DNA of 64,000 nucleotides from Geothrix sp. PMB-07 (GTDB taxonomy: Bacteria; Acidobacteriota; Holophagae; Holophagales; Holophagaceae), in contig NZ_CP132333.1 in assembly GCF_030758935.1 (NCBI RefSeq), positions 1,550,992-1,614,991 on the forward strand, written 5' to 3'. Of this stretch, positions 1 to 64,000 are shown piece by piece. A program made the translations under genes and the position numbers. The notes beneath the pieces were generated by a model. It searched no databases. It worked only from the letters and a program-made list of their open reading frames with translations, and was not told the DNA's origin. The number at the start of each line of letters is the position of its first letter. The first letter of the stretch is position 1.

Positions 1-105
1 ATCGAGCATGCCGTGGGTGGCATCCAGGCGGGCCTTGAGTCCATCGACCCGCAGGTCAGAGGGGTCTGAGGCGGTCCTGAGGTCTCGGGGGGCTGGGTCT
101 GCCAT
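1..105 (-). CDS. 5' fragment of an unidentified gene
   Basis: An open frame of 35 codons starts with ATG at 105 on the minus strand and runs off the left edge. It begins MADPAPRDLR and continues without a stop. It lies 57 bases downstream of the ABC permease on the same strand, so it could be the last gene of that operon. No clear ribosome binding site precedes the ATG. The fragment is too short to recognise a family. Confidence 0.45.
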   Translation of the reverse strand, partial: MADPAPRDLRTASDPSDLRVDGLKARLDATHGMLD

Positions 106-162
106 GACGACACCATCGGCCAAAAGGCGCCGTGAGCCAAGTCTAGCGGTTCAGATTTGGCC

Positions 163-1221
163 TCAGGCCCAGCGGAAGCGCCGCACGGCCAGCAGGAAGG
201 CTGCCACGCCCCAGGCGCCCACGATGGCCAGGCCCATGCCATGGCCAGCAAGGCCGGCGCCATCGTTGAACACGGCCCGCAGGGCCTTGATGAAGGGGGC
301 CAGAGGCAGCACGGCCACGGCATGCTGAAGCCAGGCCGGGGCGGCGTCCAGGGTGAAGTAGACGCCGCTCAGCAGCATCAAGGGCAGAAACACCAGGTTC
401 GAGATGGCCGCATAGCCTTCGGAGGTATCGGCGAAGCTGCTCAGGGCGAAGCCGAAGGCCATGAAGCAGCCGGTACCCAGCGTCATGACCAGCAGCAGGA
501 GGCTGAAGGAGCCCTGGTTCTGGATGTTGAAGACGAGCCGGCCCACCAGCAGGAGGATGGCGGCCTGGAGCACGGTGAGGGTGAGCCGGTGGGTGACCTG
601 GCCCAGCAGGAAGATCCATTTGGGCAAGGGCGTCACCGCCAGGCGCCGGAACTTCCCCTTTTCGCGGTAGGACACGTTCACCATGCCGACGCTGAACAGG
701 CCCATGCTCACCAGGTTCAGGCCCAGCAGGCCGGGCAGCAGGAAGGAGGCGTAGTTGGTGGCCCGTTTGTGGCCGGGGCTCTCCACCTGGGTGGGGATTT
801 TCAGGGGCTCGGGTGACCCGTTGAGCCGCGCCTGCGCCACCAGCCAGGCCTGGTTCACGAGGCCCGCCGTGGCCCCGGCCTGGGCCATGAGGTAGCTGTT
901 CAGACGCAGGCGGTAGCCTTCGCCGTCCGGCTCCACTTGGGCGGCCGTCTCCCCCTGGGCCCAGCGGGCCTCGGCTTCCGCCTTGGTCAGCGGCTGGACC
1001 TTGAGCTGCAGGTCGGCCAGGGCCTGGTCGAAGGCCGCATCCTTGGGCGTCGACGTGGCTGAGAGGACACGCACCACTGAGAGCCTGGGGCCTCCGCTGT
1101 CCCTAAACATGGTGCCGAAGCCCAACAGCAGGACCACCGGGAAGGCCAGGGTCCAGAACATGGCGGCCCGGTCGCGGCTGTAGAGCCGCCATTCCATGAC
1201 GAATTGTCTCCAGAGCAACAT
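163..1221 (-). CDS. ABC-2 type transporter permease
   Basis: This 352-residue inner-membrane protein is the permease half of an ABC-2 exporter. One membrane segment lies near residues 21-38 and is followed by a long polar, probably extracytoplasmic domain. About five hydrophobic segments fill the C-terminal half, the architecture of the ABC2_membrane_3 group. The start was chosen at the ATG two bases after the ATPase stop (TAG-cc-ATG), which makes translational coupling likely; a longer frame reading back through the ATPase gene is an artefact. The substrate cannot be told: family members export drugs, polysaccharide or unknown cargo. It works with the upstream ATPase. Confidence 0.9.
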   Translation of the reverse strand: MLLWRQFVMEWRLYSRDRAAMFWTLAFPVVLLLGFGTMFRDSGGPRLSVVRVLSATSTPKDAAFDQALADLQLKVQPLTKAEAEARWAQGETAAQVEPDGEGYRLRLNSYLMAQAGATAGLVNQAWLVAQARLNGSPEPLKIPTQVESPGHKRATNYASFLLPGLLGLNLVSMGLFSVGMVNVSYREKGKFRRLAVTPLPKWIFLLGQVTHRLTLTVLQAAILLLVGRLVFNIQNQGSFSLLLLVMTLGTGCFMAFGFALSSFADTSEGYAAISNLVFLPLMLLSGVYFTLDAAPAWLQHAVAVLPLAPFIKALRAVFNDGAGLAGHGMGLAIVGAWGVAAFLLAVRRFRWA

Positions 1222-1223
1222 GG

Positions 1224-2144
1224 CTACTCCCTCAGGCTCCGGCCCGTGCGGTGCAGGAACACATCCTCCAGGGTGGCTCGGCGGACATGGACCTGCTGGA
1301 AGGGGATGGCCTCGGCCTCGGCGGATTCCAGCAGCCGGGGCAGCAGGGCCTTGGGATCGGGCGTGGGGATCTCCCACAGGTCCGCGCGGTGTTCGACGGG
1401 TTGACCGAGCCGATTGGCGAAAGCGGTGGGATCGGGCGCCTCGCCCTCGAAGGTCAGTTCCACCACGCTCGGAATGGCCAGATCGGCAATGAGCGAGGCC
1501 GGTGTGCCCGTGGCGATGACCTTGCCGTGATCCATGATGGCCAGCCGGTCGCAGAGGGCTTCCGCTTCATCCATGTAGTGGGTGGTCAGCATCACCGTGC
1601 GCCCCTCGGCCTTGATGCGCCGCACCACCTCCCAGAGGCTGCGACGGGCCTGGGGATCCAGGCCCGTGGTGGGCTCATCGAGGAACACCAGCTCGGGATC
1701 GTTCACCAGGGCGAGGGCCAGGGCCAGCCGCTGCTGCTGGCCGCCGCTGAGGGTGATGTGGTAGGCGTCGGCCTTCTCCTCCAGCTGCACCAGCTCCAGC
1801 AGCTCCTTGCTGCTGCGGTTCTTCGGATAGTAGCTGCCGTAGAGATCCAGCGCCTCCCGGGGGGTGATCTTGTTGAAGAGGCTGGTGCTCTGGAGCTGCA
1901 CGCCGATGCGGGAGCGGATCTCCTGTCCCTGGTGCTTCCAGTTCAGCCCCAGGATCTCGATGTCGCCGGCATCGGCCGTGGTGATGCCCTCGATGATCTC
2001 GAGCGTGGTGGTCTTGCCGGCCCCGTTGGGTCCCAGCAGGCCGAAGACCTCGCCCCGGGCCACTTCCAGATCCACCCCGTCCACGGCAACCACCTTGGGG
2101 AAGGCCTTGCCGAGACCGCGAATGCGAAGGGCGGAATCGGACAT
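1224..2144 (-). CDS. ABC transporter ATP-binding protein
   Basis: This 306-residue cytoplasmic ATPase powers the permease encoded just downstream. Walker A is GPNGAGKTT at residues 38-46, the signature LSGGQ is at 132-136, and Walker B LVFLDEP is at 152-158, followed by the D-loop GLDP and a switch His in TTHYMDEAEA. The C-terminal about 80 residues form the extra domain usual in CcmA/DrrA-like subunits of ABC-2 exporters. The start is the ATG preceded by GAGGTG five bases away. An 11-base homopolymer lies 20-30 bases upstream of the start. Specific substrate unknown. Confidence 0.93.
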   Translation of the reverse strand: MSDSALRIRGLGKAFPKVVAVDGVDLEVARGEVFGLLGPNGAGKTTTLEIIEGITTADAGDIEILGLNWKHQGQEIRSRIGVQLQSTSLFNKITPREALDLYGSYYPKNRSSKELLELVQLEEKADAYHITLSGGQQQRLALALALVNDPELVFLDEPTTGLDPQARRSLWEVVRRIKAEGRTVMLTTHYMDEAEALCDRLAIMDHGKVIATGTPASLIADLAIPSVVELTFEGEAPDPTAFANRLGQPVEHRADLWEIPTPDPKALLPRLLESAEAEAIPFQQVHVRRATLEDVFLHRTGRSLRE

Positions 2145-2163
2145 GGGCACCTCAGGTTTCAAA

Positions 2164-2174
2164 GGGGGGGGGGG
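2164..2174. repeat. Eleven-base G/C homopolymer tract
   Basis: A run of eleven G on the plus strand (eleven C on the coding strand of the ATPase gene) lies between the ispE stop and the ATPase start, ending 20 bases before the ATPase ATG. Such runs are prone to slippage. It is the longest homopolymer I noticed in the window. Confidence 0.95.
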
Positions 2175-2199
2175 AGGCAGACAGTCTGTCACGACACAA

Positions 2200-3036
2200 T
2201 CAGATCGGCCAGACGCACCAGCTCTCATGGAGTCGTCGCAGCATCGCCACCGCACGGTCGCGGTGAGCTGTGGAATCGAAGCGCGCCGCCCAGCAGCTTC
2301 CGGACCCGCAGAGCAGCGGCTCCCCACCGGCGGCGGCGAGGGCTTCGCGCACTTCCACGAGGGCGGGGCAGACTTTCAGGGCAGCCGCAGTCAGATCATT
2401 GCGCCAAGGTGGCGCGATGCCCTCTGGCAGGGAAAGCAGAGGCCGGGGATCTGCGTACCCAAGTTCCGCCAGAACCCGGTACACGTTGGGGGTGCTCACA
2501 TGCAGCCCGGGGTGCACGAGCAGCAGCGGTTCAAAGGGCAGGGGGCGCAACGGAAACACCCGCTCACCCCGGCCCAGGCCCAGCGTGGTGCCGCCCAGCA
2601 GGAAGAGGGGCACGTCGCTGCCCAGGGCCGCCGCCAGATCCAGCAGGGTCCTCTCTGCCAGCTCGAGGTTGAAGAGGCTGTTGCCCAGCCGAAGGGCCGC
2701 CGCCGCATCGCTGCTGCCTCCGCCCAGGCCCGCCCCGTGGGGAATGCGCTTCTCCAGGTGGAGGGTCGTTGGAAGGGCGCGTTCCGCGGCGGCTTCGAGC
2801 AGGCGCCAGGCCCGGATCACGAGGTTGGATTCATCGGTTTCCAATCCTTCACCGGCGGGCCCCGAGATGCTCAGCGACAGGCGGGGGCCGGGCTCTCCGG
2901 AGAGCGTGTCCGTGAGTTCTGCAACGCCTTCGAGCACTGTGGTGACCAGCTCCAGCTCATGGAAGCCATCCGCCCGACGGCCGAGCACGGCGAGGAAGCG
3001 GTTGAGTTTGGCGGGGGCCTGGATCGAAAGAACCAT
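2200..3036 (-). CDS. ispE: 4-(cytidine 5'-diphospho)-2-C-methyl-D-erythritol kinase
   Basis: IspE phosphorylates the 2-hydroxyl of CDP-methylerythritol with ATP in the cytoplasmic MEP pathway of isoprenoid synthesis. The 278-residue length matches the family. The N-terminal PAKLN motif places Lys at residue 10, the GHMP-kinase glycine loop GGGSSDAAA is at 105-113, and GSDVP places Asp at 141; these equal the Lys10/Asp141 catalytic pair known for the E. coli enzyme. I chose the ATG at 3036 (MVLSIQ) over one six codons upstream because it fits the conserved N-terminus. It heads the minus-strand cluster with the ABC exporter and is divergent from a thioesterase 38 bases away. Confidence 0.95.
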   Translation of the reverse strand: MVLSIQAPAKLNRFLAVLGRRADGFHELELVTTVLEGVAELTDTLSGEPGPRLSLSISGPAGEGLETDESNLVIRAWRLLEAAAERALPTTLHLEKRIPHGAGLGGGSSDAAAALRLGNSLFNLELAERTLLDLAAALGSDVPLFLLGGTTLGLGRGERVFPLRPLPFEPLLLVHPGLHVSTPNVYRVLAELGYADPRPLLSLPEGIAPPWRNDLTAAALKVCPALVEVREALAAAGGEPLLCGSGSCWAARFDSTAHRDRAVAMLRRLHESWCVWPI

Positions 3037-3074
3037 GCCTCCACGGTAGCGCAAGGGCCCGCTAGGCTGGAGGG

Positions 3075-3578
3075 ATGGTTCTGCTGCTCCGCACCCTCTG
3101 GAAAGGCCTCACCCTGCGCTTTCGGGCGCCTCTGGAGGCCCTTGAAGCCTCGGTGCTCAGCTTCCGCGTGTGGCCTAACGACCTTGATGTGAACGTCCAC
3201 ATGAACAACGGCCGGTTTCTGAGCGTCATGGATCTGGGCCGCTTCGATCTCACGTTCCGCACCGGCCTGGGGAGGGCCATGCTTCGCAACCGCTGGAAGC
3301 CGCTGGTGGGAGGCGTCACCATCCGTTACCGCCGCAGCCTGGATCCCTTCGAGGCCTACGAACTCCACACCCGCTTGCTGGGCTGGGATGCCAAGTGGTT
3401 CTTCCTGGAGCAGCGCTTCGTGAAACGGGGCGGGGAGCTGGCCGCCGAAGGTGTGGTCCGGGCCCTTTTCCGCGGCCGGGAGGGGAATGTGCCCGTGGCC
3501 GAAGTGCTGAGCCAGATGGGTTACGTCGGGCCCGACATCAATCCGCCCGAAGCGCTGCGCCGCTGGGCTGAGGGCTGA
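3075..3578 (+). CDS. Acyl-CoA thioesterase-like hotdog protein
   Basis: The 167-residue product looks like a hotdog-fold thioesterase of the 4HBT/THEM6 type. The typical active-site helix signature is present near residues 35-55 (LDVNVHMNN followed by GRFLSVMDLGR), and the later strand holds the usual basic residues (IRYRR). No signal peptide is seen, but residues 1-15 are rather hydrophobic, as in membrane-associated THEM6-like proteins. It probably hydrolyses an acyl-CoA thioester; the substrate is unknown. The gene is divergent from ispE. The ATG lies immediately after GGAGGG, closer than usual, so the exact start is not certain. Confidence 0.75.
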   Translation: MVLLLRTLWKGLTLRFRAPLEALEASVLSFRVWPNDLDVNVHMNNGRFLSVMDLGRFDLTFRTGLGRAMLRNRWKPLVGGVTIRYRRSLDPFEAYELHTRLLGWDAKWFFLEQRFVKRGGELAAEGVVRALFRGREGNVPVAEVLSQMGYVGPDINPPEALRRWAEG

Positions 3579-3601
3579 ATCCATTCACTTGTTGAGGGAC
3601 C

Positions 3602-4060
3602 ATGGCACCGATCCCGGAAACCCATCGCATCTCGCTTGATCCGTCGGAACTCCAGTTCGATGTGATCCATGGCTACCTGACCCGGAGCTACTGGTCCCCG
3701 GGCATTTCCCGGGAGCTCGTGGAGCGGGCCGCCCGACATAGCCTCTGCGCGGGCGCCTTCGGGCCCCGGAGCGTCCAGGTGGGGTTCGCACGGCTGATCA
3801 CCGACCACACCACCTTCGGCTACCTGGCCGATGTGTTTGTGCTGGAGGCGCACCGGGGCCTGGGTTTGGCCGAGGCCATGGTGCGAACACTCATGGATCT
3901 GCCAGAAGTTCAGGGCATGCGTCGCCTGATGCTCGCCACCCGCGATGCCCATGGCCTCTACCGGAAGCTGGGGTGGGAACCCGTGACCGATCCCGCGCCC
4001 CTCATGCAGATCCGCCGGGCCAACCTGTACCAGGCTCCACAGGAAGGGATGGAAGGCTAG
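3602..4060 (+). CDS. GNAT family N-acetyltransferase
   Basis: This 152-residue protein has the GNAT fold order. The acetyl-CoA binding motif A lies at about residues 76-95, where VFVLEAHRGLGLAEAMV contains the R-x-x-G-x-A/G pyrophosphate loop (R85 to A90). The C-terminal half carries the YRKLGWE motif B element typical of small-molecule acetyltransferases. Substrate unknown. It follows the thioesterase by 23 bases, so the two may be cotranscribed. Its stop overlaps the stop of the convergent map gene by four bases. Confidence 0.85.
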   Translation: MAPIPETHRISLDPSELQFDVIHGYLTRSYWSPGISRELVERAARHSLCAGAFGPRSVQVGFARLITDHTTFGYLADVFVLEAHRGLGLAEAMVRTLMDLPEVQGMRRLMLATRDAHGLYRKLGWEPVTDPAPLMQIRRANLYQAPQEGMEG

Positions 4061-4848
4061 AGTCCGTCCTCGAGCTCGAACTCCGGATCCGGGATGCTGA
4101 GGATTTCCGGGCCGTCGCGGGTGATGGCCACGTCGTGCTCGAACTGGGCCGAGAGCTTGCCGTCCTGGGTCCGTACGGTCCAGCCATCGGATTCCACCAG
4201 GCATCGGTGGCTGCCGATGTTCAGGATGGGTTCGATGGTGATGGTCATGCCCGGTTCCATGCGGAACCCGGTGCCCGGCCTCTGTTCGGCGAATACCACC
4301 TGGGGATCCTCGTGCAGATCCCGGCCCAGGCCGTGGCCGATGTACTCGCGCACCACGGAGTAGCCGCGTTCCTCGGCGAAGGATTGCACAGCGGTGGCCA
4401 TGTCACCCAGGCGCAGCCCCGGGCGGCAGTGCTCGATGCCCACGAACATCGCCAGCTGAGCCGTCTGGATGAGCATGCGGGCTTCATCAGATATCTTGCC
4501 GACGCCCACCGTCAGGCAGGTGTCGCCATGGAAGCCATCGAGCTTGGCACCGCAGTCGATGGCGATGATATCGCCCTCTTGCAGCACGTACTTGGAGGGA
4601 ATGCCGTGCACCACCTTGTCGTTCACGGAGGTGCAGAGGGTGCCGGGGAAACCATGGTAGCCCTTGAAACTGGGCGTGGCGCCATTCTGGCGGATGTAGG
4701 TTTCAGCGATCTTGTCGAGTTCCAGCAGGCTTACGCCCGGCCGCGCGGCCCGGGCGGCGATGCGCAGCGCGTTGGCCGCCAGGCGGCAGGATTCCCGCAG
4801 CTTGTCGATTTCCTTGCGGCTCTTGTATCGGATCTGTTCGCGAATCAG
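4057..4848 (-). CDS. map: Methionine aminopeptidase, type I, start codon unresolved
   Basis: Map removes the N-terminal Met from new proteins in the cytoplasm. All five metal ligands are visible: Asp in AIDCGAK, Asp in FHGDTC, His in GHGLGRDLH, Glu in TITIEP and Glu in QFEHDVA. The conserved N-terminal region reads through about 75 codons upstream of the first GTG at 4626, back to an in-frame TAG at 4875-4873. That stretch holds no ATG, GTG or TTG. The most plausible starts are CTG at 4848 or ATT at 4845, behind a GAGGAAGAGGGGGG purine tract. Alternatively, one missing base in the six-G run at 4861-4856 would join the frame to the ATG at 4871. The coordinates given assume CTG (263 residues). 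Function is certain, start is not. Confidence 0.88.
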   Translation of the reverse strand: MIREQIRYKSRKEIDKLRESCRLAANALRIAARAARPGVSLLELDKIAETYIRQNGATPSFKGYHGFPGTLCTSVNDKVVHGIPSKYVLQEGDIIAIDCGAKLDGFHGDTCLTVGVGKISDEARMLIQTAQLAMFVGIEHCRPGLRLGDMATAVQSFAEERGYSVVREYIGHGLGRDLHEDPQVVFAEQRPGTGFRMEPGMTITIEPILNIGSHRCLVESDGWTVRTQDGKLSAQFEHDVAITRDGPEILSIPDPEFELEDGL

Positions 4849-4892
4849 GACCGTGCCCCCCTCTTCCTCATTCTAGCGGGTAGAATGACGGC

Positions 4893-5234
4893 ATGGCGCG
4901 ACCTTTGATTTTCCTTCTGGCGACAATGACCCTGGCGGGATGCCTGGTGGATTGTGGCGGCGCGCCTTCGCGTCCCGCGTCCGTGTCGTCCGAGGCCCTG
5001 TGGGGCGGCGACGCGAAGAAGGGCGTGTTTCTCAAGGTCAATGGCCACCAGGGCACGCTCTGGCAACTGGAAGTCTGGAATCGCAAAGGGCAGCTTTTGG
5101 GAGCGGGCGGCTTCCGCCTGCGCGGCTTCGGCAAGGCCCGGATCATCCCCGACGAGATCATCGGATGGGAGAACGGCGCCCTGCACCTCAAGGACGGCAC
5201 CTGGCTGGTGCCGGAACCCGCTGCTTCCCACTGA
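4893..5234 (+). CDS. Small putative lipoprotein of unknown function
   Basis: The 113-residue product has a short positively charged N-terminus, a hydrophobic core and a lipobox LAGC at about residues 14-17, so it is probably a lipoprotein exported by Sec. The mature part alternates small beta-rich phrases (KGVFLKVNG, LWQLEVWNRKG) and ends WLVPEPAASH. I do not recognise the family. Its TGA overlaps the ATG of the next gene (TGATG), which places it first in a three-gene operon with two more unknown proteins. Confidence 0.7.
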   Translation: MARPLIFLLATMTLAGCLVDCGGAPSRPASVSSEALWGGDAKKGVFLKVNGHQGTLWQLEVWNRKGQLLGAGGFRLRGFGKARIIPDEIIGWENGALHLKDGTWLVPEPAASH

Positions 5235-5857
5235 TGCCCTACAGCCGCGACGAAAAAGACTGGCTGGAGCGGGAATGGGCTTTCCGGGCCTGGGGCCGGG
5301 CGGGGTTGCTGAGCACCGAGGACTACCGCCAGGTGCTGGCCTGGGAGGCCGGTGGTGTGCCCATGGATCTGGTGGTGGCGGCCCTCAACACCTTTTTTGA
5401 TCGCCGCGAGAAGAAAGAGAAACCTCGCACCTTCGTGGCCCTCAAGCACATCGATCGCGATGTGGCCAAGGCCCTGAAGCTGCGCGAGTCGCTGTTGCGC
5501 GCGGGCCCAGAACTGGATGCGGGGAAGGGTTGGGAGCAGGTGAAGGCGCCCTTGCGGGAGGATCCCGCAGCGAAGGCGGCCTTTGAGGCCTGGCAGCGAC
5601 TGCGGGCCTCGGCCCCCTCGCCAGAGGCCGCAGGCTACCTGGCTCATCACGATCAGGAACGCGAAGCCCGGGCGGCTTTGCTGGATCAGGCGGAAGCGGC
5701 TCTGGGCCCCGCGGCGGAACCCCTGCGGGCGGAGCTTCGCCAGCGCCTTCTGGCGGCGGACATGAAAGAAGGCGGTTTGGTGTGGAAGCGCGCGTGGAGC
5801 CACCATTGGGGCCGGTTGGTGGCTGCGGCGTGGGCGCTGCCCCTGGAGGGTGCATGA
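5234..5857 (+). CDS. Conserved-looking hypothetical protein, helical, 207 residues
   Basis: The ATG at 5234 overlaps the lipoprotein stop. The product (207 residues) has no signal peptide or membrane segment and is predicted mostly helical and charged. The N-terminal 75 residues (LSTEDYRQVLAWEAGG, then a basic KKEKPR stretch) have the look of a small helical, possibly nucleic-acid or protein-binding module; that is only an impression. The rest is Ala/Glu/Arg-rich and could form a coiled coil. It overlaps the next gene by an ATGA, so the two are translationally coupled. No function can be assigned. Confidence 0.7.
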   Translation: MPYSRDEKDWLEREWAFRAWGRAGLLSTEDYRQVLAWEAGGVPMDLVVAALNTFFDRREKKEKPRTFVALKHIDRDVAKALKLRESLLRAGPELDAGKGWEQVKAPLREDPAAKAAFEAWQRLRASAPSPEAAGYLAHHDQEREARAALLDQAEAALGPAAEPLRAELRQRLLAADMKEGGLVWKRAWSHHWGRLVAAAWALPLEGA

Positions 5858-7149
5858 GCGTCGAGGCTCGCTGGCAGCAGGAACTGGAAACGCCTTCGGA
5901 GGGCTTCTTCGCGGCTTTCGCGGAACGGATCGCTGGCCCTGGCGGTCTGCGGGACGCCCTGCGGGAGGCCGTGAAGACGATCATTCCCCGCATCGACTGG
6001 GAGGCCTACCAGCCGCATGTGCCCCACGGTCTTCTGGGCCTGAGGGCGGTGCTGCGGTTACGCGAGTTCCTGGATGAGCGGAGCTTCCTACGCGCCATGG
6101 CCATTCAGCTGCACATGGCGGCTCACGAGGGGCGCCGCTCTGACCAGGCGGTGGCACAGGTGTTGGGGGCCAAGGGCAGTGGCCAATGGCGCAACCTCGA
6201 GGCTTTCATTGTCGCGCGGAAGCCAGGTCTGGCCTTTGCGGAAGCCCAGGGTTTCGACCTTCCCACGGCCGAGGATTTCCGGCGGCTGGCGCGCCTCTGC
6301 GACCTGGACATGGCCAACGTGGGCCACAAGGCGGTGCTTTGCGACGATCTCGCCGATCTCCACGAGCGCCTCGAACGGCCTCGGGCCACGGGCCGCCGCC
6401 TCTTCGGCCTGGCCGCCTGGCTGGCGGCCACCACCGAAGACACTTTCTGGGCGCGCCGCGCCGCCAAGCGGCTGGTGGGCTCTGAAACCATCGTCGCTTG
6501 GGGCGAGTCGACCCTCACGGAAGCGGCGTGCCAGGCCCAGGTGAGGGATATCTGCGATCAGGGGCTGGTGACGCTGCTGGACCGGTTCACGGACCTGCTG
6601 AAGCAGGGCCAGGGCGGCGCCGACACCCTGGCCACGCTGACCCTGGCTGCCGCCGAGAAGCAACTGGATGCGCGCCGCGACCTGGAAGGCAAGACCGCCT
6701 GGACCTTTGCCTACTTGGCCCACCTCGCACGCACCCGCCCGACGGATCCCCGCATCTGGTGCCAGGCAGCGGCGCTGGTGAATCTCTTCCCCACCGGGGA
6801 AACCGAGGAACGCCCTCAGCCTGCCAAGATCGCTGCGGCCAGCCCTGAGGCCTTGCGCGAGGCCGTGCTGGACATCGAACCGCTGATCGCCATGGGCCAG
6901 GCCCAGGGGCTGACGCGCGCCGATCAAACCCGGGCCGCTCTGGCCGCTCTGGCCGAGGCCGCCACGCGGAACGATCCCACCTTCAACCACGCCCATCAGG
7001 TGATCGCAGTGGCCGCCGCCGCGGACCTGCTGCCCCATCTGCCCGGCCAGGCCCAGGAGGCTCTGATGGTGGCCCTGGCCAAGAACCTCGCCAACAGTCA
7101 GGGCAGCGGGGATCTGGGGCGGCTCGCGGACAAACATCTGAAGGCCTGA
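5854..7149 (+). CDS. Hypothetical all-helical protein, 431 residues
   Basis: The ATG at 5854 overlaps the preceding TGA (ATGA). The protein is long, soluble-looking and almost wholly helical, with many Ala/Leu/Arg heptad-like stretches that resemble an alpha-solenoid. No Walker motif, metal-binding His cluster or DNA-binding motif is evident. Being the third gene of a tightly coupled operon with a lipoprotein and a 207-residue helical protein, it probably acts with them. I do not recognise the family. Confidence 0.7.
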   Translation: MSVEARWQQELETPSEGFFAAFAERIAGPGGLRDALREAVKTIIPRIDWEAYQPHVPHGLLGLRAVLRLREFLDERSFLRAMAIQLHMAAHEGRRSDQAVAQVLGAKGSGQWRNLEAFIVARKPGLAFAEAQGFDLPTAEDFRRLARLCDLDMANVGHKAVLCDDLADLHERLERPRATGRRLFGLAAWLAATTEDTFWARRAAKRLVGSETIVAWGESTLTEAACQAQVRDICDQGLVTLLDRFTDLLKQGQGGADTLATLTLAAAEKQLDARRDLEGKTAWTFAYLAHLARTRPTDPRIWCQAAALVNLFPTGETEERPQPAKIAAASPEALREAVLDIEPLIAMGQAQGLTRADQTRAALAALAEAATRNDPTFNHAHQVIAVAAAADLLPHLPGQAQEALMVALAKNLANSQGSGDLGRLADKHLKA

Positions 7150-7189
7150 GCATCCATCACCGGGCTGTGGAACAATCGCGCATCCGGAG

Positions 7190-7771
7190 ATGACCATGGG
7201 CAAGAACAGGCTGGAAGCCTTCAGCGATGGGGTGCTGGCGATCATCCTCACCATCATGGTGCTGGAACTGAAGGTGCCGCATGGCGACTCCTTCGCGGCC
7301 CTGGCGACGCTGCTGCCCACCTTCGTGAGCTACGCGCTGAGTTTCATCTACATCGCCATCTACTGGAACAACCACCACCACCTGCTGCACGCCGTGAAGA
7401 AGGTGAACGGGCCCATCCTGTGGGCCAACACCCACCTGCTGTTCTGGCTGTCGCTGGTGCCCTTCGCCACGGCGTGGATGGGCGATAACCATTTCGCCGC
7501 GCGGCCCGTGGCGCTCTATGGCTTCATCCTGCTCATGGCCAGCCTGGCCTATTACGTCCTCAGTCAGTGCCTCATCCATGTCCAAGGGAAGGATTCGGTG
7601 CTTGGCTCCGCCGTGGGCGGCGACCTCAAGGGCAAGCTCTCCTCGGCGATCTACGCCACCGCGATCCTGGCCTCCTTCGCCAATCGCTGGGTGGGCTTCG
7701 GCCTCTACTGGGTGGTGGCCCTCATCTGGCTGGTGCCCGATCGGCGCATCGAGCGGGCCATGGGTGAGTAG
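7190..7771 (+). CDS. TMEM175-like potassium channel family protein (DUF1211)
   Basis: This 193-residue membrane protein carries the family hallmark at its N-terminus, RLEAFSDGVLAIILTI, in which the R...FSD motif starts the first pore helix. About six hydrophobic segments follow, ending with a basic tail. Bacterial members form tetrameric, weakly potassium-selective leak channels in the inner membrane. Length and motif fit well. It stands alone between an unknown operon and a beta-helix lipoprotein, so context adds nothing to its role. Confidence 0.88.
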   Translation: MTMGKNRLEAFSDGVLAIILTIMVLELKVPHGDSFAALATLLPTFVSYALSFIYIAIYWNNHHHLLHAVKKVNGPILWANTHLLFWLSLVPFATAWMGDNHFAARPVALYGFILLMASLAYYVLSQCLIHVQGKDSVLGSAVGGDLKGKLSSAIYATAILASFANRWVGFGLYWVVALIWLVPDRRIERAMGE

Positions 7772-7812
7772 ACCATGGAGGCTGGATCCGCTTCCCATGT
7801 TCCGGAGGTGAG

Positions 7813-9111
7813 ATGAGACCCGCTGACGCCACTCTTCGCAAAGTCCTGGCCGGTACCCTTTTCTTCCTGAAGGTTGCCTGTCTGTCCAGTTGTGGCGGCG
7901 GGAGCGGCAGCACGACGACGGCTTCACCGACGCCGACGCCGACGCCGGCGCCGGTCCCGGGTTCCTGTGCCCCTTCGCCCTCTGCATCGCTCGTCGTGAA
8001 CGTCCGTGACGCGCCGTACGGCGCCATGGGCGATGGCGCCACCAACGATACGGATGCCATCCAGAAGGCCGTGAACGCGGTGGCCGGGACCGGAGGCACG
8101 GTTCAGATTCCCAGGGGTACCTACATGATCGACGCGGTGGCCACGAGCCCGGGTTACGGCATCCGCCTGGGGAACAACATGACCTTGCGCCTGGAACCTG
8201 GCGCGACCCTGAAGGCCCAAACCAACGCCTCTGCGGGTTACATCATGCTCCTGGCCAGCGGCGTCAGCCACGTGAACATCGTGGGGGGCGGCACCATCCA
8301 GGGCGACCTCGCCACCCACGCGGGCACGGCCGGAGAAGGAGGCTACTGCCTGCAGCTGAGCAATGGCGCATCGAACATCGTGGTGGCCGACATCACGGCG
8401 AGGGAGGGCTGGGGGGATGGCTTCTATGTGTCAGGCGCCAGCAACATCCTGTTCTGCAACGTGACGGCGGATCACAACCGACGCCAGGGCATGTCGATCG
8501 TGGACGGCAACCACCTGACGATCAAGAACTCGACTTTTACCCGGACGGTGGGTTACGCGGATACCAGCGGCGCCCTGGTGTGTGGCACGGGCCTCGACAT
8601 CGAGCCCAATCCGGGCCAGACCGTGAGCGATGTGTTGATCAGCGGTTGCACCTTCTCGGACAACCTCGGCGGGGGCATCTCCTCCGGGCTTTCCCAGGCC
8701 AACGCGGGCGTGGCGTTCACGCACGACATCGTGATCGATGGGAACAAGGTCACGGGAAACGGTTCCACAAGCCGCCCCCGACCCGGCATTGAAATCAGCG
8801 GCCAGACCAGCCTTCAGCGGATCTCGAACAACCTCGTGGATGGCAACACCAGCATGGGGATCTACCTGCGGGGAGGGGCCACGGACATCCAGGTGACGGG
8901 CAACACTGTGAACAACACCCATGCCTCGCCAGGAACAACGGATGTGGTGTTCCGGGCGGGCTACGGCATCCTGGTCGCCTACCTGAAGGGGATCACGGTG
9001 ACGGGGAATGTGGGCAGCGGCAACGACGGTTGTGGCGTCTGCGACCTCAACCCATCAGGAACGAACACCGTCAGCGGCAACGCAGTGTCGGGCAAGGGCA
9101 GCTGCCCCTAA
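7813..9111 (+). CDS. Right-handed beta-helix lipoprotein, pectate-lyase-like
   Basis: The 432-residue product starts with a signal peptide ending in a lipobox-like LSSC at about residues 24-27. A glycine/serine/threonine stretch and a PTPTPTPAP linker follow. The body opens with the Pectate_lyase_3 signature (YGAMGDGATNDTDAIQKAV) and contains many short beta-helix turns with Asn/Gly ladders (NNL, GN, GNT repeats). It is probably a surface or periplasmic carbohydrate-active protein, lyase or hydrolase of the GH28/PL fold; I cannot identify catalytic residues safely. Five cysteines scattered in the body may form disulfides. It stands alone. Confidence 0.8.
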   Translation: MRPADATLRKVLAGTLFFLKVACLSSCGGGSGSTTTASPTPTPTPAPVPGSCAPSPSASLVVNVRDAPYGAMGDGATNDTDAIQKAVNAVAGTGGTVQIPRGTYMIDAVATSPGYGIRLGNNMTLRLEPGATLKAQTNASAGYIMLLASGVSHVNIVGGGTIQGDLATHAGTAGEGGYCLQLSNGASNIVVADITAREGWGDGFYVSGASNILFCNVTADHNRRQGMSIVDGNHLTIKNSTFTRTVGYADTSGALVCGTGLDIEPNPGQTVSDVLISGCTFSDNLGGGISSGLSQANAGVAFTHDIVIDGNKVTGNGSTSRPRPGIEISGQTSLQRISNNLVDGNTSMGIYLRGGATDIQVTGNTVNNTHASPGTTDVVFRAGYGILVAYLKGITVTGNVGSGNDGCGVCDLNPSGTNTVSGNAVSGKGSCP

Positions 9112-9128
9112 AGGGGACCGCGTGCGGC

Positions 9129-10310
9129 CTACTGCAGCTCAATGGTGATGGCAGTGGCCATGGCCTTGGCGTTGCGCCGGGCTTCCTCCAGGTTTGCCGC
9201 CGCGGCGATGGCCACGGCCAGACGCCGGTGGCCCTTGCACTCGGGCTTTCCGAACAGCCGCACCTGGCTGTCCGGAAGGACCAGGGCCTGCTCCAGGCCG
9301 TGGAAGGCGGGAACCCCGTCGCCGTGCCCCAGCAGCGGCACGCTGGCGGCGGGCGAGAGCAGGCGCACGGGCGGGACCGGTAGGCCCAGGATGGCGCGAG
9401 CGTGCAGGGCGAATTCACTCATGTTCTGGCTGCCCAGGGTCACCAGGCCCGTGTCGTGGGGGCGCGGACTCACTTCGCTGAAGATGACCTCCTCGCCACG
9501 GATGAACAGCTCCACGCCGAAGATGCCGTGGCCGCCGAGGCCCTGCACCACCTGCTGGGCGATGGCCTGGGCCTTGAGCCAGGTGGCCTCGCTCATGGGC
9601 ATGGGCTGCCAGCTCTCGCGGTAGTCGCCGTCGATCTGAATGTGTCCGATGGGCGGGCAGCACTGGATGCCGTTCACGGCGGACACGGTCAGGGTCGTGA
9701 TCTCGTAGTCGAAGGCAACGAATCCCTCCACGATGCAGCGTCCGGCTCCGGTGCGGCCACCCTCCTGGGCAGTGGCCCAGGCCGCGTCGATCTGGGCCTC
9801 ACTCTTGATGACACTCTGGCCTTTGCCGGAGCTGGACATGATGGGCTTCACCACGCAGGGCAGGCCCAGGGCCTGCACCGCCTCGCGCAATTCGGCCTCG
9901 GTGGAGACGAACCGGTAGGGAGACGTGGGCAATCCCAGCTCCTCTGCCGCGAAGCGCCGGATGCCCTCGCGGTTCATGGTGAGGTTGGCGGCTCGAGCGG
10001 AGGGGATCACGGTGTATCCCTCGGCCTCCAGCTTCAGCAGCTCCTGGGTGGCGATGGCCTCGATCTCAGGCACGATGAGGTGGGGTTTCTCCAGCGTGAC
10101 GATCCGGCGAAGTTCAGCCGCATCCAACATGGAAAACACATGGCTGCGATGGGCCACCTGCATGGCGGGGGCGTTCGGGTAGCGGTCGCAGGCGATGACC
10201 TCGCAGCCCAGCCGCTGGAGCTCGATGGCCACTTCCTTGCCCAACTCGCCGGAGCCGAGGAGCAGGACGCGCGTGGCGGAGCTGGAGAGGGGCGTGCCGA
10301 GGGTGGTCAT
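9129..10310 (-). CDS. purT: Formate-dependent phosphoribosylglycinamide formyltransferase
   Basis: PurT makes formyl-GAR from GAR, formate and ATP in purine synthesis, bypassing the folate-dependent PurN. The start at 10310 gives 393 residues, essentially the E. coli length. The N-terminal Rossmann-like loop is [12 protein letters not shown]. The ATP-grasp domain shows the [14 protein letters not shown] loop, and the metal-binding segment [12 protein letters not shown] is characteristic of PurT. The long frame upstream of the ATG is not conserved-looking. The gene stands alone, tail to tail with the beta-helix lipoprotein. Another purine gene, purD, lies 46 kb away in the window. Confidence 0.95.
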
Positions 10311-10375
10311 GGAAGTCCCGAAAGGCCCCATTCTGCCCTGGAATCCGCGGCTTGAGCCGGGCGCTCGCGCCCCGG

Positions 10376-10858
10376 TCAGCTCTTCGTCCTCCGGTAGTTC
10401 GGCATCACCTTGCCCTTGGCACACTCGAAGATGAGGCTGGTCTGGATGTGGGCCACTTCGGGGCGGGTGGTGAAGGCATCCAGGGCCAGGTCGCGCAGGT
10501 GGTGCGCGTCGCGCACGGCCACGTGCACTTGGAAATCGTGGGTGCCAGCCACGTGAAAGGCCGAGAGCACCTCGGGCAGGCCCATGACGTGTTTCCAGAA
10601 GGCCTTCACCTGGGCGCGGCTGTGCTGGCGCAGCTGCACGGCGATGAGGGCCTGAAGGCCCACGCCCAGGGCGTCGGGATCCACCTCGGCGTGGGCGCCT
10701 TTGATCACACCTTCCATTCGCAGGCGCTGCACGCGGGCCAGGCAGGAGGATGGGGCGAGACCCACGGCCGCCGCGAGTTCCTTGTTGGACAGCCGAGCAT
10801 CCTTCTGTAAATGCTCGATCAGAACGAAATCAATTCGGTCGAGTTCCATATGAGGCAT
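10376..10858 (-). CDS. Lrp/AsnC family transcriptional regulator
   Basis: The 160-residue product has an N-terminal winged helix-turn-helix ([32 protein letters not shown], helices split over residues 4-35) and a C-terminal RAM ligand-binding domain ending in the usual NYRRTKS-type tail. Start may be the ATG at 10858 or the one at 10849 (MELDRID); neither has a good ribosome binding site. It is divergent from a Cys/Met PLP lyase. Paired Lrp-type regulators often activate such lyases in response to methionine or cysteine, so that role is inferred. An operator-like repeat lies inside its first codons and in the divergent promoter. Confidence 0.9.
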
Positions 10859-10879
10859 TGTTTCACGAAATCAATTCGG
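10824..10879. promoter_or_regulatory. Pair of identical 15-base repeats, likely Lrp-type operators
   Basis: The sequence ACGAAATCAATTCGG occurs at 10824-10838 and again at 10865-10879, 41 bases apart, about four helical turns. Its core is itself an imperfect palindrome (CGAAATCAATTCG, 10 of 13 positions symmetric). One copy lies in the first codons of the Lrp gene, the other in the gap in front of the divergent lyase. Helically phased, AT-rich sites fit Lrp-family octamer binding. Binding by this particular regulator is inference. Confidence 0.6.
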
Positions 10880-10926
10880 CTGATGACCGAATGTGTCGAA
10901 CCTACATTGGGCCCAGGAGAACATCC

Positions 10927-12135
10927 ATGACCCATCCGTCCGCTTCCCTGTCGCTGGAAACCCAGGCCGTTCACGCGGGCCGCGAGGTGCTGCACGAGCA
11001 GGGCATCCACGCCATGCCCATCGACCTCAGCAGCACCTATCCCGTGCAGGACCTGGACGAGGGCGGGCGCAGCCTGGAGGCCATGGCCATGGGTGGCCTG
11101 CCCATCGGCAGCCCCGTCTACTCGCGCCTCTACAACCCCACCGTCGCCCGCTACGAGCAGGCCCTGGCGCAGCTGGAGGGCGCCGAGGAGTGCGTGGCCT
11201 TTGGTTCGGGCATGGCCGCCGTCACCGCGGCCCTCATGGCCGCCAAGACCCGCGGCAACCACATCGTGGCCGTGCGCCCACTCTACGGCGGCACCGACCA
11301 CCTGCTGGCCTCGGGCATGCTGGGCCTGGAAGTGACCTGGGCCGAAGCCGATGGCATCACGGCCGCGCTCCGCCCCGACACCGCCATGGTGATCGTGGAG
11401 ACCCCCGCCAACCCGACGCTGGCACTGCTCGACTTGGATGACGTGATCCGCCAGGCCGGCAAGGTGCCCGTGCTGGTGGACAACACCTTTGCCACGCCGG
11501 TGCTCCAGAACCCCATTGCCCAGGGCGCCACCCTGGTCCTCCACAGCGCCACGAAGTTCCTCGGTGGCCACGGCGATGTGCTGGCGGGCCTGGTGGCCAC
11601 CAACCACGAGTGGGCCGTGGAGCTGCGCAAGGTGCGCGTCATCACGGGCAACGTGCTGCATCCCCTGGCCGCCTACCTGCTGCACCGCAGCATGCCCACT
11701 CTGCCCATGCGCGTGCGCAGCCAGCAGGCGGGCGCCCAGATCCTGGCCGAGCGCCTGGCCAAGCACCCGGCCATCTCCGCCGTGCACTTCCCCGGCCTCC
11801 CCGGCCAGGACCCCAAGGGCCTGCTGGGCCGCCAGATGAAGGGCCCCGGCTCCCTCATGGCCTTCGAGGTGGTGGGTGGTTTCGAGGCGGCCTCGGTGGT
11901 CATGTCCGAAGTGAAGCTCATGACGCCCGCCGTGTCCCTGGGCAGTGTCGACACGCTCATCCAGCACCCGGCCGCGCTCACGCACCGCGTGGTGAACCCT
12001 GATGCCCGCGAGCACAGCGGCATCTCCCAGTCCCTGATGCGGCTCTCCGTGGGCCTCGAGAACCCCGAGGACCTCTGGGCCGATCTGGAACAGGCCCTGG
12101 TCAAGGCCATGGCCAAGGTCGCCGCCCACGTCTGA
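10927..12135 (+). CDS. Cys/Met metabolism PLP-dependent lyase (methionine gamma-lyase or cystathionine gamma-lyase type)
   Basis: The 402-residue product belongs to the trans-sulfuration fold-type I PLP enzymes. The PLP-binding Lys is in HSATKFLGGHGD at about residues 204-215, preceded by the Asp of LVDNTFATPVLQ; the substrate-binding YSRLYNPT segment is near residue 60. The ATG at 10927 follows GGAG at a normal distance. Family members act as methionine gamma-lyase, cystathionine gamma-lyase or homocysteine-forming lyase; sequence by eye does not separate these. The neighbouring Lrp-type regulator favours a catabolic methionine gamma-lyase, which is inference. Confidence 0.87.
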   Translation: MTHPSASLSLETQAVHAGREVLHEQGIHAMPIDLSSTYPVQDLDEGGRSLEAMAMGGLPIGSPVYSRLYNPTVARYEQALAQLEGAEECVAFGSGMAAVTAALMAAKTRGNHIVAVRPLYGGTDHLLASGMLGLEVTWAEADGITAALRPDTAMVIVETPANPTLALLDLDDVIRQAGKVPVLVDNTFATPVLQNPIAQGATLVLHSATKFLGGHGDVLAGLVATNHEWAVELRKVRVITGNVLHPLAAYLLHRSMPTLPMRVRSQQAGAQILAERLAKHPAISAVHFPGLPGQDPKGLLGRQMKGPGSLMAFEVVGGFEAASVVMSEVKLMTPAVSLGSVDTLIQHPAALTHRVVNPDAREHSGISQSLMRLSVGLENPEDLWADLEQALVKAMAKVAAHV

Positions 12136-12158
12136 CACTCCAAGTCATGAAAAAGGAG

Positions 12159-12188
12159 CAGGGCCGCTCTGGGAACGGGGCGGCCCTG
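12159..12188 (+). terminator. GC-rich hairpin after the PLP lyase
   Basis: A nine-base perfect inverted repeat (CAGGGCCGC and GCGGCCCTG) encloses a 12-base loop 23 bases after the lyase stop. No T-tract follows, so it is only a candidate terminator. Confidence 0.5.
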
Positions 12189-12229
12189 GGCTTATGCTGG
12201 GGGCCCTTCCCCTGACATAAGGAGACCCC

Positions 12230-13018
12230 ATGGCGGACAAACCCATGCCCACCGGCTTTGGCACCTTCTGCTGGAGTCAGCTGAACGCCAGTGATGCGGC
12301 AGCCTGCGAGCCCTTCTACCTCAGCCTCTTCGGCTGGTCTGCCGACCACAAGGACCTGGGCGGCCTGCCCATGACGCTGTTCAAGCGCGGCGCGGATGAG
12401 ATGGGCACCCTGATGCAGATTCCCCCGATGGCCTCCGGGACGCCCCGCAGCCACTGGATGGGCTACGTGTGGGTGCAGGATCTGGACGCCACCTTCGCCC
12501 GGGCCAAGGAGCTGGGGGCCGCACCCTTCGTGCCGCCCACTACGGTTCCCGAGGCGGGGCGCTTCGCGGTCATCGGCGATCCCGGCGGCGCCGTGCTGGG
12601 GCTCTTCGAGGAGGCTCCGAGGCCGGGCCCCTCCCGGCCCATGCCCACCGGCCATGGCGCCTTCTGCTGGTACGAGCTCACCACCCGGGAGGTGGCGGCC
12701 TCCATCGCCTTCTATACCCAGCTCTTCGGTTGGACCACCCGCGAGTGGCCCATGGACTTCGGCATCTACACCCTGTTCCTGCGCGGCGAAGAGGCGGTGG
12801 CGGGCCTCATGCCCATGGCGGGGCCCGAGTGGGAGGGCATCCCCAACCACTGGATGCCCTATGTGGGCGTCAACGATGTGGACGAGCGCTTCGCGGCGGT
12901 GCCCGGGCTGGGCGGAACCGGGTGCGTGCCCCCGACCGACATCCCCGAGGTGGGCCGCTTCGCCGTCATTGCCGATCCCACGGGGGGCGTGATCTCCCTG
13001 ATGAGGGGACTGGACTGA
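12230..13018 (+). CDS. VOC family protein with two glyoxalase-like domains
   Basis: The 262-residue cytoplasmic protein contains two tandem vicinal-oxygen-chelate modules, residues about 8-125 and 137-260. Each begins PMPTGxGxFCWxxL and ends with RFAVIxDPxGxxxxL, and the two halves are clearly homologous. This is the arrangement of the CFP30B/27-kDa-antigen-like proteins, whose substrates are mostly unknown. The start at 12230 is preceded by AAGGAG at good spacing. It stands alone between the lyase terminator and recG. Confidence 0.88.
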   Translation: MADKPMPTGFGTFCWSQLNASDAAACEPFYLSLFGWSADHKDLGGLPMTLFKRGADEMGTLMQIPPMASGTPRSHWMGYVWVQDLDATFARAKELGAAPFVPPTTVPEAGRFAVIGDPGGAVLGLFEEAPRPGPSRPMPTGHGAFCWYELTTREVAASIAFYTQLFGWTTREWPMDFGIYTLFLRGEEAVAGLMPMAGPEWEGIPNHWMPYVGVNDVDERFAAVPGLGGTGCVPPTDIPEVGRFAVIADPTGGVISLMRGLD

Positions 13019-13068
13019 AGCCCGCTGCGGGCCTGCGTCTCGGAGGCCGACCCCGCTAGTCTGGAGGC

Positions 13069-15150
13069 ATGTCCTTCGCGCCGCTTCCCCTGTCGTCCAA
13101 GGTCACGGTGCTCCGTGGCCTGGGCCCGGCGCGGGCGGCGGCGCTGCAGGAGGCGGGCATCGACAGCCTGCGCGACCTGCTGTGGAGCCTGCCGTACCGC
13201 TACGTGGACCGGGGCAGCCTGCGGCCCTTGGGCAGCCTGGAGATGCGGGGCTTCGAGGCGGATCCGGGCCTCGTCACGGTGCTGGGCACCATCCAGGACC
13301 TGCGTCAGAGCACCACCCACGTGCAGCGCATGGCGCTCACGGAAGTGCTGCTGGCGGACGAGACCGGCAGCCTGCGCCTCGTCTGGTTCAACCAGCCCTA
13401 CCTGGGCCGCTCGCTCAAGGTGGGCGACCGCCTGCTGGTCTTCGGCAACCTCTTCCTGGGCCGGCACGGCCTGGAGATGCGGGGCCCCCAGTTCGAGCTC
13501 ATGGAGCGCAGCGGCGATATCGGCTGGGTGAGTCGCTACCTGCCCCTCTACCGCCGGCTCGGCCCCCTCACTGGCCGGGTGCGGCAGAAGCTGGTGGTCG
13601 AGGCCCTGGGCCGGGCCCACCTGGGCGAGGACTGGCTGCCCCTGGACCTGTCGCAGGATCTGCCCGACACCCTGACGGCCCTGCGCCTGCTGCACGAGCC
13701 GCCGGACAGCAGCGAGGCCCAGGCGCTGGAGGAGGGCACCACACCGGCCCACCGACGGCTGGCCACCGAAGAACTCTTCGCCTTTTCCCTGGGCGTGGCC
13801 CTGCGCCGGGCCGGGCGCCTGAAGCGGCGGGGCCTGGTGGTGCCCACCTCGCCCGAGCTGCGGGAGCGGCTGCGGGCCTTCCTGCCCTTCCGGCTCACCG
13901 GGGCCCAGCGGCGCTCGTTCAAGGAGATCGTGGACGACCTCACCTCGGGCCGCGTGATGAACCGCCTCCTCCAGGGCGATGTGGGCAGCGGCAAGACGCT
14001 GGTGGCGCTGCTTTCGATGGCCATGGTGGCCGAGACCGGCGGGCAGGGCGCCCTGCTCGTGCCCACGGAAGTGCTGGCCCGCCAGCACGCTGCCAGCTTC
14101 CAGCGCTACCTCGGCGCGGATGCCGAGGCCATGCAGCTGCTGCTGGGCGGCATGCGGGCAGCCGAAAAGCGGGCCGCCCTGGCCCGCATCGCCAGCGGCG
14201 AGGCGCGCTACGTCATCGGCACCCACGCCCTCTTCCAGGAAGCCGTGGCCTTCCATCGGCTGCAGCTGGTGGTGGTGGACGAGCAGCACCGCTTCGGCGT
14301 GAAGCAGCGCGAGGCCCTGAAGGAGAAGGGCGGCGATCCCCACTGGCTGGTGATGAGCGCCACGCCCATCCCGCGCTCCCTGGCCCTGGCCGTGTTCGGC
14401 GACCTGGACCAGAGCGTGCTGGATGAGCTGCCGCCCGGCCGCCAGCCCATCACCAGCCGCCTGTTCAAACCCGACCTGGCCGAGCGGGCCTGGGAGCTGG
14501 TGCGCCGCGAACTGGCCGAGGGACGCCAGGCCTTCGTGGTGAGCCCCAGCATCGACCCCTCGGATGAGGGCAAGGTGCAGCTCCGCGACATCCAGGCCAT
14601 GGAGGCCCTGCTGCGGGCCATCTTCCCCGACGAAGCGCTGGAAGTTGTCCACGGCCGCCTGAAGGCCGACGACATGGCGGCTCGCATGGCGCGCTTCGTC
14701 TCGGGCGAGGCGCGCATCCTGCTCGCCACGACCGTGATCGAGGTGGGCGTAGATGTGCCCAACGCCACCGTGATGGTGGTGGATCACGCCGAGCGCTTCG
14801 GCCTCAGCCAGCTGCACCAGCTGCGCGGCCGGGTCGGCCGCGGCGCCCACCGCAGCCACTTCCTGATGATCAGCGGCTCCGAGACCGAGCGGCTGCAAAC
14901 GTTGGTGGAGACCCAGGATGGCTTCCGCATCGCCCAGCGGGATCTGGAACTGCGCGGCCCCGGGGAGTTTTTCGGCGTGCGGCAGGCAGGCCTGCCCCAG
15001 TTCCAGGTGGCCGACTTGGTGCGCGATCGCACCCTGCTCCTGCGCTGCCGCGAGGCCGCAGACCGGGCCGTGGCCCAGGGGCTAAGCGAGGCCCAGCGGG
15101 ACTGGCTGAATCGGGAGCACGCACGCCTGAAGCTGGCGGAGATCAGCTGA
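13069..15150 (+). CDS. recG: ATP-dependent DNA helicase RecG
   Basis: RecG remodels stalled replication forks and branched recombination intermediates. The 693-residue length matches the family. The N-terminal wedge/OB domain (residues about 60-160) precedes a superfamily-2 helicase core: Walker A GDVGSGKT near residue 303, the DEQH box in DEQHRFG near 404, motif III MSATPIPRS, and motif VI QLRGRVGRG near 585. The C-terminal TRG-like region follows. Its last eight bases overlap the end of the convergent Ser/Thr kinase gene. Confidence 0.97.
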   Translation: MSFAPLPLSSKVTVLRGLGPARAAALQEAGIDSLRDLLWSLPYRYVDRGSLRPLGSLEMRGFEADPGLVTVLGTIQDLRQSTTHVQRMALTEVLLADETGSLRLVWFNQPYLGRSLKVGDRLLVFGNLFLGRHGLEMRGPQFELMERSGDIGWVSRYLPLYRRLGPLTGRVRQKLVVEALGRAHLGEDWLPLDLSQDLPDTLTALRLLHEPPDSSEAQALEEGTTPAHRRLATEELFAFSLGVALRRAGRLKRRGLVVPTSPELRERLRAFLPFRLTGAQRRSFKEIVDDLTSGRVMNRLLQGDVGSGKTLVALLSMAMVAETGGQGALLVPTEVLARQHAASFQRYLGADAEAMQLLLGGMRAAEKRAALARIASGEARYVIGTHALFQEAVAFHRLQLVVVDEQHRFGVKQREALKEKGGDPHWLVMSATPIPRSLALAVFGDLDQSVLDELPPGRQPITSRLFKPDLAERAWELVRRELAEGRQAFVVSPSIDPSDEGKVQLRDIQAMEALLRAIFPDEALEVVHGRLKADDMAARMARFVSGEARILLATTVIEVGVDVPNATVMVVDHAERFGLSQLHQLRGRVGRGAHRSHFLMISGSETERLQTLVETQDGFRIAQRDLELRGPGEFFGVRQAGLPQFQVADLVRDRTLLLRCREAADRAVAQGLSEAQRDWLNREHARLKLAEIS

Positions 15151-18100
15151 GCGGATCCCCCTTCGCTCCGCTGGCAGGCGGTCGGGCGGGCCTCAGGAAG
15201 GTGGCGAGCAGGGTATCGCGCCGGGCCAGCCGATCCAGCTCCTGCGTGGCCTGGTCCCAGCGCGCGGCATCCCTTGCCAGCGTGGCTTGCAGCAAGTGCA
15301 GGGAGGCGAGAAGGCTGGCCCGGGTGCCGGGCCGCTCGAAGTCCAGATCCGGCCCTGGCGTCCAGACGGAGGCGGCAGTGGCCAGGGCCTGCTGGAGGCT
15401 TCGGGACGGCGCCACGGGGCGGGCCGTCTGGCTGAGCCAGCCCTGGGACGGCCAGAGCGGCGCCGCTGCCGTTTGAGCATGTCCGAGCTGGCATTCCACC
15501 CGGCGCAGCGCGACCTCGGCCTGCAGCAGGGGCGCCTGCGCCCGCCAAGCGGCCACGCCTTTGCCACTGGCGGCGCGAGCCAGGCCGCGGGCGAGGGCTG
15601 CGGCGCGGTCCAGGGACGCGACGGGTGAGTGCCCCTGGGCGTGATCCCACTGGGCCTGCAACAGTGCCACCTTGGCGGCGTAGACCTGGAGCTTGGCCCC
15701 ACCGCCCAGGCGCTCCCCCTCCTGGAGGCTCCGCTCCAGATCCGACAGGGGTTCCCGGGGATCCTCCCGTCGGCGGAGGCGGTGCTCTGCCCGGGCCAGG
15801 AGGGCCCAGACGCGCAGGTCGAGGCGCCGGGCGGCGAAGGTGCTCGCGGCTTCGGTGCGGCGGCTGAGCGCCAGGATGGCCTCCAGGTCGGCTTCGGGAT
15901 CGCGCCCCTCGCCCATGGCCTGCCAGGCCCGGTGGAGGTGGAACCAGGCGGCCATCTGCTCGAAGAACTGGTACTGGGGCTCCAGGTGCAGAGCCTCCTC
16001 CGTGGCCCGCTGGGCCTCGGCCTCGTCGCGGGGATCGGGGCGGCCCGCCTCCAAGCGGTACTGGTAGCGGCGGAGCTTGGCCTTGGTCAGCTTCTCCAGG
16101 GCGATGAGGCCGTGGTGGCTGCCCCTGGGCACCAGGCGCAGCAGGGCCTCGCTGGCGGCCACGCTTTCCTGGATGGCGGCTTCGGGATCCTGCCCGGCCT
16201 GCCACTGGTGGTCCACGGCCCGGGACAGCGTGGCCGCCAGCAGCACCCAGCCGTAGTCATCATCCGGGTCGAAGCGGGTGGCGAGGCGCGCCTCTTCGAT
16301 GGCCTGGCGGTTGTCCGTGGGGCCCTGGGCGCGGCGCCACAGCACGTAGGCCTGGCAGCAGTGGCCGCGGGCGCTTTCGGCGTCGAGCTCCAGCAGGCGG
16401 CGGGTGATCGCGGCGGTGTCCTCCAGCAGGTGGTCCACCTCCTGGTCGCGGTACACGCCCCGGTCGTTGTGGGAGAAGATGAGGCGGCAGGCCAGGCCCT
16501 CGAGGGCCCGGGGATCGCAGCGACCCACGGCGGCCGCGGCTTCATAGCTGGCCTGGATGGCGGCTTCTTCGGCTTCGCTGGCGGGCCAGTCCTTGGCCTC
16601 GATGGCCTCGACGTAGCGCTGCTGGTGGATGGCCCCGGCCAGCAGGCTGGCCTCGTAGGCCGCCGGGGACTGACGCAGGGCGAGTTCCGCCTGGCGCAGG
16701 GCGCCCTCCGCGTTTCCCTGCAGCCACAGGATGAGGGCCTCGATGTGGGCGGGGGCGGGGCTCGCGCCCTTGCCCGCCTGCAGGTGCGCGAAGGCGGGAT
16801 CGCGCAGCTCCCGGTGGAGCTTTTCCCGCTCGAGGGTGCGGGTGGCGGGATCCTTGAGCTGGGCCACCACCCGGAGGCGCCGCTGGTAGAGCTCCGCCTG
16901 CACGAGGCCCAGGGAGAGTGCCGACTCGGCCGTGCGATGCCCCAGGGCCCAGGCCCGCTCCAGATTCTGGCGCGCCGCGCCCCACTCCCCCAGGGCCATG
17001 TGGCCGCGGCCCAGGGCATGGTAGGCGGGGCCCGTGGAGGCCTCCGGCAGCTGCGCGGTGAGGGCCTGCACTTCCGCCATGCGCGCCCGTACCTGGGCCT
17101 TGTCCGGGGCCAGGGAGTGGGCGGGCAGGAGGTAGGCCAAGCGCATGCGGGTTTCCACTTCCCGGGACACCGCGCCCATCTGGGCCGCCACCCGGGAGGT
17201 GCGCTCCAGTGCCATGCGGTTGCGGGCGATGAGGCCTGCCAGGGTGAGCAGCAGCAGCAGCACGGCGCCCAGGCTGGCCGTCAGCAGCGGGTGGCGGCGG
17301 GCCCGGCGCACCCACTTGGCCAGCCAGGTGCCGCGCTTGGCCGCGATGGGCTCGCCCTCCAGGAACCGGCCCAGGTCCTCGGCCAGGGCCTTGGCGGTGT
17401 CGTAGCGCCGGGCCGGGTTCCGTTCGAGGCAGGTGAGCAGGATGGTGTCCAGGTCCCGGGGCAGGGCGGGGTCCAAACTGCGGGGTGCCACCGCTTCCCC
17501 ATCGGACAAGCGCCGCAGGGTGTCCATGGGGTTCTGCCCCTCGAAAGGGGGACGTCCGAGCAGCAGCTCGTAGAGCGTGGCCCCTAGGCTGAACACATCC
17601 GACCGCCGGTCCACCCGGGCCGATTCGCCTTCGGCCTGCTCGGGCGACATGTAGGCCGGGGTGCCCATGGGCATGCCCGTCAGGGTGAGGTCCGGGCCCT
17701 CCACATCCCGCACCAGCCCGAAGTCCAGGACCACGGGTTGCAGGGCGCCGTCGGCATCGCGGGTCACCATGATGTTCGCGGGCTTCAGGTCACGATGCAC
17801 CAGGCCCAGCCGGTGGGCGGCATGGATGGCTTCGGCCACGGTCCGGATCAGGCCGATCTTCTCCCGCTGGCCGAGCCGGGCGGAAGCCTCCTGCAGCGTC
17901 TCGCCTTCGACGCGCTGCATGGCGATGAAGGGCAGGCCCTCGTGCTCGCCCACCTCGTAGATGCGGCAGATGTGGGGGTGCTCCACCCGGGCCAGGGCCT
18001 GGGCCTCCAGCAGGAGCCGCACCATGGCGTCATGGCTGCCGTGCTGCACCAGCTTCAGCGCGACCACCCTCCCCAGGGTGGCGTCGAGGGCCTGGTAGAC

Positions 18101-18166
18101 CCTTCCCATGCCGCCTTCACCCAGACTGGCCTGCACCAGGTATTTGCCGATACGGCGGCCCTCCAT
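15143..18166 (-). CDS. Membrane Ser/Thr protein kinase with TPR-like C-terminal region
   Basis: The 1007-residue protein has a Hanks-type kinase domain at residues 1-270: glycine loop GEGGMGRVY, ATP-binding Lys 38, catalytic HRDLKPAN with Asp126, DFG at 148-150 and GTPAYMSPEQ in the activation segment. A basic juxtamembrane stretch and one membrane helix (about 294-314) follow. The remaining about 690 residues are helical TPR-like repeats, probably extracytoplasmic, presumably for protein binding. All catalytic residues are present, so it should be active. Its partners are unknown. It is divergent from an XRE regulator and overlaps the recG 3' end by eight bases. Seven C lie just upstream of the start, and no good ribosome binding site is seen. 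Confidence 0.93.
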   Translation of the reverse strand: MEGRRIGKYLVQASLGEGGMGRVYQALDATLGRVVALKLVQHGSHDAMVRLLLEAQALARVEHPHICRIYEVGEHEGLPFIAMQRVEGETLQEASARLGQREKIGLIRTVAEAIHAAHRLGLVHRDLKPANIMVTRDADGALQPVVLDFGLVRDVEGPDLTLTGMPMGTPAYMSPEQAEGESARVDRRSDVFSLGATLYELLLGRPPFEGQNPMDTLRRLSDGEAVAPRSLDPALPRDLDTILLTCLERNPARRYDTAKALAEDLGRFLEGEPIAAKRGTWLAKWVRRARRHPLLTASLGAVLLLLLTLAGLIARNRMALERTSRVAAQMGAVSREVETRMRLAYLLPAHSLAPDKAQVRARMAEVQALTAQLPEASTGPAYHALGRGHMALGEWGAARQNLERAWALGHRTAESALSLGLVQAELYQRRLRVVAQLKDPATRTLEREKLHRELRDPAFAHLQAGKGASPAPAHIEALILWLQGNAEGALRQAELALRQSPAAYEASLLAGAIHQQRYVEAIEAKDWPASEAEEAAIQASYEAAAAVGRCDPRALEGLACRLIFSHNDRGVYRDQEVDHLLEDTAAITRRLLELDAESARGHCCQAYVLWRRAQGPTDNRQAIEEARLATRFDPDDDYGWVLLAATLSRAVDHQWQAGQDPEAAIQESVAASEALLRLVPRGSHHGLIALEKLTKAKLRRYQYRLEAGRPDPRDEAEAQRATEEALHLEPQYQFFEQMAAWFHLHRAWQAMGEGRDPEADLEAILALSRRTEAASTFAARRLDLRVWALLARAEHRLRRREDPREPLSDLERSLQEGERLGGGAKLQVYAAKVALLQAQWDHAQGHSPVASLDRAAALARGLARAASGKGVAAWRAQAPLLQAEVALRRVECQLGHAQTAAAPLWPSQGWLSQTARPVAPSRSLQQALATAASVWTPGPDLDFERPGTRASLLASLHLLQATLARDAARWDQATQELDRLARRDTLLATFLRPARPPASGAKGDPLS

Positions 18167-18293
18167 CCCTGGTGGGGGGGATCATCGAAGCAGGAAGAGG
18201 GCTGCGGGTCGGGGGCCATGGGGGATGCTCCAGGTTAACCTTCCCGCGGCATCCCCCGTCGCGAAGAAGGGCCAGTTTGGTATCGTCAGGGCC

Positions 18294-18740
18294 ATGGTCA
18301 CCCGCGGTCCCTACGATTCCAGCAACGCCTCCGACTTCGACCCCCGGTCCCTGGGCGACCGCATCAAGAAGCTGCGCTGGCACCGCGGCTGGACCCAGAG
18401 CGACCTGAGCCAGGCCGTGAACACGGACCAAGCCATCATCTCCAACTGGGAGCGGGACAAGGCCAAGCCCTCGGGCGCCGCGCTGGCGGCCCTGGCCCAG
18501 GTGTTCGGGCTTTCCCCCACGGCCCTGGAGACGGGCGAGGGCTTCCACCTTCCCGATCCGCCTGTGGAGCGGGGGAAACGCGGGGGCCTGAACCTGGACC
18601 TGCCGGCTCCGGGGCAACACCCCATCACGCTGGTGGATGCTCCCAGCGGACAGGGACGGGGCCTGGAGTTCCAGGAGGCCCTGGCCCACCTGCTCAAGGC
18701 CACCCAGGCGGGTCGCCGCGTATGGTTGGTGGTGGAGTAG
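18294..18740 (+). CDS. XRE family helix-turn-helix regulator
   Basis: The 148-residue product carries a Cro/C1-type helix-turn-helix at residues about 20-75 (LGDRIKKLRWHRGWTQSDL, then the recognition helix in TDQAIISNWERDKAKPS). The C-terminal about 70 residues are Pro/Gly-rich then helical, with no known sensor domain. The ATG at 18294 gives the compact form; a longer frame reaching back into the divergent promoter is unlikely. It is divergent from the Ser/Thr kinase gene by 127 bases and lies upstream of a secreted protein whose promoter carries a perfect inverted repeat, a possible target. Confidence 0.88.
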   Translation: MVTRGPYDSSNASDFDPRSLGDRIKKLRWHRGWTQSDLSQAVNTDQAIISNWERDKAKPSGAALAALAQVFGLSPTALETGEGFHLPDPPVERGKRGGLNLDLPAPGQHPITLVDAPSGQGRGLEFQEALAHLLKATQAGRRVWLVVE

Positions 18741-18743
18741 CTC

Positions 18744-18768
18744 CATATTTCAAAATATGTAATTGACA
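18744..18768 (+). promoter_or_regulatory. Inverted repeat abutting a TTGACA -35 element
   Basis: A perfect seven-base inverted repeat (CATATTT-ca-AAATATG, 18744-18759) lies four bases before TTGACA at 18763-18768, in an AT-rich patch that contrasts with the surrounding GC-rich DNA. The -10 about 17 bases further is poor (ATCCTT near 18786). It looks like an operator plus -35 for the secreted-protein gene at 18858; the neighbouring XRE protein is a candidate binder. It could also act as a weak terminator of the XRE gene. Confidence 0.55.
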
Positions 18769-18857
18769 TTTTTTGAACCGAGCTCATCCTTGGGGTGAGC
18801 TTCACCGGTTTCTGCCCATTCCCGTTCTTCCCGTGCCCTGCTTTCAAGGAGCCTTCC

Positions 18858-19958
18858 ATGACGTGTGCCTTCGCACGCCCGCTGCTGGCGGGCCTGATCC
18901 TCCTCGCCCCCCTGGCTGCCGACGAGGCGTCAGCGCCCCCCAAGGCGGTGTTCACGGATTCCACCCCGGCGCCCCTGGGCACCACCCGGCGCGTGGCCAT
19001 TTCGCAGCTCGTGGTGTCCTTCCAGGCCTCGGTGGGCAAGACCATCGGCACCGGCGGCCTGGGGAAGGACCTGGCGAAGTACGGCCTCGGCGGCCTGCTG
19101 CGCCACGACAAGACCACGGAGACGGGCTACCTGCAGATGGACCTGGATCCCGAGTTGACCCATCGGCTGGCGAACACCCTCTACAGCCGCCTGCAGGCGG
19201 AACTGGCCGCCGCCGGTTTCGAGGTGGTGCCCGAGGCCGAGGTGGTGGGCCAGGAGGCCTACAAGGCGCTGCTCAAGGAGGCGGGCTATGCCAACAGTGC
19301 CCGCTTCTACAACGGGGACGGCGACACCCTGCTGGTGGCTCCGGACAGCCTGCCGCCCTACATGCCCTATGCGAAAGAGCTGGGCGAGTACTTCAACAGC
19401 GGCGAGCCAAAGACCTACCGTCCCGGCTGGATCAAGAAGATTCCCTTCGCCGGGGGCAGCAGCACGCCGGGTGGCCCCAAATTCTCGCTGGCGGGCTCGG
19501 TCTATGGCGTGCCTGACCTGGAGGTGAAGCTGGCCAAGGCCCTGAAGGCCCATGTGCTCAAGGCCCACCTGGTGGTGACGATCGGCGACCTCGATCTGAA
19601 GGCCACCCACGACTACAGCAACCTGCTCTATACCGACAAGGGCGCCACCACCATCACCTCGGGCAGCGCCGTCGCGGTGCTGGGTCTGAAGGCCTGGCAG
19701 ACGCGCCTCGCCTTCCGCACGCCCGAGGGCAGGGGGCAGTCCGCTGCCAAGCAGGGCAAGGTGGTGGCCGCCAAGGATGGCGATGTGGTGGTGACCCTGG
19801 ATCAGCCCCTCCGTGGGTTGGGCGACCACCTGTCGGTGAAGAGCACCAAGGAACTGGTGGGCGAGGTGGTCATCGCCGAACCCGACCTCTTCGCGACCCG
19901 CGCGCTGGACCTGCTCGATGGGGCGCAGAAGAAGCTGGTGGACCTCGTCAAGCGCTGA
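18858..19958 (+). CDS. Secreted protein of unknown function
   Basis: The 366-residue product begins with a clear Sec signal peptide (MTCAFARPLLAGLILLAPLAADE), cleaved probably after about residue 20. The mature part is mixed alpha/beta without a recognised motif. It contains glycine-rich phrases (GTGGLGKDLAKYGLGGLL) and Asp-rich beta strands (VVTIGDLDLKATHDYS), with a DGDVVVTLDQP-like turn near the end. The ATG at 18858 was preferred to one 21 codons earlier because it places the signal peptide correctly. Two Sel1-repeat genes follow, so it may belong to that operon. No function assigned. Confidence 0.75.
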   Translation: MTCAFARPLLAGLILLAPLAADEASAPPKAVFTDSTPAPLGTTRRVAISQLVVSFQASVGKTIGTGGLGKDLAKYGLGGLLRHDKTTETGYLQMDLDPELTHRLANTLYSRLQAELAAAGFEVVPEAEVVGQEAYKALLKEAGYANSARFYNGDGDTLLVAPDSLPPYMPYAKELGEYFNSGEPKTYRPGWIKKIPFAGGSSTPGGPKFSLAGSVYGVPDLEVKLAKALKAHVLKAHLVVTIGDLDLKATHDYSNLLYTDKGATTITSGSAVAVLGLKAWQTRLAFRTPEGRGQSAAKQGKVVAAKDGDVVVTLDQPLRGLGDHLSVKSTKELVGEVVIAEPDLFATRALDLLDGAQKKLVDLVKR

Positions 19959-19984
19959 CACTCATCCCCTCATCCGGAGAAACC

Positions 19985-20830
19985 ATGAAGACCCATCACG
20001 CCCTGTTCGTGTTGCCCGCCCTCTGCCTGACGGCCCAGGCGCCAGATCCGGCCGCCAAGATCGATGGCAGCACGCCCCTCGAGACCCTCACCGCGCTGGC
20101 CACCGCGGGTCGCGCCGATGCGCAGTTCGTGTTGGGGCTGCGCCACCACGAGGGCGCAGGCATGCCCGTGAACGAGGCGGAAGCGGCCAGCTGGTGGCGC
20201 AAGGGCGCCGAGCAGAAACACTCCGCCTGCCAGTACAACCTGGGCGTGCTGATCCTGAACGGGCGGGGCGTGGCGAAGGATGAGAAGGCGGGCGTGGCCC
20301 TGGTGCGCGCCGCCGCGGAGCAGGCCTACCACCCGGCGGAGAAATCCCTGGGCCAACTCTACGAGTTCGGCGACGGGGGCCTCGGCAAGGATCTGGTGGA
20401 GGCGGTGCGCTGGTACCGCAAGGCCGCCGAGGGGGGCGATGCGGATGCGCAGTACCGCGTGGGCTGGGCCTACCAGCAGGGGAAGGGCGGGCTGCCCAAG
20501 GATGCCTCCGAAGCGGTGGTCTGGTTCCGCCGCTCGGCCCAGCAGGGCTTTCCCACCGCGCTGCTGAACCTGGGGCTGCACCATGAGGAGGGCCTGGGCA
20601 CGGCGAAGAACGCCTCCATGGCCTTCGACTGCTTCAGCAAGGCCGCTGAAAAGGGGCTGGCCTCGGCCCAGCAGAAGGTGGGCTACTGCTACGCCACCGG
20701 CACGGGGACGTCCCAGGACCTGGTGCGCGCCGAATACTGGTGGAAGAAGGCGGCGGCCCAGGGAGACCAGGTGTCCCGCAACAACCTGGAACAGCTGAAG
20801 GCCATGAAGGCCGCCAAGGCGCGACGGTGA
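19985..20830 (+). CDS. Secreted Sel1-repeat protein A
   Basis: The 281-residue protein has a signal peptide (about residues 1-18) and then six or seven Sel1-like TPR repeats, each with the A-xx-W-xx-KAAE-x-G-xxxAQxxLG pattern (for example EAVRWYRKAAEGGDADAQYRVGWAY). Such solenoids bind partner proteins in the periplasm; the partner is unknown. The gene begins 26 bases after the secreted-protein gene and overlaps the next Sel1 gene by GTGA, so the three probably form one operon. Confidence 0.88.
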   Translation: MKTHHALFVLPALCLTAQAPDPAAKIDGSTPLETLTALATAGRADAQFVLGLRHHEGAGMPVNEAEAASWWRKGAEQKHSACQYNLGVLILNGRGVAKDEKAGVALVRAAAEQAYHPAEKSLGQLYEFGDGGLGKDLVEAVRWYRKAAEGGDADAQYRVGWAYQQGKGGLPKDASEAVVWFRRSAQQGFPTALLNLGLHHEEGLGTAKNASMAFDCFSKAAEKGLASAQQKVGYCYATGTGTSQDLVRAEYWWKKAAAQGDQVSRNNLEQLKAMKAAKARR

Positions 20831-21903
20831 GGCGGCTGCTCCTGCTGAGCCTGGCGGCGGCGCTGCCCGTGGGCGCCCAGGTGCGCCAGACCTACTACAG
20901 CCACCTGGGCGAGCGCGGCTCCAAGATCTACTACGAGCAGCGACTCTCCGCCGAGCGGCAGCGCGAACGGGCCAACCAGCAGCAGGCCCTGGAGGATGCC
21001 CGGAGCCGGCATGGCCTCTCCGGGGCTTCGGCCGCGTCGGATCCCACCGCGCCCCTGGGCCTGCTGGCGGGCACCTTGAGTTCCCTGGCCCAGCGCTTCC
21101 AGGCCCGGGCGCCGGAACCCCAGCTCACGGTGGAGCAGAAGCTGGCGAAGGTCCGCGCCAAGGCGGAACAGGGCGACCTGGAAGCCCAGACGGCCCTGGC
21201 CTGGGTGTATGCGAATGGCTACCGCGACAAGAACGGCTTCCAGGTTCCCAAAGACGAAACCCAGGCCCGGCATTGGGTGCGCCGGGCCGCAGAGGGGGGC
21301 GATCCCGCCAGCCAGATCGACCTGGGCATCCAACTGCTGTTCGCCGAGGATGGGGCGGGAGATGCGGTGGCCGGCGCCGGCTGGATCCAGAAGGCCGCGG
21401 CGCGCGGTCACGCCGATGCCCAGTACCTGCTGAGCATCCTGCTGGAGGCGGGCAAGGGCCTGCCCAAGGATCCCATCAAGGCCGCGGCCCTGCTGCGGTC
21501 CGCCGCGGAACGGGGCAGCGCGGGGGCCCAGGAGGCGCTGGGAGAGCACTTCTATTTCGGGGAGGGCATGCCTCGCGACGACCGCCAGGCCCAAGCCTGG
21601 TTCACACAGGCCGCGAATCAGGGCCTGGCCCTGGCCCAGTACAACCTCGGGGCCATGCACCTCAAGGAGCGGGGCGGGGTGGAGGGCTGGGAGGCCTTCA
21701 AAGTGGCGATGGGCTGGTTCCAGAAGGCCGCGCGCCAGGGGCAGGTGGATGCCCAGTATTCGCTGGGCTTCATGCATGCGAGTGGGGTGGGCACGGAGCC
21801 GGATCTGAACGAAGCCGAGTTCTGGTACACCCAGGCCGCGGAGCAGGGCGATGCCCCCAGCCGCAAGGCGCTGCAGGACATCGTGAGGCTCCGAAACCGC
21901 TGA
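20827..21903 (+). CDS. Secreted Sel1-repeat protein B
   Basis: A GTG at 20827 overlaps the stop of the preceding Sel1 gene (GTGA) and starts a good signal peptide (VRRLLLLSLAAALPVGAQ). The 358-residue product has an N-terminal charged linker of about 100 residues. At least five Sel1 repeats follow (for example QARHWVRRAAEGGDPASQIDLG). An alternative longer frame without signal peptide is rejected. It probably arose by duplication with the neighbouring Sel1 gene. Role unknown; scaffold or regulator of an envelope process is inferred only from the fold. Confidence 0.87.
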   Translation: MRRLLLLSLAAALPVGAQVRQTYYSHLGERGSKIYYEQRLSAERQRERANQQQALEDARSRHGLSGASAASDPTAPLGLLAGTLSSLAQRFQARAPEPQLTVEQKLAKVRAKAEQGDLEAQTALAWVYANGYRDKNGFQVPKDETQARHWVRRAAEGGDPASQIDLGIQLLFAEDGAGDAVAGAGWIQKAAARGHADAQYLLSILLEAGKGLPKDPIKAAALLRSAAERGSAGAQEALGEHFYFGEGMPRDDRQAQAWFTQAANQGLALAQYNLGAMHLKERGGVEGWEAFKVAMGWFQKAARQGQVDAQYSLGFMHASGVGTEPDLNEAEFWYTQAAEQGDAPSRKALQDIVRLRNR

Positions 21904-21910
21904 TCCCGCC

Positions 21911-24900
21911 TCAGTGGGCGGCCGAGTTCGCGCTGTCCTGCTCCGGAGCCGCACGGACCTGAGGTGGCGTGGGAGGGATCCTCAGGGTGAAGGTGGTGCC
22001 CACGCCTGGTGAAGACTCCAGGGCGATGGTGCCGCCCAGCAGATCGGTGAACTTCTTGACGAGGGTGAGGCCCAGGCCGGTGCCGCCGAACTTCCGCGTG
22101 GTGTTCTCGTCGGCCTGCACGAACTCGTCGAAGACCACGGCCTGCTGTTCGGAGCTCATGCCGATGCCATCATCCTGAACGCTGGCCAGAAGGTGTCCAT
22201 CCTCGGACCAGGCCCTGACCTGGACGTGTCCGTTCGTCGTGAACTTGGCCGAATTGCTGAGCAGGTTGACGAGGATCTGGCGCAGGCGGGTGGGATCGGA
22301 GTGGAAGTGCCCGGGTGCATCTTGGGCCTCGATGTCGAACTGATTTCGATTCTTCTCAACCAGGGGCCGCACGGTGGCGTCGAGATCCTCGAAGAACGGC
22401 CCCAGCTCGAAATCGCGGAGGTCCATGCGCATATGGCCTGCTTCGATTTTCGACATGTCGAGGATGTCGTCGATGAGGCTGAGGAGGTGCCTCCCGGCGC
22501 CCTGGATCTTCACCGCGTCTTTCCGGAGACCCGCCAAGGCAGGATCTTTCGTGTCCTCCTGGAGAAGCTCTGAGTAGAGAAGAATCGCGTTGAGGGGAGT
22601 CCGCAGTTCGTGGCTCATGTTCGCCAGGAAGGCGCTCTTGGCTCGGGACGCGGCCAGAGGCGCAGAGGTTTGTCGCGCCACTTCCTCCATCAGCTCGCGG
22701 TTGCGCCGCTCGAGGCTGGCCTGGCGAAGCTTCACAGCCAAGCCCACGAGGCCCATGAGGCCTAGGATTCCCAGGGTACGGACCCACCACCGCTCCCACC
22801 AGGCGGGACGCACTCTGAACTCGAATCGCGTCACCGGGCCCGGATCGCCCTGCCGGGTGAGGGCACGAAGCTCCAACACATGCGGTCCCGCCGGAATGCC
22901 TGCGTAGCGCAGATGGGGTGTCTCGAGTCGCACCCAATCTGAGTCCACCCCGGACAGTTTCGCCGCGTAAGAGATGGTGTCTTTGACCTGGTAGTTGGGA
23001 ACCATGAAGCGCACTTCCAGCTCGTTGAACTCGCGGGCCAGTTCAGGCACCGGCTCCAGCAAATCCAACAGTCGGCCGCCGCTGCGCGCCGAGAGCAGCA
23101 GGGGGGCGCGCAGGTCGGGGTGGCGGGGCAGGGGCATGGGATCATGGCTCACGAGGCCCGCGGGGGTGCCGAGCCAGACTCGGCCCGGTTCCACCAGAAT
23201 GGCGTTCTCGTCGCACTCAGGGCTGATGATGCGGTCCTCGGTGCCCAGCATGCGGAAGGTGCTGGGGTCATCCCCATCCAGGTACCCGAGGCCCCGGGCG
23301 GTGCCCAGCCAGATGCGACTTTGCTCCAGGGCCACGCCATAAAAGACGAGGTTGGTCCCGGCATCGGTGAGCGCCAGGGTCGCGGTGCGGGTGATGGTGC
23401 CGTTTTTCAGCCGATGCACTGTCAGGGCGCTGCGGTTCTTGTAGGCGATGACGAGCTTGCCCGTTGCATCCACCGCGGCCACCCAGGGGAGATCCGGCAA
23501 CAGGTCGGGTACCGGATGCCAAGCCCCGCTGTGCCAGAAGGACGCGGATTGATCATGGAGCATGAGGATGCCGCCGCCTGGCAAGGCCATCAGACTGCGC
23601 ACCCCGCGAAGTGCCGCACCGGGCGTGGGCATGGGTGTCCACATCCAGTTTCGGCCATCGCGCATGCCACGAACTGGATGCCCCTGCTCGTTGACCACCC
23701 AGGGCAGCCCGTCGGCATCCACGGCCACGCCCGCGCTGATGCGCGCCACGGGCAGAGGCTCGATGCGAAGCGCCTTGGTTGCCAGGGTCTTCGTGTCCAC
23801 CGTATGAACGGTTCCCCCGGGACTGCCTGTGGCCCAAAGGGTGCCATCTTCGGCCAGGGCCAAGGTCAGGAAGCGGCCCGGCAGCACCCGTTGGAACCGG
23901 GCCCCATCCAGCATCCAGAGCCCTGCGTCCATGGCCACCCAGAGGCGGTTCTGGTGATCGCGGAGCATCTGCCAAGTGGTATCGAGGGGCAGGCCGTCCT
24001 GGGGGCCATAGGAGCGCCAGCGGGTCTGGCCCAGGATCCGCAGCACGCCCTTGTCGGTGCGCAGCCAGAAGCCGCCCTCCTGATCGACGATGCCCCCCCG
24101 GGCATCATCCTGGGCGTGGCCAAAGGGTTCGCGGCGGTCCCCCCTCACCCGGGAGAGGCCTTCGGCGGCATCCACCCAGACCCAGCCCTGCCGATCCCGG
24201 CTCAGCCTGGAGATGTGGCTGTAGCCGCCTGCCATGCGCCGCCCGATCCAGCCCGAACCTTCGCCGCCGGGAAGCCGCCAGAGGGAGCTGCTGGTTCGCA
24301 CCCAGAGATCGCGGTCGCCATCCACAGCGATGTCGAGCAGGATTTCGCCCGGTGCGAATTGAGGGGATGCCAGGGGCTCCCAGTGGTTCTCCTGCCAATG
24401 CCAGATGGTGCGGGACGTGATGGCCCAGGCTCCGGACAAGGAGGGGTCCGCGAACAGGTGCGCCGGCAGTTCCTGGCCAGGCCAGGGCGTGGGAACGGTG
24501 AAGCCCTTGGGGGCATGCTCCACCCGGATGCCCTGGGAGGTGAGGGCCCAGAGGTGCCCTTCGGCGTCCCGGGCCACCTCCTGTACGGCCCCCTGGGGAA
24601 TGCCGTCGGCTTCCGTGAAGATCCGTGAGCGGCCGTGGCTGATGCGGGTGAGGCCGCCGTCTGTCGACACCCAGACGGCGCCATCCAGATCCACGGACAG
24701 GTTCAGGATGAAGCCCGGCGCCAAGGCCCCAGAGTAGGGCAAGAATTGGCGACCATCGAAGGTGGATAGTCCGCCCTCGGTACCCACCCAAAGCTGCCCC
24801 TCATGATCCTGGACCATGGAGGAGACCACCTCGCTGCCGAGCCCCTGCTCCGTGCCATAGCGCCGGACGGGAAACACCCCTGCCGCCTGGGCCTTCAGGG

Positions 24901-24961
24901 GAGGCATGGACAGAAGGCAAAGAAGGGCCAGGGCGCGCAACATCATTGGAGGAGAACCCAT
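21911..24961 (-). CDS. Sensor histidine kinase with two-component-regulator propeller
   Basis: The 1016-residue protein has an N-terminal signal peptide. About 650 residues of WVGTxGGL-type propeller repeats (Reg_prop) follow in the periplasm. Next are a Y_Y_Y-like domain (about 650-740) and one membrane helix near 745-765. The cytoplasmic part is a HisKA domain with the phospho-acceptor in MSHELRTPLNAIL, then a HATPase with N box, GTGLGLTLVKKF and a final GTTFTLRIP. There is no receiver or DNA-binding domain, unlike the hybrid versions common in Bacteroidetes, so a separate response regulator must exist and none is adjacent. Ligands of this group are often carbohydrates; here unknown. It lies downstream of coaD on the same strand. 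Confidence 0.93.
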   Translation of the reverse strand: MGSPPMMLRALALLCLLSMPPLKAQAAGVFPVRRYGTEQGLGSEVVSSMVQDHEGQLWVGTEGGLSTFDGRQFLPYSGALAPGFILNLSVDLDGAVWVSTDGGLTRISHGRSRIFTEADGIPQGAVQEVARDAEGHLWALTSQGIRVEHAPKGFTVPTPWPGQELPAHLFADPSLSGAWAITSRTIWHWQENHWEPLASPQFAPGEILLDIAVDGDRDLWVRTSSSLWRLPGGEGSGWIGRRMAGGYSHISRLSRDRQGWVWVDAAEGLSRVRGDRREPFGHAQDDARGGIVDQEGGFWLRTDKGVLRILGQTRWRSYGPQDGLPLDTTWQMLRDHQNRLWVAMDAGLWMLDGARFQRVLPGRFLTLALAEDGTLWATGSPGGTVHTVDTKTLATKALRIEPLPVARISAGVAVDADGLPWVVNEQGHPVRGMRDGRNWMWTPMPTPGAALRGVRSLMALPGGGILMLHDQSASFWHSGAWHPVPDLLPDLPWVAAVDATGKLVIAYKNRSALTVHRLKNGTITRTATLALTDAGTNLVFYGVALEQSRIWLGTARGLGYLDGDDPSTFRMLGTEDRIISPECDENAILVEPGRVWLGTPAGLVSHDPMPLPRHPDLRAPLLLSARSGGRLLDLLEPVPELAREFNELEVRFMVPNYQVKDTISYAAKLSGVDSDWVRLETPHLRYAGIPAGPHVLELRALTRQGDPGPVTRFEFRVRPAWWERWWVRTLGILGLMGLVGLAVKLRQASLERRNRELMEEVARQTSAPLAASRAKSAFLANMSHELRTPLNAILLYSELLQEDTKDPALAGLRKDAVKIQGAGRHLLSLIDDILDMSKIEAGHMRMDLRDFELGPFFEDLDATVRPLVEKNRNQFDIEAQDAPGHFHSDPTRLRQILVNLLSNSAKFTTNGHVQVRAWSEDGHLLASVQDDGIGMSSEQQAVVFDEFVQADENTTRKFGGTGLGLTLVKKFTDLLGGTIALESSPGVGTTFTLRIPPTPPQVRAAPEQDSANSAAH

Positions 24962-25022
24962 TCATTCTAATCGGGCGGGGCTGCCTCAGGCTCCAGTTTT
25001 CGAGTTGGGGCGAGCCTGTCAC

Positions 25023-25505
25023 TCAGGGTTTCTGAAGCCTTCCCGCGATGCGTTCCCGGAGGGTATCAGGCACCAGGTCGGCCAGGTTGCCGCCCATGCT
25101 GCCGATTTCCCTCACCAGGCGGCTGCTTACGGCGCTGTATTTCTCTTTGGGCATGAGGAAGACCGTTTCCAGTTCCGGCGCCAGCTTGCGGTTCATGAGG
25201 GCCATCTGGAATTCGTACTCGAAATCGCTGAAGGCGCGCACGCCTCGCACAATGAACTGGGCACCTTGGGACTTCGCGAAGTCCACCAGCAGGCCGTGGA
25301 AGCTGGTGATGACGATGTTGGGCCGGTCCCCCACGAGTTCCCGCAGCATGGCCACCCTTTCCTCGACACTGAAGGCCGGGCTTTTCGAGGGGTTGTAGAG
25401 GACCGCCACCACCAGCTTGTCCACGAGCTTTTCCGCCCGTTGGATGATGTCCCAGTGGCCGAGGGTCACGGGATCAAAGGAGCCTGGATAAATGGCCGTC
25501 CGCAC
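25023..25505 (-). CDS. coaD: Phosphopantetheine adenylyltransferase
   Basis: CoaD adenylylates 4'-phosphopantetheine to dephospho-CoA, the fourth step of coenzyme A synthesis. The 160-residue length is normal. The nucleotidyltransferase signature PGSFDPVTLGH is at residues 7-17, including the catalytic His, and the C-terminal SSRLVREI motif matches the ISSTxVRxL ATP-binding signature. The ATG at 25505 is clear. It is divergent from ddl by 107 bases in which I see no marked signal. Confidence 0.97.
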   Translation of the reverse strand: MRTAIYPGSFDPVTLGHWDIIQRAEKLVDKLVVAVLYNPSKSPAFSVEERVAMLRELVGDRPNIVITSFHGLLVDFAKSQGAQFIVRGVRAFSDFEYEFQMALMNRKLAPELETVFLMPKEKYSAVSSRLVREIGSMGGNLADLVPDTLRERIAGRLQKP

Positions 25506-25612
25506 GGGAACTCCGGGAAGGATCCTAGCCTAGCGCACCGGATGCGGCGCCGGTGTCACAGTGTTCCAGCCCACTGGTTTTGCGCGGGGGCGCTTGGGAG
25601 TACAGTGGTTGC

Positions 25613-26740
25613 ATGAGCGAGCAGCCAAGCAAGCAACTGGGCAAGCAACCGGGCGGGCCACTGAGCGTTGGTCTGCTCTTCGGCGGGGAATCCCCCGAGC
25701 ACGAAGTCTCCATTGTCACGGCGCGGGCCATCGCGGAGCATCTGGATCCCGCACGGTTCTTGGTGCGGCCCATGGGCATTGCGCGGAATGGCGTTTGGGC
25801 GGTCAATGGCGACCCCTTCGCCCGGCTGGCTGCGGGCGAACTGCCAGAGCGCAGCGACCATCCCTTCCTTCCGCTGGAAAGGGGCGCTGAAGCGCTGGCC
25901 TTGCCGGATCTCTTCTTCAATGCCCTCCATGGCGCCGGCGGTGAGGATGGCCAGATCCAGGGTTACCTGGAACTGCTTCACCGCCCCTACACCGGTGCCG
26001 GTCTGCTGGCCATGGCCGCGGGCATGGACAAGTGGATCACCAAGCGGCTGTGGGAATCCGAGGGGTTGCCGGTGGTGCCCTACGTGGGGCTCACCGAGGA
26101 ACGTTGGAACCGGGAACAAGCCGCATGCCTGGTGGATTGCGGGAAGCTGGGCCTGCCCCTGTTCGTGAAGCCCGCCAACCTGGGCAGCAGCATCGGCGTG
26201 GAGAAGGTCAAGCGTGCCGAGGATCTTCCTGGCGCCCTGGACCGGGCTTTCACCTTCGACCGCCGTGTGCTGGTGGAGCAGGGGCTCGACATCCGTGAAA
26301 TCGAGGTGGCGGTCCTCGGCGGGGATGAACCGCTGGTGTCCCAGCCCGGCGAAGTCATCGTGGCCGACGAGTTCTACACGTTCGAGGACAAATACCTCCA
26401 CGGCAAAAGCCGTACGGAGATCCCCGCCCAGATCCCCGAAGAACTGACGGACCTGGTTCGCAAGCTGGCGGCGAAGGCCTTCGCCGCCTCGGATGGCTAC
26501 GGCATGGCGCGGGTGGATTTCTTTTTGGAGCGGCTCACCGGGCGGATCTTTCTCAACGAGCTCAACTTCATTCCCGGCTTCACCAGCATTTCCATGTATC
26601 CCAAGATGATGGCCGCCAGCGGCGTGCCCTACGCCACCCTGCTCACCCGTCTCATCGATCTGGCCCTGGCCAGGCATGCCCAGACTGCGGCCAAACAGAA
26701 GGGGTTCCAATCCGGCAGTACGTGGTTCCAGAAGGGTTAA
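25613..26740 (+). CDS. ddl: D-alanine--D-alanine ligase
   Basis: Ddl joins two D-Ala with ATP for the peptidoglycan precursor, in the cytoplasm. The product has 375 residues. The N-terminal glycine loop GLLFGGESPEHEVS is at about residues 18-31, the ATP-grasp body has LPLFVKPANLGSSIGVEKV, and the metal site is in FLNELNFIPGFTSISMYPKM. The start at 25613 omits a non-conserved 20-codon extension. It fits the family with the Tyr/Phe-type omega loop not examined. It is divergent from coaD and followed by a gene with a flagellar-rod-like product. Confidence 0.96.
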   Translation: MSEQPSKQLGKQPGGPLSVGLLFGGESPEHEVSIVTARAIAEHLDPARFLVRPMGIARNGVWAVNGDPFARLAAGELPERSDHPFLPLERGAEALALPDLFFNALHGAGGEDGQIQGYLELLHRPYTGAGLLAMAAGMDKWITKRLWESEGLPVVPYVGLTEERWNREQAACLVDCGKLGLPLFVKPANLGSSIGVEKVKRAEDLPGALDRAFTFDRRVLVEQGLDIREIEVAVLGGDEPLVSQPGEVIVADEFYTFEDKYLHGKSRTEIPAQIPEELTDLVRKLAAKAFAASDGYGMARVDFFLERLTGRIFLNELNFIPGFTSISMYPKMMAASGVPYATLLTRLIDLALARHAQTAAKQKGFQSGSTWFQKG

Positions 26741-26758
26741 TTTCCCAGATTTTTTTAG

Positions 26759-26786
26759 TCAAGTCGGATCGGAAAGCCGCCGATAG
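26759..26786 (+). promoter_or_regulatory. Possible sigma-28 (FliA-type) promoter
   Basis: GCCGATAG at 26779-26786 matches seven of eight bases of the FliA -10 (GCCGATAA). TCAAGTCG at 26759-26766 matches five of eight of the -35 (TAAAGTTT), with 12 rather than 11 bases between. Transcription would begin almost at the ATG at 26794, implying a nearly leaderless message. The match matters because the next gene encodes a flagellar-rod-like protein. Confidence 0.35.
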
Positions 26787-26793
26787 ATTCCCC

Positions 26794-27111
26794 ATGGACG
26801 TTGCAGGCATCGCACTCTCCGGTCTTCGCGCTTCCAGCGCTGGATTGGCTGTGCAGGCCAACAACGTGGCCAACCAGTTGTCTGGCGGATACAAGGCTAA
26901 GCGCGCAGACCTGGTGGCTGAAGCCTCGGGGGGGGTGCGGGTGTCGGGTGTCTCAGAAGACCCCACACCCGCCGGCCCCGAAGGCTCGAATGTCGATCTC
27001 GCCACTGAAACGGTGCAGGGCATGGGCTTTGACCTGATGTACAAAGCCAATCTGAAGGTCCTTAAATCCCAGGATGAGCTGACGAAGGCGACTCTGGACT
27101 TGAAGGCCTAA
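26794..27111 (+). CDS. Orphan flagellar basal-body-rod-like protein
   Basis: The 105-residue product has the N-terminal Flg_bb_rod signature (IALSGLRASSAGLAVQANNVANQLSGGYKA split over residues 5-35) and a C-terminal helix like the FlgC/FlgG tail (VDLATETVQGMGFDLMYKANLKVLKSQDE). The middle is short, so it is smaller than FlgB or FlgC (about 130-150 residues). The ATG at 26794 lacks a clear ribosome binding site. No other flagellar structural gene is in the window. It may be a rod/hook-family accessory protein; I am confident of the family, not of the role. Confidence 0.78.
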   Translation: MDVAGIALSGLRASSAGLAVQANNVANQLSGGYKAKRADLVAEASGGVRVSGVSEDPTPAGPEGSNVDLATETVQGMGFDLMYKANLKVLKSQDELTKATLDLKA

Positions 27112-27183
27112 GGATTCCGGACCCTTCAGCGACATCGGGCGATAGCTGGAAGCCTTCGAGCGGTTTCCTCGTAGACTGTTTCC

Positions 27184-28386
27184 ATGCACGCACGCACCTG
27201 GCTCTCGGTTCTGTCGCTTCCCCTGGTGGCCGCTTTCACCGTGCCGGTGATGCAGCAGGGCAACCCTCCGAAACCTCAGCCGCAGGCCGGGGCCAAGGCC
27301 GCGCCCCAGGATCCCCTGGCGGGACTGTCCGACATCCAAGATGTGCTTTCCCTCGTGCAGCAGAATTACGTCGATCCGCCCGACATGGAGAAGGTGGTGT
27401 CAGGTGGTGTGCAGGCCGTGCTGGAGCGGTCCCACCCCCTGAACGCCTACCTGACCGCCGAGGACCTTCGCCTGCCGGACCCTGGGCCAGCCGAGGCCGG
27501 CTTGGTGGTGGTCAAGCGAAACATCTACGCCACGGTCGTGGCGGTGACGCCCGGCGGACCCGCCGCAAAAGCCGGCATCCAGCCCGGTGACGTCATCCGC
27601 AAGGTGGATGGGGATTCCGTGGGCTACCTCAGCGCCTGGTCCCTGGAGCGCAAGATGCACGGCCCTGAAGGCTCGTCGCTGGACCTCTACCGCTACAACG
27701 CCAATGGCGACCTCACCAAAACCACCGTGGTGCGCCAGCGCCTGAGCCCAGGTGCCGTGGCCATCAAGCAGGGGCAGGGCGCCCTCATGGCCTCGCTGCC
27801 GGATCTGGCCCCGGGTCGCGCTGAGGAATTGAAGAAGCTGCTGGCGGCGGCTGATCGCTCCCAGACCTTGCTGCTCGACCTGCGTCAGTGCCAGAAGGGC
27901 GCCATGGAAGAGGCCGCCGCGGTGGCGGGTCTGCTGGGTGCCACGGGTACCTTCGCCACCCTGCAGGAGGCTGGCAAGCCCGAGCGCCAGGTACCCGTGG
28001 TGGGCCAAGGCACGCCCTTCGCCCGTCTGCTGCTTCTCACCGGACGCTCCACCCTCGGGGCCCCGGAAGTCTTGGCTTCCTGCCTCAAGAAGGGCGGCGC
28101 CAAGACCTTCGGTGAGCGGACACCCGGCCTCGGCGTGGAACGGTCCCGTTTCCCCCTGAAGCAGGGCGGGGCCGTGGAACTGGTGTCCAAGCGCTGGATC
28201 GGCCTGGGCGGTGAGAAGCTGGATCGGCAGGGCATCATCCCGGATCAGGTGCTGCGCATGGCGGACAGCGAGGATGCCCTCGCCAGGGTAATGACGGCCC
28301 TGGCCGCGCCGCCCAAGACCGCGGGTCAGGCTTCTGAAGCTGGCGGCGCATCGAAAGCTGAGCCCGCTCCGAAGCCCCTCCACTAA
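27184..28386 (+). CDS. S41/CtpA-like PDZ protein lacking the catalytic residues
   Basis: The 400-residue exported protein has a signal peptide (about 1-22), a Pro/Gln-rich linker, a PDZ domain (about 105-190; AGLVVV...GGPAAKAGIQPGDVIRKVDG) and an S41-like core from 200. The core keeps the LLLDLRQCQKG and EVLASCLKKGGAKTFGERTPG landmarks of C-terminal processing proteases. Aligning the Glu after the active-site loop, the catalytic Ser position is Gly292, the Lys position is Leu316 and the Gln position is Arg320. It is therefore probably a binding protein rather than a protease. It heads an operon with the deacetylase-like and beta-lactamase genes. Confidence 0.82.
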   Translation: MHARTWLSVLSLPLVAAFTVPVMQQGNPPKPQPQAGAKAAPQDPLAGLSDIQDVLSLVQQNYVDPPDMEKVVSGGVQAVLERSHPLNAYLTAEDLRLPDPGPAEAGLVVVKRNIYATVVAVTPGGPAAKAGIQPGDVIRKVDGDSVGYLSAWSLERKMHGPEGSSLDLYRYNANGDLTKTTVVRQRLSPGAVAIKQGQGALMASLPDLAPGRAEELKKLLAAADRSQTLLLDLRQCQKGAMEEAAAVAGLLGATGTFATLQEAGKPERQVPVVGQGTPFARLLLLTGRSTLGAPEVLASCLKKGGAKTFGERTPGLGVERSRFPLKQGGAVELVSKRWIGLGGEKLDRQGIIPDQVLRMADSEDALARVMTALAAPPKTAGQASEAGGASKAEPAPKPLH

Positions 28387-29324
28387 TGGCTGCTGGCAAG
28401 CGGAAAGGCGCTTCCACCCTGGCCTTGGTGGGCTGGGCCCTGCTCATGCTGGGGCTGGGGCTGGGCGTGGGTGTGGTGCTGGGCCAGCAAGGCTGCAACC
28501 GGCGGGAGGCCCCCGCCAAGCGAGACACAGCGCCCCGACCTGAATCGAAAAAGCCGGAGAAAAAGCAGCCGGAGTCCAAGCCGAAACCCAGTCCCGAAGC
28601 GACGAAAGCCAGCCCTGATGCGCCCCGGGTGCCGAGCCAGGAGCCGGAGCACCCGCTGCCCCGCTTCGCCCTCGTCATCGACGATCTGGGCTACATGCAG
28701 CCGGAAGTGGTGACCCGTCTCTGCAGCCTATCCATTCCCTTCAGCGTGGCGGTGCTGCCCTACCAGGAACACACTCGGGAGAGCGCTGACATCGCCCACC
28801 GGCTGGGCAAGGAAGTGATGCTGCATCTGCCCATGGAGCCCGTGGGGTATCCCGGGCCGGGCCGGGATCCTGGGCCCTACGCGATCCTCTACAACCTTCA
28901 GGAAACCGAGATCCGCCGCCGTGTGCGCATGGCGCTGGATGAGATTCCCCATCGCGTCGGTGTGAACAACCACATGGGCAGCCGCATCACGCCGGACCGA
29001 ACCCGCATGGGGTGGGTGCTGCAGGAGATCAAGGCGTGGAAATGCTTCTTCGTGGATAGCCGCACCGAGAAGGACAGCGTGGCCTACGACGTGGCCGAAC
29101 AGATGGGCGTTCCGGCCGTGCAGCGGAAGGTCTTCCTGGATGACGACAAGGCCTTCCCCGAAATGGAGAAGCAGTGGGACCGGGCGCTGAAGTTGGCGGC
29201 GAAGGAGGGCTCGGTGCTGGTCATCGGCCACATCTACCCGGAAACCGTGGAGGCCCTGGAGAAGCTGGTGCCCCGCACCAAGGGGCAGGTGCGTTTCGTG
29301 ACGGCGGGGCAGCTGGTCAAGTGA
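28386..29324 (+). CDS. Divergent polysaccharide deacetylase family protein (YibQ-like)
   Basis: The 312-residue product has an N-terminal membrane anchor (about residues 12-33), then a Lys/Pro/Glu-rich linker to about residue 90. The catalytic-fold domain carries the family landmarks ALVIDDLGYM, VAVLPYQEHTRE, VMLHLPMEP, GVNNHMGS and VIGHIYPET. In proteobacteria these genes commonly sit beside ctpA and envC; here too it directly follows the CtpA-like gene, with overlapping TAATG. The substrate is unproven but a peptidoglycan-related role is inferred. The next gene's GTG overlaps its stop. Confidence 0.9.
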   Translation: MAAGKRKGASTLALVGWALLMLGLGLGVGVVLGQQGCNRREAPAKRDTAPRPESKKPEKKQPESKPKPSPEATKASPDAPRVPSQEPEHPLPRFALVIDDLGYMQPEVVTRLCSLSIPFSVAVLPYQEHTRESADIAHRLGKEVMLHLPMEPVGYPGPGRDPGPYAILYNLQETEIRRRVRMALDEIPHRVGVNNHMGSRITPDRTRMGWVLQEIKAWKCFFVDSRTEKDSVAYDVAEQMGVPAVQRKVFLDDDKAFPEMEKQWDRALKLAAKEGSVLVIGHIYPETVEALEKLVPRTKGQVRFVTAGQLVK

Positions 29325-30061
29325 GGCGCGTGCTCCTGCTCCTCTCTTCGGTCGTGGCCTTCGGACAGGATTGGACCGAGGCCCAGGTGGCCAGGGCCTT
29401 GGCGCCCTTCGATTACGTGCTGTTGCTGGATCGCGGCGTCTCTGCCCAGCGCTGGTCCCATGCCCTGAAGGCCTCGGACGCCTTCCTGCCCTGTTCCACC
29501 TTCAAGCTGCCCCATGCCCTCATCGCCCTGGACACGGGCGTGATCACCTTGCGGGAGAACCGGAAGCGCTGCAACGCACAGGAATGCCACAGCAGCCATG
29601 GGGAACTGGATCTCGCCGAGGCCATTCGCGTGTCCTGTGTGAGCTACTTCCGCCAGACCGCCCGCGCCATCGGGCCGGAGCGAATGGCTGCCGGGCTGGC
29701 GAAGCTGGGCTATCCCGCCACAGGAACGCTGGAACCGCTCGATGGCTTCTGGCTCACGGGCGGCATGCGGATCACGGCCGAGCAGCAGCTGCGGTGGATC
29801 CGGCGCTTCTACACCGAGGCCCTGCCGGTGAAGGCCGAGCATCTCGAGGCGGTCCGCGCGGCCTCCCTGCGCACCGGGGCCGGCGATTGGGCGATCCAAG
29901 GCAAGACCGGCGCCACCGGGCAGGAGCTCGGTTGGTTTGTCTGCCAGGCCTCGCGGGAAGGGTCTGCTCGTTGGATGGTGATCCTCTTGAAAGGGAAGGG
30001 GGCCACCGGCACCGAAGCCGAGCGGCGTCTCAGGGCTCTCCTCAGCGGTGAAATCCGGTAG
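29321..30061 (+). CDS. Class D (OXA-type) beta-lactamase
   Basis: The 246-residue product begins at a GTG overlapping the deacetylase stop (GTGA), giving a signal peptide of about 15 residues. Class D motifs are in order: S59-T-F-K62 (nucleophile and the carbamylated Lys in family members), S105-C-V107 followed by SYFRQTARAIG, and K195-T-G197 followed by GWFV. The phrases FLPCSTFKLPHALIALDTG and DGFWLTGGMRIT are typical of OXA enzymes. It is expected to hydrolyse beta-lactams in the periplasm; spectrum cannot be told. Its place as last gene of a cell-wall operon, not on a mobile element, suggests an intrinsic chromosomal enzyme. A penicillin-binding sensor role is the alternative. Confidence 0.88.
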   Translation: MRRVLLLLSSVVAFGQDWTEAQVARALAPFDYVLLLDRGVSAQRWSHALKASDAFLPCSTFKLPHALIALDTGVITLRENRKRCNAQECHSSHGELDLAEAIRVSCVSYFRQTARAIGPERMAAGLAKLGYPATGTLEPLDGFWLTGGMRITAEQQLRWIRRFYTEALPVKAEHLEAVRAASLRTGAGDWAIQGKTGATGQELGWFVCQASREGSARWMVILLKGKGATGTEAERRLRALLSGEIR

Positions 30062-30069
30062 GATCTAAG

Positions 30070-30126
30070 CATTCTGGCGATGGTGTCCGCCCCATAACCG
30101 CTCCTCGAGCTGATGGCGCCTACGGT
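30070..30126 (+). ncRNA. Fluoride riboswitch (crcB motif)
   Basis: GGCGATGG at 30076-30083 starts the aptamer. GGTGTC (30082-30087) pairs with GGCGCC (30115-30120), GGCG (30076-30079) can pair with CGCC (30088-30091), and ATAACCGCTC-ctc-GAGCTGATGGCGCCTAC completes the second hairpin and conserved junction. The conserved blocks GGCGATGG, AACCGC and GCTGATGGCGCCTAC match known crcB-motif aptamers base for base in order. It ends about 22 bases before the CLC exporter's ATG. No T-tract terminator is present between, so control is probably by access to the ribosome binding site GGGAGG. Confidence 0.95.
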
Positions 30127-30148
30127 TTTCTTCCGGGAGGGCGTGGGC

Positions 30149-31390
30149 ATGGATACGGTGAAGCGGGCTGGATTCGTCCTGTGGGATGGGGTGGCGGGTT
30201 CTCTCGTGGGTCTGTTGGCAGGGCTTGCCTCGGCGGGTTTCATGTGGCTGCTGGAGCGGGTGATCCACTTGCGGGAACAGCACCTCTGGCTGCTGTGGCT
30301 GCTACCTCTATTCGGTGTGTTATCAGCCTGGCTCTATCAGCGATTTGGCGCTGCCTCCGAGGGCGGCAACCGCCTGGTCTTCGATGAGGTGATCGATTTC
30401 CAAGGTCGCGTGCCCTCGCGCATGGCGCCGTTGGTGCTTGCGGGCACGCTGCTGTCGCATCTGGGTGGGGCTTCTGTGGGCCGGGAAGGCACGGCGGTGC
30501 AAATGGGCGCCAGCCTGGCCCGCAGCCTCGGAAAACTGCAGGGCACCAAGCTGGGTTCCTGGTTCCGGCTGACCGAATCGCGGCAGCGGCTGCTGCTCAT
30601 GGCGGGCGTGTCTGGCGGTTTCGGTTCGCTGTTCGGAACGCCGGTGGCTGGCGCCATCTTCGGCATGGAGGTCATCGCCATCGGCAAACTGCACTACGAG
30701 GGCCTGCTCGTCTGCACGGCAGCTTCCTTCGTGGGCGACTGGGTCTGCCGAGGCCTCGGCGCGCCGCACGCGCGGTTCCTGGTGGCGGCCCAGCCCTGGA
30801 GTGCCGCGTTGGGGCTGAAGCTGCTGCTGTTCGCCCTGCCGGTGGCCCTGGTGGCGGGGGGCTTTTCGGAAGCGATGCAGGCACTGGGGGGTTGGGTGCG
30901 CGCGCGCGTGGCTTCCCCGTTGTGGCGTCCCTTCCTGGGTGGTCTGGCCATGATTGGCCTGGTCTGGCTGTTCCGCCGCACGGATTTCCTCAACCTGGGC
31001 ACCGTCTGGTTTCCGGCGGTACTCCAGGGCGCGGCGCCGGTGCCATCCTGGGCCTTCGGGGCCAAGTTCCTGTTCACGGTGGTGGCCCTGGGTTTTGGCT
31101 TCAAGGGCGGTGAGGTGACGCCTCTCTTCGCCATCGGCGCCCTGCTGGGGGCGGCCTGCGCGCCTCTGTTGGGCGTGCCCGTGCCCTACCTCGGCGCCCT
31201 GGGTTTCGCGGCAGTGTTCGCCACGGCCAGCAACACGCCCATCGCCTCGCTGCTGCTGGGTGCGGAACTCTTCGGAGCGGCCTTCCTCGGCCCCTTGGCC
31301 CTCATCTGCTTCCCGGCCTACATCCTGGTAGGACATCGGGGCATCTACGGCGCGCATCGGGTGCAGACCCGCAAGGATTTGGCGGATTGA
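30149..31390 (+). CDS. CLC-type fluoride/proton antiporter (EriC/CLC-F)
   Basis: The 413-residue inner-membrane protein is a CLC family member. Helix phrases include GGASVGREGTAVQMG (glutamate gate) and GSLFGTPVAGAIFGME. The GSGIP chloride-selectivity motif is absent, which points to the CLC-F clade that exports fluoride. The fluoride riboswitch immediately upstream supports this strongly. The start at 30149 (MDTVKRAG) is preceded by GGGAGG at correct spacing; a 12-codon longer frame would run into the riboswitch. About ten to twelve membrane helices are evident. It is adjacent to the class D beta-lactamase but probably regulated separately. Confidence 0.9.
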   Translation: MDTVKRAGFVLWDGVAGSLVGLLAGLASAGFMWLLERVIHLREQHLWLLWLLPLFGVLSAWLYQRFGAASEGGNRLVFDEVIDFQGRVPSRMAPLVLAGTLLSHLGGASVGREGTAVQMGASLARSLGKLQGTKLGSWFRLTESRQRLLLMAGVSGGFGSLFGTPVAGAIFGMEVIAIGKLHYEGLLVCTAASFVGDWVCRGLGAPHARFLVAAQPWSAALGLKLLLFALPVALVAGGFSEAMQALGGWVRARVASPLWRPFLGGLAMIGLVWLFRRTDFLNLGTVWFPAVLQGAAPVPSWAFGAKFLFTVVALGFGFKGGEVTPLFAIGALLGAACAPLLGVPVPYLGALGFAAVFATASNTPIASLLLGAELFGAAFLGPLALICFPAYILVGHRGIYGAHRVQTRKDLAD

Positions 31391-31396
31391 GTTGGT

Positions 31397-32026
31397 TCAG
31401 CCGTGGCTGCAGCCGCAGCCGCCGGTGAAGTCCTGGCGATTGGCGGCGCGGATCATGCTGCGCCCCTCCCAGCCGATGAGCAGGGCCAGGGCCAGGGCGG
31501 CGGCGCCATCCACCCACCAGAGCGAGGGCACCAGCAGAAACAGAAGGCTGCCCGCGAAGAGCACGCCAGAGAGTTGGATGCAGGCCCGGCTGCAGGCGGC
31601 ATCGGCCTCCAAGGCTGCACTGTCCAGCACTTTCGCCGTCTGGAGCTTGGCCCGCCAGAGGGCGAACATGAAGGACAGCGACAGCGCTGAGATGATCAGG
31701 CCCGGCAGGGTGGTCGGCGGGTGGCGGTGGGCGGTGAGCTGGAGTATCGCGCCTCCGGCGATCCCGAGGGCGAGGGCCGCGAACAGCCAGCCGATGCGCC
31801 GGGTGGCTTGGCGTTCCCGCTCGAGGTTGCCGTGATCCAGCAGCTTCCAGAGCACCAGCAGGGCCGAAGCCACTTCGATGAAACTGTCGGCGCCGAAGCC
31901 GAAGAGGGCGAGGGAATCATCGGCCCACCCAAAGGCCATGGACACCAGGCCTTCCACCAGGTTGTAGGCGATGGTCAGCCCCGCGAGCCAGAGGGCCCGT
32001 CTGCGCCACCGCTCCCGGTCAGGAAT
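31397..32026 (-). CDS. Cation-efflux family membrane protein, probable non-canonical start
   Basis: The product shows the transmembrane half of cation diffusion facilitators: YNLVEGLVSMAFGWADDSLALFGFGADSFIEVASA with the metal-site Asp, five to six helices, and a Cys/His tail GGCGCSHG. The first GTG (31957) would cut off the conserved start of the first helix. The homologous-looking reading continues 23 codons upstream (PDRERWRRRALWLAGLTIAYNL) without ATG, GTG or TTG before an in-frame TGA. ATT at 32026, seven bases after GAGGGA and overlapping the upstream gene's end, is the likeliest start (209 residues). The cytoplasmic CDF domain is absent, as in the short cation-transporter subfamily. Confidence 0.78.
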   Translation of the reverse strand: MPDRERWRRRALWLAGLTIAYNLVEGLVSMAFGWADDSLALFGFGADSFIEVASALLVLWKLLDHGNLERERQATRRIGWLFAALALGIAGGAILQLTAHRHPPTTLPGLIISALSLSFMFALWRAKLQTAKVLDSAALEADAACSRACIQLSGVLFAGSLLFLLVPSLWWVDGAAALALALLIGWEGRSMIRAANRQDFTGGCGCSHG

Positions 32027-32459
32027 GGGCTTCCCTCACCTTGCGGGCCTTCACCAGCACCAGGGTCGATCCGGTAGGCGTGCGCTCCATGGTGACTTCA
32101 TCCATCACCTGACGCATGAAGAAGACGCCGCGGCCGCCGGGCTTGAGCAGGTTCTCGGGCAGGTTGGGATCAGGCAGGGCCTCCAGGTCCACGCCGGGGC
32201 CGCGATCCTCGATGCGGATCTCGAAACGGTCCACCCTGGGCGTGAAGGTCACCTTGACGGACTTGTCCTTCTGCAGCTTGTTGCCGTGCCGCATGGCGTT
32301 GGCGATGCCTTCCTGGATGGCCAGCCACAGCCGCTCGCCGTCTTCCTGGGTGAAGCTGAGGTGCTTGAGGAACTCCGCGCCCACGACCTGAATCAGGTCG
32401 ATGAAGCGGAGATCCGTGTTGCACGTGAGGACGACGGGCAATAGGGCGGGATGGGCCAT
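32019..32459 (-). CDS. RsbW-type anti-sigma regulatory factor kinase
   Basis: The 146-residue cytoplasmic protein is a GHKL ATPase of the RsbW/SpoIIAB class. The N box is IQEGIANAMRHGN near residues 48-60, the G1 box is EDRGPGVD, and the G2 box is PGGRGVFFMRQVMD. Such kinases phosphorylate anti-sigma antagonists or bind a sigma factor. No STAS partner or sigma gene lies nearby in the window. It overlaps the cation-efflux gene by eight bases and is divergent from the nitric oxide reductase gene (199-base gap). Confidence 0.9.
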   Translation of the reverse strand: MAHPALLPVVLTCNTDLRFIDLIQVVGAEFLKHLSFTQEDGERLWLAIQEGIANAMRHGNKLQKDKSVKVTFTPRVDRFEIRIEDRGPGVDLEALPDPNLPENLLKPGGRGVFFMRQVMDEVTMERTPTGSTLVLVKARKVREAHS

Positions 32460-32658
32460 GGAAGAAGAATCCCTTTCAAGAGATCAGGAGAACCACGCTC
32501 AAGGTACTTGGAATCCTGCCTCCCAGGCCAGTGGTTTTGCCAGGGCAGGGGTGAGTGGCGGCGTGCCTTGGATCACAATTAAGAATAGTTGGTCTTAAAT
32601 ATGGAATTTTGTGAAACACTGCTTTTCGGCGAGCAGATGCGCCCCGATGGAGGTTCCC

Positions 32659-34890
32659 ATGAAGGCAAGATGGTGGCTGGTGTTGCTGGTGCTCCTGGCG
32701 GGCTTTGGCGTGCTGGGACTGGGCGGGCGGCAGATCGCCCAGAACGCGCCGCCGATTCCGCAACGGGTGGTGACGGAGGATGGAACCCTCCTGGTGGGAC
32801 CGGGCCAGATCCTCGAGGGCCAGGTCAGCTACCTGGGTCACGGCGGCCAGCACATCGGCTCCATCTGGGGCCATGGGGCCTATCTGGCACCGGACTGGAC
32901 GGCCAAGGCGCTGCACCAGTGGGCCTCCCACACGTTGGAAGGCGCCCGGGCTGAGGGCGGATCCTCCGCCGATGCCCAGGCCAAAACCATATCTGTATTT
33001 CAGGACAATAGGTATGAATCATCCAGCGGCACGTTGACTCTAAGTTCGGCCCAGGCAGCGGCCTATCTGAAGACCCGCGCCGAACTGGCGAAAATCGCCG
33101 TGGAGGGCGACAGGGGCGCCGCCATTCCAGCCCACTGGATTCCCACGATGCAGGAAGGCGAACGCGTGGCCGACTTCTGGCTGTGGACGGCTTGGACCGC
33201 CGCGGCCCGCCGTCCCGGCATGGATCACAGCTACACCCAGAACTGGCCCCAGGAATCCCTGGTGGGCAACACGATCACGCCCATCAGCCATCTGTGGAGC
33301 ATCCTTTCCATCATTTTGCTGATCCTGGGCGTGGGCCTGATGATCTGGCACCACGCCAGCCAGCCCGCCGAGGACTTCCCCGCGCCCCAGGCCATTCCGG
33401 CCGCTCCCGCCACGCCCAGCCAGCGTTGGTCGGCCCTCTACTTCGCCGTGGCCATGGCGTTGTTCCTCGTGCAGATCGGCATGGGCGTGCTCACGGCCCA
33501 CGATGCCGTCGAGGGCAATGGCCTCTACGGCATCGACCTTTCGCACATCCTGCCCTACGCGGCATCGCGCACATGGCACCTGCAGCTGGCCGTCTTCTGG
33601 ATCGCCACGTGCTGGCTGGCCACGGGCCTCTATCTGGGCCCCAAGCTCAGCGCCAAGGAGCCCAAGGGCCAATGGCTGGGCGTGGCGGGCCTGCTGGCTG
33701 CCCTGGTGGTGGTGGTGGTCGGCGCCCTCGCCGGAGCGCACCAAGCCATCGTGGGCAAGCTGTCGGGCTCCTTCATGCTGGGCCACCAGGGCTATGAATA
33801 CGTGGAGCTGGGCCGCCTTTGGCAGATCTTGCTGACGGCCGGCATGCTCATTTGGCTGGTGCTGGTGCTGCGGGTGCTGATCCCCGCTCTGAAGGGCGAG
33901 AAGGGCCGCCTGGGCCTGCTCAAGCTCTTCGTGCTGTCGGCCATCGCCATCCCGCTCTTCTATTCCGCGGGCTTCATGTACACCCGCGAGACCCATGTCG
34001 CCCTCGCCGAATACTGGCGCTGGTGGGTGGTCCACCTCTGGGTGGAGGGCTTCTTCGAGGTCTTCGCCACGGTGGCCATTGCGCTGCTCTCCACCCGCAT
34101 GGGCCTGCTGCGCGAGAGCACCGCCCTGCGTGCCGTGAGCACCTCCATGGGGCTCTTCCTGGGCAGCGGCGTCATCGGCACCTTCCACCACCTCTACTAC
34201 ACGGGCTCGCCGGCCTCCATCTCGGCCCTGGGTTCCGTGTTCAGTGCGCTGGAGATCGTGCCCCTCACCATCGTGGGCTTCGAGATCGCCCAGAGTCTAA
34301 AAGCCGGCAAGGCCATCGGCAGTGGTTATGAGTGGCCCTTCAAGTTCTTCGCCGCCGTCTGCTTCTGGAACCTCATCGGCGCCGGTGTCTTCGGCATGCT
34401 GATCAACCCGCCCTCGGTGCTCTACTTCGGCCAGGGCCTCAACACCACGCCCATTCACAGCCACGCGGCCCTCTTCGGCGTCTACGGCTTCCTCGCCATC
34501 TCGCTCATGCTCTTCGCCCTGCGCGGCATGACGCCGGACAAGGCCTGGGACGAGAAGTGGCTGAAGGTCGGCTTCTGGGGACTGAACCTGGGTCTGGTGC
34601 TCATGCTGGTGTTCTCGCTGATCCCAAGCGGTTTCTATCAGATCGCCCAGAGCCTCGAGCACGGCACCTGGTACGCCCGCGGCGCTGAGGTGGTGCAGAG
34701 CCCCCTCATGCGCACCTTCACCTGGCTGCGCATGCCGGGCGATGTGCTCTTCGGCCTCGGCGCCTTGGCGGTGATCCTCTTCACGTTCAAGGCTGTCGTG
34801 GGTGCCTGGGGGTGGAGGACGGTGGAGGAAACTGATTCCACGCGGGAAACCGCAGATGGTGCGGTGGTCTGCGCCGTGGTCAACGACTGA
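32659..34890 (+). CDS. norB: Quinol-dependent nitric oxide reductase (qNOR)
   Basis: qNOR reduces two NO to N2O in the inner membrane with electrons from quinol. The 743-residue length and fused N-terminal periplasmic domain (GQVSYLGHGGQHIGSIWGHGAYLAPDW) distinguish it from cytochrome-c-type NorB. The catalytic core has about 12 helices with the heme/FeB His ligands in VVHLWVEGFFEVF, HHLYYTG and HSHAALFG, with the Glu residues usual for NOR. The ATG at 32659 has GGAGG five bases upstream; an earlier ATG at 32611 is less likely. The upstream 199 bases contain an AT-rich patch (32568-32605), but I could not identify an NO-regulator site with confidence. Confidence 0.94.
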   Translation: MKARWWLVLLVLLAGFGVLGLGGRQIAQNAPPIPQRVVTEDGTLLVGPGQILEGQVSYLGHGGQHIGSIWGHGAYLAPDWTAKALHQWASHTLEGARAEGGSSADAQAKTISVFQDNRYESSSGTLTLSSAQAAAYLKTRAELAKIAVEGDRGAAIPAHWIPTMQEGERVADFWLWTAWTAAARRPGMDHSYTQNWPQESLVGNTITPISHLWSILSIILLILGVGLMIWHHASQPAEDFPAPQAIPAAPATPSQRWSALYFAVAMALFLVQIGMGVLTAHDAVEGNGLYGIDLSHILPYAASRTWHLQLAVFWIATCWLATGLYLGPKLSAKEPKGQWLGVAGLLAALVVVVVGALAGAHQAIVGKLSGSFMLGHQGYEYVELGRLWQILLTAGMLIWLVLVLRVLIPALKGEKGRLGLLKLFVLSAIAIPLFYSAGFMYTRETHVALAEYWRWWVVHLWVEGFFEVFATVAIALLSTRMGLLRESTALRAVSTSMGLFLGSGVIGTFHHLYYTGSPASISALGSVFSALEIVPLTIVGFEIAQSLKAGKAIGSGYEWPFKFFAAVCFWNLIGAGVFGMLINPPSVLYFGQGLNTTPIHSHAALFGVYGFLAISLMLFALRGMTPDKAWDEKWLKVGFWGLNLGLVLMLVFSLIPSGFYQIAQSLEHGTWYARGAEVVQSPLMRTFTWLRMPGDVLFGLGALAVILFTFKAVVGAWGWRTVEETDSTRETADGAVVCAVVND

Positions 34891-34908
34891 AGTCGGCCCT
34901 GAATGAGT

Positions 34909-34938
34909 GAAGGCCCTCGCCATCCGGCGGGGGCCTTC
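34909..34938. terminator. Bidirectional hairpin between norB and ppc
   Basis: GAAGGCCC (34909-34916) and GGGCCTTC (34931-34938) flank CGCC-atcc-GGCG, forming a nearly continuous 12-base-pair stem with a four-base loop. It lies in the 72-base gap between the convergent norB and ppc genes and can act on both transcripts. T-tracts are weak on both sides. Confidence 0.75.
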
Positions 34939-34962
34939 GCCTGTCTGCGTGTTTCCAGGGGT

Positions 34963-37749
34963 TCAGCCGCTGTTGCGCAAGCCGGCCGCAATGCCATTGA
35001 TGGAGAGGAGGATGCCGCGCTCGGTGCGGTCGTCGGTGTCACCGGCGCGGTAGCGGCGCAGCAGCTCGACCTGCAGGTGATTCAGCGGGTCCAGGTAGGG
35101 GAAGCGGTGCTGGATGGAGCGCATCAGGTAGGGGTTGCTCTCCAGGAATTCCCGTTGGCCGGTGATGGCTTTCAGGGCCGTGATGGAGGCTTCGCATTCT
35201 TCCTGGATGCGGGTGAAGATGCGGTCGCGCAGGTTCCGGTCGCCCACCAGATCGGCGTAGCGGGAGGCGATGGCCAGATCCACCTTGGCCAGCACCATGT
35301 CCATGTTGGACAGCAGGCTGCGGAAATAGGGCCAGGTGGCGTGCATGTCCTGTAGCAAGGCCAGCCCGGTGGCGCCGTGTTCCGCTTGGAAAGCGCGCAC
35401 GGCGGCGCCGAACCCATACCAGCCCGGCAACATGAGGCGGCACTGGCTCCAGCTGAACACCCAGGGAATGGCGCGCAGATCCGTGATGGAGCGGCCGCCC
35501 TTCCGGCTGGCGGGCCGGGAGCCGATGTTGAGCTGGGCGATTTCGGCGATGGGGGTGGATTCCCAGAAGTACCGCTCGAAATCCGGGGCGCCGTAAATCA
35601 GGTCGCGGTAGGCCTCGCAGGCCTTGGCGGACAGCGCATCCATGGTCTTGGTGAAGCGGGGATCGGCGCCGGGATCTTGTGCCACCGGCAGGCTGGCCTC
35701 CAGGGTGGCGGCCACCAGCACCTCGAGGTTGCGTCGTGCCACGGCGGGGTGCCCGTACTTGGCGGCGATGACTTCGCCTTGTTCCGTGAGTCGGATCTGG
35801 CCGTCCACGGCGCCCGGAGGCTGGGCGAGGATGGCTTCATAGCTGGGGCCGCCACCGCGACCCACAGAGCCACCACGCCCGTGGAAAAGACGCAGATGAA
35901 CGCCATGGCGCCGAGCCACGTCGAGCAGCCGCCCCTCGGCCTTGTAGAGCTCCCAGCGGGAGGTAAGGAAGCCACCATCCTTGTTGCTGTCCGAGTACCC
36001 CAGCATCACTTCCTGGATGTCACCGCGGCTTTGCAGCAGGCGGCGGTAGAGGGGCAGGGACAGCAGGCCGTCCATGATGTCGCCGGAACGCTGCAGATCC
36101 TCGATGGTCTCGAACAGGGGGATGAGGTTGAGGTCGAGCCGGTTCTCGGCGGGGCGCAGGATGCCCGCCTCGCGGAGCAGCACGGCCGCCTCCAGCAGGT
36201 CGGAAACATCCTCTGTGTGGCTGATGATGCAGCTGGGCAGGGCCTCGATGCCAAGGCGTTTGTGGTTGACTGCCGCAGTGCGGAAGAGGGTCAGCTCCCG
36301 CTGGGTTTCTTCGCCGTAGGTGAGAAAGGGCGAGGCGAGGGGGCGTGGGCTTTCCAATTCAGCCGAGAGCAGCGCGACCTTGGCGGCCTCGGGCAAGCTG
36401 GCGTAGGCGGTGCCTGGGCGCAGGGCTTCCAGCAGTTCCGCCACCACGCGACCTTGAACTTCGGAGCCCTGGCGGAGATCCACCGGGGCCAAGTGGAAAC
36501 CGAAAATGGAGACGGCGCGCCGCACGTCGCGCAGACGCCCTCGGGCCAGGCGCCGACCGCCGTGGCGCCGCAGGGATTGATCCAGCACATCCAGATCGGC
36601 CTTCAATTCGGCGGGAGCCGCATAGGGCTCAATGGCCGAATCCTCGGTCGGGCCGCCGAGGGAAACCCGCCTTCGCGTGGCACTGAGCCGCTGGTGTATG
36701 AGAATCAGGGCGCGCCGGTACGCTTCGTCCCGGCGCTGGGGTGAAGCATCCGCAGAGCGGTCAGCCAGATCCAGCACTTCCTGGGAGGCCCGCGACACCT
36801 GGAGGCTGAGCGAGAGCTCTTCGCCCAGGGTTTGGATCTCCTGCAGCAGGAAATCCAGGATGGTGCGGCTGTGCAGATCCAGCGTCTGCTGCAGCACCTC
36901 GGCGGTCACGAAGGGATGGCCATCGCGGTCGCCGCCGATCCAGCTGCCCAGCTGGAAGAAGGGCGGAAGCTCAGCGTCGCCCCAGGCGGGATCCAGGGCC
37001 AGACGGTCCTCCAGATCCGCGTAGAGGGCCGGGAGCTGGTGCAGGAAGATGCGCTCGAAATAGGAGAGAGCGTTCGACACCTCGTCTGTCACTGCGGGCC
37101 GCTGGGGCCGCAGCATGCGCGTCTGCCACAGCAGCAGCACCTGCCGCTGCAGCTGCTCGTCACGAAGGGCAGCCTCCCGGGGGGTGGACGCGCTGCGGTC
37201 GCGTTCATCCAGCAGCCGCGCAATCTCCACCTGGGCGTTGAGGATGCTTTTGCGTTGCACCTCTGTAGGGTGCGCTGTCAGGACGGGGCGTACCTGGGAT
37301 CGGGCGAAAAAGGACTGGAGCCCCTGGGCGTCCAGACCGGCCGCCGAGGCTTGGGCCAGCGCATGGCCCAGGGAACTGGGGCGGGGCGCTTCCTGGGCCA
37401 TGCGGTGGGTGCGGGAGCGGCGGATGTGGTGCTGATCCTCGGCCAGATTGGCCAGCTGGGAAAAGTAGCTGAAGGCTCGCACCACGAGGATGGCCCGTCC
37501 GGGGCTGAGGCCCTTGAGGATCTCCTTCAGGGCATCGCTGGCTGCGGAATCCATGCCCCGGCGGAATCGCACCGCGCTCTGGCGCACCTGTTCAATGAGT
37601 TGGAAGGTGTCATCACCCTCCTGTTCCCGGATGGTGTCACCCAGCATCCGGCCCAGTTGGCGGATGTCCTCCTTGAGGGGAAGGTCCTTGTCAGCATCAG
37701 CAACAACCATGGCGGGCGTCCGGGCGAGGCGGGGAAATGAAAGATCCAT
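34963..37749 (-). CDS. ppc: Phosphoenolpyruvate carboxylase
   Basis: Ppc makes oxaloacetate from PEP and bicarbonate, replenishing the TCA cycle. The 928-residue length is typical. The catalytic His is in VLTAHPTEVQRKS (about residue 159), the second signature is FHGRGGSVGRGGGPSYEAI (near 600), and YSDSNKDGG and the C-terminal tail RNSG match the conserved RNTG end that reaches into the active site. The ATG at 37749 starts MDLSFPRL; a later Met is possible. It is convergent with norB and 55 bases from the end of the chemoreceptor gene. Confidence 0.97.
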   Translation of the reverse strand: MDLSFPRLARTPAMVVADADKDLPLKEDIRQLGRMLGDTIREQEGDDTFQLIEQVRQSAVRFRRGMDSAASDALKEILKGLSPGRAILVVRAFSYFSQLANLAEDQHHIRRSRTHRMAQEAPRPSSLGHALAQASAAGLDAQGLQSFFARSQVRPVLTAHPTEVQRKSILNAQVEIARLLDERDRSASTPREAALRDEQLQRQVLLLWQTRMLRPQRPAVTDEVSNALSYFERIFLHQLPALYADLEDRLALDPAWGDAELPPFFQLGSWIGGDRDGHPFVTAEVLQQTLDLHSRTILDFLLQEIQTLGEELSLSLQVSRASQEVLDLADRSADASPQRRDEAYRRALILIHQRLSATRRRVSLGGPTEDSAIEPYAAPAELKADLDVLDQSLRRHGGRRLARGRLRDVRRAVSIFGFHLAPVDLRQGSEVQGRVVAELLEALRPGTAYASLPEAAKVALLSAELESPRPLASPFLTYGEETQRELTLFRTAAVNHKRLGIEALPSCIISHTEDVSDLLEAAVLLREAGILRPAENRLDLNLIPLFETIEDLQRSGDIMDGLLSLPLYRRLLQSRGDIQEVMLGYSDSNKDGGFLTSRWELYKAEGRLLDVARRHGVHLRLFHGRGGSVGRGGGPSYEAILAQPPGAVDGQIRLTEQGEVIAAKYGHPAVARRNLEVLVAATLEASLPVAQDPGADPRFTKTMDALSAKACEAYRDLIYGAPDFERYFWESTPIAEIAQLNIGSRPASRKGGRSITDLRAIPWVFSWSQCRLMLPGWYGFGAAVRAFQAEHGATGLALLQDMHATWPYFRSLLSNMDMVLAKVDLAIASRYADLVGDRNLRDRIFTRIQEECEASITALKAITGQREFLESNPYLMRSIQHRFPYLDPLNHLQVELLRRYRAGDTDDRTERGILLSINGIAAGLRNSG

Positions 37750-37804
37750 CCTGCCAGATTAATGGCATTCCGCTGGTTGGCGGATGCAGATGCAGCCGAG
37801 GTTT

Positions 37805-39718
37805 TTACACGCGGAACTGATTGACGGCCTGGGATACGGCCTCTGCCAGACCTGAAAGCTCTGCCGCGAGACGGGACACTTCCTGCACCGACTGGGCCAA
37901 TTCAGCGGATCGTGCCGCGTGGTCGGCGGCCTGGGTGTCGACGGTGGCGGCCTGCTGGGATGCCTCGCCGCTCAGGTGGGCTTGGCGGCCCGTGGCGCTG
38001 GCGATGTCTTGAACCAGCCGCGAGATGTCGCCGATCTCGGATTTGATCTCCCGCACTGCCCCGAAGGACGCGGCGGTGGTGCGAAGCCCCTCTTGCACGG
38101 CGGTGTCGCTTCGCTCGATCAGCACACTGATGTCCCGGGCCGCGGCCGCGGAACGCTCGGCCAGCTTCCGCACTTCTTCGGCCACCACGGCGAAGCCTTT
38201 GCCCTGGGCACCTGCCTTGGCGGCTTCGATGGCGGCGTTCAGGGAGAGGAGGTTGGTCTGGCGGGCGATGTCCTGGATGAGCCGCACGGCGTTGACCACT
38301 TCGGCGGTGGCAGATTGGATTTCCGCCATGGCCTGCGCGATGGAACTGCTGGCGGCTTCACCTGCGTCCGCGGCCCGGATGGCGCCATCCACCCGGTGTT
38401 TGGTCTGGTCCAGGTGCCCGTTCACGTCCTCGACAGAAGCATCCAACTGGGCCACGGTCTGGCGAATGTCCCCCGCACTGCGTCGAGCGCCCTGGGCGCC
38501 TTCGGCCAGAATCCGGGTGGTCCCGCTCATCTGATCCGCTGAGATTGAAAGCTGAGTGGCCCCTGAGGCCACTTGGCGGGAAGATCCCAGCACCGAGGTG
38601 AAGGCCTCACGGAACCGGCCCAGGGCCCCTTCGGCGGATTGGGCCACTGCCTCGAATTCATCCCGGCTTTCCAGAACCACCTTGGTGTTGAGGTCACTGT
38701 TGGAAAGGGCGAGGATGAGTTGCTGCAGGGTTTCGCCCACCGAGCGGTGCAGCCCGGTGAACAGGTAGGCGCAGAGGAGAAGCCCGCCTGCGGCCACGCC
38801 CAGCGCCAGAGCCAGGCTGCGCTCCTTCTCCTGGATGCGGGCCTCCAGCAAACGCTCCAGGGCCGGAACTGCGGCCAGGAAGAGTTTCCGGTTGGCGTCC
38901 ATGGCCAAGCCCGTGTGCTGTCGAAGGGTCGCCTGATCGGCGTGGCCGGACCCCTGCATCACAGGGCCCTCCAGGAAGGCGATGCAGGCCTGGGTGGCCG
39001 CCGTGGCTTCCCGGAAGGCGGGGCCAAGACGCTGAGCGGAATCCGGATTGCTAAACCCTTTGGCAGGCTTGAGGTCGTCCTCCATTCCCGATTGGTTGGC
39101 CCGCAGGGTGCTCAGGAGAATGGCCAATTGCGTGGCCTCCTCCGGCTTCACGGCGCGGCGGGCCAGGAACCCTTCCGCCAATGCCTGGGATTGCGCCAGG
39201 GCGTCCCCCTGCTGCAGCAGTTTCAGCAGGGCCAGATCCATGACGTAGTAACTATCCAATTGGGGATCGAGGATCAATCCGGAGGTGTCACCCACTTTGG
39301 AAACCGCGGTGAAAAGATCACCGCTGAGGGCTTCGAGCCCTGCGGAATCCGTTGCGAAGCCTGCTTGTCGCCAAGCGGCGGCCCGGCCCGACCAGCCCGC
39401 ATCCATGCTCAAAGGGCCTCCGAGGCGGGCATGCACGTGATCCAGCCGGTCGAGGGCAGTGGTGAGCTCCGCCTTCAACGTTTCCGGCGCCACCCCGGAG
39501 CGCAACCGGGAGATCCCCTCGGAGACTCCCCCCAGGGCCTCCAGATAGTCGGTGCCCTGACGTTCCAGCTGGGCCGTGGCCAAGTCCCCCCTGATCACTT
39601 TCACCATGCTGGCGGTGTTCCAGCCCAGGGCCAGGAATACCACCAGCCCCACGACCAGAAATTTGCCCCGGAAGCGCAGACGGTGCATCAGGCGGACAGC
39701 AGGTGCAGTCATGTCCAT
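37805..39718 (-). CDS. Methyl-accepting chemotaxis protein
   Basis: The 637-residue receptor has a membrane helix near residues 15-38, a long helical periplasmic domain to about 320, a second helix near 325-345 and a HAMP-like linker. The signalling domain has the conserved hairpin tip, [20 protein letters not shown] and [18 protein letters not shown]. The start at 39718 (MDMTAPA) is preceded by GGAGA at good spacing, so the eleven-codon longer version is less likely. Its ligand is unknown. It lies 69 bases downstream of the dCache histidine kinase and may be cotranscribed with it. Confidence 0.93.
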
Positions 39719-39787
39719 GGCGTCTCCGGGCCGGATCAACGTCTCTTCCATCGGCCCAGGGGCTGCCCCAGATGAACAATGCCGCCA

Positions 39788-41713
39788 TCAGGACGCAGGA
39801 TGCCTGGGGAAGTGGAGGATGAACCGGCTGCCTTGGCCCAGCGTGCTTTCCACGTCGATTTCGGCGCCGTGGGCACGGGCGATGCCCTGGACCATGGCCA
39901 GGCCAAGTCCGGAACCCCGGTCGGCCGACTTGGTGGTGAAGAAGGGCGTGAACAGCTGCTGCTTCACTTCGGGCGAAATGCCCTGACCCGCATCGGACAC
40001 GGCCAGGAAGGGGCGATGATCTGCCCCCAAGCCTGCCTCGAGGGTGAGGAGTCCGCCTTTGGGCATGGCGTCCCGGCCATTCACCGCCAGGTTCAAGAGC
40101 ACCTGCTCGAGCTGGAGGCGATCCCCGTGGATCCACACAGGCGCTTGAGGGGCCTGCACCTTCAGGGTGACCAGGGCGCCCAGCAGTGGCTCCAGCAGGG
40201 CGCCGGATTCCCGGAGCAGCTGACCCAGCTCAATGGGACCGGGTTCTTCTTCCACCGGCCTGCCAATGGTCAGCAGGGCCCGCAGGAACCCACGGCTGCG
40301 CCGGAGGGCCGTGGAGGCCATGCCCAAGCTGCGCAACCGGGAAGCCTCCGGCAGGCCCTGGTCCTGGGCCAATTCCAAATTCGCGCCCGCAGCGGAAATG
40401 AGGTTGCCCAGGTCGTGGGCCACTCCCGCCGCCAGGGTCCCAATCATCTCCCGCCGCTGGGCCTGGCGAAGGTGGCCCTCCAGGTTGGCCTGTTCCTCCA
40501 GGGCAATGGAGGCCGCCCTCAAGCTGCGAGCCAGTTCCTGGAGCTCAAGGATGCGGGTTTCCGGCGGTGTGATGGCGTGGGCTTCCGCCAGAGAGCCGGC
40601 CTGGGCAGCCAGTTCTTCGAGGGGTGCCGCAATCTGGCGGCTGCTCCAGGCCATGCGCCAGGCCAGAAAGGTCAGGGCACCCAGGCAGGCGGCCAGGGTG
40701 GCCAGGGCCAGCTTTCGCGGCTCCCTGAGCAGATCCCCCTCGGGAATGGCCATCAGGAGCTCCCAATCCAGGCCGCCCTCCAGATGAACCCTCCGGCGCT
40801 GCACCAGGAAGGTTTCGGCGCCCACTTTGATCTGGGGCCAGAGGCCTGGGCGGATGGCGGTGGGCGTGTTGTGGATGGCCGTGGGGATGGGATGGCGGAC
40901 CGTATCGAGGGGTTCTGGCGTCAAGATCCGCGAAGCCTCCGGATCCTTGGAATCCGGCTCCTGCTCGGGTGGCACCAGCAGACGGCCGTCACCATCAAGA
41001 ATGGCCAGGCGGGTGCCTTCGGTGGGCTTGGCCTCATTCAGCCAGGGACGGAGGTCGCCCAGCACCAGGTCCACCCCCAGCACACCCAGGGGGCGGTCCC
41101 CCCGGGAAACGGGAACGGTGTAGGTCAGTCCAAAACCCACCTTGCCGAGGAAGAGGTAGGGGGGGGTCCAGCTGCCGCGGCCTTCCCGCAGCCCCTGGAT
41201 CACCCAGGGGCGAAGGCGCCAGTCCGGGGGCGCGGCGGGATCTGGCATCGACTGAACCCGCTGGTAGTGGTTGTCCCAGAGGTGCAGCATGCGTTGCGGT
41301 AGGCCCCGCTCGAAGTGGGTGCCACGGGTGAGCCAGTGGTTTTGATACTGGGCTTCGGGCGCGTTGGCGGCGGAGGCTTGGCCATCGGGCAGCACGAAGG
41401 TGAGGTTGGAGAGGCTGGGGCGACTGCTCAGCTCCGTGAGCAGCTGCTGCTCCCCTGCCAGGGTGTCCATGGGGGCCAGTTGGCCCATTCGCCCCATCTG
41501 GGCCAGGGCTTCCCCAGTGCGGACGGCCTCTTGGAGACTGGCCTGTACACGACGCTCCACCTCCCGAAGCCCCGCCTCAGCCCTCATTTTGGCTTGGGCC
41601 ACCATGATGGCCCGGGCCCCCCACCAGCCGAGGCCAGCCAATCCAAGGCCTCCCAGCCCCACCACCAGTAGGCTTTCACGGAGCAGGAGACGGCGGAGGG
41701 GCAGTGGCTTCAT
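39788..41713 (-). CDS. Sensor histidine kinase with dCache-like periplasmic domain
   Basis: The 641-residue kinase has a first membrane helix at about residues 12-35, a large periplasmic dCache-like region (about 36-340; it contains FGLTYTVPVSRGDRPLGVLGVDL, a typical dCache strand set), a second helix near 345-365 and a coiled linker. The phospho-acceptor His is in LAAGVAHDLGN. The HATPase has the N box (LNLAVNGRDAM), DAGQGI and GSGLGLAMVQG. No response regulator is adjacent. It precedes a chemoreceptor gene on the same strand, suggesting shared sensing or expression. Confidence 0.92.
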   Translation of the reverse strand: MKPLPLRRLLLRESLLVVGLGGLGLAGLGWWGARAIMVAQAKMRAEAGLREVERRVQASLQEAVRTGEALAQMGRMGQLAPMDTLAGEQQLLTELSSRPSLSNLTFVLPDGQASAANAPEAQYQNHWLTRGTHFERGLPQRMLHLWDNHYQRVQSMPDPAAPPDWRLRPWVIQGLREGRGSWTPPYLFLGKVGFGLTYTVPVSRGDRPLGVLGVDLVLGDLRPWLNEAKPTEGTRLAILDGDGRLLVPPEQEPDSKDPEASRILTPEPLDTVRHPIPTAIHNTPTAIRPGLWPQIKVGAETFLVQRRRVHLEGGLDWELLMAIPEGDLLREPRKLALATLAACLGALTFLAWRMAWSSRQIAAPLEELAAQAGSLAEAHAITPPETRILELQELARSLRAASIALEEQANLEGHLRQAQRREMIGTLAAGVAHDLGNLISAAGANLELAQDQGLPEASRLRSLGMASTALRRSRGFLRALLTIGRPVEEEPGPIELGQLLRESGALLEPLLGALVTLKVQAPQAPVWIHGDRLQLEQVLLNLAVNGRDAMPKGGLLTLEAGLGADHRPFLAVSDAGQGISPEVKQQLFTPFFTTKSADRGSGLGLAMVQGIARAHGAEIDVESTLGQGSRFILHFPRHPAS

Positions 41714-41810
41714 GGCAACGCCTTTTCTTCGGCAGGTCGCGAGGGGCTGTTGAGGATCGCCAGGGCGCCTGAATGGTGCTCGTGCAGGTGCGCCCCCGGA
41801 TTCCCGGCGC

Positions 41811-41843
41811 TATGATGAAGATCCTGACCAACCTGGTCAGGAT
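41811..41843 (+). promoter_or_regulatory. -10 box and perfect inverted repeat at ispH-ubiA
   Basis: TATGAT at 41811-41816 is a good -10, though no convincing -35 is seen. Four bases later a perfect ten-base inverted repeat with a three-base loop begins (ATCCTGACCA-acc-TGGTCAGGAT, 41821-41843). It covers the expected transcription start and ends 12 bases before the ATG. It could be an operator over +1 or a 5' RNA hairpin next to the ribosome binding site. Confidence 0.6.
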
Positions 41844-41855
41844 TCAGGGGCTGCC

Positions 41856-43577
41856 ATGAAGGTCATCGTCGCCAAGACCGCGGGTTTTTGCTGGGGCGTG
41901 AAGCGCGCCATGGACGCGGTGCTGGAGGCCTCCGTGCGCAATGACGGCCGACCGGTGCAGACGCTGGGGCCGCTCATCCACAACCCCCAGGCCCTGGAAC
42001 TCATCGGCAAGCGGGGCGTGGCCGTGGCCGAGGCCCCCGACAAGGTGCAGAACGGCACCGTGGTGATCCGGGCCCATGGCATTCCCATCCAGGACTTGCG
42101 GGGCCTCAAGGAGCGTCAGGCCAAGGGCGAGCTGACCATCGTGAATGCCACGTGCCCCGAAGTGGCGAAGGTGCACCACAAGATCAAGAAATGGAGCCCC
42201 AAGGGCTATTTCACCGTGATTCTCGGCAGCCATGGCCATGCGGAAAGCGTGGCCCACCGCAGCTTTGCAGAGCACGGCTCGGTCATTGTGGCCAACATGG
42301 CCGAGGCCGAAGCGCTCACCGACGAGCAGTTGAAGAAGGTGCTGGTGGTGGCCCAGACCACCTTCACGGTGAAGGATTACCACGCCATCACCGATTACAT
42401 CCGCGGTCGCGCCGGCGATGCGGTGTTCGAGAACACCATCTGCGAAGACACCTGGATGCGGCAGGATGAGGCCAAGGAACTGGCCCGCACGGTGGATGCG
42501 GTCATCGTCGTGGGCGGCAAGGCTTCCAGCAACACCAAACACCTGGCCGAACTGGCCCATCACTACGGCAAACCGGTGCAGTACGTGGAGACCGCCTGTG
42601 AATTGGATCTCAGCGCCTTCACGGGCCGGGAGACCGTCGGTGTGCTGGCGGGCGCCTCGACTCCCACCTGGCTGGTGGACGAGGTGGTGGATGTGTTGGA
42701 GCAGTTGGGTGACGGCCCCAGCCGCTGGCGCAGCTTCCTGCAGGGCGCGTTTGGAAGCTCTTCGCTGATGGCCGTGGGCGCGGGGTTGATGACCCTGGGG
42801 GTCCACCGCTGGCTGGGCCTGCCGCTGGGCTGGCGCTATCCCCTGCTCACTGCCGCGTATGTGCTGGCCATGTACCTGCTCAGTCCTTTCCTGGATCCGC
42901 TGGGCCTGGGCGCCAAGGGACCGGCCCGAGCCCGTTTCCTGGAGCGCAACCGAAAGGTGCTGTTGGCCTCGGCCCTGGCGGCCCTGGCGCTGACCTTCGG
43001 TTTGGCCGCCAGCCTGGGCGGAAAAGTTTTGAGCATCGTCGCCGCCGCCTCCTTGGTGGGCGCCGCCTACAAGCAGCGCATCCGCCTGGGTGGCCGGGAG
43101 TGGGCCCTGCGCCGGATTCCCGGCTCGAAGGATGTGGTGGTGGCCCTGGCCCTGGCCACGGTGGCGGTCATCACACCGGTCTGGCAGGAAGGACGCGCCT
43201 GGGATCTGCGGGCTTTCGCGGCCATCTTCCTGGTGGGCGTGTTGGCTTTTGTGCGCACGGTGATCTACGAGATCCACGACATGCAGAACGATCAGATCGT
43301 GGGCAAAGAGACGCTGCCCATCCTGCTGGGGAAGCGCGCCACCAAGGCCGTGCTCCTGAGCCTTCTGGGCACCCTGCTGGCCGGAACCCTCTGGCTCACC
43401 TTCGACAATCGCACCCATGGACATCCCATGGCTGTGGCCCTTGTGCTGGTCATCTGCGCCGCCTACCCGGTGATCTACCTCTGGCTGTACCACGAGCGCT
43501 TCACCACCGGCAGGACTCGCTTCGAGTTGAGCGTGGATCTGAGTTTTTACCTCGTGGGCCTGCTGGCGCTGGTCTGA
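41856..43577 (+). CDS. ispH: IspH-UbiA fusion: HMBPP reductase with C-terminal prenyltransferase-like domain
   Basis: Residues 1-285 are IspH, which reduces HMBPP to IPP and DMAPP at the end of the MEP pathway. The three cluster-ligand cysteines are C12 (GFCWGVKRA), C100 (NATCPEV) and C196 (NTICEDTW); HxE (HGHAE) and SSNT motifs are also present. Residues about 300-573 are a membrane domain with seven to nine helices of the UbiA type. It has IPGSKDVVVALAL near 421-433 and the second Asp-rich motif EIHDMQND at 472-479 followed by GKETLPILLGK. The first Asp motif looks degenerate (SPFLDPLG near 343-350). The reading frame is continuous across the joint. The prenyl acceptor is unknown. Confidence 0.9.
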   Translation: MKVIVAKTAGFCWGVKRAMDAVLEASVRNDGRPVQTLGPLIHNPQALELIGKRGVAVAEAPDKVQNGTVVIRAHGIPIQDLRGLKERQAKGELTIVNATCPEVAKVHHKIKKWSPKGYFTVILGSHGHAESVAHRSFAEHGSVIVANMAEAEALTDEQLKKVLVVAQTTFTVKDYHAITDYIRGRAGDAVFENTICEDTWMRQDEAKELARTVDAVIVVGGKASSNTKHLAELAHHYGKPVQYVETACELDLSAFTGRETVGVLAGASTPTWLVDEVVDVLEQLGDGPSRWRSFLQGAFGSSSLMAVGAGLMTLGVHRWLGLPLGWRYPLLTAAYVLAMYLLSPFLDPLGLGAKGPARARFLERNRKVLLASALAALALTFGLAASLGGKVLSIVAAASLVGAAYKQRIRLGGREWALRRIPGSKDVVVALALATVAVITPVWQEGRAWDLRAFAAIFLVGVLAFVRTVIYEIHDMQNDQIVGKETLPILLGKRATKAVLLSLLGTLLAGTLWLTFDNRTHGHPMAVALVLVICAAYPVIYLWLYHERFTTGRTRFELSVDLSFYLVGLLALV

Positions 43578-43616
43578 TTCTGATAGCCTGGGCGCACCTT
43601 TCCTGAGGAGTGTCCC

Positions 43617-43913
43617 ATGCGCATGAAGTCCCTCGCCGTGCTTGCCACTACCGCCATTTTGGGCGCCGCCCTGGGCTGGGCTGCCGCCGCGGCCAGCTAC
43701 CAGAAAACGGGCGTTGTGAAGGAAGTCTCCACCGATAGTTTCACCCTCGATTTGGGCAAGGAGGAGTGGCGCTTCTATACGGATGGCGGCACCGCCGGGA
43801 AGGATGCCATCAAGGCCGGCGACAAGGTGACCGTCACCTACAAGCAGGTCGCCACCAAAGTTGAAGGCAAGGGCGGCGACAAGAAGGACGCGAAGGGCGG
43901 CAAGAAGAAGTAA
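43617..43913 (+). CDS. Small exported protein with Lys/Gly-rich tail
   Basis: The 98-residue product has a signal peptide (about 1-26, ending AAAA) and a short beta-rich, OB-like domain (TGVVKEVSTDSFTLDLG, AGDKVTVTYKQV) that resembles DUF5666-type modules. The tail repeats Gly, Lys and Asp (GKGGDKKDAKGGKKK). GAGGAG sits six bases before the ATG at 43617. Role unknown. A strong terminator follows, so the gene may end the ispH-ubiA transcript. Confidence 0.75.
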   Translation: MRMKSLAVLATTAILGAALGWAAAAASYQKTGVVKEVSTDSFTLDLGKEEWRFYTDGGTAGKDAIKAGDKVTVTYKQVATKVEGKGGDKKDAKGGKKK

Positions 43914-43936
43914 TCGTTCCGCAGCCAGGTTGACCC

Positions 43937-43972
43937 GCGGAGAGGACGCTTGGCGTCCTCTCCGCTTGTTTA
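43937..43972 (+). terminator. Strong rho-independent terminator
   Basis: A perfect 13-base inverted repeat (GCGGAGAGGACGC and GCGTCCTCTCCGC) with a three-base loop is followed by TTGTTTAT. It ends transcription after the small exported protein gene. Confidence 0.9.
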
Positions 43973-43987
43973 TGGAAGGATGGAGGC

Positions 43988-44812
43988 ATGCGGAACTGGG
44001 TGCTGATCACGGGATGCTCCACGGGTATTGGACGGGCTCTGGTGCCGCTCTGCCGTGCTTCGGGCTGGGGCGTGGTGGCCACAGCCCGGAAGGCGGAGAG
44101 CCTGGCGGACCTGCCGCTGGGGGATGACCTCCGCATCCTCGCCCTGGATGTGACCGATGCCGACAGCATCACCAGGGCGGCCGGGGCCTGTGCAGACCTG
44201 CGTCTTCGCGCCCTGGTGAACAACGCGGGTTACGGCCAGGTGGGGCCCCTGGAGCTGCTTCGTGCAGAGGAACTCCGGGCGCAGTTTGAAACGAACGTCA
44301 TCGGCCTCCATCAGGTGACCAACGCCTTCCTGCCGCTGCTGCGGCGGGAGCGGGGGGCGCGAATCCTACAGGTGGCTTCGATGCTGGGACGTCTGTCCAT
44401 TCCGCTGGGAGGCGCCTACAACGCCTCCAAACATGCGGTGGTGGCCCTCGCTGAGACCCTGCGGTTGGAGGTGGGTCGCGAGGTGGCCGTGGTGCTGGTG
44501 GAGCCCGGCGCCATCCGCACGGCCTTCCGCGACAGCCTGCCCCTGGTTTGGGGTGACCTGCCGGAACGCTCCCAGGGCACGCCCTATGAAGGCGTCATTG
44601 CCAGCTACCTGGAGAACCGCAAAGGCCAGGCCGAGCGGTATGCCATGGATGCCGGGGCCTGCGCCCGCAAGATGCTGCAGGCTCTCAACGCCAAGCACCC
44701 GCCCCGCCGCCTGGTGATTGGGTGGGATGCCCACTGGGTGGGCAAGCTCAAGGCCCTTCTGCCCGCGGCCTGGTGGGAGGCCCTGATGTGGCGGGTGTAC
44801 GGCCTCGGTTGA
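43988..44812 (+). CDS. Short-chain dehydrogenase/reductase
   Basis: The 274-residue cytoplasmic oxidoreductase is a classical SDR. The NAD(P)-binding loop is TGCSTGIG at residues 8-15, NNAG is near 77-80, and the catalytic Ser with YNASK are near 131-149. Arg after the second strand (ATARKAES) suggests NADP preference. The C-terminal region is basic and Trp-rich, possibly membrane-associated. Substrate unknown. It is convergent with the Cache-domain gene by one base and follows a strong terminator, so it has its own promoter. Confidence 0.92.
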   Translation: MRNWVLITGCSTGIGRALVPLCRASGWGVVATARKAESLADLPLGDDLRILALDVTDADSITRAAGACADLRLRALVNNAGYGQVGPLELLRAEELRAQFETNVIGLHQVTNAFLPLLRRERGARILQVASMLGRLSIPLGGAYNASKHAVVALAETLRLEVGREVAVVLVEPGAIRTAFRDSLPLVWGDLPERSQGTPYEGVIASYLENRKGQAERYAMDAGACARKMLQALNAKHPPRRLVIGWDAHWVGKLKALLPAAWWEALMWRVYGLG

Positions 44813-44813
44813 G

Positions 44814-45266
44814 CTAACGGTAGACGCCGCAGCCCACGATCCAGCCGTCGAGATACTCCACGTACGAGGTTTTGGTTTCGATCTTGCCGGTGGTTGGGTT
44901 GGGGTATTTGTAGTCCACCCAGCCGCTGCCCTTGGTCTTGGCGACCTGGACCAATTCCTGGATGAAATACTTCCCATCAGGATCCTTCACGCCCCAGCGG
45001 TTCACGCCGACCAGCTGGCTTTGATAGCCGATGGCCTTGCAGACACCGGTCATGTCATAGACGAAGATGTACAGTGCCTTGCCGTCGCGTGAATGGAAGC
45101 GCCCTTGGCCCTGGTTGGTCTCGCGCAGGAGGGCCTCCTTCCCCTGGGTTTTCGCATAGCCGACGGCCTCCTTGACCAGGGCCTGCGCCTGATTCTGCTG
45201 TCCCTGCGCCGGAAGGCTGCTGGCGAGGCAGGCCAGAATCGAAACGCAGATTGAGGGGCGGGGCAT
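44814..45266 (-). CDS. Periplasmic single Cache-domain protein
   Basis: The 150-residue protein has a signal peptide (about 1-22) followed by one Cache-type sensor domain (about 25-150): a helix, RFHSRDGKALYIFVYDMTGVCKAIG, PDGKYFIQELVQVAKTKGSGWVDYKYPNP and YLDGWIVGCGVY. Such isolated domains bind small ligands in the periplasm and pass them to a partner kinase or receptor; none is adjacent. Two cysteines, in GVCKAI and GCGVY, could form a disulfide. Confidence 0.85.
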   Translation of the reverse strand: MPRPSICVSILACLASSLPAQGQQNQAQALVKEAVGYAKTQGKEALLRETNQGQGRFHSRDGKALYIFVYDMTGVCKAIGYQSQLVGVNRWGVKDPDGKYFIQELVQVAKTKGSGWVDYKYPNPTTGKIETKTSYVEYLDGWIVGCGVYR

Positions 45267-45424
45267 CGGGGCTCCTTCGGGCAGCTTCCATCCTAGCGGG
45301 GCTCAACGAGGAGGACACGAATCCCGGGGAGATCATCCGGCTCAGGCCCTCACGGATCCGTTTCAGGCCGGGCGCAACCCGAAGCGAGCCATCCGCGCGA
45401 TAGCTTGGCCGGGAAGGGGGTTCC

Positions 45425-46600
45425 ATGTCCGATCCATCCGCCCGCAGGCCCGACCTCGATGGCCTCCGCATCATCTGCATCCTGCTGCTGCACCTCTACC
45501 ATTCGGCCCGGATGTTCAACGTGAACGATCCCTGGCACGTGAAGGCACCGCAGTTGCTGGCGGCGCTGAATGGCCCCATGGATCTCCTCCACATGGTGCG
45601 CATGCCCCTGCTGATGCTCATCGCCGGGATGGCCACGGCCTTTGCCCTGCGTCGGCGGAGTGTCGGCGCCTTCGCCTGGGACCGGGTGAAGCGGCTGCTG
45701 CTGCCCCTGGTCTTCGGCATGCTGGTGATCGTGCCGCCGCAGGTTTGGGTGGAATGGGTGTGGAAGGGGCAGTACGCAGGCAGCTACATTGCGTTCTGGC
45801 CTTCGGTGCTGCGGGGCGTTCCCTATCCCAAGGGCAGCCTCAGCTGGCACCACCTCTGGTTCGTGGCCTACCTCTTCGTGTTCTGCATGCTGGCACTGCC
45901 GCTCTTCGGCTGGTTCCGCAGCGCCTCCGGCGCCCGGCTCCTAGGGCGCACCGAGGCGTTCCTGGCCCGTGTGGCCAATCTTTGGTGGCTGGCGGTGCCG
46001 ATCATGCTGGGGCGGTTCCTGCTGCGCAACCATCCCGAGACCCACGACCTGGTGCGGGATCCCAAGAACCTCGCGTTCTATGGCGGGCTTTTCCTCGCGG
46101 GGCATTTGATGGGTCTCTTGCCCAGTCTTGGTGAGCGGGTGAAGGCCCTGCGCCATTGGCATCTGGGCCTCGCCCTGGCCACCCTGGCAGGCGTGTACCT
46201 GGGAGACAAGCTGCCGGTACCGCTGCGCTACCTCACGTTCTACACCGCCATCTGGGCTTCGTTGTGCGCGGCTCTTGGGTACGGTCATGCCCACATCACG
46301 CGTTCTACGCCCCTGCTGCACCACGCCCAGGCATTGGCCTATCCCTTCTACATCTTCCACCAGAGCGTGATCGTGGTGCTGTGCTGGTGGATGCTGCGCT
46401 TCCATCTGCCGCCCTGGACCTTTTTCGGCCTGCTCACATTGGCCTCCTTCCTCGCCACCTGGGGGCTCTGCGAAACCGTGGCACGCATCGGCTGGCTGCG
46501 CCCCTGCCTGGGCATGGGGCCCCGGAAACCGCCAAGCCATCCCGCGGAGACCCGCCCGGATGCCCGGCTTGGCGCCATACTTTCAGACGAGGCCCACTGA
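45425..46600 (+). CDS. Acyltransferase 3 family membrane protein
   Basis: The 391-residue integral membrane protein has about ten helices. Its N-terminus RRPDLDGLRIICILLLHLYHSARMF matches the acyltransferase-3/OpgC signature with the catalytic His in the first helix, followed by MPLLMLIAGM. Relatives O-acetylate or succinylate cell-surface glycans. The acceptor is unknown. The stop directly abuts the ATG of a LytS-type kinase (TGA-ATG), so the enzyme and the two-component pair form an operon. A 158-base gap upstream holds no recognised element. Confidence 0.87.
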   Translation: MSDPSARRPDLDGLRIICILLLHLYHSARMFNVNDPWHVKAPQLLAALNGPMDLLHMVRMPLLMLIAGMATAFALRRRSVGAFAWDRVKRLLLPLVFGMLVIVPPQVWVEWVWKGQYAGSYIAFWPSVLRGVPYPKGSLSWHHLWFVAYLFVFCMLALPLFGWFRSASGARLLGRTEAFLARVANLWWLAVPIMLGRFLLRNHPETHDLVRDPKNLAFYGGLFLAGHLMGLLPSLGERVKALRHWHLGLALATLAGVYLGDKLPVPLRYLTFYTAIWASLCAALGYGHAHITRSTPLLHHAQALAYPFYIFHQSVIVVLCWWMLRFHLPPWTFFGLLTLASFLATWGLCETVARIGWLRPCLGMGPRKPPSHPAETRPDARLGAILSDEAH

Positions 46601-47710
46601 ATGCAGACCTACCTCTCCACACCCACCACCTGGCGCTGGCCTCGGCTGCGCCTGCGTTGGGCGGCACTGGCGCTGGCCCTGTTCTTGGCCAATGGGGTGT
46701 GGCGGGCGGTGACGGTGGCGCTGGATCTTCGCGCCTCCGGGCTATCGACGCGGATTTGGGAGCCCCTGGTCTGGGAACTCAGTTCCTCCCTGGTGGTCTG
46801 GGCCCTGCTGCCTCTGATCATGGCCGTGGTCGAGAACGCCCCCTGGCGCAAGGGTGGAAGGCTGCGTTTCCTCGGCTTTCATGCGCTGGGCTGCCTCCTG
46901 TTCTGGGGCTTTCATGTGGCGGGCATGTGGGGGCTCAGGATCTGGGTCTACCGGTGGTCGGGCTGGGGTCCCTACGACTACGGGCGCACGGCCTACCGGG
47001 TGCCCATGGAGGGGTTCAAGGATCTCATCAGCTTCGCGGGTTTGGCCCTGCTCTTCCATCTGCTGGAAGCCCGCCGCGCCCGCCAGGCACGGGACCTGGC
47101 GGCGGCGCGCCTGGAGGCGGAGCTGCGTGAGGCCCGGCTGCAGGCCCTGTCCGCGCAGCTCGACCCCCACTTCCTGTTCAATGCGCTGAACACGCTGAGC
47201 AGCCTGATGTATGAGGATCTGCCCAAGGCGGATCACCTCATCACTGCGTTGGGACAGATGTTGCGGGATGGGCTTCAGGCCGAGGGCCCCACCTGGCCCC
47301 TGGACCGAGAGCTGGAGCACCTCCAGCACTACCTGGCCTTCGCCGAGGCGCGTTTCGGCGATCGGCTTCAGGTGGAGCAGGCCATTGCGCCGGGTCTGGG
47401 ACGCCTGCCGGTACCGCGCTTCGCCTTGCAGCGCCTGGTCGAAAACGCCCTCAAGCACAACGAGGGCACCCCTGGGCGGGTGCTGCGTGTGCGGGTGGAA
47501 GTCCAGCAGCACGGCGGACTGGCGCGGCTCTCCGTTTCAGATGATGGTGTGGGGTTTCTGGATGCCAAGGCTGGCGGTCTCGGCCTCGACAACCTGCGGC
47601 GGAGCCTCGCCCTGCTGCATGGGGACATGGGGACGCTGGACGTGGGCGAGGCGCCTGGCGGCGGCGCTCGGGTTGGTCTGAGCCTGCCCGTGGAGGCCGC
47701 CCATGGCTGA
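46601..47710 (+). CDS. LytS-type sensor histidine kinase (first pair)
   Basis: The 369-residue protein has four hydrophobic segments in residues 20-160, a coiled stretch at about 160-185, and then the His_kinase (PF06580) signature LDPHFLFNALNTLSSL with the phospho-acceptor His. A HATPase domain with VENALKHNEG and LGLDNLRRSL follows. No periplasmic sensor domain is present; the membrane bundle is the probable sensor. It starts right after the acyltransferase and overlaps the LytTR regulator by eight bases. Confidence 0.92.
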   Translation: MQTYLSTPTTWRWPRLRLRWAALALALFLANGVWRAVTVALDLRASGLSTRIWEPLVWELSSSLVVWALLPLIMAVVENAPWRKGGRLRFLGFHALGCLLFWGFHVAGMWGLRIWVYRWSGWGPYDYGRTAYRVPMEGFKDLISFAGLALLFHLLEARRARQARDLAAARLEAELREARLQALSAQLDPHFLFNALNTLSSLMYEDLPKADHLITALGQMLRDGLQAEGPTWPLDRELEHLQHYLAFAEARFGDRLQVEQAIAPGLGRLPVPRFALQRLVENALKHNEGTPGRVLRVRVEVQQHGGLARLSVSDDGVGFLDAKAGGLGLDNLRRSLALLHGDMGTLDVGEAPGGGARVGLSLPVEAAHG

Positions 47711-48455
47711 GCCGTTTCGCGTGTTGGTGGTGGACGACGAGGCTCCGGCCCGCTCCAAACTGAAGCGAATGCTCGCCTCGGATGCGCGATTCACCTGGAT
47801 CGGCGAGGCCGCCGATGGGCTAGACGCAGTGGCGAAAACCCGGAGCCTCAAGCCGGACCTGCTCATCCTTGACATCCAGATGCCGGGGTTGACGGGTTTC
47901 GAGGTGCTGGAGGCCCTGCCAACACCCCTGCCGCAGATCATCTTCTCCACCGCCTACGATCAGTACGCCCTGAATGCCTTCGAGGCCTCGGCCGTGGATT
48001 ATCTGCTGAAGCCCTACGACGGGGAGCGGCTGGCCCGTGCGCTGGATCGGGCCGCCTCGTTGCTTGGCGCAAGGAAGCCTGACGAACTGAAGGGCCTGCT
48101 GAGCCGCGTGGCGCATCTTCCCCTGGAGCGCCTGCTGGTCGAGGGCGAACGTGGGCTGGAGGCCCTGCCTTTGAAAGCCATCCTCCGCCTGGAGGCCGAG
48201 GGCAAGCTGGTGCTCGTGCACACCGAAAAGGGTGTGTTCGAAGTGCGTCGGGCCCTGAGAGATCTTGAAGCGCGGCTGCCGCCCCATCGATTCACCCGCG
48301 TGCACCGCAGCACCCTCGTCGCGCTGGAAGCGGTTCAGCGTCTGGAACCCTGGGATCACGGCGATGGCCTCCTTGTCCTCCGCGGTGGCAGCCACTGTGT
48401 ACTGAGCCGCACCTACCGGGCCGCCTTTCTGGAGCGCTGGGGTGGCGGCGCCTGA
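47703..48455 (+). CDS. LytTR response regulator (first pair)
   Basis: The 250-residue protein has a receiver domain (phospho-acceptor Asp in LLILDIQMPG, about residue 56; conserved Lys in YLLKPYDG) and a C-terminal LytTR DNA-binding domain (about 150-250; HRSTLVALEAVQRLEPWDHGD, LSRTYR). It is the partner of the overlapping LytS-type kinase. Targets are unknown; LytTR proteins bind direct repeats, and its own operon is an obvious candidate. Confidence 0.93.
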   Translation: MAEPFRVLVVDDEAPARSKLKRMLASDARFTWIGEAADGLDAVAKTRSLKPDLLILDIQMPGLTGFEVLEALPTPLPQIIFSTAYDQYALNAFEASAVDYLLKPYDGERLARALDRAASLLGARKPDELKGLLSRVAHLPLERLLVEGERGLEALPLKAILRLEAEGKLVLVHTEKGVFEVRRALRDLEARLPPHRFTRVHRSTLVALEAVQRLEPWDHGDGLLVLRGGSHCVLSRTYRAAFLERWGGGA

Positions 48456-48469
48456 GGTGAAGGCACGCT

Positions 48470-49426
48470 TCAGGCCTGGATCAGCTCGGGATCTGAACAA
48501 TCCCCCCGGCATTCCCGGTGGAAGAGGTGCCATTCCAGGCTGCGCGGGCCGTCGCCATGGAAAGGCAGGGGCCTGAGAGTCCCGCCCTGTTTCAGGAAGG
48601 CGAGGGTGGCCTCGATCACGCCGGGATCCCGCAGGAGGCGGCGATGGCCCAGTCCCTCCGTGCTCAGCAGGCGTCCCCGCGGCGCGGCCAGTGCGATGGA
48701 TTCGCCATCGGACCAGGGCACCTCGCGATCGCCCTTGTCGTGGATCACCAGCACGGGTGGAGCGAGGCGGGGCGCCAGGCTGCGCAGGCGCAGCCGCTCC
48801 GGGGGCAGGCCGGCGCGACGGGCGTAGGCCTTGAAGGCAGCCGGGTGCTCCGATTCCGGGAACCCCAGCAGCGACAGCACGCCGTGATAGAAGGGATCGG
48901 GCCGCGCCGGCGGCGCCAGGAAGACGGCGCGGGGGACCTGGAGGCCGCGGTCCATGGCGACTCCCACGCCGGCGGCGCCCAGCGAGTGGGCCACCACCCC
49001 ATGGATGGGGCCGACCTCGGCCACGAGATCGAGGGAGGCCTGGGCCCAGTCCAGGGGCCCGCTGCGACGGCCCTGGGAGCCGCCGTGGCCCGGCTGATCG
49101 AAGGTCAGCAGCGAAAACCCAGCCTGGGTCAGGGGTTCCACGAAGGGGTGGAATTGCGCGCCCCAGCCTTCCCAGCCATGGAGGCAGAGCACCGCGGGGC
49201 CCTCACCCCAGAGGTGGCCGCGGAGCCGCAGTCCCCTGGACTGGAAGTGGAAGGTGCGTCCTGTGCGCAGCAGGGTGCGCTCCTGGTCGGTTTCCCTCCG
49301 CCGCCGTGGAGTGGAAAAGAGGCGCTCCGCGCCGCGGCAAGCGAGATCGCGGGAGAGCAGCCGCAGGGCCTGGAACCCCACCCGCAGGGCCCGGATGCGC
49401 AGATCGTTCGGATTCGGCCGGGTCAT
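48470..49426 (-). CDS. Alpha/beta hydrolase
   Basis: The 318-residue protein has the hydrolase fold: oxyanion segment VLCLHGWEGWG, nucleophile elbow VAHSLGAAG, acid in VIHDKGDREVPW and the final His in GLGHRRLLRD. No signal peptide is seen. The start was set at MTRPNPNDL (49426), seven bases after the TetR gene ends, because upstream codons belong to the regulator gene. Substrate unknown, probably an ester. It is cotranscribed with and presumably controlled by the TetR regulator. Confidence 0.88.
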   Translation of the reverse strand: MTRPNPNDLRIRALRVGFQALRLLSRDLACRGAERLFSTPRRRRETDQERTLLRTGRTFHFQSRGLRLRGHLWGEGPAVLCLHGWEGWGAQFHPFVEPLTQAGFSLLTFDQPGHGGSQGRRSGPLDWAQASLDLVAEVGPIHGVVAHSLGAAGVGVAMDRGLQVPRAVFLAPPARPDPFYHGVLSLLGFPESEHPAAFKAYARRAGLPPERLRLRSLAPRLAPPVLVIHDKGDREVPWSDGESIALAAPRGRLLSTEGLGHRRLLRDPGVIEATLAFLKQGGTLRPLPFHGDGPRSLEWHLFHRECRGDCSDPELIQA

Positions 49427-49433
49427 GGGTGCC

Positions 49434-50093
49434 TCAGAGGGAGGGAAGACGAGTTCCGGGGGTGGCGAAGGTTTTGAGCCGCTCCTTGATGGCGCGGCGG
49501 GCCATGGTGAAACTGCGGTGATCACGATGGAGCTGGAAGGCGCCGTTGGCGCCGATGGCCAGCGCCTCGAATTCGAAGGCCAGCTGATCGGGATCGGCCC
49601 CACGCGAAAGCTCGCCGGACTCCTTGGCCTCGGAAACGAGGCGCGCCAGGGAGGCCCGCCAGTCCCCCATGCAGGCGGCCACCATGTCTTTCACGGGACC
49701 GGGCCGACTGTCGAACTCCACCGACACCGCGGCGAAGAAACAGCCGCCGCGGAACATCTCACGTTCTGCGTAATTGAGCCAGGAGACCAGGGCCGCGCAG
49801 AGGCGCTTCAGCCCGCGCGGCGCCGCGAGCGCGGGCGCGAAGACCTGCTCGATGAAGAGGGCCCGGGCGGCTTGCACGGTGGCCAGCTGAAGCTCTTCCT
49901 TGGAACCGAAATGGGCGAAGAGTCCGCTCTTGCTGAGGCCCGTCGCTTCGGCCAGAGAGCCGATGGTCAACCCCTCCAGCCCGCTCACCGAGGCCAGATC
50001 CATGGCCTCTTGGAGGATGGCCTGGCGCGTGAGGGCGCCCTTGTTGGCGGGCAGGGGGACGAGGGTTTTGGGTGCGGCGGGGGTCATGGGCAT
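49434..50093 (-). CDS. TetR family transcriptional regulator
   Basis: The 219-residue protein has an N-terminal TetR helix-turn-helix (TRQAILQEAMDLASVSG, then TIGSLAEATGLSKSGLFAHFGSKEEL, residues about 20-65) and a helical ligand-binding half with a TetR_C_6/YcdC-like look. Start options are ATG 50093 or 50087. The promoter carries a perfect palindrome between -35 and -10, which indicates autorepression. It precedes the alpha/beta hydrolase by seven bases in one operon; the hydrolase substrate or product may be the inducer (inference). Confidence 0.92.
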   Translation of the reverse strand: MPMTPAAPKTLVPLPANKGALTRQAILQEAMDLASVSGLEGLTIGSLAEATGLSKSGLFAHFGSKEELQLATVQAARALFIEQVFAPALAAPRGLKRLCAALVSWLNYAEREMFRGGCFFAAVSVEFDSRPGPVKDMVAACMGDWRASLARLVSEAKESGELSRGADPDQLAFEFEALAIGANGAFQLHRDHRSFTMARRAIKERLKTFATPGTRLPSL

Positions 50094-50109
50094 TCCATCC
50101 GTGGTTATA

Positions 50110-50137
50110 AAAATAGAACGATCGTTCGTGCTGTCAA
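50110..50137 (-). promoter_or_regulatory. TetR-operon promoter with embedded operator
   Basis: On the minus strand TTGACA (50137-50132) and TATTTT (50115-50110) are separated by 16 bases. The 12-base palindrome GAACGATCGTTC (50116-50127) fills most of the spacer and ends at the -10. This placement would block RNA polymerase when the TetR protein is bound. Confidence 0.85.
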
Positions 50138-50226
50138 GTCGCTTTCCCGACAGCAACCACAAGTCCAGCCCAGGGTGAAGTTCGAGCGGACAGGCTTGAT
50201 CAGGTGGGATTCTGAGACACTGGTGC

Positions 50227-50337
50227 ATGCCTGAAGACCGCCTCTACCTCATCGACACCTTCGTCTTCATCCTCTCGGTATCGGATGCGCCGATACGCGA
50301 GACCTCGCCGTGGAATGGGGAGGTGGCCCGTGGCTGA
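50227..50337 (+). CDS. 36-residue leader ORF resembling the PolA N-terminus
   Basis: An ATG at 50227 opens a 36-codon frame starting MPEDRLYLIDTFVFIL. PolA starts VAEERLYLIDTFAFIF, and the DNA of the first 45 bases agrees at about 36 positions, with several differences in third codon positions. Similarity then stops abruptly. The frame ends at TGA 50335-50337, inside the first codons of polA, so translation could couple. A seven-base hairpin (GTATCGG-atgcg-CCGATAC, 50278-50296) lies within it. It is probably a degraded partial duplication of the polA 5' end that has kept its reading frame; whether it is translated is unknown. Confidence 0.55.
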   Translation: MPEDRLYLIDTFVFILSVSDAPIRETSPWNGEVARG

Positions 50338-53140
50338 GGAACGCCTTTACCTGATCGACACCTTTGCCTTCATCTTTCGGGCGTACTTCGCCAATCCGCG
50401 GCTGAAGAACGGAGCGGCCTACACGTTCACACGGCTGGTGCTGCAGCTGCTGGAGAAGCACAAACCCACCCACATCGCCTGTGTGTTCGATACGCCAGAA
50501 CCCACCTTCCGGCATGAGATCTATCCCGAGTACAAGGCCAACCGCGATGCCATGCCCGAGGATCTGCGTCCGCAGATCCCCATGATCCGCCAGCTGGTGG
50601 AGGCCCTCTCCATCCCCATCGTGGAGCTGCCTGGGTTCGAGGCGGATGATGTCATGGGCACCCTGGCGCGGGAATCCGCAGCCATGGGCCTGCCGGCGGT
50701 CATCGTGAGCCCCGACAAGGACCTGCTGCAGCTGGTCAACGATGAGCTGCGCATCCAGGTGCTGAACACGAAGGATGGCGAGGTCTGGCACGACCGCGAG
50801 GGTGTGAAGGCCCGCATGGGCGTGTGGCCGGAACAGGTGGTGGACTTCCTCTCCCTGCTGGGCGATGCCTCGGACAACGTGAAAGGGGTGCCTGGCATTG
50901 GCGAGAAGGGCGCGGCCCAGCTGCTGGAGAAGTTCGGCAGCCTGGATGGCGTCATCGCCGCCAAGTTCGAGCTGAAGCCCAAGCAGCGCGAAGGCTTGGA
51001 GGCCTCGCTGGATCCCGAATCCGGCTGGCTGGAGCTGACCCGCCGCCTGGTCACCGTGGTGACGGACCTGCAGCTGGCCCTGCACCCGAAGGATCTGGCC
51101 TATCCAGGTGTGGATGAGGCCAGGGCCCGGGAGACCTTCAAGGAACTGGGTTTCCAGACCCTCACCAAGGAGTTCACCCAGAGCGCCCAGCAGTCCGGCA
51201 GCGCCCGGACCTACCGCGCCGCCACGACCCTCGCCGATCTGGAAACCGCCGTGGCCGCCTGCCGCACTGCCGGGCGCTTTGGGCTGGATACGGAAACCAC
51301 GAGCATCGATCCCACACGGGGTCACATCGTGGGCTTGAGTCTGGCCTGGGCACCGAACGAGGGCCTCTACGTGCCGCTGGCGCACCTGAAGCCCGCCACG
51401 GCGGATACAGAAGGCTCCTTGCCGGGCCTGCTGCCGGACAGCGGCCTGCCCGAGACCCTGCTCGATCTGCGGGGCGACGCCGTGGCTTTCTTCGCGGAGC
51501 TGGCGCCCCACCTGGATCCGCGCAACCTGCCCTTTGCCGAGGCCCAACGCATTCTGGCACCGCTATTGGCCGATCCCGCCGTGGGCAAGTGCGGCCAGAA
51601 CCTGAAGTACGACCTGCAGGTGTTCGCACGGCATGGCCTGCCGGTGGAAGGGCTGGCGGATGACAGCATGATCCTGAGCTTCCTGTTGGAGAGTGGCGTG
51701 CGCCACAACCTGGACGATCTCTCCGTGCGCCTGCTGGATGTGAAACCCATCGCCTTTGAAGAGGTGGTGGGGAAGGGCAAGGCCCAGAAGCGCTTCGACG
51801 AGGCTGTCTTCGAGCAGGCGGTGCAGTACGCCGCCGAGGATGCCGACCTGGCTCTGCGCCTGTGCGACAAGCTGCGGGAGAAACTCACCGATGACCAACT
51901 GAAGCGGCTCTACGCGGACGTGGACCTGCCCCTGGTGGAGGTGTTGGCGGCGCTGGAGGGCCACGGTGTCCGCCTGGATTTGACGGTCTTATCCCAACTC
52001 GCCATGCGCATGCATGGCGAGCGTGAGCGCGCCTCCGCGCGCGTCATCGAGCTCGCTGGCGAGGCCTTCAACCTGAACAGCCCCACTCAGCTGGGCGCCA
52101 TTCTCTTCGGCAAACTGGGCTACAAGCCCGTGAAGTTCACCGGGAAGACCAAGGCGCCCAGCACCGATGAGGACGTGCTGCAGGAACTGGCGGAGAACCA
52201 GGGCGCCGAGATCGCCCGGGAACTGCTGCGTCACCGCCAGATGGTGAAGCTGCTGGGCACCTACGTGGAGGCCCTGCCTCAGATGGTGAACCCCGTGACG
52301 GGGCGCGTGCACACCAAGCTGCACCAGGCGGTGGTGGCCTCAGGGCGCCTGGCCTCCAACGATCCGAACCTGCAGAACATCCCCATCCGCACCGAAGAGG
52401 GCCGCGCCATCCGCGGCGCCTTCGTGCCCGAGCCCGGCTGGGTGCTGCTGGACGCGGACTACAGCCAGATCGAGCTGCGCGTGGTGGCAGCCCTGGCGGA
52501 GGATCCGGTGCTGCTCGGTGCCTTCGCAGCCGGAGAGGACATCCACCGCCGCACGGCGTCTGAAGTCTTCAATGTGCCCATGGAGCAGGTCACCTCGGAT
52601 CAGCGCAGCGCCTCCAAGGCCGTGAACTTTGGCCTGCTCTATGGCCAGGGGGCCTTCGCCTTGGCGGCCAACATCGGCGTCAGCCAGAAGGAGGCCAAGG
52701 CTTTCATCGAACGTTATTTTGAGCGCATGCCTAAGGTAGCCGCCTGGATCGAAGGTGCCAAGGAAAAGGCGCTCGCTGAAGGCCTCGTGCGCACCCACTG
52801 GGGCCGCATCCGCCGCATCCCCGAGCTGGAGAGCCCCAACAAGCAGTTCCAGGCCCAGGGCCTGCGCGAAGCGGTGAACACCATTGTGCAGGGGACGGCG
52901 GCGGACCTCATGCGGCGGGCCATGGTGCGCCTGCACCGCAGCCTGAAGGCCGAGGGCCTGCGGGCGCGGCTGCTGCTGCAGGTCCACGATGAACTGCTCA
53001 TGGAAGCCCCGCCTGAGGAAGTGGAGCGGGCCTCAGCTTTGTTGAAGGAAGCCATGGAAGGGGCTGATGATCTGGGCCCCCTGGGCGTGAAGCTGGCCGC
53101 GGAAGTCCGCACCGGCGACAGCTGGCTGGCCTGTAAGTAG
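50330..53140 (+). CDS. polA: DNA polymerase I
   Basis: The 936-residue enzyme has all three PolA activities: N-terminal 5'-3' exonuclease (about 1-300; LPGFEADDVMGTLA, VSPDKDLLQLV), 3'-5' proofreading exonuclease with its acidic residues present (GLDTETTSID near 319, DDSMILSFLLE, YAAEDADLAL), and the family A polymerase (motif A DADYSQIELR near 706; motif B RSASKAVNFGLLYG near 758-771; HDEL near 886). It fills Okazaki-fragment and repair gaps. The GTG start at 50330 is placed by a GGGGAGG ribosome binding site and by the conserved N-terminus. It is preceded by the small duplicate leader frame, which overlaps it by eight bases. Confidence 0.97.
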   Translation: MAEERLYLIDTFAFIFRAYFANPRLKNGAAYTFTRLVLQLLEKHKPTHIACVFDTPEPTFRHEIYPEYKANRDAMPEDLRPQIPMIRQLVEALSIPIVELPGFEADDVMGTLARESAAMGLPAVIVSPDKDLLQLVNDELRIQVLNTKDGEVWHDREGVKARMGVWPEQVVDFLSLLGDASDNVKGVPGIGEKGAAQLLEKFGSLDGVIAAKFELKPKQREGLEASLDPESGWLELTRRLVTVVTDLQLALHPKDLAYPGVDEARARETFKELGFQTLTKEFTQSAQQSGSARTYRAATTLADLETAVAACRTAGRFGLDTETTSIDPTRGHIVGLSLAWAPNEGLYVPLAHLKPATADTEGSLPGLLPDSGLPETLLDLRGDAVAFFAELAPHLDPRNLPFAEAQRILAPLLADPAVGKCGQNLKYDLQVFARHGLPVEGLADDSMILSFLLESGVRHNLDDLSVRLLDVKPIAFEEVVGKGKAQKRFDEAVFEQAVQYAAEDADLALRLCDKLREKLTDDQLKRLYADVDLPLVEVLAALEGHGVRLDLTVLSQLAMRMHGERERASARVIELAGEAFNLNSPTQLGAILFGKLGYKPVKFTGKTKAPSTDEDVLQELAENQGAEIARELLRHRQMVKLLGTYVEALPQMVNPVTGRVHTKLHQAVVASGRLASNDPNLQNIPIRTEEGRAIRGAFVPEPGWVLLDADYSQIELRVVAALAEDPVLLGAFAAGEDIHRRTASEVFNVPMEQVTSDQRSASKAVNFGLLYGQGAFALAANIGVSQKEAKAFIERYFERMPKVAAWIEGAKEKALAEGLVRTHWGRIRRIPELESPNKQFQAQGLREAVNTIVQGTAADLMRRAMVRLHRSLKAEGLRARLLLQVHDELLMEAPPEEVERASALLKEAMEGADDLGPLGVKLAAEVRTGDSWLACK

Positions 53141-53150
53141 CCTTGAACCC

Positions 53151-53696
53151 CTACTCTGCGCTTTCCAGCGCATCCTCCGGGCAGGGGTGGTGGTGGCCGC
53201 GGATGGCCTGGATGGCCAGGTCGTAGTTGGGCTCCCGGGTGATCTCCGCAACCAGTTCCGAGTGGGATACGATGCCGTTTTCATCCAGGGCCACGACGGC
53301 TCGGGCGAAGAGGCCGCGCATCGGGCCATCCACCAGGGTGACGCCGAAGGCCGTGCCGAAATCCGGATGCCGGAACGCGGACACGGGTTCGGCGCGATCC
53401 AGGCCGTGGGACCCGCAGAAGTAGCCCTGGGCGAAGGGCAGGTCCATGGAGACGCAGAGCAGCACCGTGTCCTTCAGATCGGCCGCCAAGGCGCTGAAGG
53501 TCATCATGCTCTTGGCGCAGGTGGCCATGTCCAGGCTGGGAAAGATGCTCAGGAGCACCCGCTTCCCTTCCAGATCCGCGCTGGTGACTTCCCGGAGATC
53601 GGTGCGGGTGAGGGTGAAAAAGGGAGTCGGCTGCCCGGGCAAAGGCAGGTCACCGCAGGTGTGGATGGGGGTTCCGTTCAGGGTGATGACGGCCAT
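53151..53696 (-). CDS. tpx: Thiol peroxidase (atypical 2-Cys peroxiredoxin)
   Basis: Tpx reduces hydroperoxides with thioredoxin as donor. The 181-residue start (MAVITLNG) has GGAGG six bases before the ATG; the upstream in-frame codons are not conserved. The peroxidatic Cys is C60 and the resolving Cys is C94 (DLPFAQGYFC), matching the family spacing; the conserved Arg (SAFRHPDFG) is present. In the PxxxTxxC active-site motif the Thr is Met57 (PSLDMATC), which is unusual. The gene is convergent with polA, ten bases apart. Confidence 0.93.
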   Translation of the reverse strand: MAVITLNGTPIHTCGDLPLPGQPTPFFTLTRTDLREVTSADLEGKRVLLSIFPSLDMATCAKSMMTFSALAADLKDTVLLCVSMDLPFAQGYFCGSHGLDRAEPVSAFRHPDFGTAFGVTLVDGPMRGLFARAVVALDENGIVSHSELVAEITREPNYDLAIQAIRGHHHPCPEDALESAE

Positions 53697-53852
53697 GGGT
53701 TCCTCCTGGCCCGACCATGCTATCCACATCCCTGCAGCCCGGGAATTCATTTTATACCAATCAGTCATCTACGGATGAAATCACCCCGTGAATGCCTCGT
53801 TTGGCCCCTGAGAGGCTGGTCCGAAGCGCGGGCCTCCTCTAGGCTGGGGGGC

Positions 53853-54953
53853 ATGCAAAGCCTGAACCTGAGCTGGAAGTGGTACTGGGGGATATGGGGC
53901 CTGATGGGGCTCTACATGACCACCTGGGACATGGCGCTTTACCCCTCCAGCCCGGTGCTTCGTCTCCTGACCATGAATCTGTTGCAGAACGGAGCCTGGG
54001 GGCTGCTGGGGCTTTTCCTGATCTGGTTGGCCCACAGCCATCCCATCGAATCCTTTACTTGGACCGGCTGGCGCGTGTGGTGCCTGCACCTGCTGGCCAG
54101 CGTGGTGGTGGCTGCGCTTGGGCTCCTTGTGGCCTACCTCATCTCGCTGCTGGTGCAGTCGAACGAATGGAAGACGCTGGACTGGGCCATGATCCGCAGG
54201 GCACTGCCGCGGTTCTTCCGCGCATACTTCCACACCAACCTCCTCTTCATGTGGGCCGTGGTCGGCGCCTTTCACGGCCTGCGGCTATATCGGAAATACA
54301 AGACACGTGAGGTGGAGGCCGCTCGGCTTGAAGCCCGCTTCGCCGAAGCCCAGAACCTCGCTCTGCGCATGCAGCTGCAGCCGCACTTCCTCTTCAACAC
54401 CCTCAATTCGATTTCAGCCCTGGTGCATTCCAGCCCTGAGGGCGCTGACGAGATGATCGGCCGTCTGGGTGATTTCCTCAGAAAGACACTGGATGCGCCG
54501 CCGGACCAGTTCGTGCCGCTGGGGCGGGAACTCGCGTTCATCCAGGATTATCTGGCCATCGAGCAGATCCGCTTCCAGGATCGCCTGCAGGTGGTGATCC
54601 AGATCCCCGAGGCGCTCATGAATTTGCCTGTCCCTTGTTTCATCCTCCAGCCCCTGGTGGAAAACGCGTTGAAGCATGGATTGTCGGACCGGCCGCAGGG
54701 GGGAACGTTGCATCTGGGGGCGGCTTTCGAAAGCGGGAAGCTGGTCCTGGAGATTCGTGATGATGGTGAAGGGTACCTCCCAGGGCGCGAGGGCGTGGGC
54801 TTGGCGAACGTCAGGTCCAGGCTCGACCTGCTCTACAAGGGGCGACATCGCCTGGAAATCAAGGGCAGCCGCGGCCACGGGACCCAGGTGACGCTTCGCC
54901 TCCCCATTGATGTCGATGAAGTCACCGGGGCCGACGCCATGGTGGCGCCATGA
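53853..54953 (+). CDS. LytS-type sensor histidine kinase (second pair)
   Basis: The 366-residue protein has four membrane helices in the first 145 residues and a short coiled linker. The histidine kinase domain has the phospho-acceptor in LQPHFLFNTLNSISAL. A HATPase with VENALKHGLSD and GVGLANVRSRLDLLY follows. The start MQSLNLSWKW was chosen because the long upstream frame runs antisense to tpx. It resembles the kinase at 46601 in architecture. Its stop overlaps the start of the LytTR gene (ATGA). Confidence 0.92.
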   Translation: MQSLNLSWKWYWGIWGLMGLYMTTWDMALYPSSPVLRLLTMNLLQNGAWGLLGLFLIWLAHSHPIESFTWTGWRVWCLHLLASVVVAALGLLVAYLISLLVQSNEWKTLDWAMIRRALPRFFRAYFHTNLLFMWAVVGAFHGLRLYRKYKTREVEAARLEARFAEAQNLALRMQLQPHFLFNTLNSISALVHSSPEGADEMIGRLGDFLRKTLDAPPDQFVPLGRELAFIQDYLAIEQIRFQDRLQVVIQIPEALMNLPVPCFILQPLVENALKHGLSDRPQGGTLHLGAAFESGKLVLEIRDDGEGYLPGREGVGLANVRSRLDLLYKGRHRLEIKGSRGHGTQVTLRLPIDVDEVTGADAMVAP

Positions 54954-55702
54954 ATCTCCGTGCCCTGGTGGTGGATGATGAACCACTGGCCCGCCAGCGC
55001 ATCCGGCACCTGTTGAAGCGGGTCACGGACATCGAGGTGGTTCAGGAATGCGGCAATGGTCTGGAGGCCCTGAAGGCCATCGAGGATTTGGCGCCCGACC
55101 TGGTGTTCCTGGACGTCCAAATGCCCGAGCTGGATGGATTCGGCGTGGTGGAGGCGGTGGGGGCCGCCCGCATGCCGCCCACGTTGTTCGTCACCGCCCA
55201 CGACCAGCACGCGCTCCGCGCCTTTGAAGTCCACGCCCTGGATTACCTGCTGAAGCCCTTTTCCGCGGAGCGCTTCCACCAGGCTTTGGAACGGGCCCGC
55301 CGCTGGTGCGCGCCTCATCTGGCCGGCGGCGCTCCCGACTTGGCTGCCCTCATCGAAGGCGTTCGGCAGGAGCGGCCCTGGGTGGACCGCCTGCTGGTGC
55401 GCCAGGGCGAACGCCACGTGCTGGTGCGGACTTCGACCATCCAGTGGATCGAGGCTGAGGACAACTACGTGCGGCTGCATGTGGAGGGAACCTCCCACCT
55501 GATGCGCCAGACCATGACCGGCCTGCTGGCACGGCTGAACCCCGCGCAGTTCCGGCGCATCCACCGCTCCGCCATCGTGAACCTCGATTGCATCCGCGAA
55601 TTCCAGCCCTGGTCTGGCGGCGATCATCTGGTGATCATGCGGGACGGCACCAAGCTCACCCTGAGCCGCACCTTCCGGGATCAGTTCGGGGAATGGCTCT
55701 AA
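54950..55702 (+). CDS. LytTR response regulator (second pair)
   Basis: The 250-residue protein has a receiver domain (Asp in LVFLDVQMPE, about residue 54; Lys in YLLKPFSA) and a LytTR DNA-binding domain (IEAEDNYVRLHVEG, RIHRSAIVNLDCIREFQPW, LSRTFRDQF). It overlaps the kinase gene and is the same length as the other LytTR regulator in the window, so the two pairs are probably paralogous. Targets unknown. Confidence 0.93.
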   Translation: MNLRALVVDDEPLARQRIRHLLKRVTDIEVVQECGNGLEALKAIEDLAPDLVFLDVQMPELDGFGVVEAVGAARMPPTLFVTAHDQHALRAFEVHALDYLLKPFSAERFHQALERARRWCAPHLAGGAPDLAALIEGVRQERPWVDRLLVRQGERHVLVRTSTIQWIEAEDNYVRLHVEGTSHLMRQTMTGLLARLNPAQFRRIHRSAIVNLDCIREFQPWSGGDHLVIMRDGTKLTLSRTFRDQFGEWL

Positions 55703-55742
55703 GTCGGCTCTCTCGGCGATACTGGAGGCTCGCGGAGGCCCC

Positions 55743-57047
55743 ATGAAGATCCTGCTCCTCGGCTCTGGCGGCCGGGAACACGCCCTGGCTTTGAAACTCA
55801 AGGCCTCGGCCACAGCCGTGGAACTGGTGTCGGCACCCGGCAGCGATGCGCTGGCGGAGCTGGGCACCTGCGTGAAGCTGGATTTGGAGCGGCCCGTCGA
55901 GGTGGCCCAGTGGTGCGCCGCCCACCGCCCCGACCTGGTGGTGGCCGGGCCGGAAGTGCCCCTGGTGGCCGGTGTAGCCGATGCGATACGGGCTCTGGGC
56001 ATTCCTGTCTTCGGCCACGATGCGGCCACGGCGCACCTGGAAGGCAGCAAGGCCTTCGCCAAGGCCTTCATGCAGCGGCACGGCATCCCCACCGCCGCCA
56101 GCCACACCATCACCGATCTGGCTGCGGGAGAAGCCCTCGTGCGGGGATGGACGCACGGCTTTCCCATTGTGCTGAAGGCCGATGGCCTCGCCGCAGGCAA
56201 GGGCGTGGTGCTCGCACAAACGGAGGCGGAGGCGCTGGAAACCTTCCGGGCCTTCATGGCGGGCCAGTTCGGCGATGCCAGCCGCACCGTGGTTTTCGAG
56301 GCGCCATTGGTGGGCATGGAGCTTTCGCTGCACGTGCTGGTGGATGTGGATGCGGATCATGCCGCCTACGCGCTGCTGCCCGCCTGCCAAGATCACAAGC
56401 GCATCTTCGAGGGCGATCAGGGCCCCAACACCGGTGGCATGGGTGCCTTCGGCCCCTTGCCGTTCCTGCGTCCCGAGGACATCGAACGCATGCGGGTGGA
56501 CCTGGTGGAACCTACCGTGAAGGGCCTGCAGAAGGATGGTCTGGTGGCCCGCGGCGTGCTTTTCTTGGGCGTCATGTGGACGGCCCAAGGGCCGGAACTG
56601 CTGGAATACAACGTGCGCTTCGGCGATCCCGAAACCCAGGTGCTCATGCAGCTGCTGGACGAAGACCTCGTCTCCCTGCTGCTGGAAGTGGCCGAAGGTC
56701 GTTTTGCACCGCGCACGTTGAAGCTCAAGCCCCACACGGCCATCGCCGTGGTGCTGGCTGCGGAAGGCTACCCCGAAACCGCCAAGAAGGGCGTGCCCAT
56801 CACCCTCGGCGCCCCCGGCACCACGCTTATCCACGCCGGCACCAAGCGGCAGGACGGCCAGTGGGTGACGAACGGCGGTCGCGTCATGAACCTCGCCACC
56901 TCCGCGCCCGACCTGGCCACAGCCCGCGACGCCATCGACGCTTCGCTGTCCCAGGTGCAGTGGCCCGGCATGCAGGTGCGTCGCGACATCGGACTGAAGG
57001 CGCTGCGCCATGCCCAGGCGGGGAAGACCGTTCAGGACGCTTGGTAG
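55743..57047 (+). CDS. purD: Phosphoribosylamine--glycine ligase
   Basis: PurD joins phosphoribosylamine and glycine with ATP to form GAR, the substrate of PurT. The 434-residue length is normal. Landmarks: N-terminal LLLGSGGREHAL, ATP-grasp loop IVLKADGLAAGKGVV, HKRIFEGDQGPNTGGMGAFGP and the metal-binding EYNVRFGDPETQ. It follows the LytTR gene by 40 bases on the same strand but is probably independent. Convergent with a small membrane protein gene. Confidence 0.97.
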   Translation: MKILLLGSGGREHALALKLKASATAVELVSAPGSDALAELGTCVKLDLERPVEVAQWCAAHRPDLVVAGPEVPLVAGVADAIRALGIPVFGHDAATAHLEGSKAFAKAFMQRHGIPTAASHTITDLAAGEALVRGWTHGFPIVLKADGLAAGKGVVLAQTEAEALETFRAFMAGQFGDASRTVVFEAPLVGMELSLHVLVDVDADHAAYALLPACQDHKRIFEGDQGPNTGGMGAFGPLPFLRPEDIERMRVDLVEPTVKGLQKDGLVARGVLFLGVMWTAQGPELLEYNVRFGDPETQVLMQLLDEDLVSLLLEVAEGRFAPRTLKLKPHTAIAVVLAAEGYPETAKKGVPITLGAPGTTLIHAGTKRQDGQWVTNGGRVMNLATSAPDLATARDAIDASLSQVQWPGMQVRRDIGLKALRHAQAGKTVQDAW

Positions 57048-57056
57048 TGCCTCGGT

Positions 57057-57407
57057 TCAGCCGCGGTTCCGCAGCAGCCACACCACGGTGGTGAGGGCCA
57101 GGGCGAGCAGGGTGAGGGTGCCGAAGGCGCGATGGATTCGCGGAAAGGCCGCGTGGGTGCTGCGGGCTTCCCGCCAGGCCAGGGCCATGCGCCCCAGCAG
57201 CAGGGTGGTGCCCGCAGCGGCTAGGACGGCCAGCCAGAGGCCGAGGTGGGTTGGCAGCAGGGCGCGGGGGTGAAGCACCAGTCGCAGCCCAATGACGGTG
57301 AAGGCCGCCAGCATGAGGTGGCCGTGAAGGCGATGGTCGCCCCGGCGCACGGCCTGAAGGGCCAGTACAAGCAGCAGGGCTGCCGGGATCAGCAGGACAT
57401 CGAGCAT
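57057..57407 (-). CDS. Small membrane protein, DUF420-like
   Basis: The 116-residue product has four hydrophobic helices with His/Arg-containing loops (RRGDHRLHGHLML and FPRIHRAFGTLT), reminiscent of DUF420 or cytochrome-assembly-type small membrane proteins in which histidines may bind heme. The match is by impression only. It lies 24 bases beyond the start of no other gene: upstream on its strand is the hydroxyacyl-CoA dehydrogenase gene, ending 25 bases away, so the two may be cotranscribed. Confidence 0.65.
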   Translation of the reverse strand: MLDVLLIPAALLLVLALQAVRRGDHRLHGHLMLAAFTVIGLRLVLHPRALLPTHLGLWLAVLAAAGTTLLLGRMALAWREARSTHAAFPRIHRAFGTLTLLALALTTVVWLLRNRG

Positions 57408-57431
57408 GGGGCCAAGCCTACCTTGGATGGA

Positions 57432-58319
57432 TCACAGGGGCATCGCCTCCAGACGTTTTTCGCCCTCCCAGCAGTAGAAACCCGAACCCGTCTTCCGCCC
57501 CAGACGACCGGCCGCCACCAGCTGGCGGAGCAGGGCAGGGGCCTTGAAGCGGGGTTCGCCGAAGGCCTCGAAGAGGACTTCTGCCACGCTCTGCATGGTG
57601 TCGAGGCCAATGAAGTCGCTGAGGTGCAGAGGCCCCATGGGGTGCCCGCAGCCCAGCTTCATGCCCATGTCCAGATCCTCCACCGTGGCCAGCCGTTGCT
57701 CGGCGCAGCGCATGGCATCCAGAAGGTAGGGCACCAGCAGTCGGTTGACGATGAAACCCGGGGCGTCCGGCGCCAGGACTGGGGTTTTGCCCAGGGCCTT
57801 CACGAATGCCTGAAGATCGGCGAGGGTTTCGGCGCCAGTGGCCAGGGTACGGACGACTTCCACCAGAGGCATGGCGGGCACGGGATTGAAGAAGTGCAGG
57901 CCCGCCAGTCGGGAAAGGCGCTGCAGCGCGAGGACGGGGCTGAGCTGGGCCACGGAGAGGCTGGAGGTGTTGGTGCAGAGGATGGCCTCCGGCCCCAGCA
58001 CCTGGTCGAGGTGGGTGAAGGCCTGCAGCTTCAGATCCAGGCGTTCGGGAATGGCTTCCACCACCAAATTGCAGGACGCCAGATCGTCGAAGGCGAGGGT
58101 GCCGTGGAGCCGTCGACGCCATTCCTCGCGTTGGGCCTCAGTGGCTTTGCCCTTGGCCACGGCCCGATCCCAGGTCCCGGCGATGCGCGCGAGCCCGCGA
58201 TCCAGAAGGGCTTCGTCAGCCTCCTTGATCCATACCTCGAAGCCGGACTCCGCGGCGCATTGGGCGATGCCTGCACCCATGAGCCCACAGCCGACGACAC
58301 CAACACGCTGAATGTCCAT
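57432..58319 (-). CDS. 3-hydroxyacyl-CoA (3-hydroxybutyryl-CoA) dehydrogenase
   Basis: The 295-residue enzyme oxidises or forms 3-hydroxyacyl-CoA with NAD(H) in fatty-acid or butyrate metabolism. The Rossmann loop GVVGCGLMGAGIAQ is at residues 7-20, the catalytic His is in LAGLHFFNPVPAMPLVEVV, and the C-terminal dimerisation domain contains PGFIVNRLLVPYL. The length is that of stand-alone short enzymes (HBD/PaaH type), not the multifunctional FadB. No other beta-oxidation gene is adjacent. Confidence 0.94.
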   Translation of the reverse strand: MDIQRVGVVGCGLMGAGIAQCAAESGFEVWIKEADEALLDRGLARIAGTWDRAVAKGKATEAQREEWRRRLHGTLAFDDLASCNLVVEAIPERLDLKLQAFTHLDQVLGPEAILCTNTSSLSVAQLSPVLALQRLSRLAGLHFFNPVPAMPLVEVVRTLATGAETLADLQAFVKALGKTPVLAPDAPGFIVNRLLVPYLLDAMRCAEQRLATVEDLDMGMKLGCGHPMGPLHLSDFIGLDTMQSVAEVLFEAFGEPRFKAPALLRQLVAAGRLGRKTGSGFYCWEGEKRLEAMPL

Positions 58320-58423
58320 GCTTGCCTCCGGGGTCTGGATGGATGGCCTCCATTCTCCGGGAAATCCCAGAGGGCCGGGGCGCCGACCTCCGGTAGAATT
58401 CGCGCATCGAAATGGGAGGGAGC

Positions 58424-58903
58424 ATGAGCGGCGCCTTGAAGGACTTGCTGGCCCACCAGGCCTGGGCGGATGCGAAATTCTTCTCGGCCTGGCAGAGGTC
58501 GGGCCTGTTGCAGGATGAGGAACTGCGGATCCGGGCTGATCACCAGGTCACGGTGCTGGAGGCCTTCCTCCACCTGCTGAAAGGGGGGGAGGTGGCGCTT
58601 CCTGAACGGCCCATTGCGGGCTTTCATGAACTTCAGGCCCGTTGCGGAGCGGCCCACCAGGTGTACCTGGCCCTGGGCCACAGCCTCGACAGCACCACCC
58701 TGGAGCGGACCCTGAGGGTGCCCTGGTTCCCGGAGCCACCCTGCGTGCTCAGCGTGGCCGACCTCCTCCTGCAGGTCTGCATGCACAGCCAGCACCACCG
58801 CGGACAGAACATGGCCCGCCTGCGCGCCTTGGGCGGGCAGGTGATCAATGTGGATTACATCATCTGGCTCTGGAAGCAGAAGCCGGAGGCGCGCTGGTCC
58901 TAG
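58424..58903 (+). CDS. DinB family protein
   Basis: The 159-residue protein is a DinB/YfiT four-helix metalloprotein. Metal-binding His candidates are in DLLAHQAWAD (about 10), DHQVTVLEAFLH and MHSQHHRGQ near residue 125, the usual triad. Some members transfer or use bacillithiol or similar thiols; the activity here is unknown. GGGAGG precedes the ATG at 58424. It is divergent from the dehydrogenase and convergent with speA. Confidence 0.88.
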   Translation: MSGALKDLLAHQAWADAKFFSAWQRSGLLQDEELRIRADHQVTVLEAFLHLLKGGEVALPERPIAGFHELQARCGAAHQVYLALGHSLDSTTLERTLRVPWFPEPPCVLSVADLLLQVCMHSQHHRGQNMARLRALGGQVINVDYIIWLWKQKPEARWS

Positions 58904-58912
58904 GTTTCCAGC

Positions 58913-60808
58913 CTAGATTTCAAGATAGGTGTGCAGGTTGCGCTCTTCCGTGAGGAGGGCGCGCAGGGCCTCGGCCGCGTCGTTCTTCACGCTGGCCTTC
59001 CGCTTGGTCTGGGGCCCCTGGATGAGCACATCGGGATCGTAGTGGACGCTGCGCAGCACGTGGTCGACGGTGTCGCCCTTGACGATGTGCTGCACCTTGA
59101 AGGTGTCGTCCTCGTGGACCATGATGTGCGCCTCATTGGGCGCGCCGAAGAGGTTGTGCCGCATGCCCAGGATGTCCTGGTAGGCGCCGGTGAGGAAGAA
59201 GGCCACGTAGTAGGATTCGCCGCCCCGGGGCTCGTGGAGCGGGATCTCGTCGCGCACATCCTTCAGGTCGATGAACTTCTCCATCTTGCCGTCGCTGTCG
59301 CAGGTGATGTCGCAGAGCGTCGCCGACAGACCGGGCTTTTCCTTGAGGCGGTGGATGGGCATGACGGGGAAGAGCTGCTCGATGGCCCAGTGGTCGGGCA
59401 TGGATTGGAAAATGCTGAAGTTGGCGATGAGCTTGTCGGCCAGGCTCTTGTTGAGATCCTGGAATTCCTCGGGCACGTACTTCAGGCTCTTGTTGCTGAG
59501 GATGCGCGAGAGCTTCCGGCAGACTTCCCAGAACAGCGTCTCGCCCTTGGAGCGATCCTCCAGGCCCAGATAGCCCAGGTTGAAGAGCGTGAGCATCTCG
59601 TCCTTCTGGGTGATGGCGTCGTGGTACATCTCTGAGAAGTTCTTGATGGAGATGTTGTCCCGCGTGTAGGCCAGCTCCTTGAGGATCTGGGGCTCATTGC
59701 CCGTGAGGGTCACGGAGTATTTGGTGTGGGTGGTGTCGATGAGGCCGATGATGTCGACCACCACCACCTGGTGGTAGGCCACGATGGCGCGGCCCGATTC
59801 ACTGAGCAGATCCGGCATGGGCACCTGCTCCTGGGCGCAGATGTCCTTGGTGGTGTAGACCACGTCGGCCGCGTATTCGGCGATGGTGTAGTTCATGGAG
59901 CTGCTGAAGGTGGTCTTCGAGCCGTCATAGTCCACGCCCAGGCCGCCGCCCACGTTGAGGTAGCGGATGGGCACGCCCATCTTGCGGAGCTTGGCGTAGA
60001 TGCGGGTGGCCTCCTTCATGGCCGACTTGACCTTGCGGATGTCCGTGATCTGGCTGCCGATGTGGAAGTGAAGTTCGATGATGCTGTCCAGCAGGTCGCG
60101 CTTCTCCAGCACCTCGATGGCATCGAGGATTTCGCGGGTGGTGAGGCCGAATTTCGCATGATCACCGGCGCTGGTCTCCCACTTGCCCGAGCCCTGGGCG
60201 TTGAGCTTGGCGCGCAGGCCGATGAGGGGCTCGACCTTCAGTTCCTTGGCCACTTTCAGGATGAGGGGCAGCTCCGTCATCTTCTCGACGGTGATCACCA
60301 CCTTGCGCCCGGCCTTGCGGGCCAGCAGGGCCATGCGGATGAAACTCTCATCCTTGTAGCCGTTGCAGAGCACCAGGGCCTCTGGGTGGAGATCCAGGCT
60401 GAGGGCGATCATGAGCTCGGGCTTGGAGCCGGCCTCCAGCCCGTAGTGGTACTTGTTCCCGGCGCGGATGATCTCCTCGACCACTTCCTTGGTCTGGTTG
60501 GTCTTCACGGGGTAGACGCCCTGGTAGCCGCCCTCATAGCCGAACTCGATGATGGCGTGGCGGAAGGCCTCGTTCACTTCGATGACCCGGTGGGCCAGCA
60601 CTTGCGGAAACCGCAAATTCACGGGGGTGCGAATGCCCTTCTTCTTCAGATGCTGGACGATCTCATAGACGTCGCAACTGAGGGACTCGTCCTTGGTGGG
60701 TGTGATTTCGAGATGGCCCTTGGCGTTGATGCCAAAGTAGCCATTGCCCCACTCGCGGATGCCGTACAGGCTCGCGGCATCCTGGACCGTCCAGTGCTTC
60801 ATGGGCAT
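58913..60808 (-). CDS. speA: Biosynthetic arginine decarboxylase
   Basis: SpeA converts arginine to agmatine for polyamine synthesis, using PLP. The 631-residue length and fold-type III organisation match. The PLP Lys is in YQGVYPVKTNQ near residue 95, the glycine-rich HFHIGSQ and VGGGLGVDYDG motifs follow, and the C-terminal barrel is present with the conserved SWP-like end shortened. GAGGAGG lies nine bases before the ATG. Its promoter sits in an 85-base gap next to queG. Confidence 0.96.
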   Translation of the reverse strand: MPMKHWTVQDAASLYGIREWGNGYFGINAKGHLEITPTKDESLSCDVYEIVQHLKKKGIRTPVNLRFPQVLAHRVIEVNEAFRHAIIEFGYEGGYQGVYPVKTNQTKEVVEEIIRAGNKYHYGLEAGSKPELMIALSLDLHPEALVLCNGYKDESFIRMALLARKAGRKVVITVEKMTELPLILKVAKELKVEPLIGLRAKLNAQGSGKWETSAGDHAKFGLTTREILDAIEVLEKRDLLDSIIELHFHIGSQITDIRKVKSAMKEATRIYAKLRKMGVPIRYLNVGGGLGVDYDGSKTTFSSSMNYTIAEYAADVVYTTKDICAQEQVPMPDLLSESGRAIVAYHQVVVVDIIGLIDTTHTKYSVTLTGNEPQILKELAYTRDNISIKNFSEMYHDAITQKDEMLTLFNLGYLGLEDRSKGETLFWEVCRKLSRILSNKSLKYVPEEFQDLNKSLADKLIANFSIFQSMPDHWAIEQLFPVMPIHRLKEKPGLSATLCDITCDSDGKMEKFIDLKDVRDEIPLHEPRGGESYYVAFFLTGAYQDILGMRHNLFGAPNEAHIMVHEDDTFKVQHIVKGDTVDHVLRSVHYDPDVLIQGPQTKRKASVKNDAAEALRALLTEERNLHTYLEI

Positions 60809-60832
60809 CCGAGGGGCCTCCTCAAACCGGGG

Positions 60833-60885
60833 CGGCCACCTTTGGCCGGAAGTTTGTTTATATGGGAAAAACTCAATCCCTCCAA
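60833..60885 (-). promoter_or_regulatory. speA promoter and leader hairpin
   Basis: On the minus strand TTGGAG (60885-60880) and TATAAA (60862-60857) are 17 bases apart. The leader carries the hairpin CGGCCA-aagg-TGGCCG (60848-60833), 12 bases upstream of the GAGGAGG ribosome binding site. The hairpin may stabilise the message or end transcription coming from queG. Confidence 0.7.
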
Positions 60886-60893
60886 CGAAAAAA

Positions 60894-61838
60894 TCAGTAA
60901 CCCAGGATTCGAGCCAGGGTGGCCCGCCAATGGCGGTCCCGCACCCGCCTCAGGGCCGTCCGTCGGATGCGCTTCCGCCACTGGGCGGCGCCCCGGGGCA
61001 GATCCTCGGCCGGGAGGGTGTGGAGCGGGCTCGGGCCACCCCAGAGGGCAGGATCTCCCCAGACCGGCGCACGGTTCCAGGGGCAGGCCTCCTGACAGGC
61101 GTCGCAGCCCGCGGCCCAGCGGCTGCTGGCCAGGGCCGCGGCCACCACCGCAGGCGGCTCGGCTTCCGTTTCGATGGAATACGTGGTGAGGCAAAGAGCT
61201 GGATCCAGCCGGAAGGATTCCAGGGCCCCCGAAGGGCAGGCCTCCAGGCAAGCGGTGCAGGTTCCGCAGAATTCGGTGAGGGTCGGCGCGTCTGGCGGCA
61301 AGGCCACGGACAGCAGCAGCACACCGAGGAAACCCCAGGAGCCCGCCTTCCCCAGGATGAGCAGGGTGTGTTTGCCCTGCCAGCCCAGGCCGGCGCGGGC
61401 GGCCAGCTGTCGTTCCATGAGGGGTGCAGTGTCTACGCAGACGCGGCCCTCCAACTCGGGCCACCGGGCCTGGGCGGCTTCCATGAGCCGTGTGAGCCGG
61501 GGCTTCAGGATCATGTGGTAGTCCGGGCCCCAGAGGTAGCGGCTCAGTTTCAGGCTGCCGGGTGCCGCGCCCGGTACCGCATCGGGCCGGGCATAGGGGA
61601 AGAAACCCACCATGGCGGTGCGCGCCTGGGGCCAGAGGGCCCTGGGATCCAGCAGCGTGGCAGGGTCCAGATAGTGCAACAGGGCGCCCCGGCCCGCCTG
61701 GAACCAGGCCTGGAGGCGCGTTTCCTCGCCAGAGAAGGGCTCGCAGGAGGCAAAGCCCACGGCGGAGAACCCCGCCTTCTCGGCCTCGGAACGAAGCCAG
61801 GCCTTGAATGCCAGTGGATCCGGGTGTTCAACTGGCAC
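60894..61838 (-). CDS. queG: Epoxyqueuosine reductase
   Basis: QueG reduces epoxyqueuosine to queuosine in tRNA wobble positions, using cobalamin and two [4Fe-4S] clusters. The 314-residue protein has LPDSVIV-less but otherwise typical N-terminal domain features, the DTAPLMERQLAARAGLGWQGKHTLLI signature split around residues 140-165, and both ferredoxin motifs, CGTCTACLEACP and CDACQEACPWN. I chose the GTG at 61838, which has the perfect ribosome binding site GGAGGTGA seven bases upstream, over the ATG at 61856, whose first codons contain that same site. It is divergent from a YedF-like gene with only 16 bases between starts. Confidence 0.93.
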   Translation of the reverse strand: MPVEHPDPLAFKAWLRSEAEKAGFSAVGFASCEPFSGEETRLQAWFQAGRGALLHYLDPATLLDPRALWPQARTAMVGFFPYARPDAVPGAAPGSLKLSRYLWGPDYHMILKPRLTRLMEAAQARWPELEGRVCVDTAPLMERQLAARAGLGWQGKHTLLILGKAGSWGFLGVLLLSVALPPDAPTLTEFCGTCTACLEACPSGALESFRLDPALCLTTYSIETEAEPPAVVAAALASSRWAAGCDACQEACPWNRAPVWGDPALWGGPSPLHTLPAEDLPRGAAQWRKRIRRTALRRVRDRHWRATLARILGY

Positions 61839-61854
61839 GCGAAGGTCACCTCCC

Positions 61855-62430
61855 ATGGACATTCTTACCCTCGAGCTGCTTGACGTCACGGTCTTCCAGG
61901 CCCTGCTGGAGCTGCGGGGTCTGCTTCAGGATCACCCGGGCGAGCCCCTACGCATCCGCGGGGAAGAGGAATTGCTGCGGGTCAACGTGACGGGCTTCCT
62001 GGAAAAGCAGGGCCGGACGGTGCGGGTCAACCGGGCGGGCATCCCCTGGGAATTGCAGGTGGCCCCAGGGCCCCGGCCGGTGCCGGTGCTCAGTCCCCTG
62101 GCGCCCGCACCGCCTGCGGTGATGCCGGTGCTGCTGTTGCGGAGCGCGTTTGCGCCGGGGGATCGGGCCCTGGGTCGACGGCTCCTTCTGGAGACCATCG
62201 CTCGCCTTGAGGTTGGTACACCCTGGCTTTGTCTGGCCCACCAGGCGGTGGAGCTGTTGGAAGATCCCGGCGCCGTGGCCCTGCTGGAGGGCTTACGGGG
62301 GCGGGGCATCCCGGTGCAGGTGTCTGCCGCAAGCCTGGCCCACAGTGGTCAGGAATCCAGTGGTTTCGAGGTGGTTTCGGACGAGGTCTGGCAGAAGCTC
62401 CTGGTGCGCGGTGGCGTGACCGTCCTGTAA
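61855..62430 (+). CDS. YedF-like (TusA-DsrE) protein without the usual cysteines
   Basis: The 191-residue protein shows the two-part layout of YedF. Residues 1-70 resemble TusA (LELLDVTVFQALLELRGLLQDHPGEPLRI), but the CPxP motif is replaced by VTVF. Residues 85-190 resemble DsrE (LLRSAFAPGDRALGRRLLLETI, AVELLEDPGAVALLEGLRGRGIPVQV), with the expected CGTC replaced by SAAS. Only one Cys remains (WLCLAHQ). YedF proteins are linked to sulfur or selenium handling; loss of the cysteines argues against sulfur transfer. The assignment is by pattern and moderate. Confidence 0.6.
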   Translation: MDILTLELLDVTVFQALLELRGLLQDHPGEPLRIRGEEELLRVNVTGFLEKQGRTVRVNRAGIPWELQVAPGPRPVPVLSPLAPAPPAVMPVLLLRSAFAPGDRALGRRLLLETIARLEVGTPWLCLAHQAVELLEDPGAVALLEGLRGRGIPVQVSAASLAHSGQESSGFEVVSDEVWQKLLVRGGVTVL

Positions 62431-62472
62431 AGGAAAAGCGGGTAGGCTGGATCTGGAGCCGATCAGCACCCC

Positions 62473-63120
62473 ATGAACCTTCCGAACCTTCTTTCGCTCG
62501 CCCGGATCCTCATGGTCCCTGTTCTGGTCGTGGTGCTCATGACCAAGGTGACGAACCACGAGGTCATCGGCGTGGTGGTGTTCTGGGTGGCCTCCATCAC
62601 GGATTGGCTGGACGGCTACCTGGCCCGGCGCTGGAAGCAGGTGACCACGCTCGGCAAGCTGCTGGATCCCCTCGCAGACAAGCTGCTGGTCTCGGGTGCC
62701 CTCATTTCGCTGGTGGAACTGAACCTCGCGCCGGCCTGGATGACCTTCGTCATCGTCGCGCGTGAATTCGCCATCACAGGCCTGCGCGGCATCGCCAGCG
62801 AAGAGGGCATGACCATTCCCGCGGGCACCGTGGGCAAGTGGAAGATGGGCTTCCAGGTGGCGGCCATCTCCTGCCTCATCCTCGGCCCAAGGCTCGACTA
62901 CTGGCTCTACGAGTGGACCCACAAGGAGATCTTCCACTTCTTCATCCAGCTGAACCGGCCCTACACCTTCTTCTGGGGCATGGGTGTGCTGCTGCTCTGG
63001 GGTGCGGTGATCCTGGCCATCTGGAGCGCCATCTCCTACTTTCACGGCTTCTGGAAGGTGGTGGGCCCGCGCATCATGGCCGGGAACAGCCACCTGACCG
63101 GGCCTGAGGATTCCGAATGA
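62473..63120 (+). CDS. pgsA: CDP-diacylglycerol--glycerol-3-phosphate 3-phosphatidyltransferase
   Basis: PgsA makes phosphatidylglycerol phosphate in the inner membrane. The CDP-alcohol phosphotransferase signature is complete at residues about 44-72: DWLDGYLARR then GKLLDPLADK (D-x2-DG-x2-AR-x8-G-x3-D-x3-D). The protein has about five helices and 215 residues, slightly longer than E. coli PgsA because of an extra loop near 140-165. It overlaps the DUF502 gene by ATGA. Confidence 0.95.
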   Translation: MNLPNLLSLARILMVPVLVVVLMTKVTNHEVIGVVVFWVASITDWLDGYLARRWKQVTTLGKLLDPLADKLLVSGALISLVELNLAPAWMTFVIVAREFAITGLRGIASEEGMTIPAGTVGKWKMGFQVAAISCLILGPRLDYWLYEWTHKEIFHFFIQLNRPYTFFWGMGVLLLWGAVILAIWSAISYFHGFWKVVGPRIMAGNSHLTGPEDSE

Positions 63121-63731
63121 TCCGAAAGTATCTCCTCGCGGGCCTGTTTACCCTGCTGCCGCTGGTGGTCACGCTGTGGATCCTCAAGGGCATCTTCACG
63201 GCCCTCATCGGCATCTTCCGTGGACCCCTCACGTGGCTCGCCCACCTGATCCATGTGCCCGATCCACCCACCTGGGGCCTGGCGCTCTTCTCGGCCCTGG
63301 CCACGGTGCTGCTGCTGCTCCTGGTGGGCGCTCTGGTGGGTAATTTCATCGGCCGCCAGGTGCTGAGCTGGCTGGACGAGCTGATGATGCACATCCCCGT
63401 GGTGAAGACCATCTACGGCGCCACCCGGCAGCTCATGGGCGCCATCCAATCGGGGCAGGGCGGTAGCTTCAAGGATGTGGTGCTGGTGGAGTGGCCTCAT
63501 CCCGGGTCGTACACTCTTGGTTTCGTGGCCAGCCGCAACTGTTCCTGGGCCATTGAGGGCGGCGAAAGCCTGGTGGCGGTCTACGTGCCCACCTCGCCCA
63601 ACCCCACCTCCGGCTACGTGGTGATGGTGGAGGCGGCCAAGGTGAAGCCCGTGGATCTCAGCGCGGACCAGGCCCTCACCTGGGCCGTGAGTGGCGGGGT
63701 GGTGGTGCCTGATCCCAACCGGGGCCGCTGA
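63117..63731 (+). CDS. DUF502 family membrane protein
   Basis: The 204-residue protein has two membrane helices in the first 75 residues (LLAGLFTLLPLVVTLWIL and LALFSALATVLLLLLVGALVGNFIG) and a cytoplasmic beta-rich domain with the family phrases HIPVVKTIYGATRQLM, VLVEWPHPGSYTLGFV and PTSPNPTSGYVVMV. Function is not established for the family, which is often found near phospholipid or cell-envelope genes. It is coupled to pgsA by an ATGA overlap. Confidence 0.9.
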   Translation: MIRKYLLAGLFTLLPLVVTLWILKGIFTALIGIFRGPLTWLAHLIHVPDPPTWGLALFSALATVLLLLLVGALVGNFIGRQVLSWLDELMMHIPVVKTIYGATRQLMGAIQSGQGGSFKDVVLVEWPHPGSYTLGFVASRNCSWAIEGGESLVAVYVPTSPNPTSGYVVMVEAAKVKPVDLSADQALTWAVSGGVVVPDPNRGR

Positions 63732-63732
63732 G

Positions 63733-64000
63733 GTGGCCGGGGCCCTGGAAGGCAAGCGGATTCTGGTGACCGGCGCCGGCAGTGGCATCGGCCGCGTGGC
63801 CGCCCGCCTGTTTCAAGAACGTGGGGCCGCCCTGGTGCTGGCGGGCCGACGTCTGGAGGCGCTTCAGGAGACCTCTCCACTGGCTCAGTGCGTGCAGCTG
63901 GATCATGCCGACGAGGCCGCGGTCGCAGGTTTCACCGCCGGGTGCGGTCCCCTGGATGGTCTGTTCCTGGCTGCAGGAGAACTTCGGACAGGCTCTGTCG
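63733..64000 (+). CDS. Short-chain dehydrogenase/reductase, 5' part only
   Basis: A GTG one base after the DUF502 stop opens a frame to the window edge (89 codons). It contains the NAD(P)-binding loop TGAGSGIG, AGRR after the second strand (favouring NADP) and LAAGELRTGSV where NNAG usually stands. The family call rests on the N-terminal half only. It is probably the third gene of the pgsA operon. Confidence 0.85.
   Translation, partial: MAGALEGKRILVTGAGSGIGRVAARLFQERGAALVLAGRRLEALQETSPLAQCVQLDHADEAAVAGFTAGCGPLDGLFLAAGELRTGSV

Follow-up and report, generated by a model that had tools for sequence, protein, structure and literature searches.

In the window, the 64,000-nucleotide stretch of Geothrix sp. 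PMB-07 DNA analyzed here, one reading frame runs from an ATG at 41856 to a stop at 43575-43577, with 573 codons uninterrupted by stops. Its product is an IspH-UbiA fusion, a single polypeptide in which IspH is followed by a UbiA-like membrane domain. Pfam, the AlphaFold2 model, and Foldseek concur on this two-domain architecture, and the model itself, derived from a 56-row alignment, had a mean pLDDT of 91.1 and a pTM of 0.87. A perfect palindrome precedes the gene, beginning four bases after a TATGAT and ending 12 bases before the ATG. The features of the locus are collected in Table 1.

Table 1. Features of the ispH-ubiA locus, in positions of the window.
Feature	Position	Strand	Details
TATGAT, probable -10 element	41811..41816	+	Inferred from upstream regions of relatives
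Palindrome ATCCTGACC-AACCT-GGTCAGGAT (GAC-N7-GTC), probable operator	41821..41843	.	YGAC-N7-GTCR in 43/45 upstream regions
ispH-ubiA fusion gene	41856..43577	+	573 aa, stop included in coordinates; single ORF, one frame in relatives too
IspH (LytB) domain	41856..42704	+	Residues 1-283; Pfam LYTB, TIGR00216, Foldseek
UbiA-fold membrane domain	42711..43574	+	Residues 286-573; Pfam UbiA, AlphaFold2 helices 290-572, Foldseek
Degenerate first Asp motif	42882..42908	+	Residues 343-351, S343 PFL D347 PLG L351; canonical NxxxDxxxD
Y405, counterpart of near-universal UbiA Tyr (Y139 of AfUbiA)	43068..43070	+	98/101 fused members; alignment
K425 of IPGSK motif	43128..43130	+	99/101 fused members
Second Asp motif, E472-x2-D475-x3-D479	43269..43292	+	Residues 472-479; D475 68/101, D479 98/101

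We considered whether an error in sequencing or assembly had run two separate genes together. The fused frame was recovered at full length, stop-free, and with 73-89% identity in 23 of 25 genomes of the same genus, which excludes both chance and a join error. Since it also recurs beyond the genus, both across the family and in further phyla, a faulty join can be put aside with near certainty. The two same-genus genomes lacking a match were 72% and 86% complete. Within our sample of the phylum, the family's other genera were represented by 13 genomes, all of which had the fusion, and so did a second family of the same class; a third family of that class had no fusion, and its free IspH sits on a distant branch. 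A chance hydrophobic extension after IspH was ruled out by the Pfam UbiA match together with the fold match. An earlier note, made from the letters of the window, had proposed IspH followed by a UbiA-type membrane domain in one 573-codon frame and had suggested checking close relatives. The architecture was confirmed by the reading frame, Pfam LYTB and UbiA, and AlphaFold2 with Foldseek, and the relatives carry fused rather than split genes.

IspH converts HMBPP to IPP and DMAPP, the final enzymatic step of isoprenoid synthesis in bacteria. The first half of the fusion matched Pfam LYTB (PF02401) over residues 3-281 (E = 3.7e-79, 266 bits versus a cut-off of 24.5) and the NCBIfam IspH model TIGR00216 (252.9 bits versus a cut-off of 187.85), and Foldseek placed this half of the model close to E. 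coli IspH (3T0G, TMt 0.87). The earlier note had read the cluster cysteines C12, C100, and C196 as signs of a complete IspH; all three are indeed present, as are H42, H74, H128, E130, T168, S224/S225/N226, and S268, which we take to be further active-site residues. Judged by sequence, the fusion protein is a complete IspH with intact catalytic residues. The fusion gene is the sole LYTB gene in the genome, ruling out a second, free IspH for housekeeping; IspG/GcpE is encoded as well. Searches of 20 other fusion genomes found no free IspH beyond pieces of the fusion gene.

The assignment of the second half hinged on a UbiA profile match within residues 300-573. Pfam UbiA matched residues 368-548 above its cut-off (E = 6.5e-14, 52.3 bits versus 34.2), and the NCBIfam prenyltransferase matches to this half all fell below theirs. 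Foldseek aligned the membrane half with UbiAs of A. pernix and A. fulgidus at TMt 0.52-0.68 (0.68 for 4OD4 and ~0.55 for 4TQ3/4TQ4), and the HMGCR-UBIAD1 complex was among the lower-ranked matches of the fusion model. Residues 286-573 are thereby modeled as a UbiA fold. Like the prenyltransferases AfUbiA (4TQ3/4TQ4) and ApUbiA (4OD4/4OD5), the domain has a helical membrane fold, the conserved Tyr, and the second Asp motif; unlike them, it has an incomplete NDxxDxxxD and an attached IspH, and identity to them is only ~15%.

Active-site positions were assigned by a profile-profile alignment of fused domains with stand-alone UbiAs, which equates S343 with N68, D347 with D72, Y405 with Y139, and D475/D479 with the second motif. 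All residue counts come from one alignment of 101 fused members picked by similarity, and the frequencies are biased accordingly. The window protein has the second DxxxD motif, and its first motif, canonically NDxxDxxxD with Mg-binding N68 and D72, reads S343-x3-D347-x3-L351. This register bears out the claim of the earlier note that the first motif is degenerate and the second (472-479) present. A full NxxxDxxxD occurred in none of the 101 fused members, those from Desulfobacterota included, compared with 29 of 31 stand-alone UbiAs of the same class; the two exceptions among these controls were close variants, both from the window's own genome. N was found at position 343 in 88/101 members, D347 in 49/101, and both (NxxxD) in 40/101. 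D475 and D479 occurred together in 68/101, and all four Mg positions (N343, D347, D475, and D479) were held by 29/101. R467 was kept in 90/101.

Mutational data on related proteins indicate what these positions do. AfUbiA binds Mg through N68 and D72 of the first motif and D198 and D202 of the second; N68A and D72A abolish GPP binding, and mutating the MenA counterparts of all four positions wholly or nearly eliminates function (PMC4106721). The Ser that the window protein carries at the N68 position is the same change as UBIAD1 N102S, at the start of the N102-xxx-D motif, which blunts activity and lowers GGPP affinity (PMC9314443). The third position of the first motif is not decisive because UBIAD1, which has Gly there (N102-xxx-D-xxx-G), is active (PMC9314443). 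The subfamily as a whole lacks an intact first Asp motif, which is new evidence that the membrane half may serve more for anchoring than for catalysis.

When the C-terminal half alone was searched against all GTDB r220 contigs with alignment A3 (the broader alignment A1 being too divergent), 79 of 80 loci were fused to IspH in-frame, and the one unfused-looking locus (L174) starts at a contig end. The membrane domain was essentially never found apart from IspH. The labels of the loci included Desulfobacterota, Nitrospinota, Nitrospirae, Smithella, Planctomycetota, and candidate division B38 bins. The phylum to which Dethiosulfatarculus belongs was sampled with 148 genomes, 135 of which gave a total of 141 IspH matches; 64 of these lay in ORFs of 540-645 aa. 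A maximum likelihood tree of 82 IspH domains, obtained by a quick search with no bootstrap and having long branches, gathered 55/55 fused rows and three rows scored as unfused into one set of 58 (SH-aLRT 99). L223, one of these three, does carry a fused membrane domain, which has diverged so far that the profile misses it. The IspH half of the window protein lies in this clade with the sulfate-reducer fusions, as expected under common descent, and the pattern is best fit by a single ancient fusion event followed by loss or erosion.

This kind of fusion has been known since 2015, when 47 examples (PT_UbiA_5) were reported, all from sulfate-reducing anaerobes (Rao et al. 2015, PMC4746011). Those authors described two DxxxD repeats and separate UbiA/MenA in the genomes, and proposed that the UbiA part sets IspH at the membrane or takes its products, so the idea of tethering and local supply was also published then (PMC4746011). 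We found one further use of the term in the literature. The window fusion resembles those of sulfate reducers in having IspH first and the UbiA-like domain second, in its length class, in an IspH half that shares a clade with Desulfobacterota, and in the presence of a separate UbiA in the genome. Unlike in the 2015 description, fusions are not limited to sulfate reducers but also occur in this lineage and in Nitrospinota/Nitrospirota-labelled bins, and whereas two DxxxD repeats were described there, neither the window protein nor any other of the aligned members has a complete first motif.

Three further UbiA genes are encoded in the genome besides the fusion, in answer to the question raised in the earlier note of whether a separate ubiA/menA exists. 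One is a UbiA-like/MqnP-type polyprenyltransferase gene above its cut-off (TIGR01475, 272.6 bits versus 180.8); the remaining two are CtaB-like, below cut-off, and weakly chlorophyll-synthase-like. The quinone and haem pathways can thus be served by separate UbiAs, and the fusion is unlikely to replace the quinone prenyltransferase, given that the UbiA-like/MqnP-type gene has the full motif. No shared isoprenoid partner recurs next to fusion genes in other phyla, where the recurring neighbors resemble ParA/ParB, an acyltransferase, and replication or housekeeping genes.

The palindrome upstream of ispH-ubiA is widely shared. YGAC-N7-GTCR was present in 34/34 distinct upstream regions from the same genus and in 9/11 from the rest of the family, versus an expectation from shuffles of 0.2 of 45 regions, and its distance to the start was ~31 bases in nearly every case; the second family of the class did not show it. 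Its GAC-N7-GTC core is the same as that bound upstream of isc and suf by RisR of Myxococcus, an Rrf2 regulator and [4Fe-4S] protein (PMC9973013). Seven Rrf2 proteins are encoded in the genome, and their presence together with the conserved RisR-type core makes it likely, by analogy, that ispH-ubiA, itself the gene of an Fe-S enzyme, is controlled by an Rrf2 protein. The exact core of the palindrome is present just once in the genome. A peroxiredoxin-like gene (L239) and a U32-peptidase-like gene (L242) have near copies of it upstream.

Some fusions have eroded membrane domains. Two loci, L227:2852-4501 (+) and L221:399-2087 (-), keep IspH and a hydrophobic C-terminal half with no Pfam UbiA match, and the IspH tree places both with the UbiA fusions. 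A second, diverged IspH-UbiA paralogue occurs in two genomes of the family (L103:1027-2601 (+) in G306 and L104:2418-3968 (-) in G338); these copies lack Y405 and K425 and are C-terminally shorter. IspH is intact in all four. Retention of the membrane part where the chemistry is gone favors an anchoring role.

The reading we favor, with a probability just short of even, is that the fusion is the cell's only IspH, fixed to the membrane by a UbiA-fold pseudo-prenyltransferase and probably under Rrf2-type control. The UbiA-fold domain, descended from a prenyltransferase and having lost the complete prenyl-diphosphate/Mg site, would hold IspH on the cytoplasmic side of the membrane. This would bring IPP/DMAPP production to the site where prenyl lipids are made and perhaps also place the reduction of the Fe-S enzyme IspH at the membrane, with an Rrf2-type Fe-S regulator probably setting expression. 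Membrane localization, loss of prenyl transfer, and a benefit from tethering are what we infer here. In the earlier note the domain was called UbiA-type and prenyltransferase-like: its identity stands, based on Pfam and fold, whereas a working prenyltransferase is not supported by the incomplete first motif, and the note's other suggestion of an anchor or altered chemistry gains support from that same degeneracy. Two patterns in the alignments nonetheless argue against a mere anchor. Y405, K425, and D479 are each kept in at least 97% of members, with R467 at about 90%, which an anchor would not require. Moreover, median identity to the window genome within the genus was 82.3% for the membrane domain, 84.0% for the stand-alone UbiA, and 92.6% for the IspH half, putting conservation of the membrane domain roughly level with that of a stand-alone UbiA, except in G013, where it was only 53%.

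These patterns would suit a prenyltransferase that is active despite its atypical first motif, the fusion supplying an IPP/DMAPP-derived donor locally, as Rao et al. proposed. That Tyr, Lys, and the final Asp hardly vary suggests that a pocket is still used in most lineages, the Foldseek match is to UbiA, constraint within the genus equals that on the stand-alone UbiA, the third motif position can be dispensable, as in UBIAD1, and 29/101 members hold all four Mg-binding positions. However, 72/101 members, the window protein included, are missing one or more of these four, some fusions are without any UbiA landmark, and there is neither a linked acceptor pathway nor a recurrent isoprenoid neighbor. 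We consider an atypical enzyme rather unlikely, though a serious contender.

It is improbable, in our judgment, that the UbiA-like domain is instead a sensor, tuning the activity or stability of IspH when it binds a prenyl diphosphate or a lipid product that it does not turn over. Such a role would suit a pseudoenzyme-like pocket that retains Tyr, Lys, and Asp and is covalently joined to a late pathway enzyme, and there is a precedent in UBIAD1, which senses GGPP to control HMG-CoA reductase (PMC9314443) and whose complex with HMGCR was matched by Foldseek. In both cases, a key enzyme of the isoprenoid pathway is physically linked to a UbiA-fold protein; unlike the window fusion, the UBIAD1-HMG-CoA reductase pairing is non-covalent, eukaryotic, and part of the mevalonate pathway, and sensing is shown there but conjecture here. 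Against a sensor, the window domain is without first-motif residues that AfUbiA needs for diphosphate binding, and the fusion persists in lineages whose site is erased. The specific version in which a prenyl-diphosphate-sensing pseudoenzyme feeds back on IspH, as a covalent bacterial counterpart of UBIAD1-HMG-CoA reductase control, we rate slightly lower still. Erosion in some lineages, set against constraint and invariant residues elsewhere, leads us to rank the anchor first, the atypical enzyme second, and the sensor third.

Because the Mg/prenyl-diphosphate site is never complete in the 101 members and is lost outright in some lineages, tethering or sensing should be tested before prenyl transfer. 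Expression of the full-length IspH-UbiA protein failed in the 2015 work, and fusions outside sulfate reducers widen the choice of organisms for functional tests. New here are the fusion in this phylum and in Nitrospinota/Nitrospirota-labelled and other bins, with IspH halves of one clade; a domain that essentially never stands alone; a first motif incomplete throughout the subfamily, with every UbiA landmark gone in some members; and a promoter palindrome shared within the family.

IspH-RPS1 fusions of Clostridia and Fusobacterium are similar in that IspH has an extra C-terminal domain, and IspH activity there is independent of the partner (PMC4746011). Unlike the membrane domain here, that partner is ribosomal protein S1, which is soluble and unrelated to UbiA. 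At L226:3411-5137 (-), an unfused IspH lies inside the fusion clade, and by eye the overlapping downstream gene in this single case resembles squalene/phytoene synthase. In a relative (G024), L113:727-2298 (-) encodes another kind of UbiA fusion, ~524 aa long, in which the N-terminal half resembles, by eye, a flavodoxin-fold NAD(P)H oxidoreductase.
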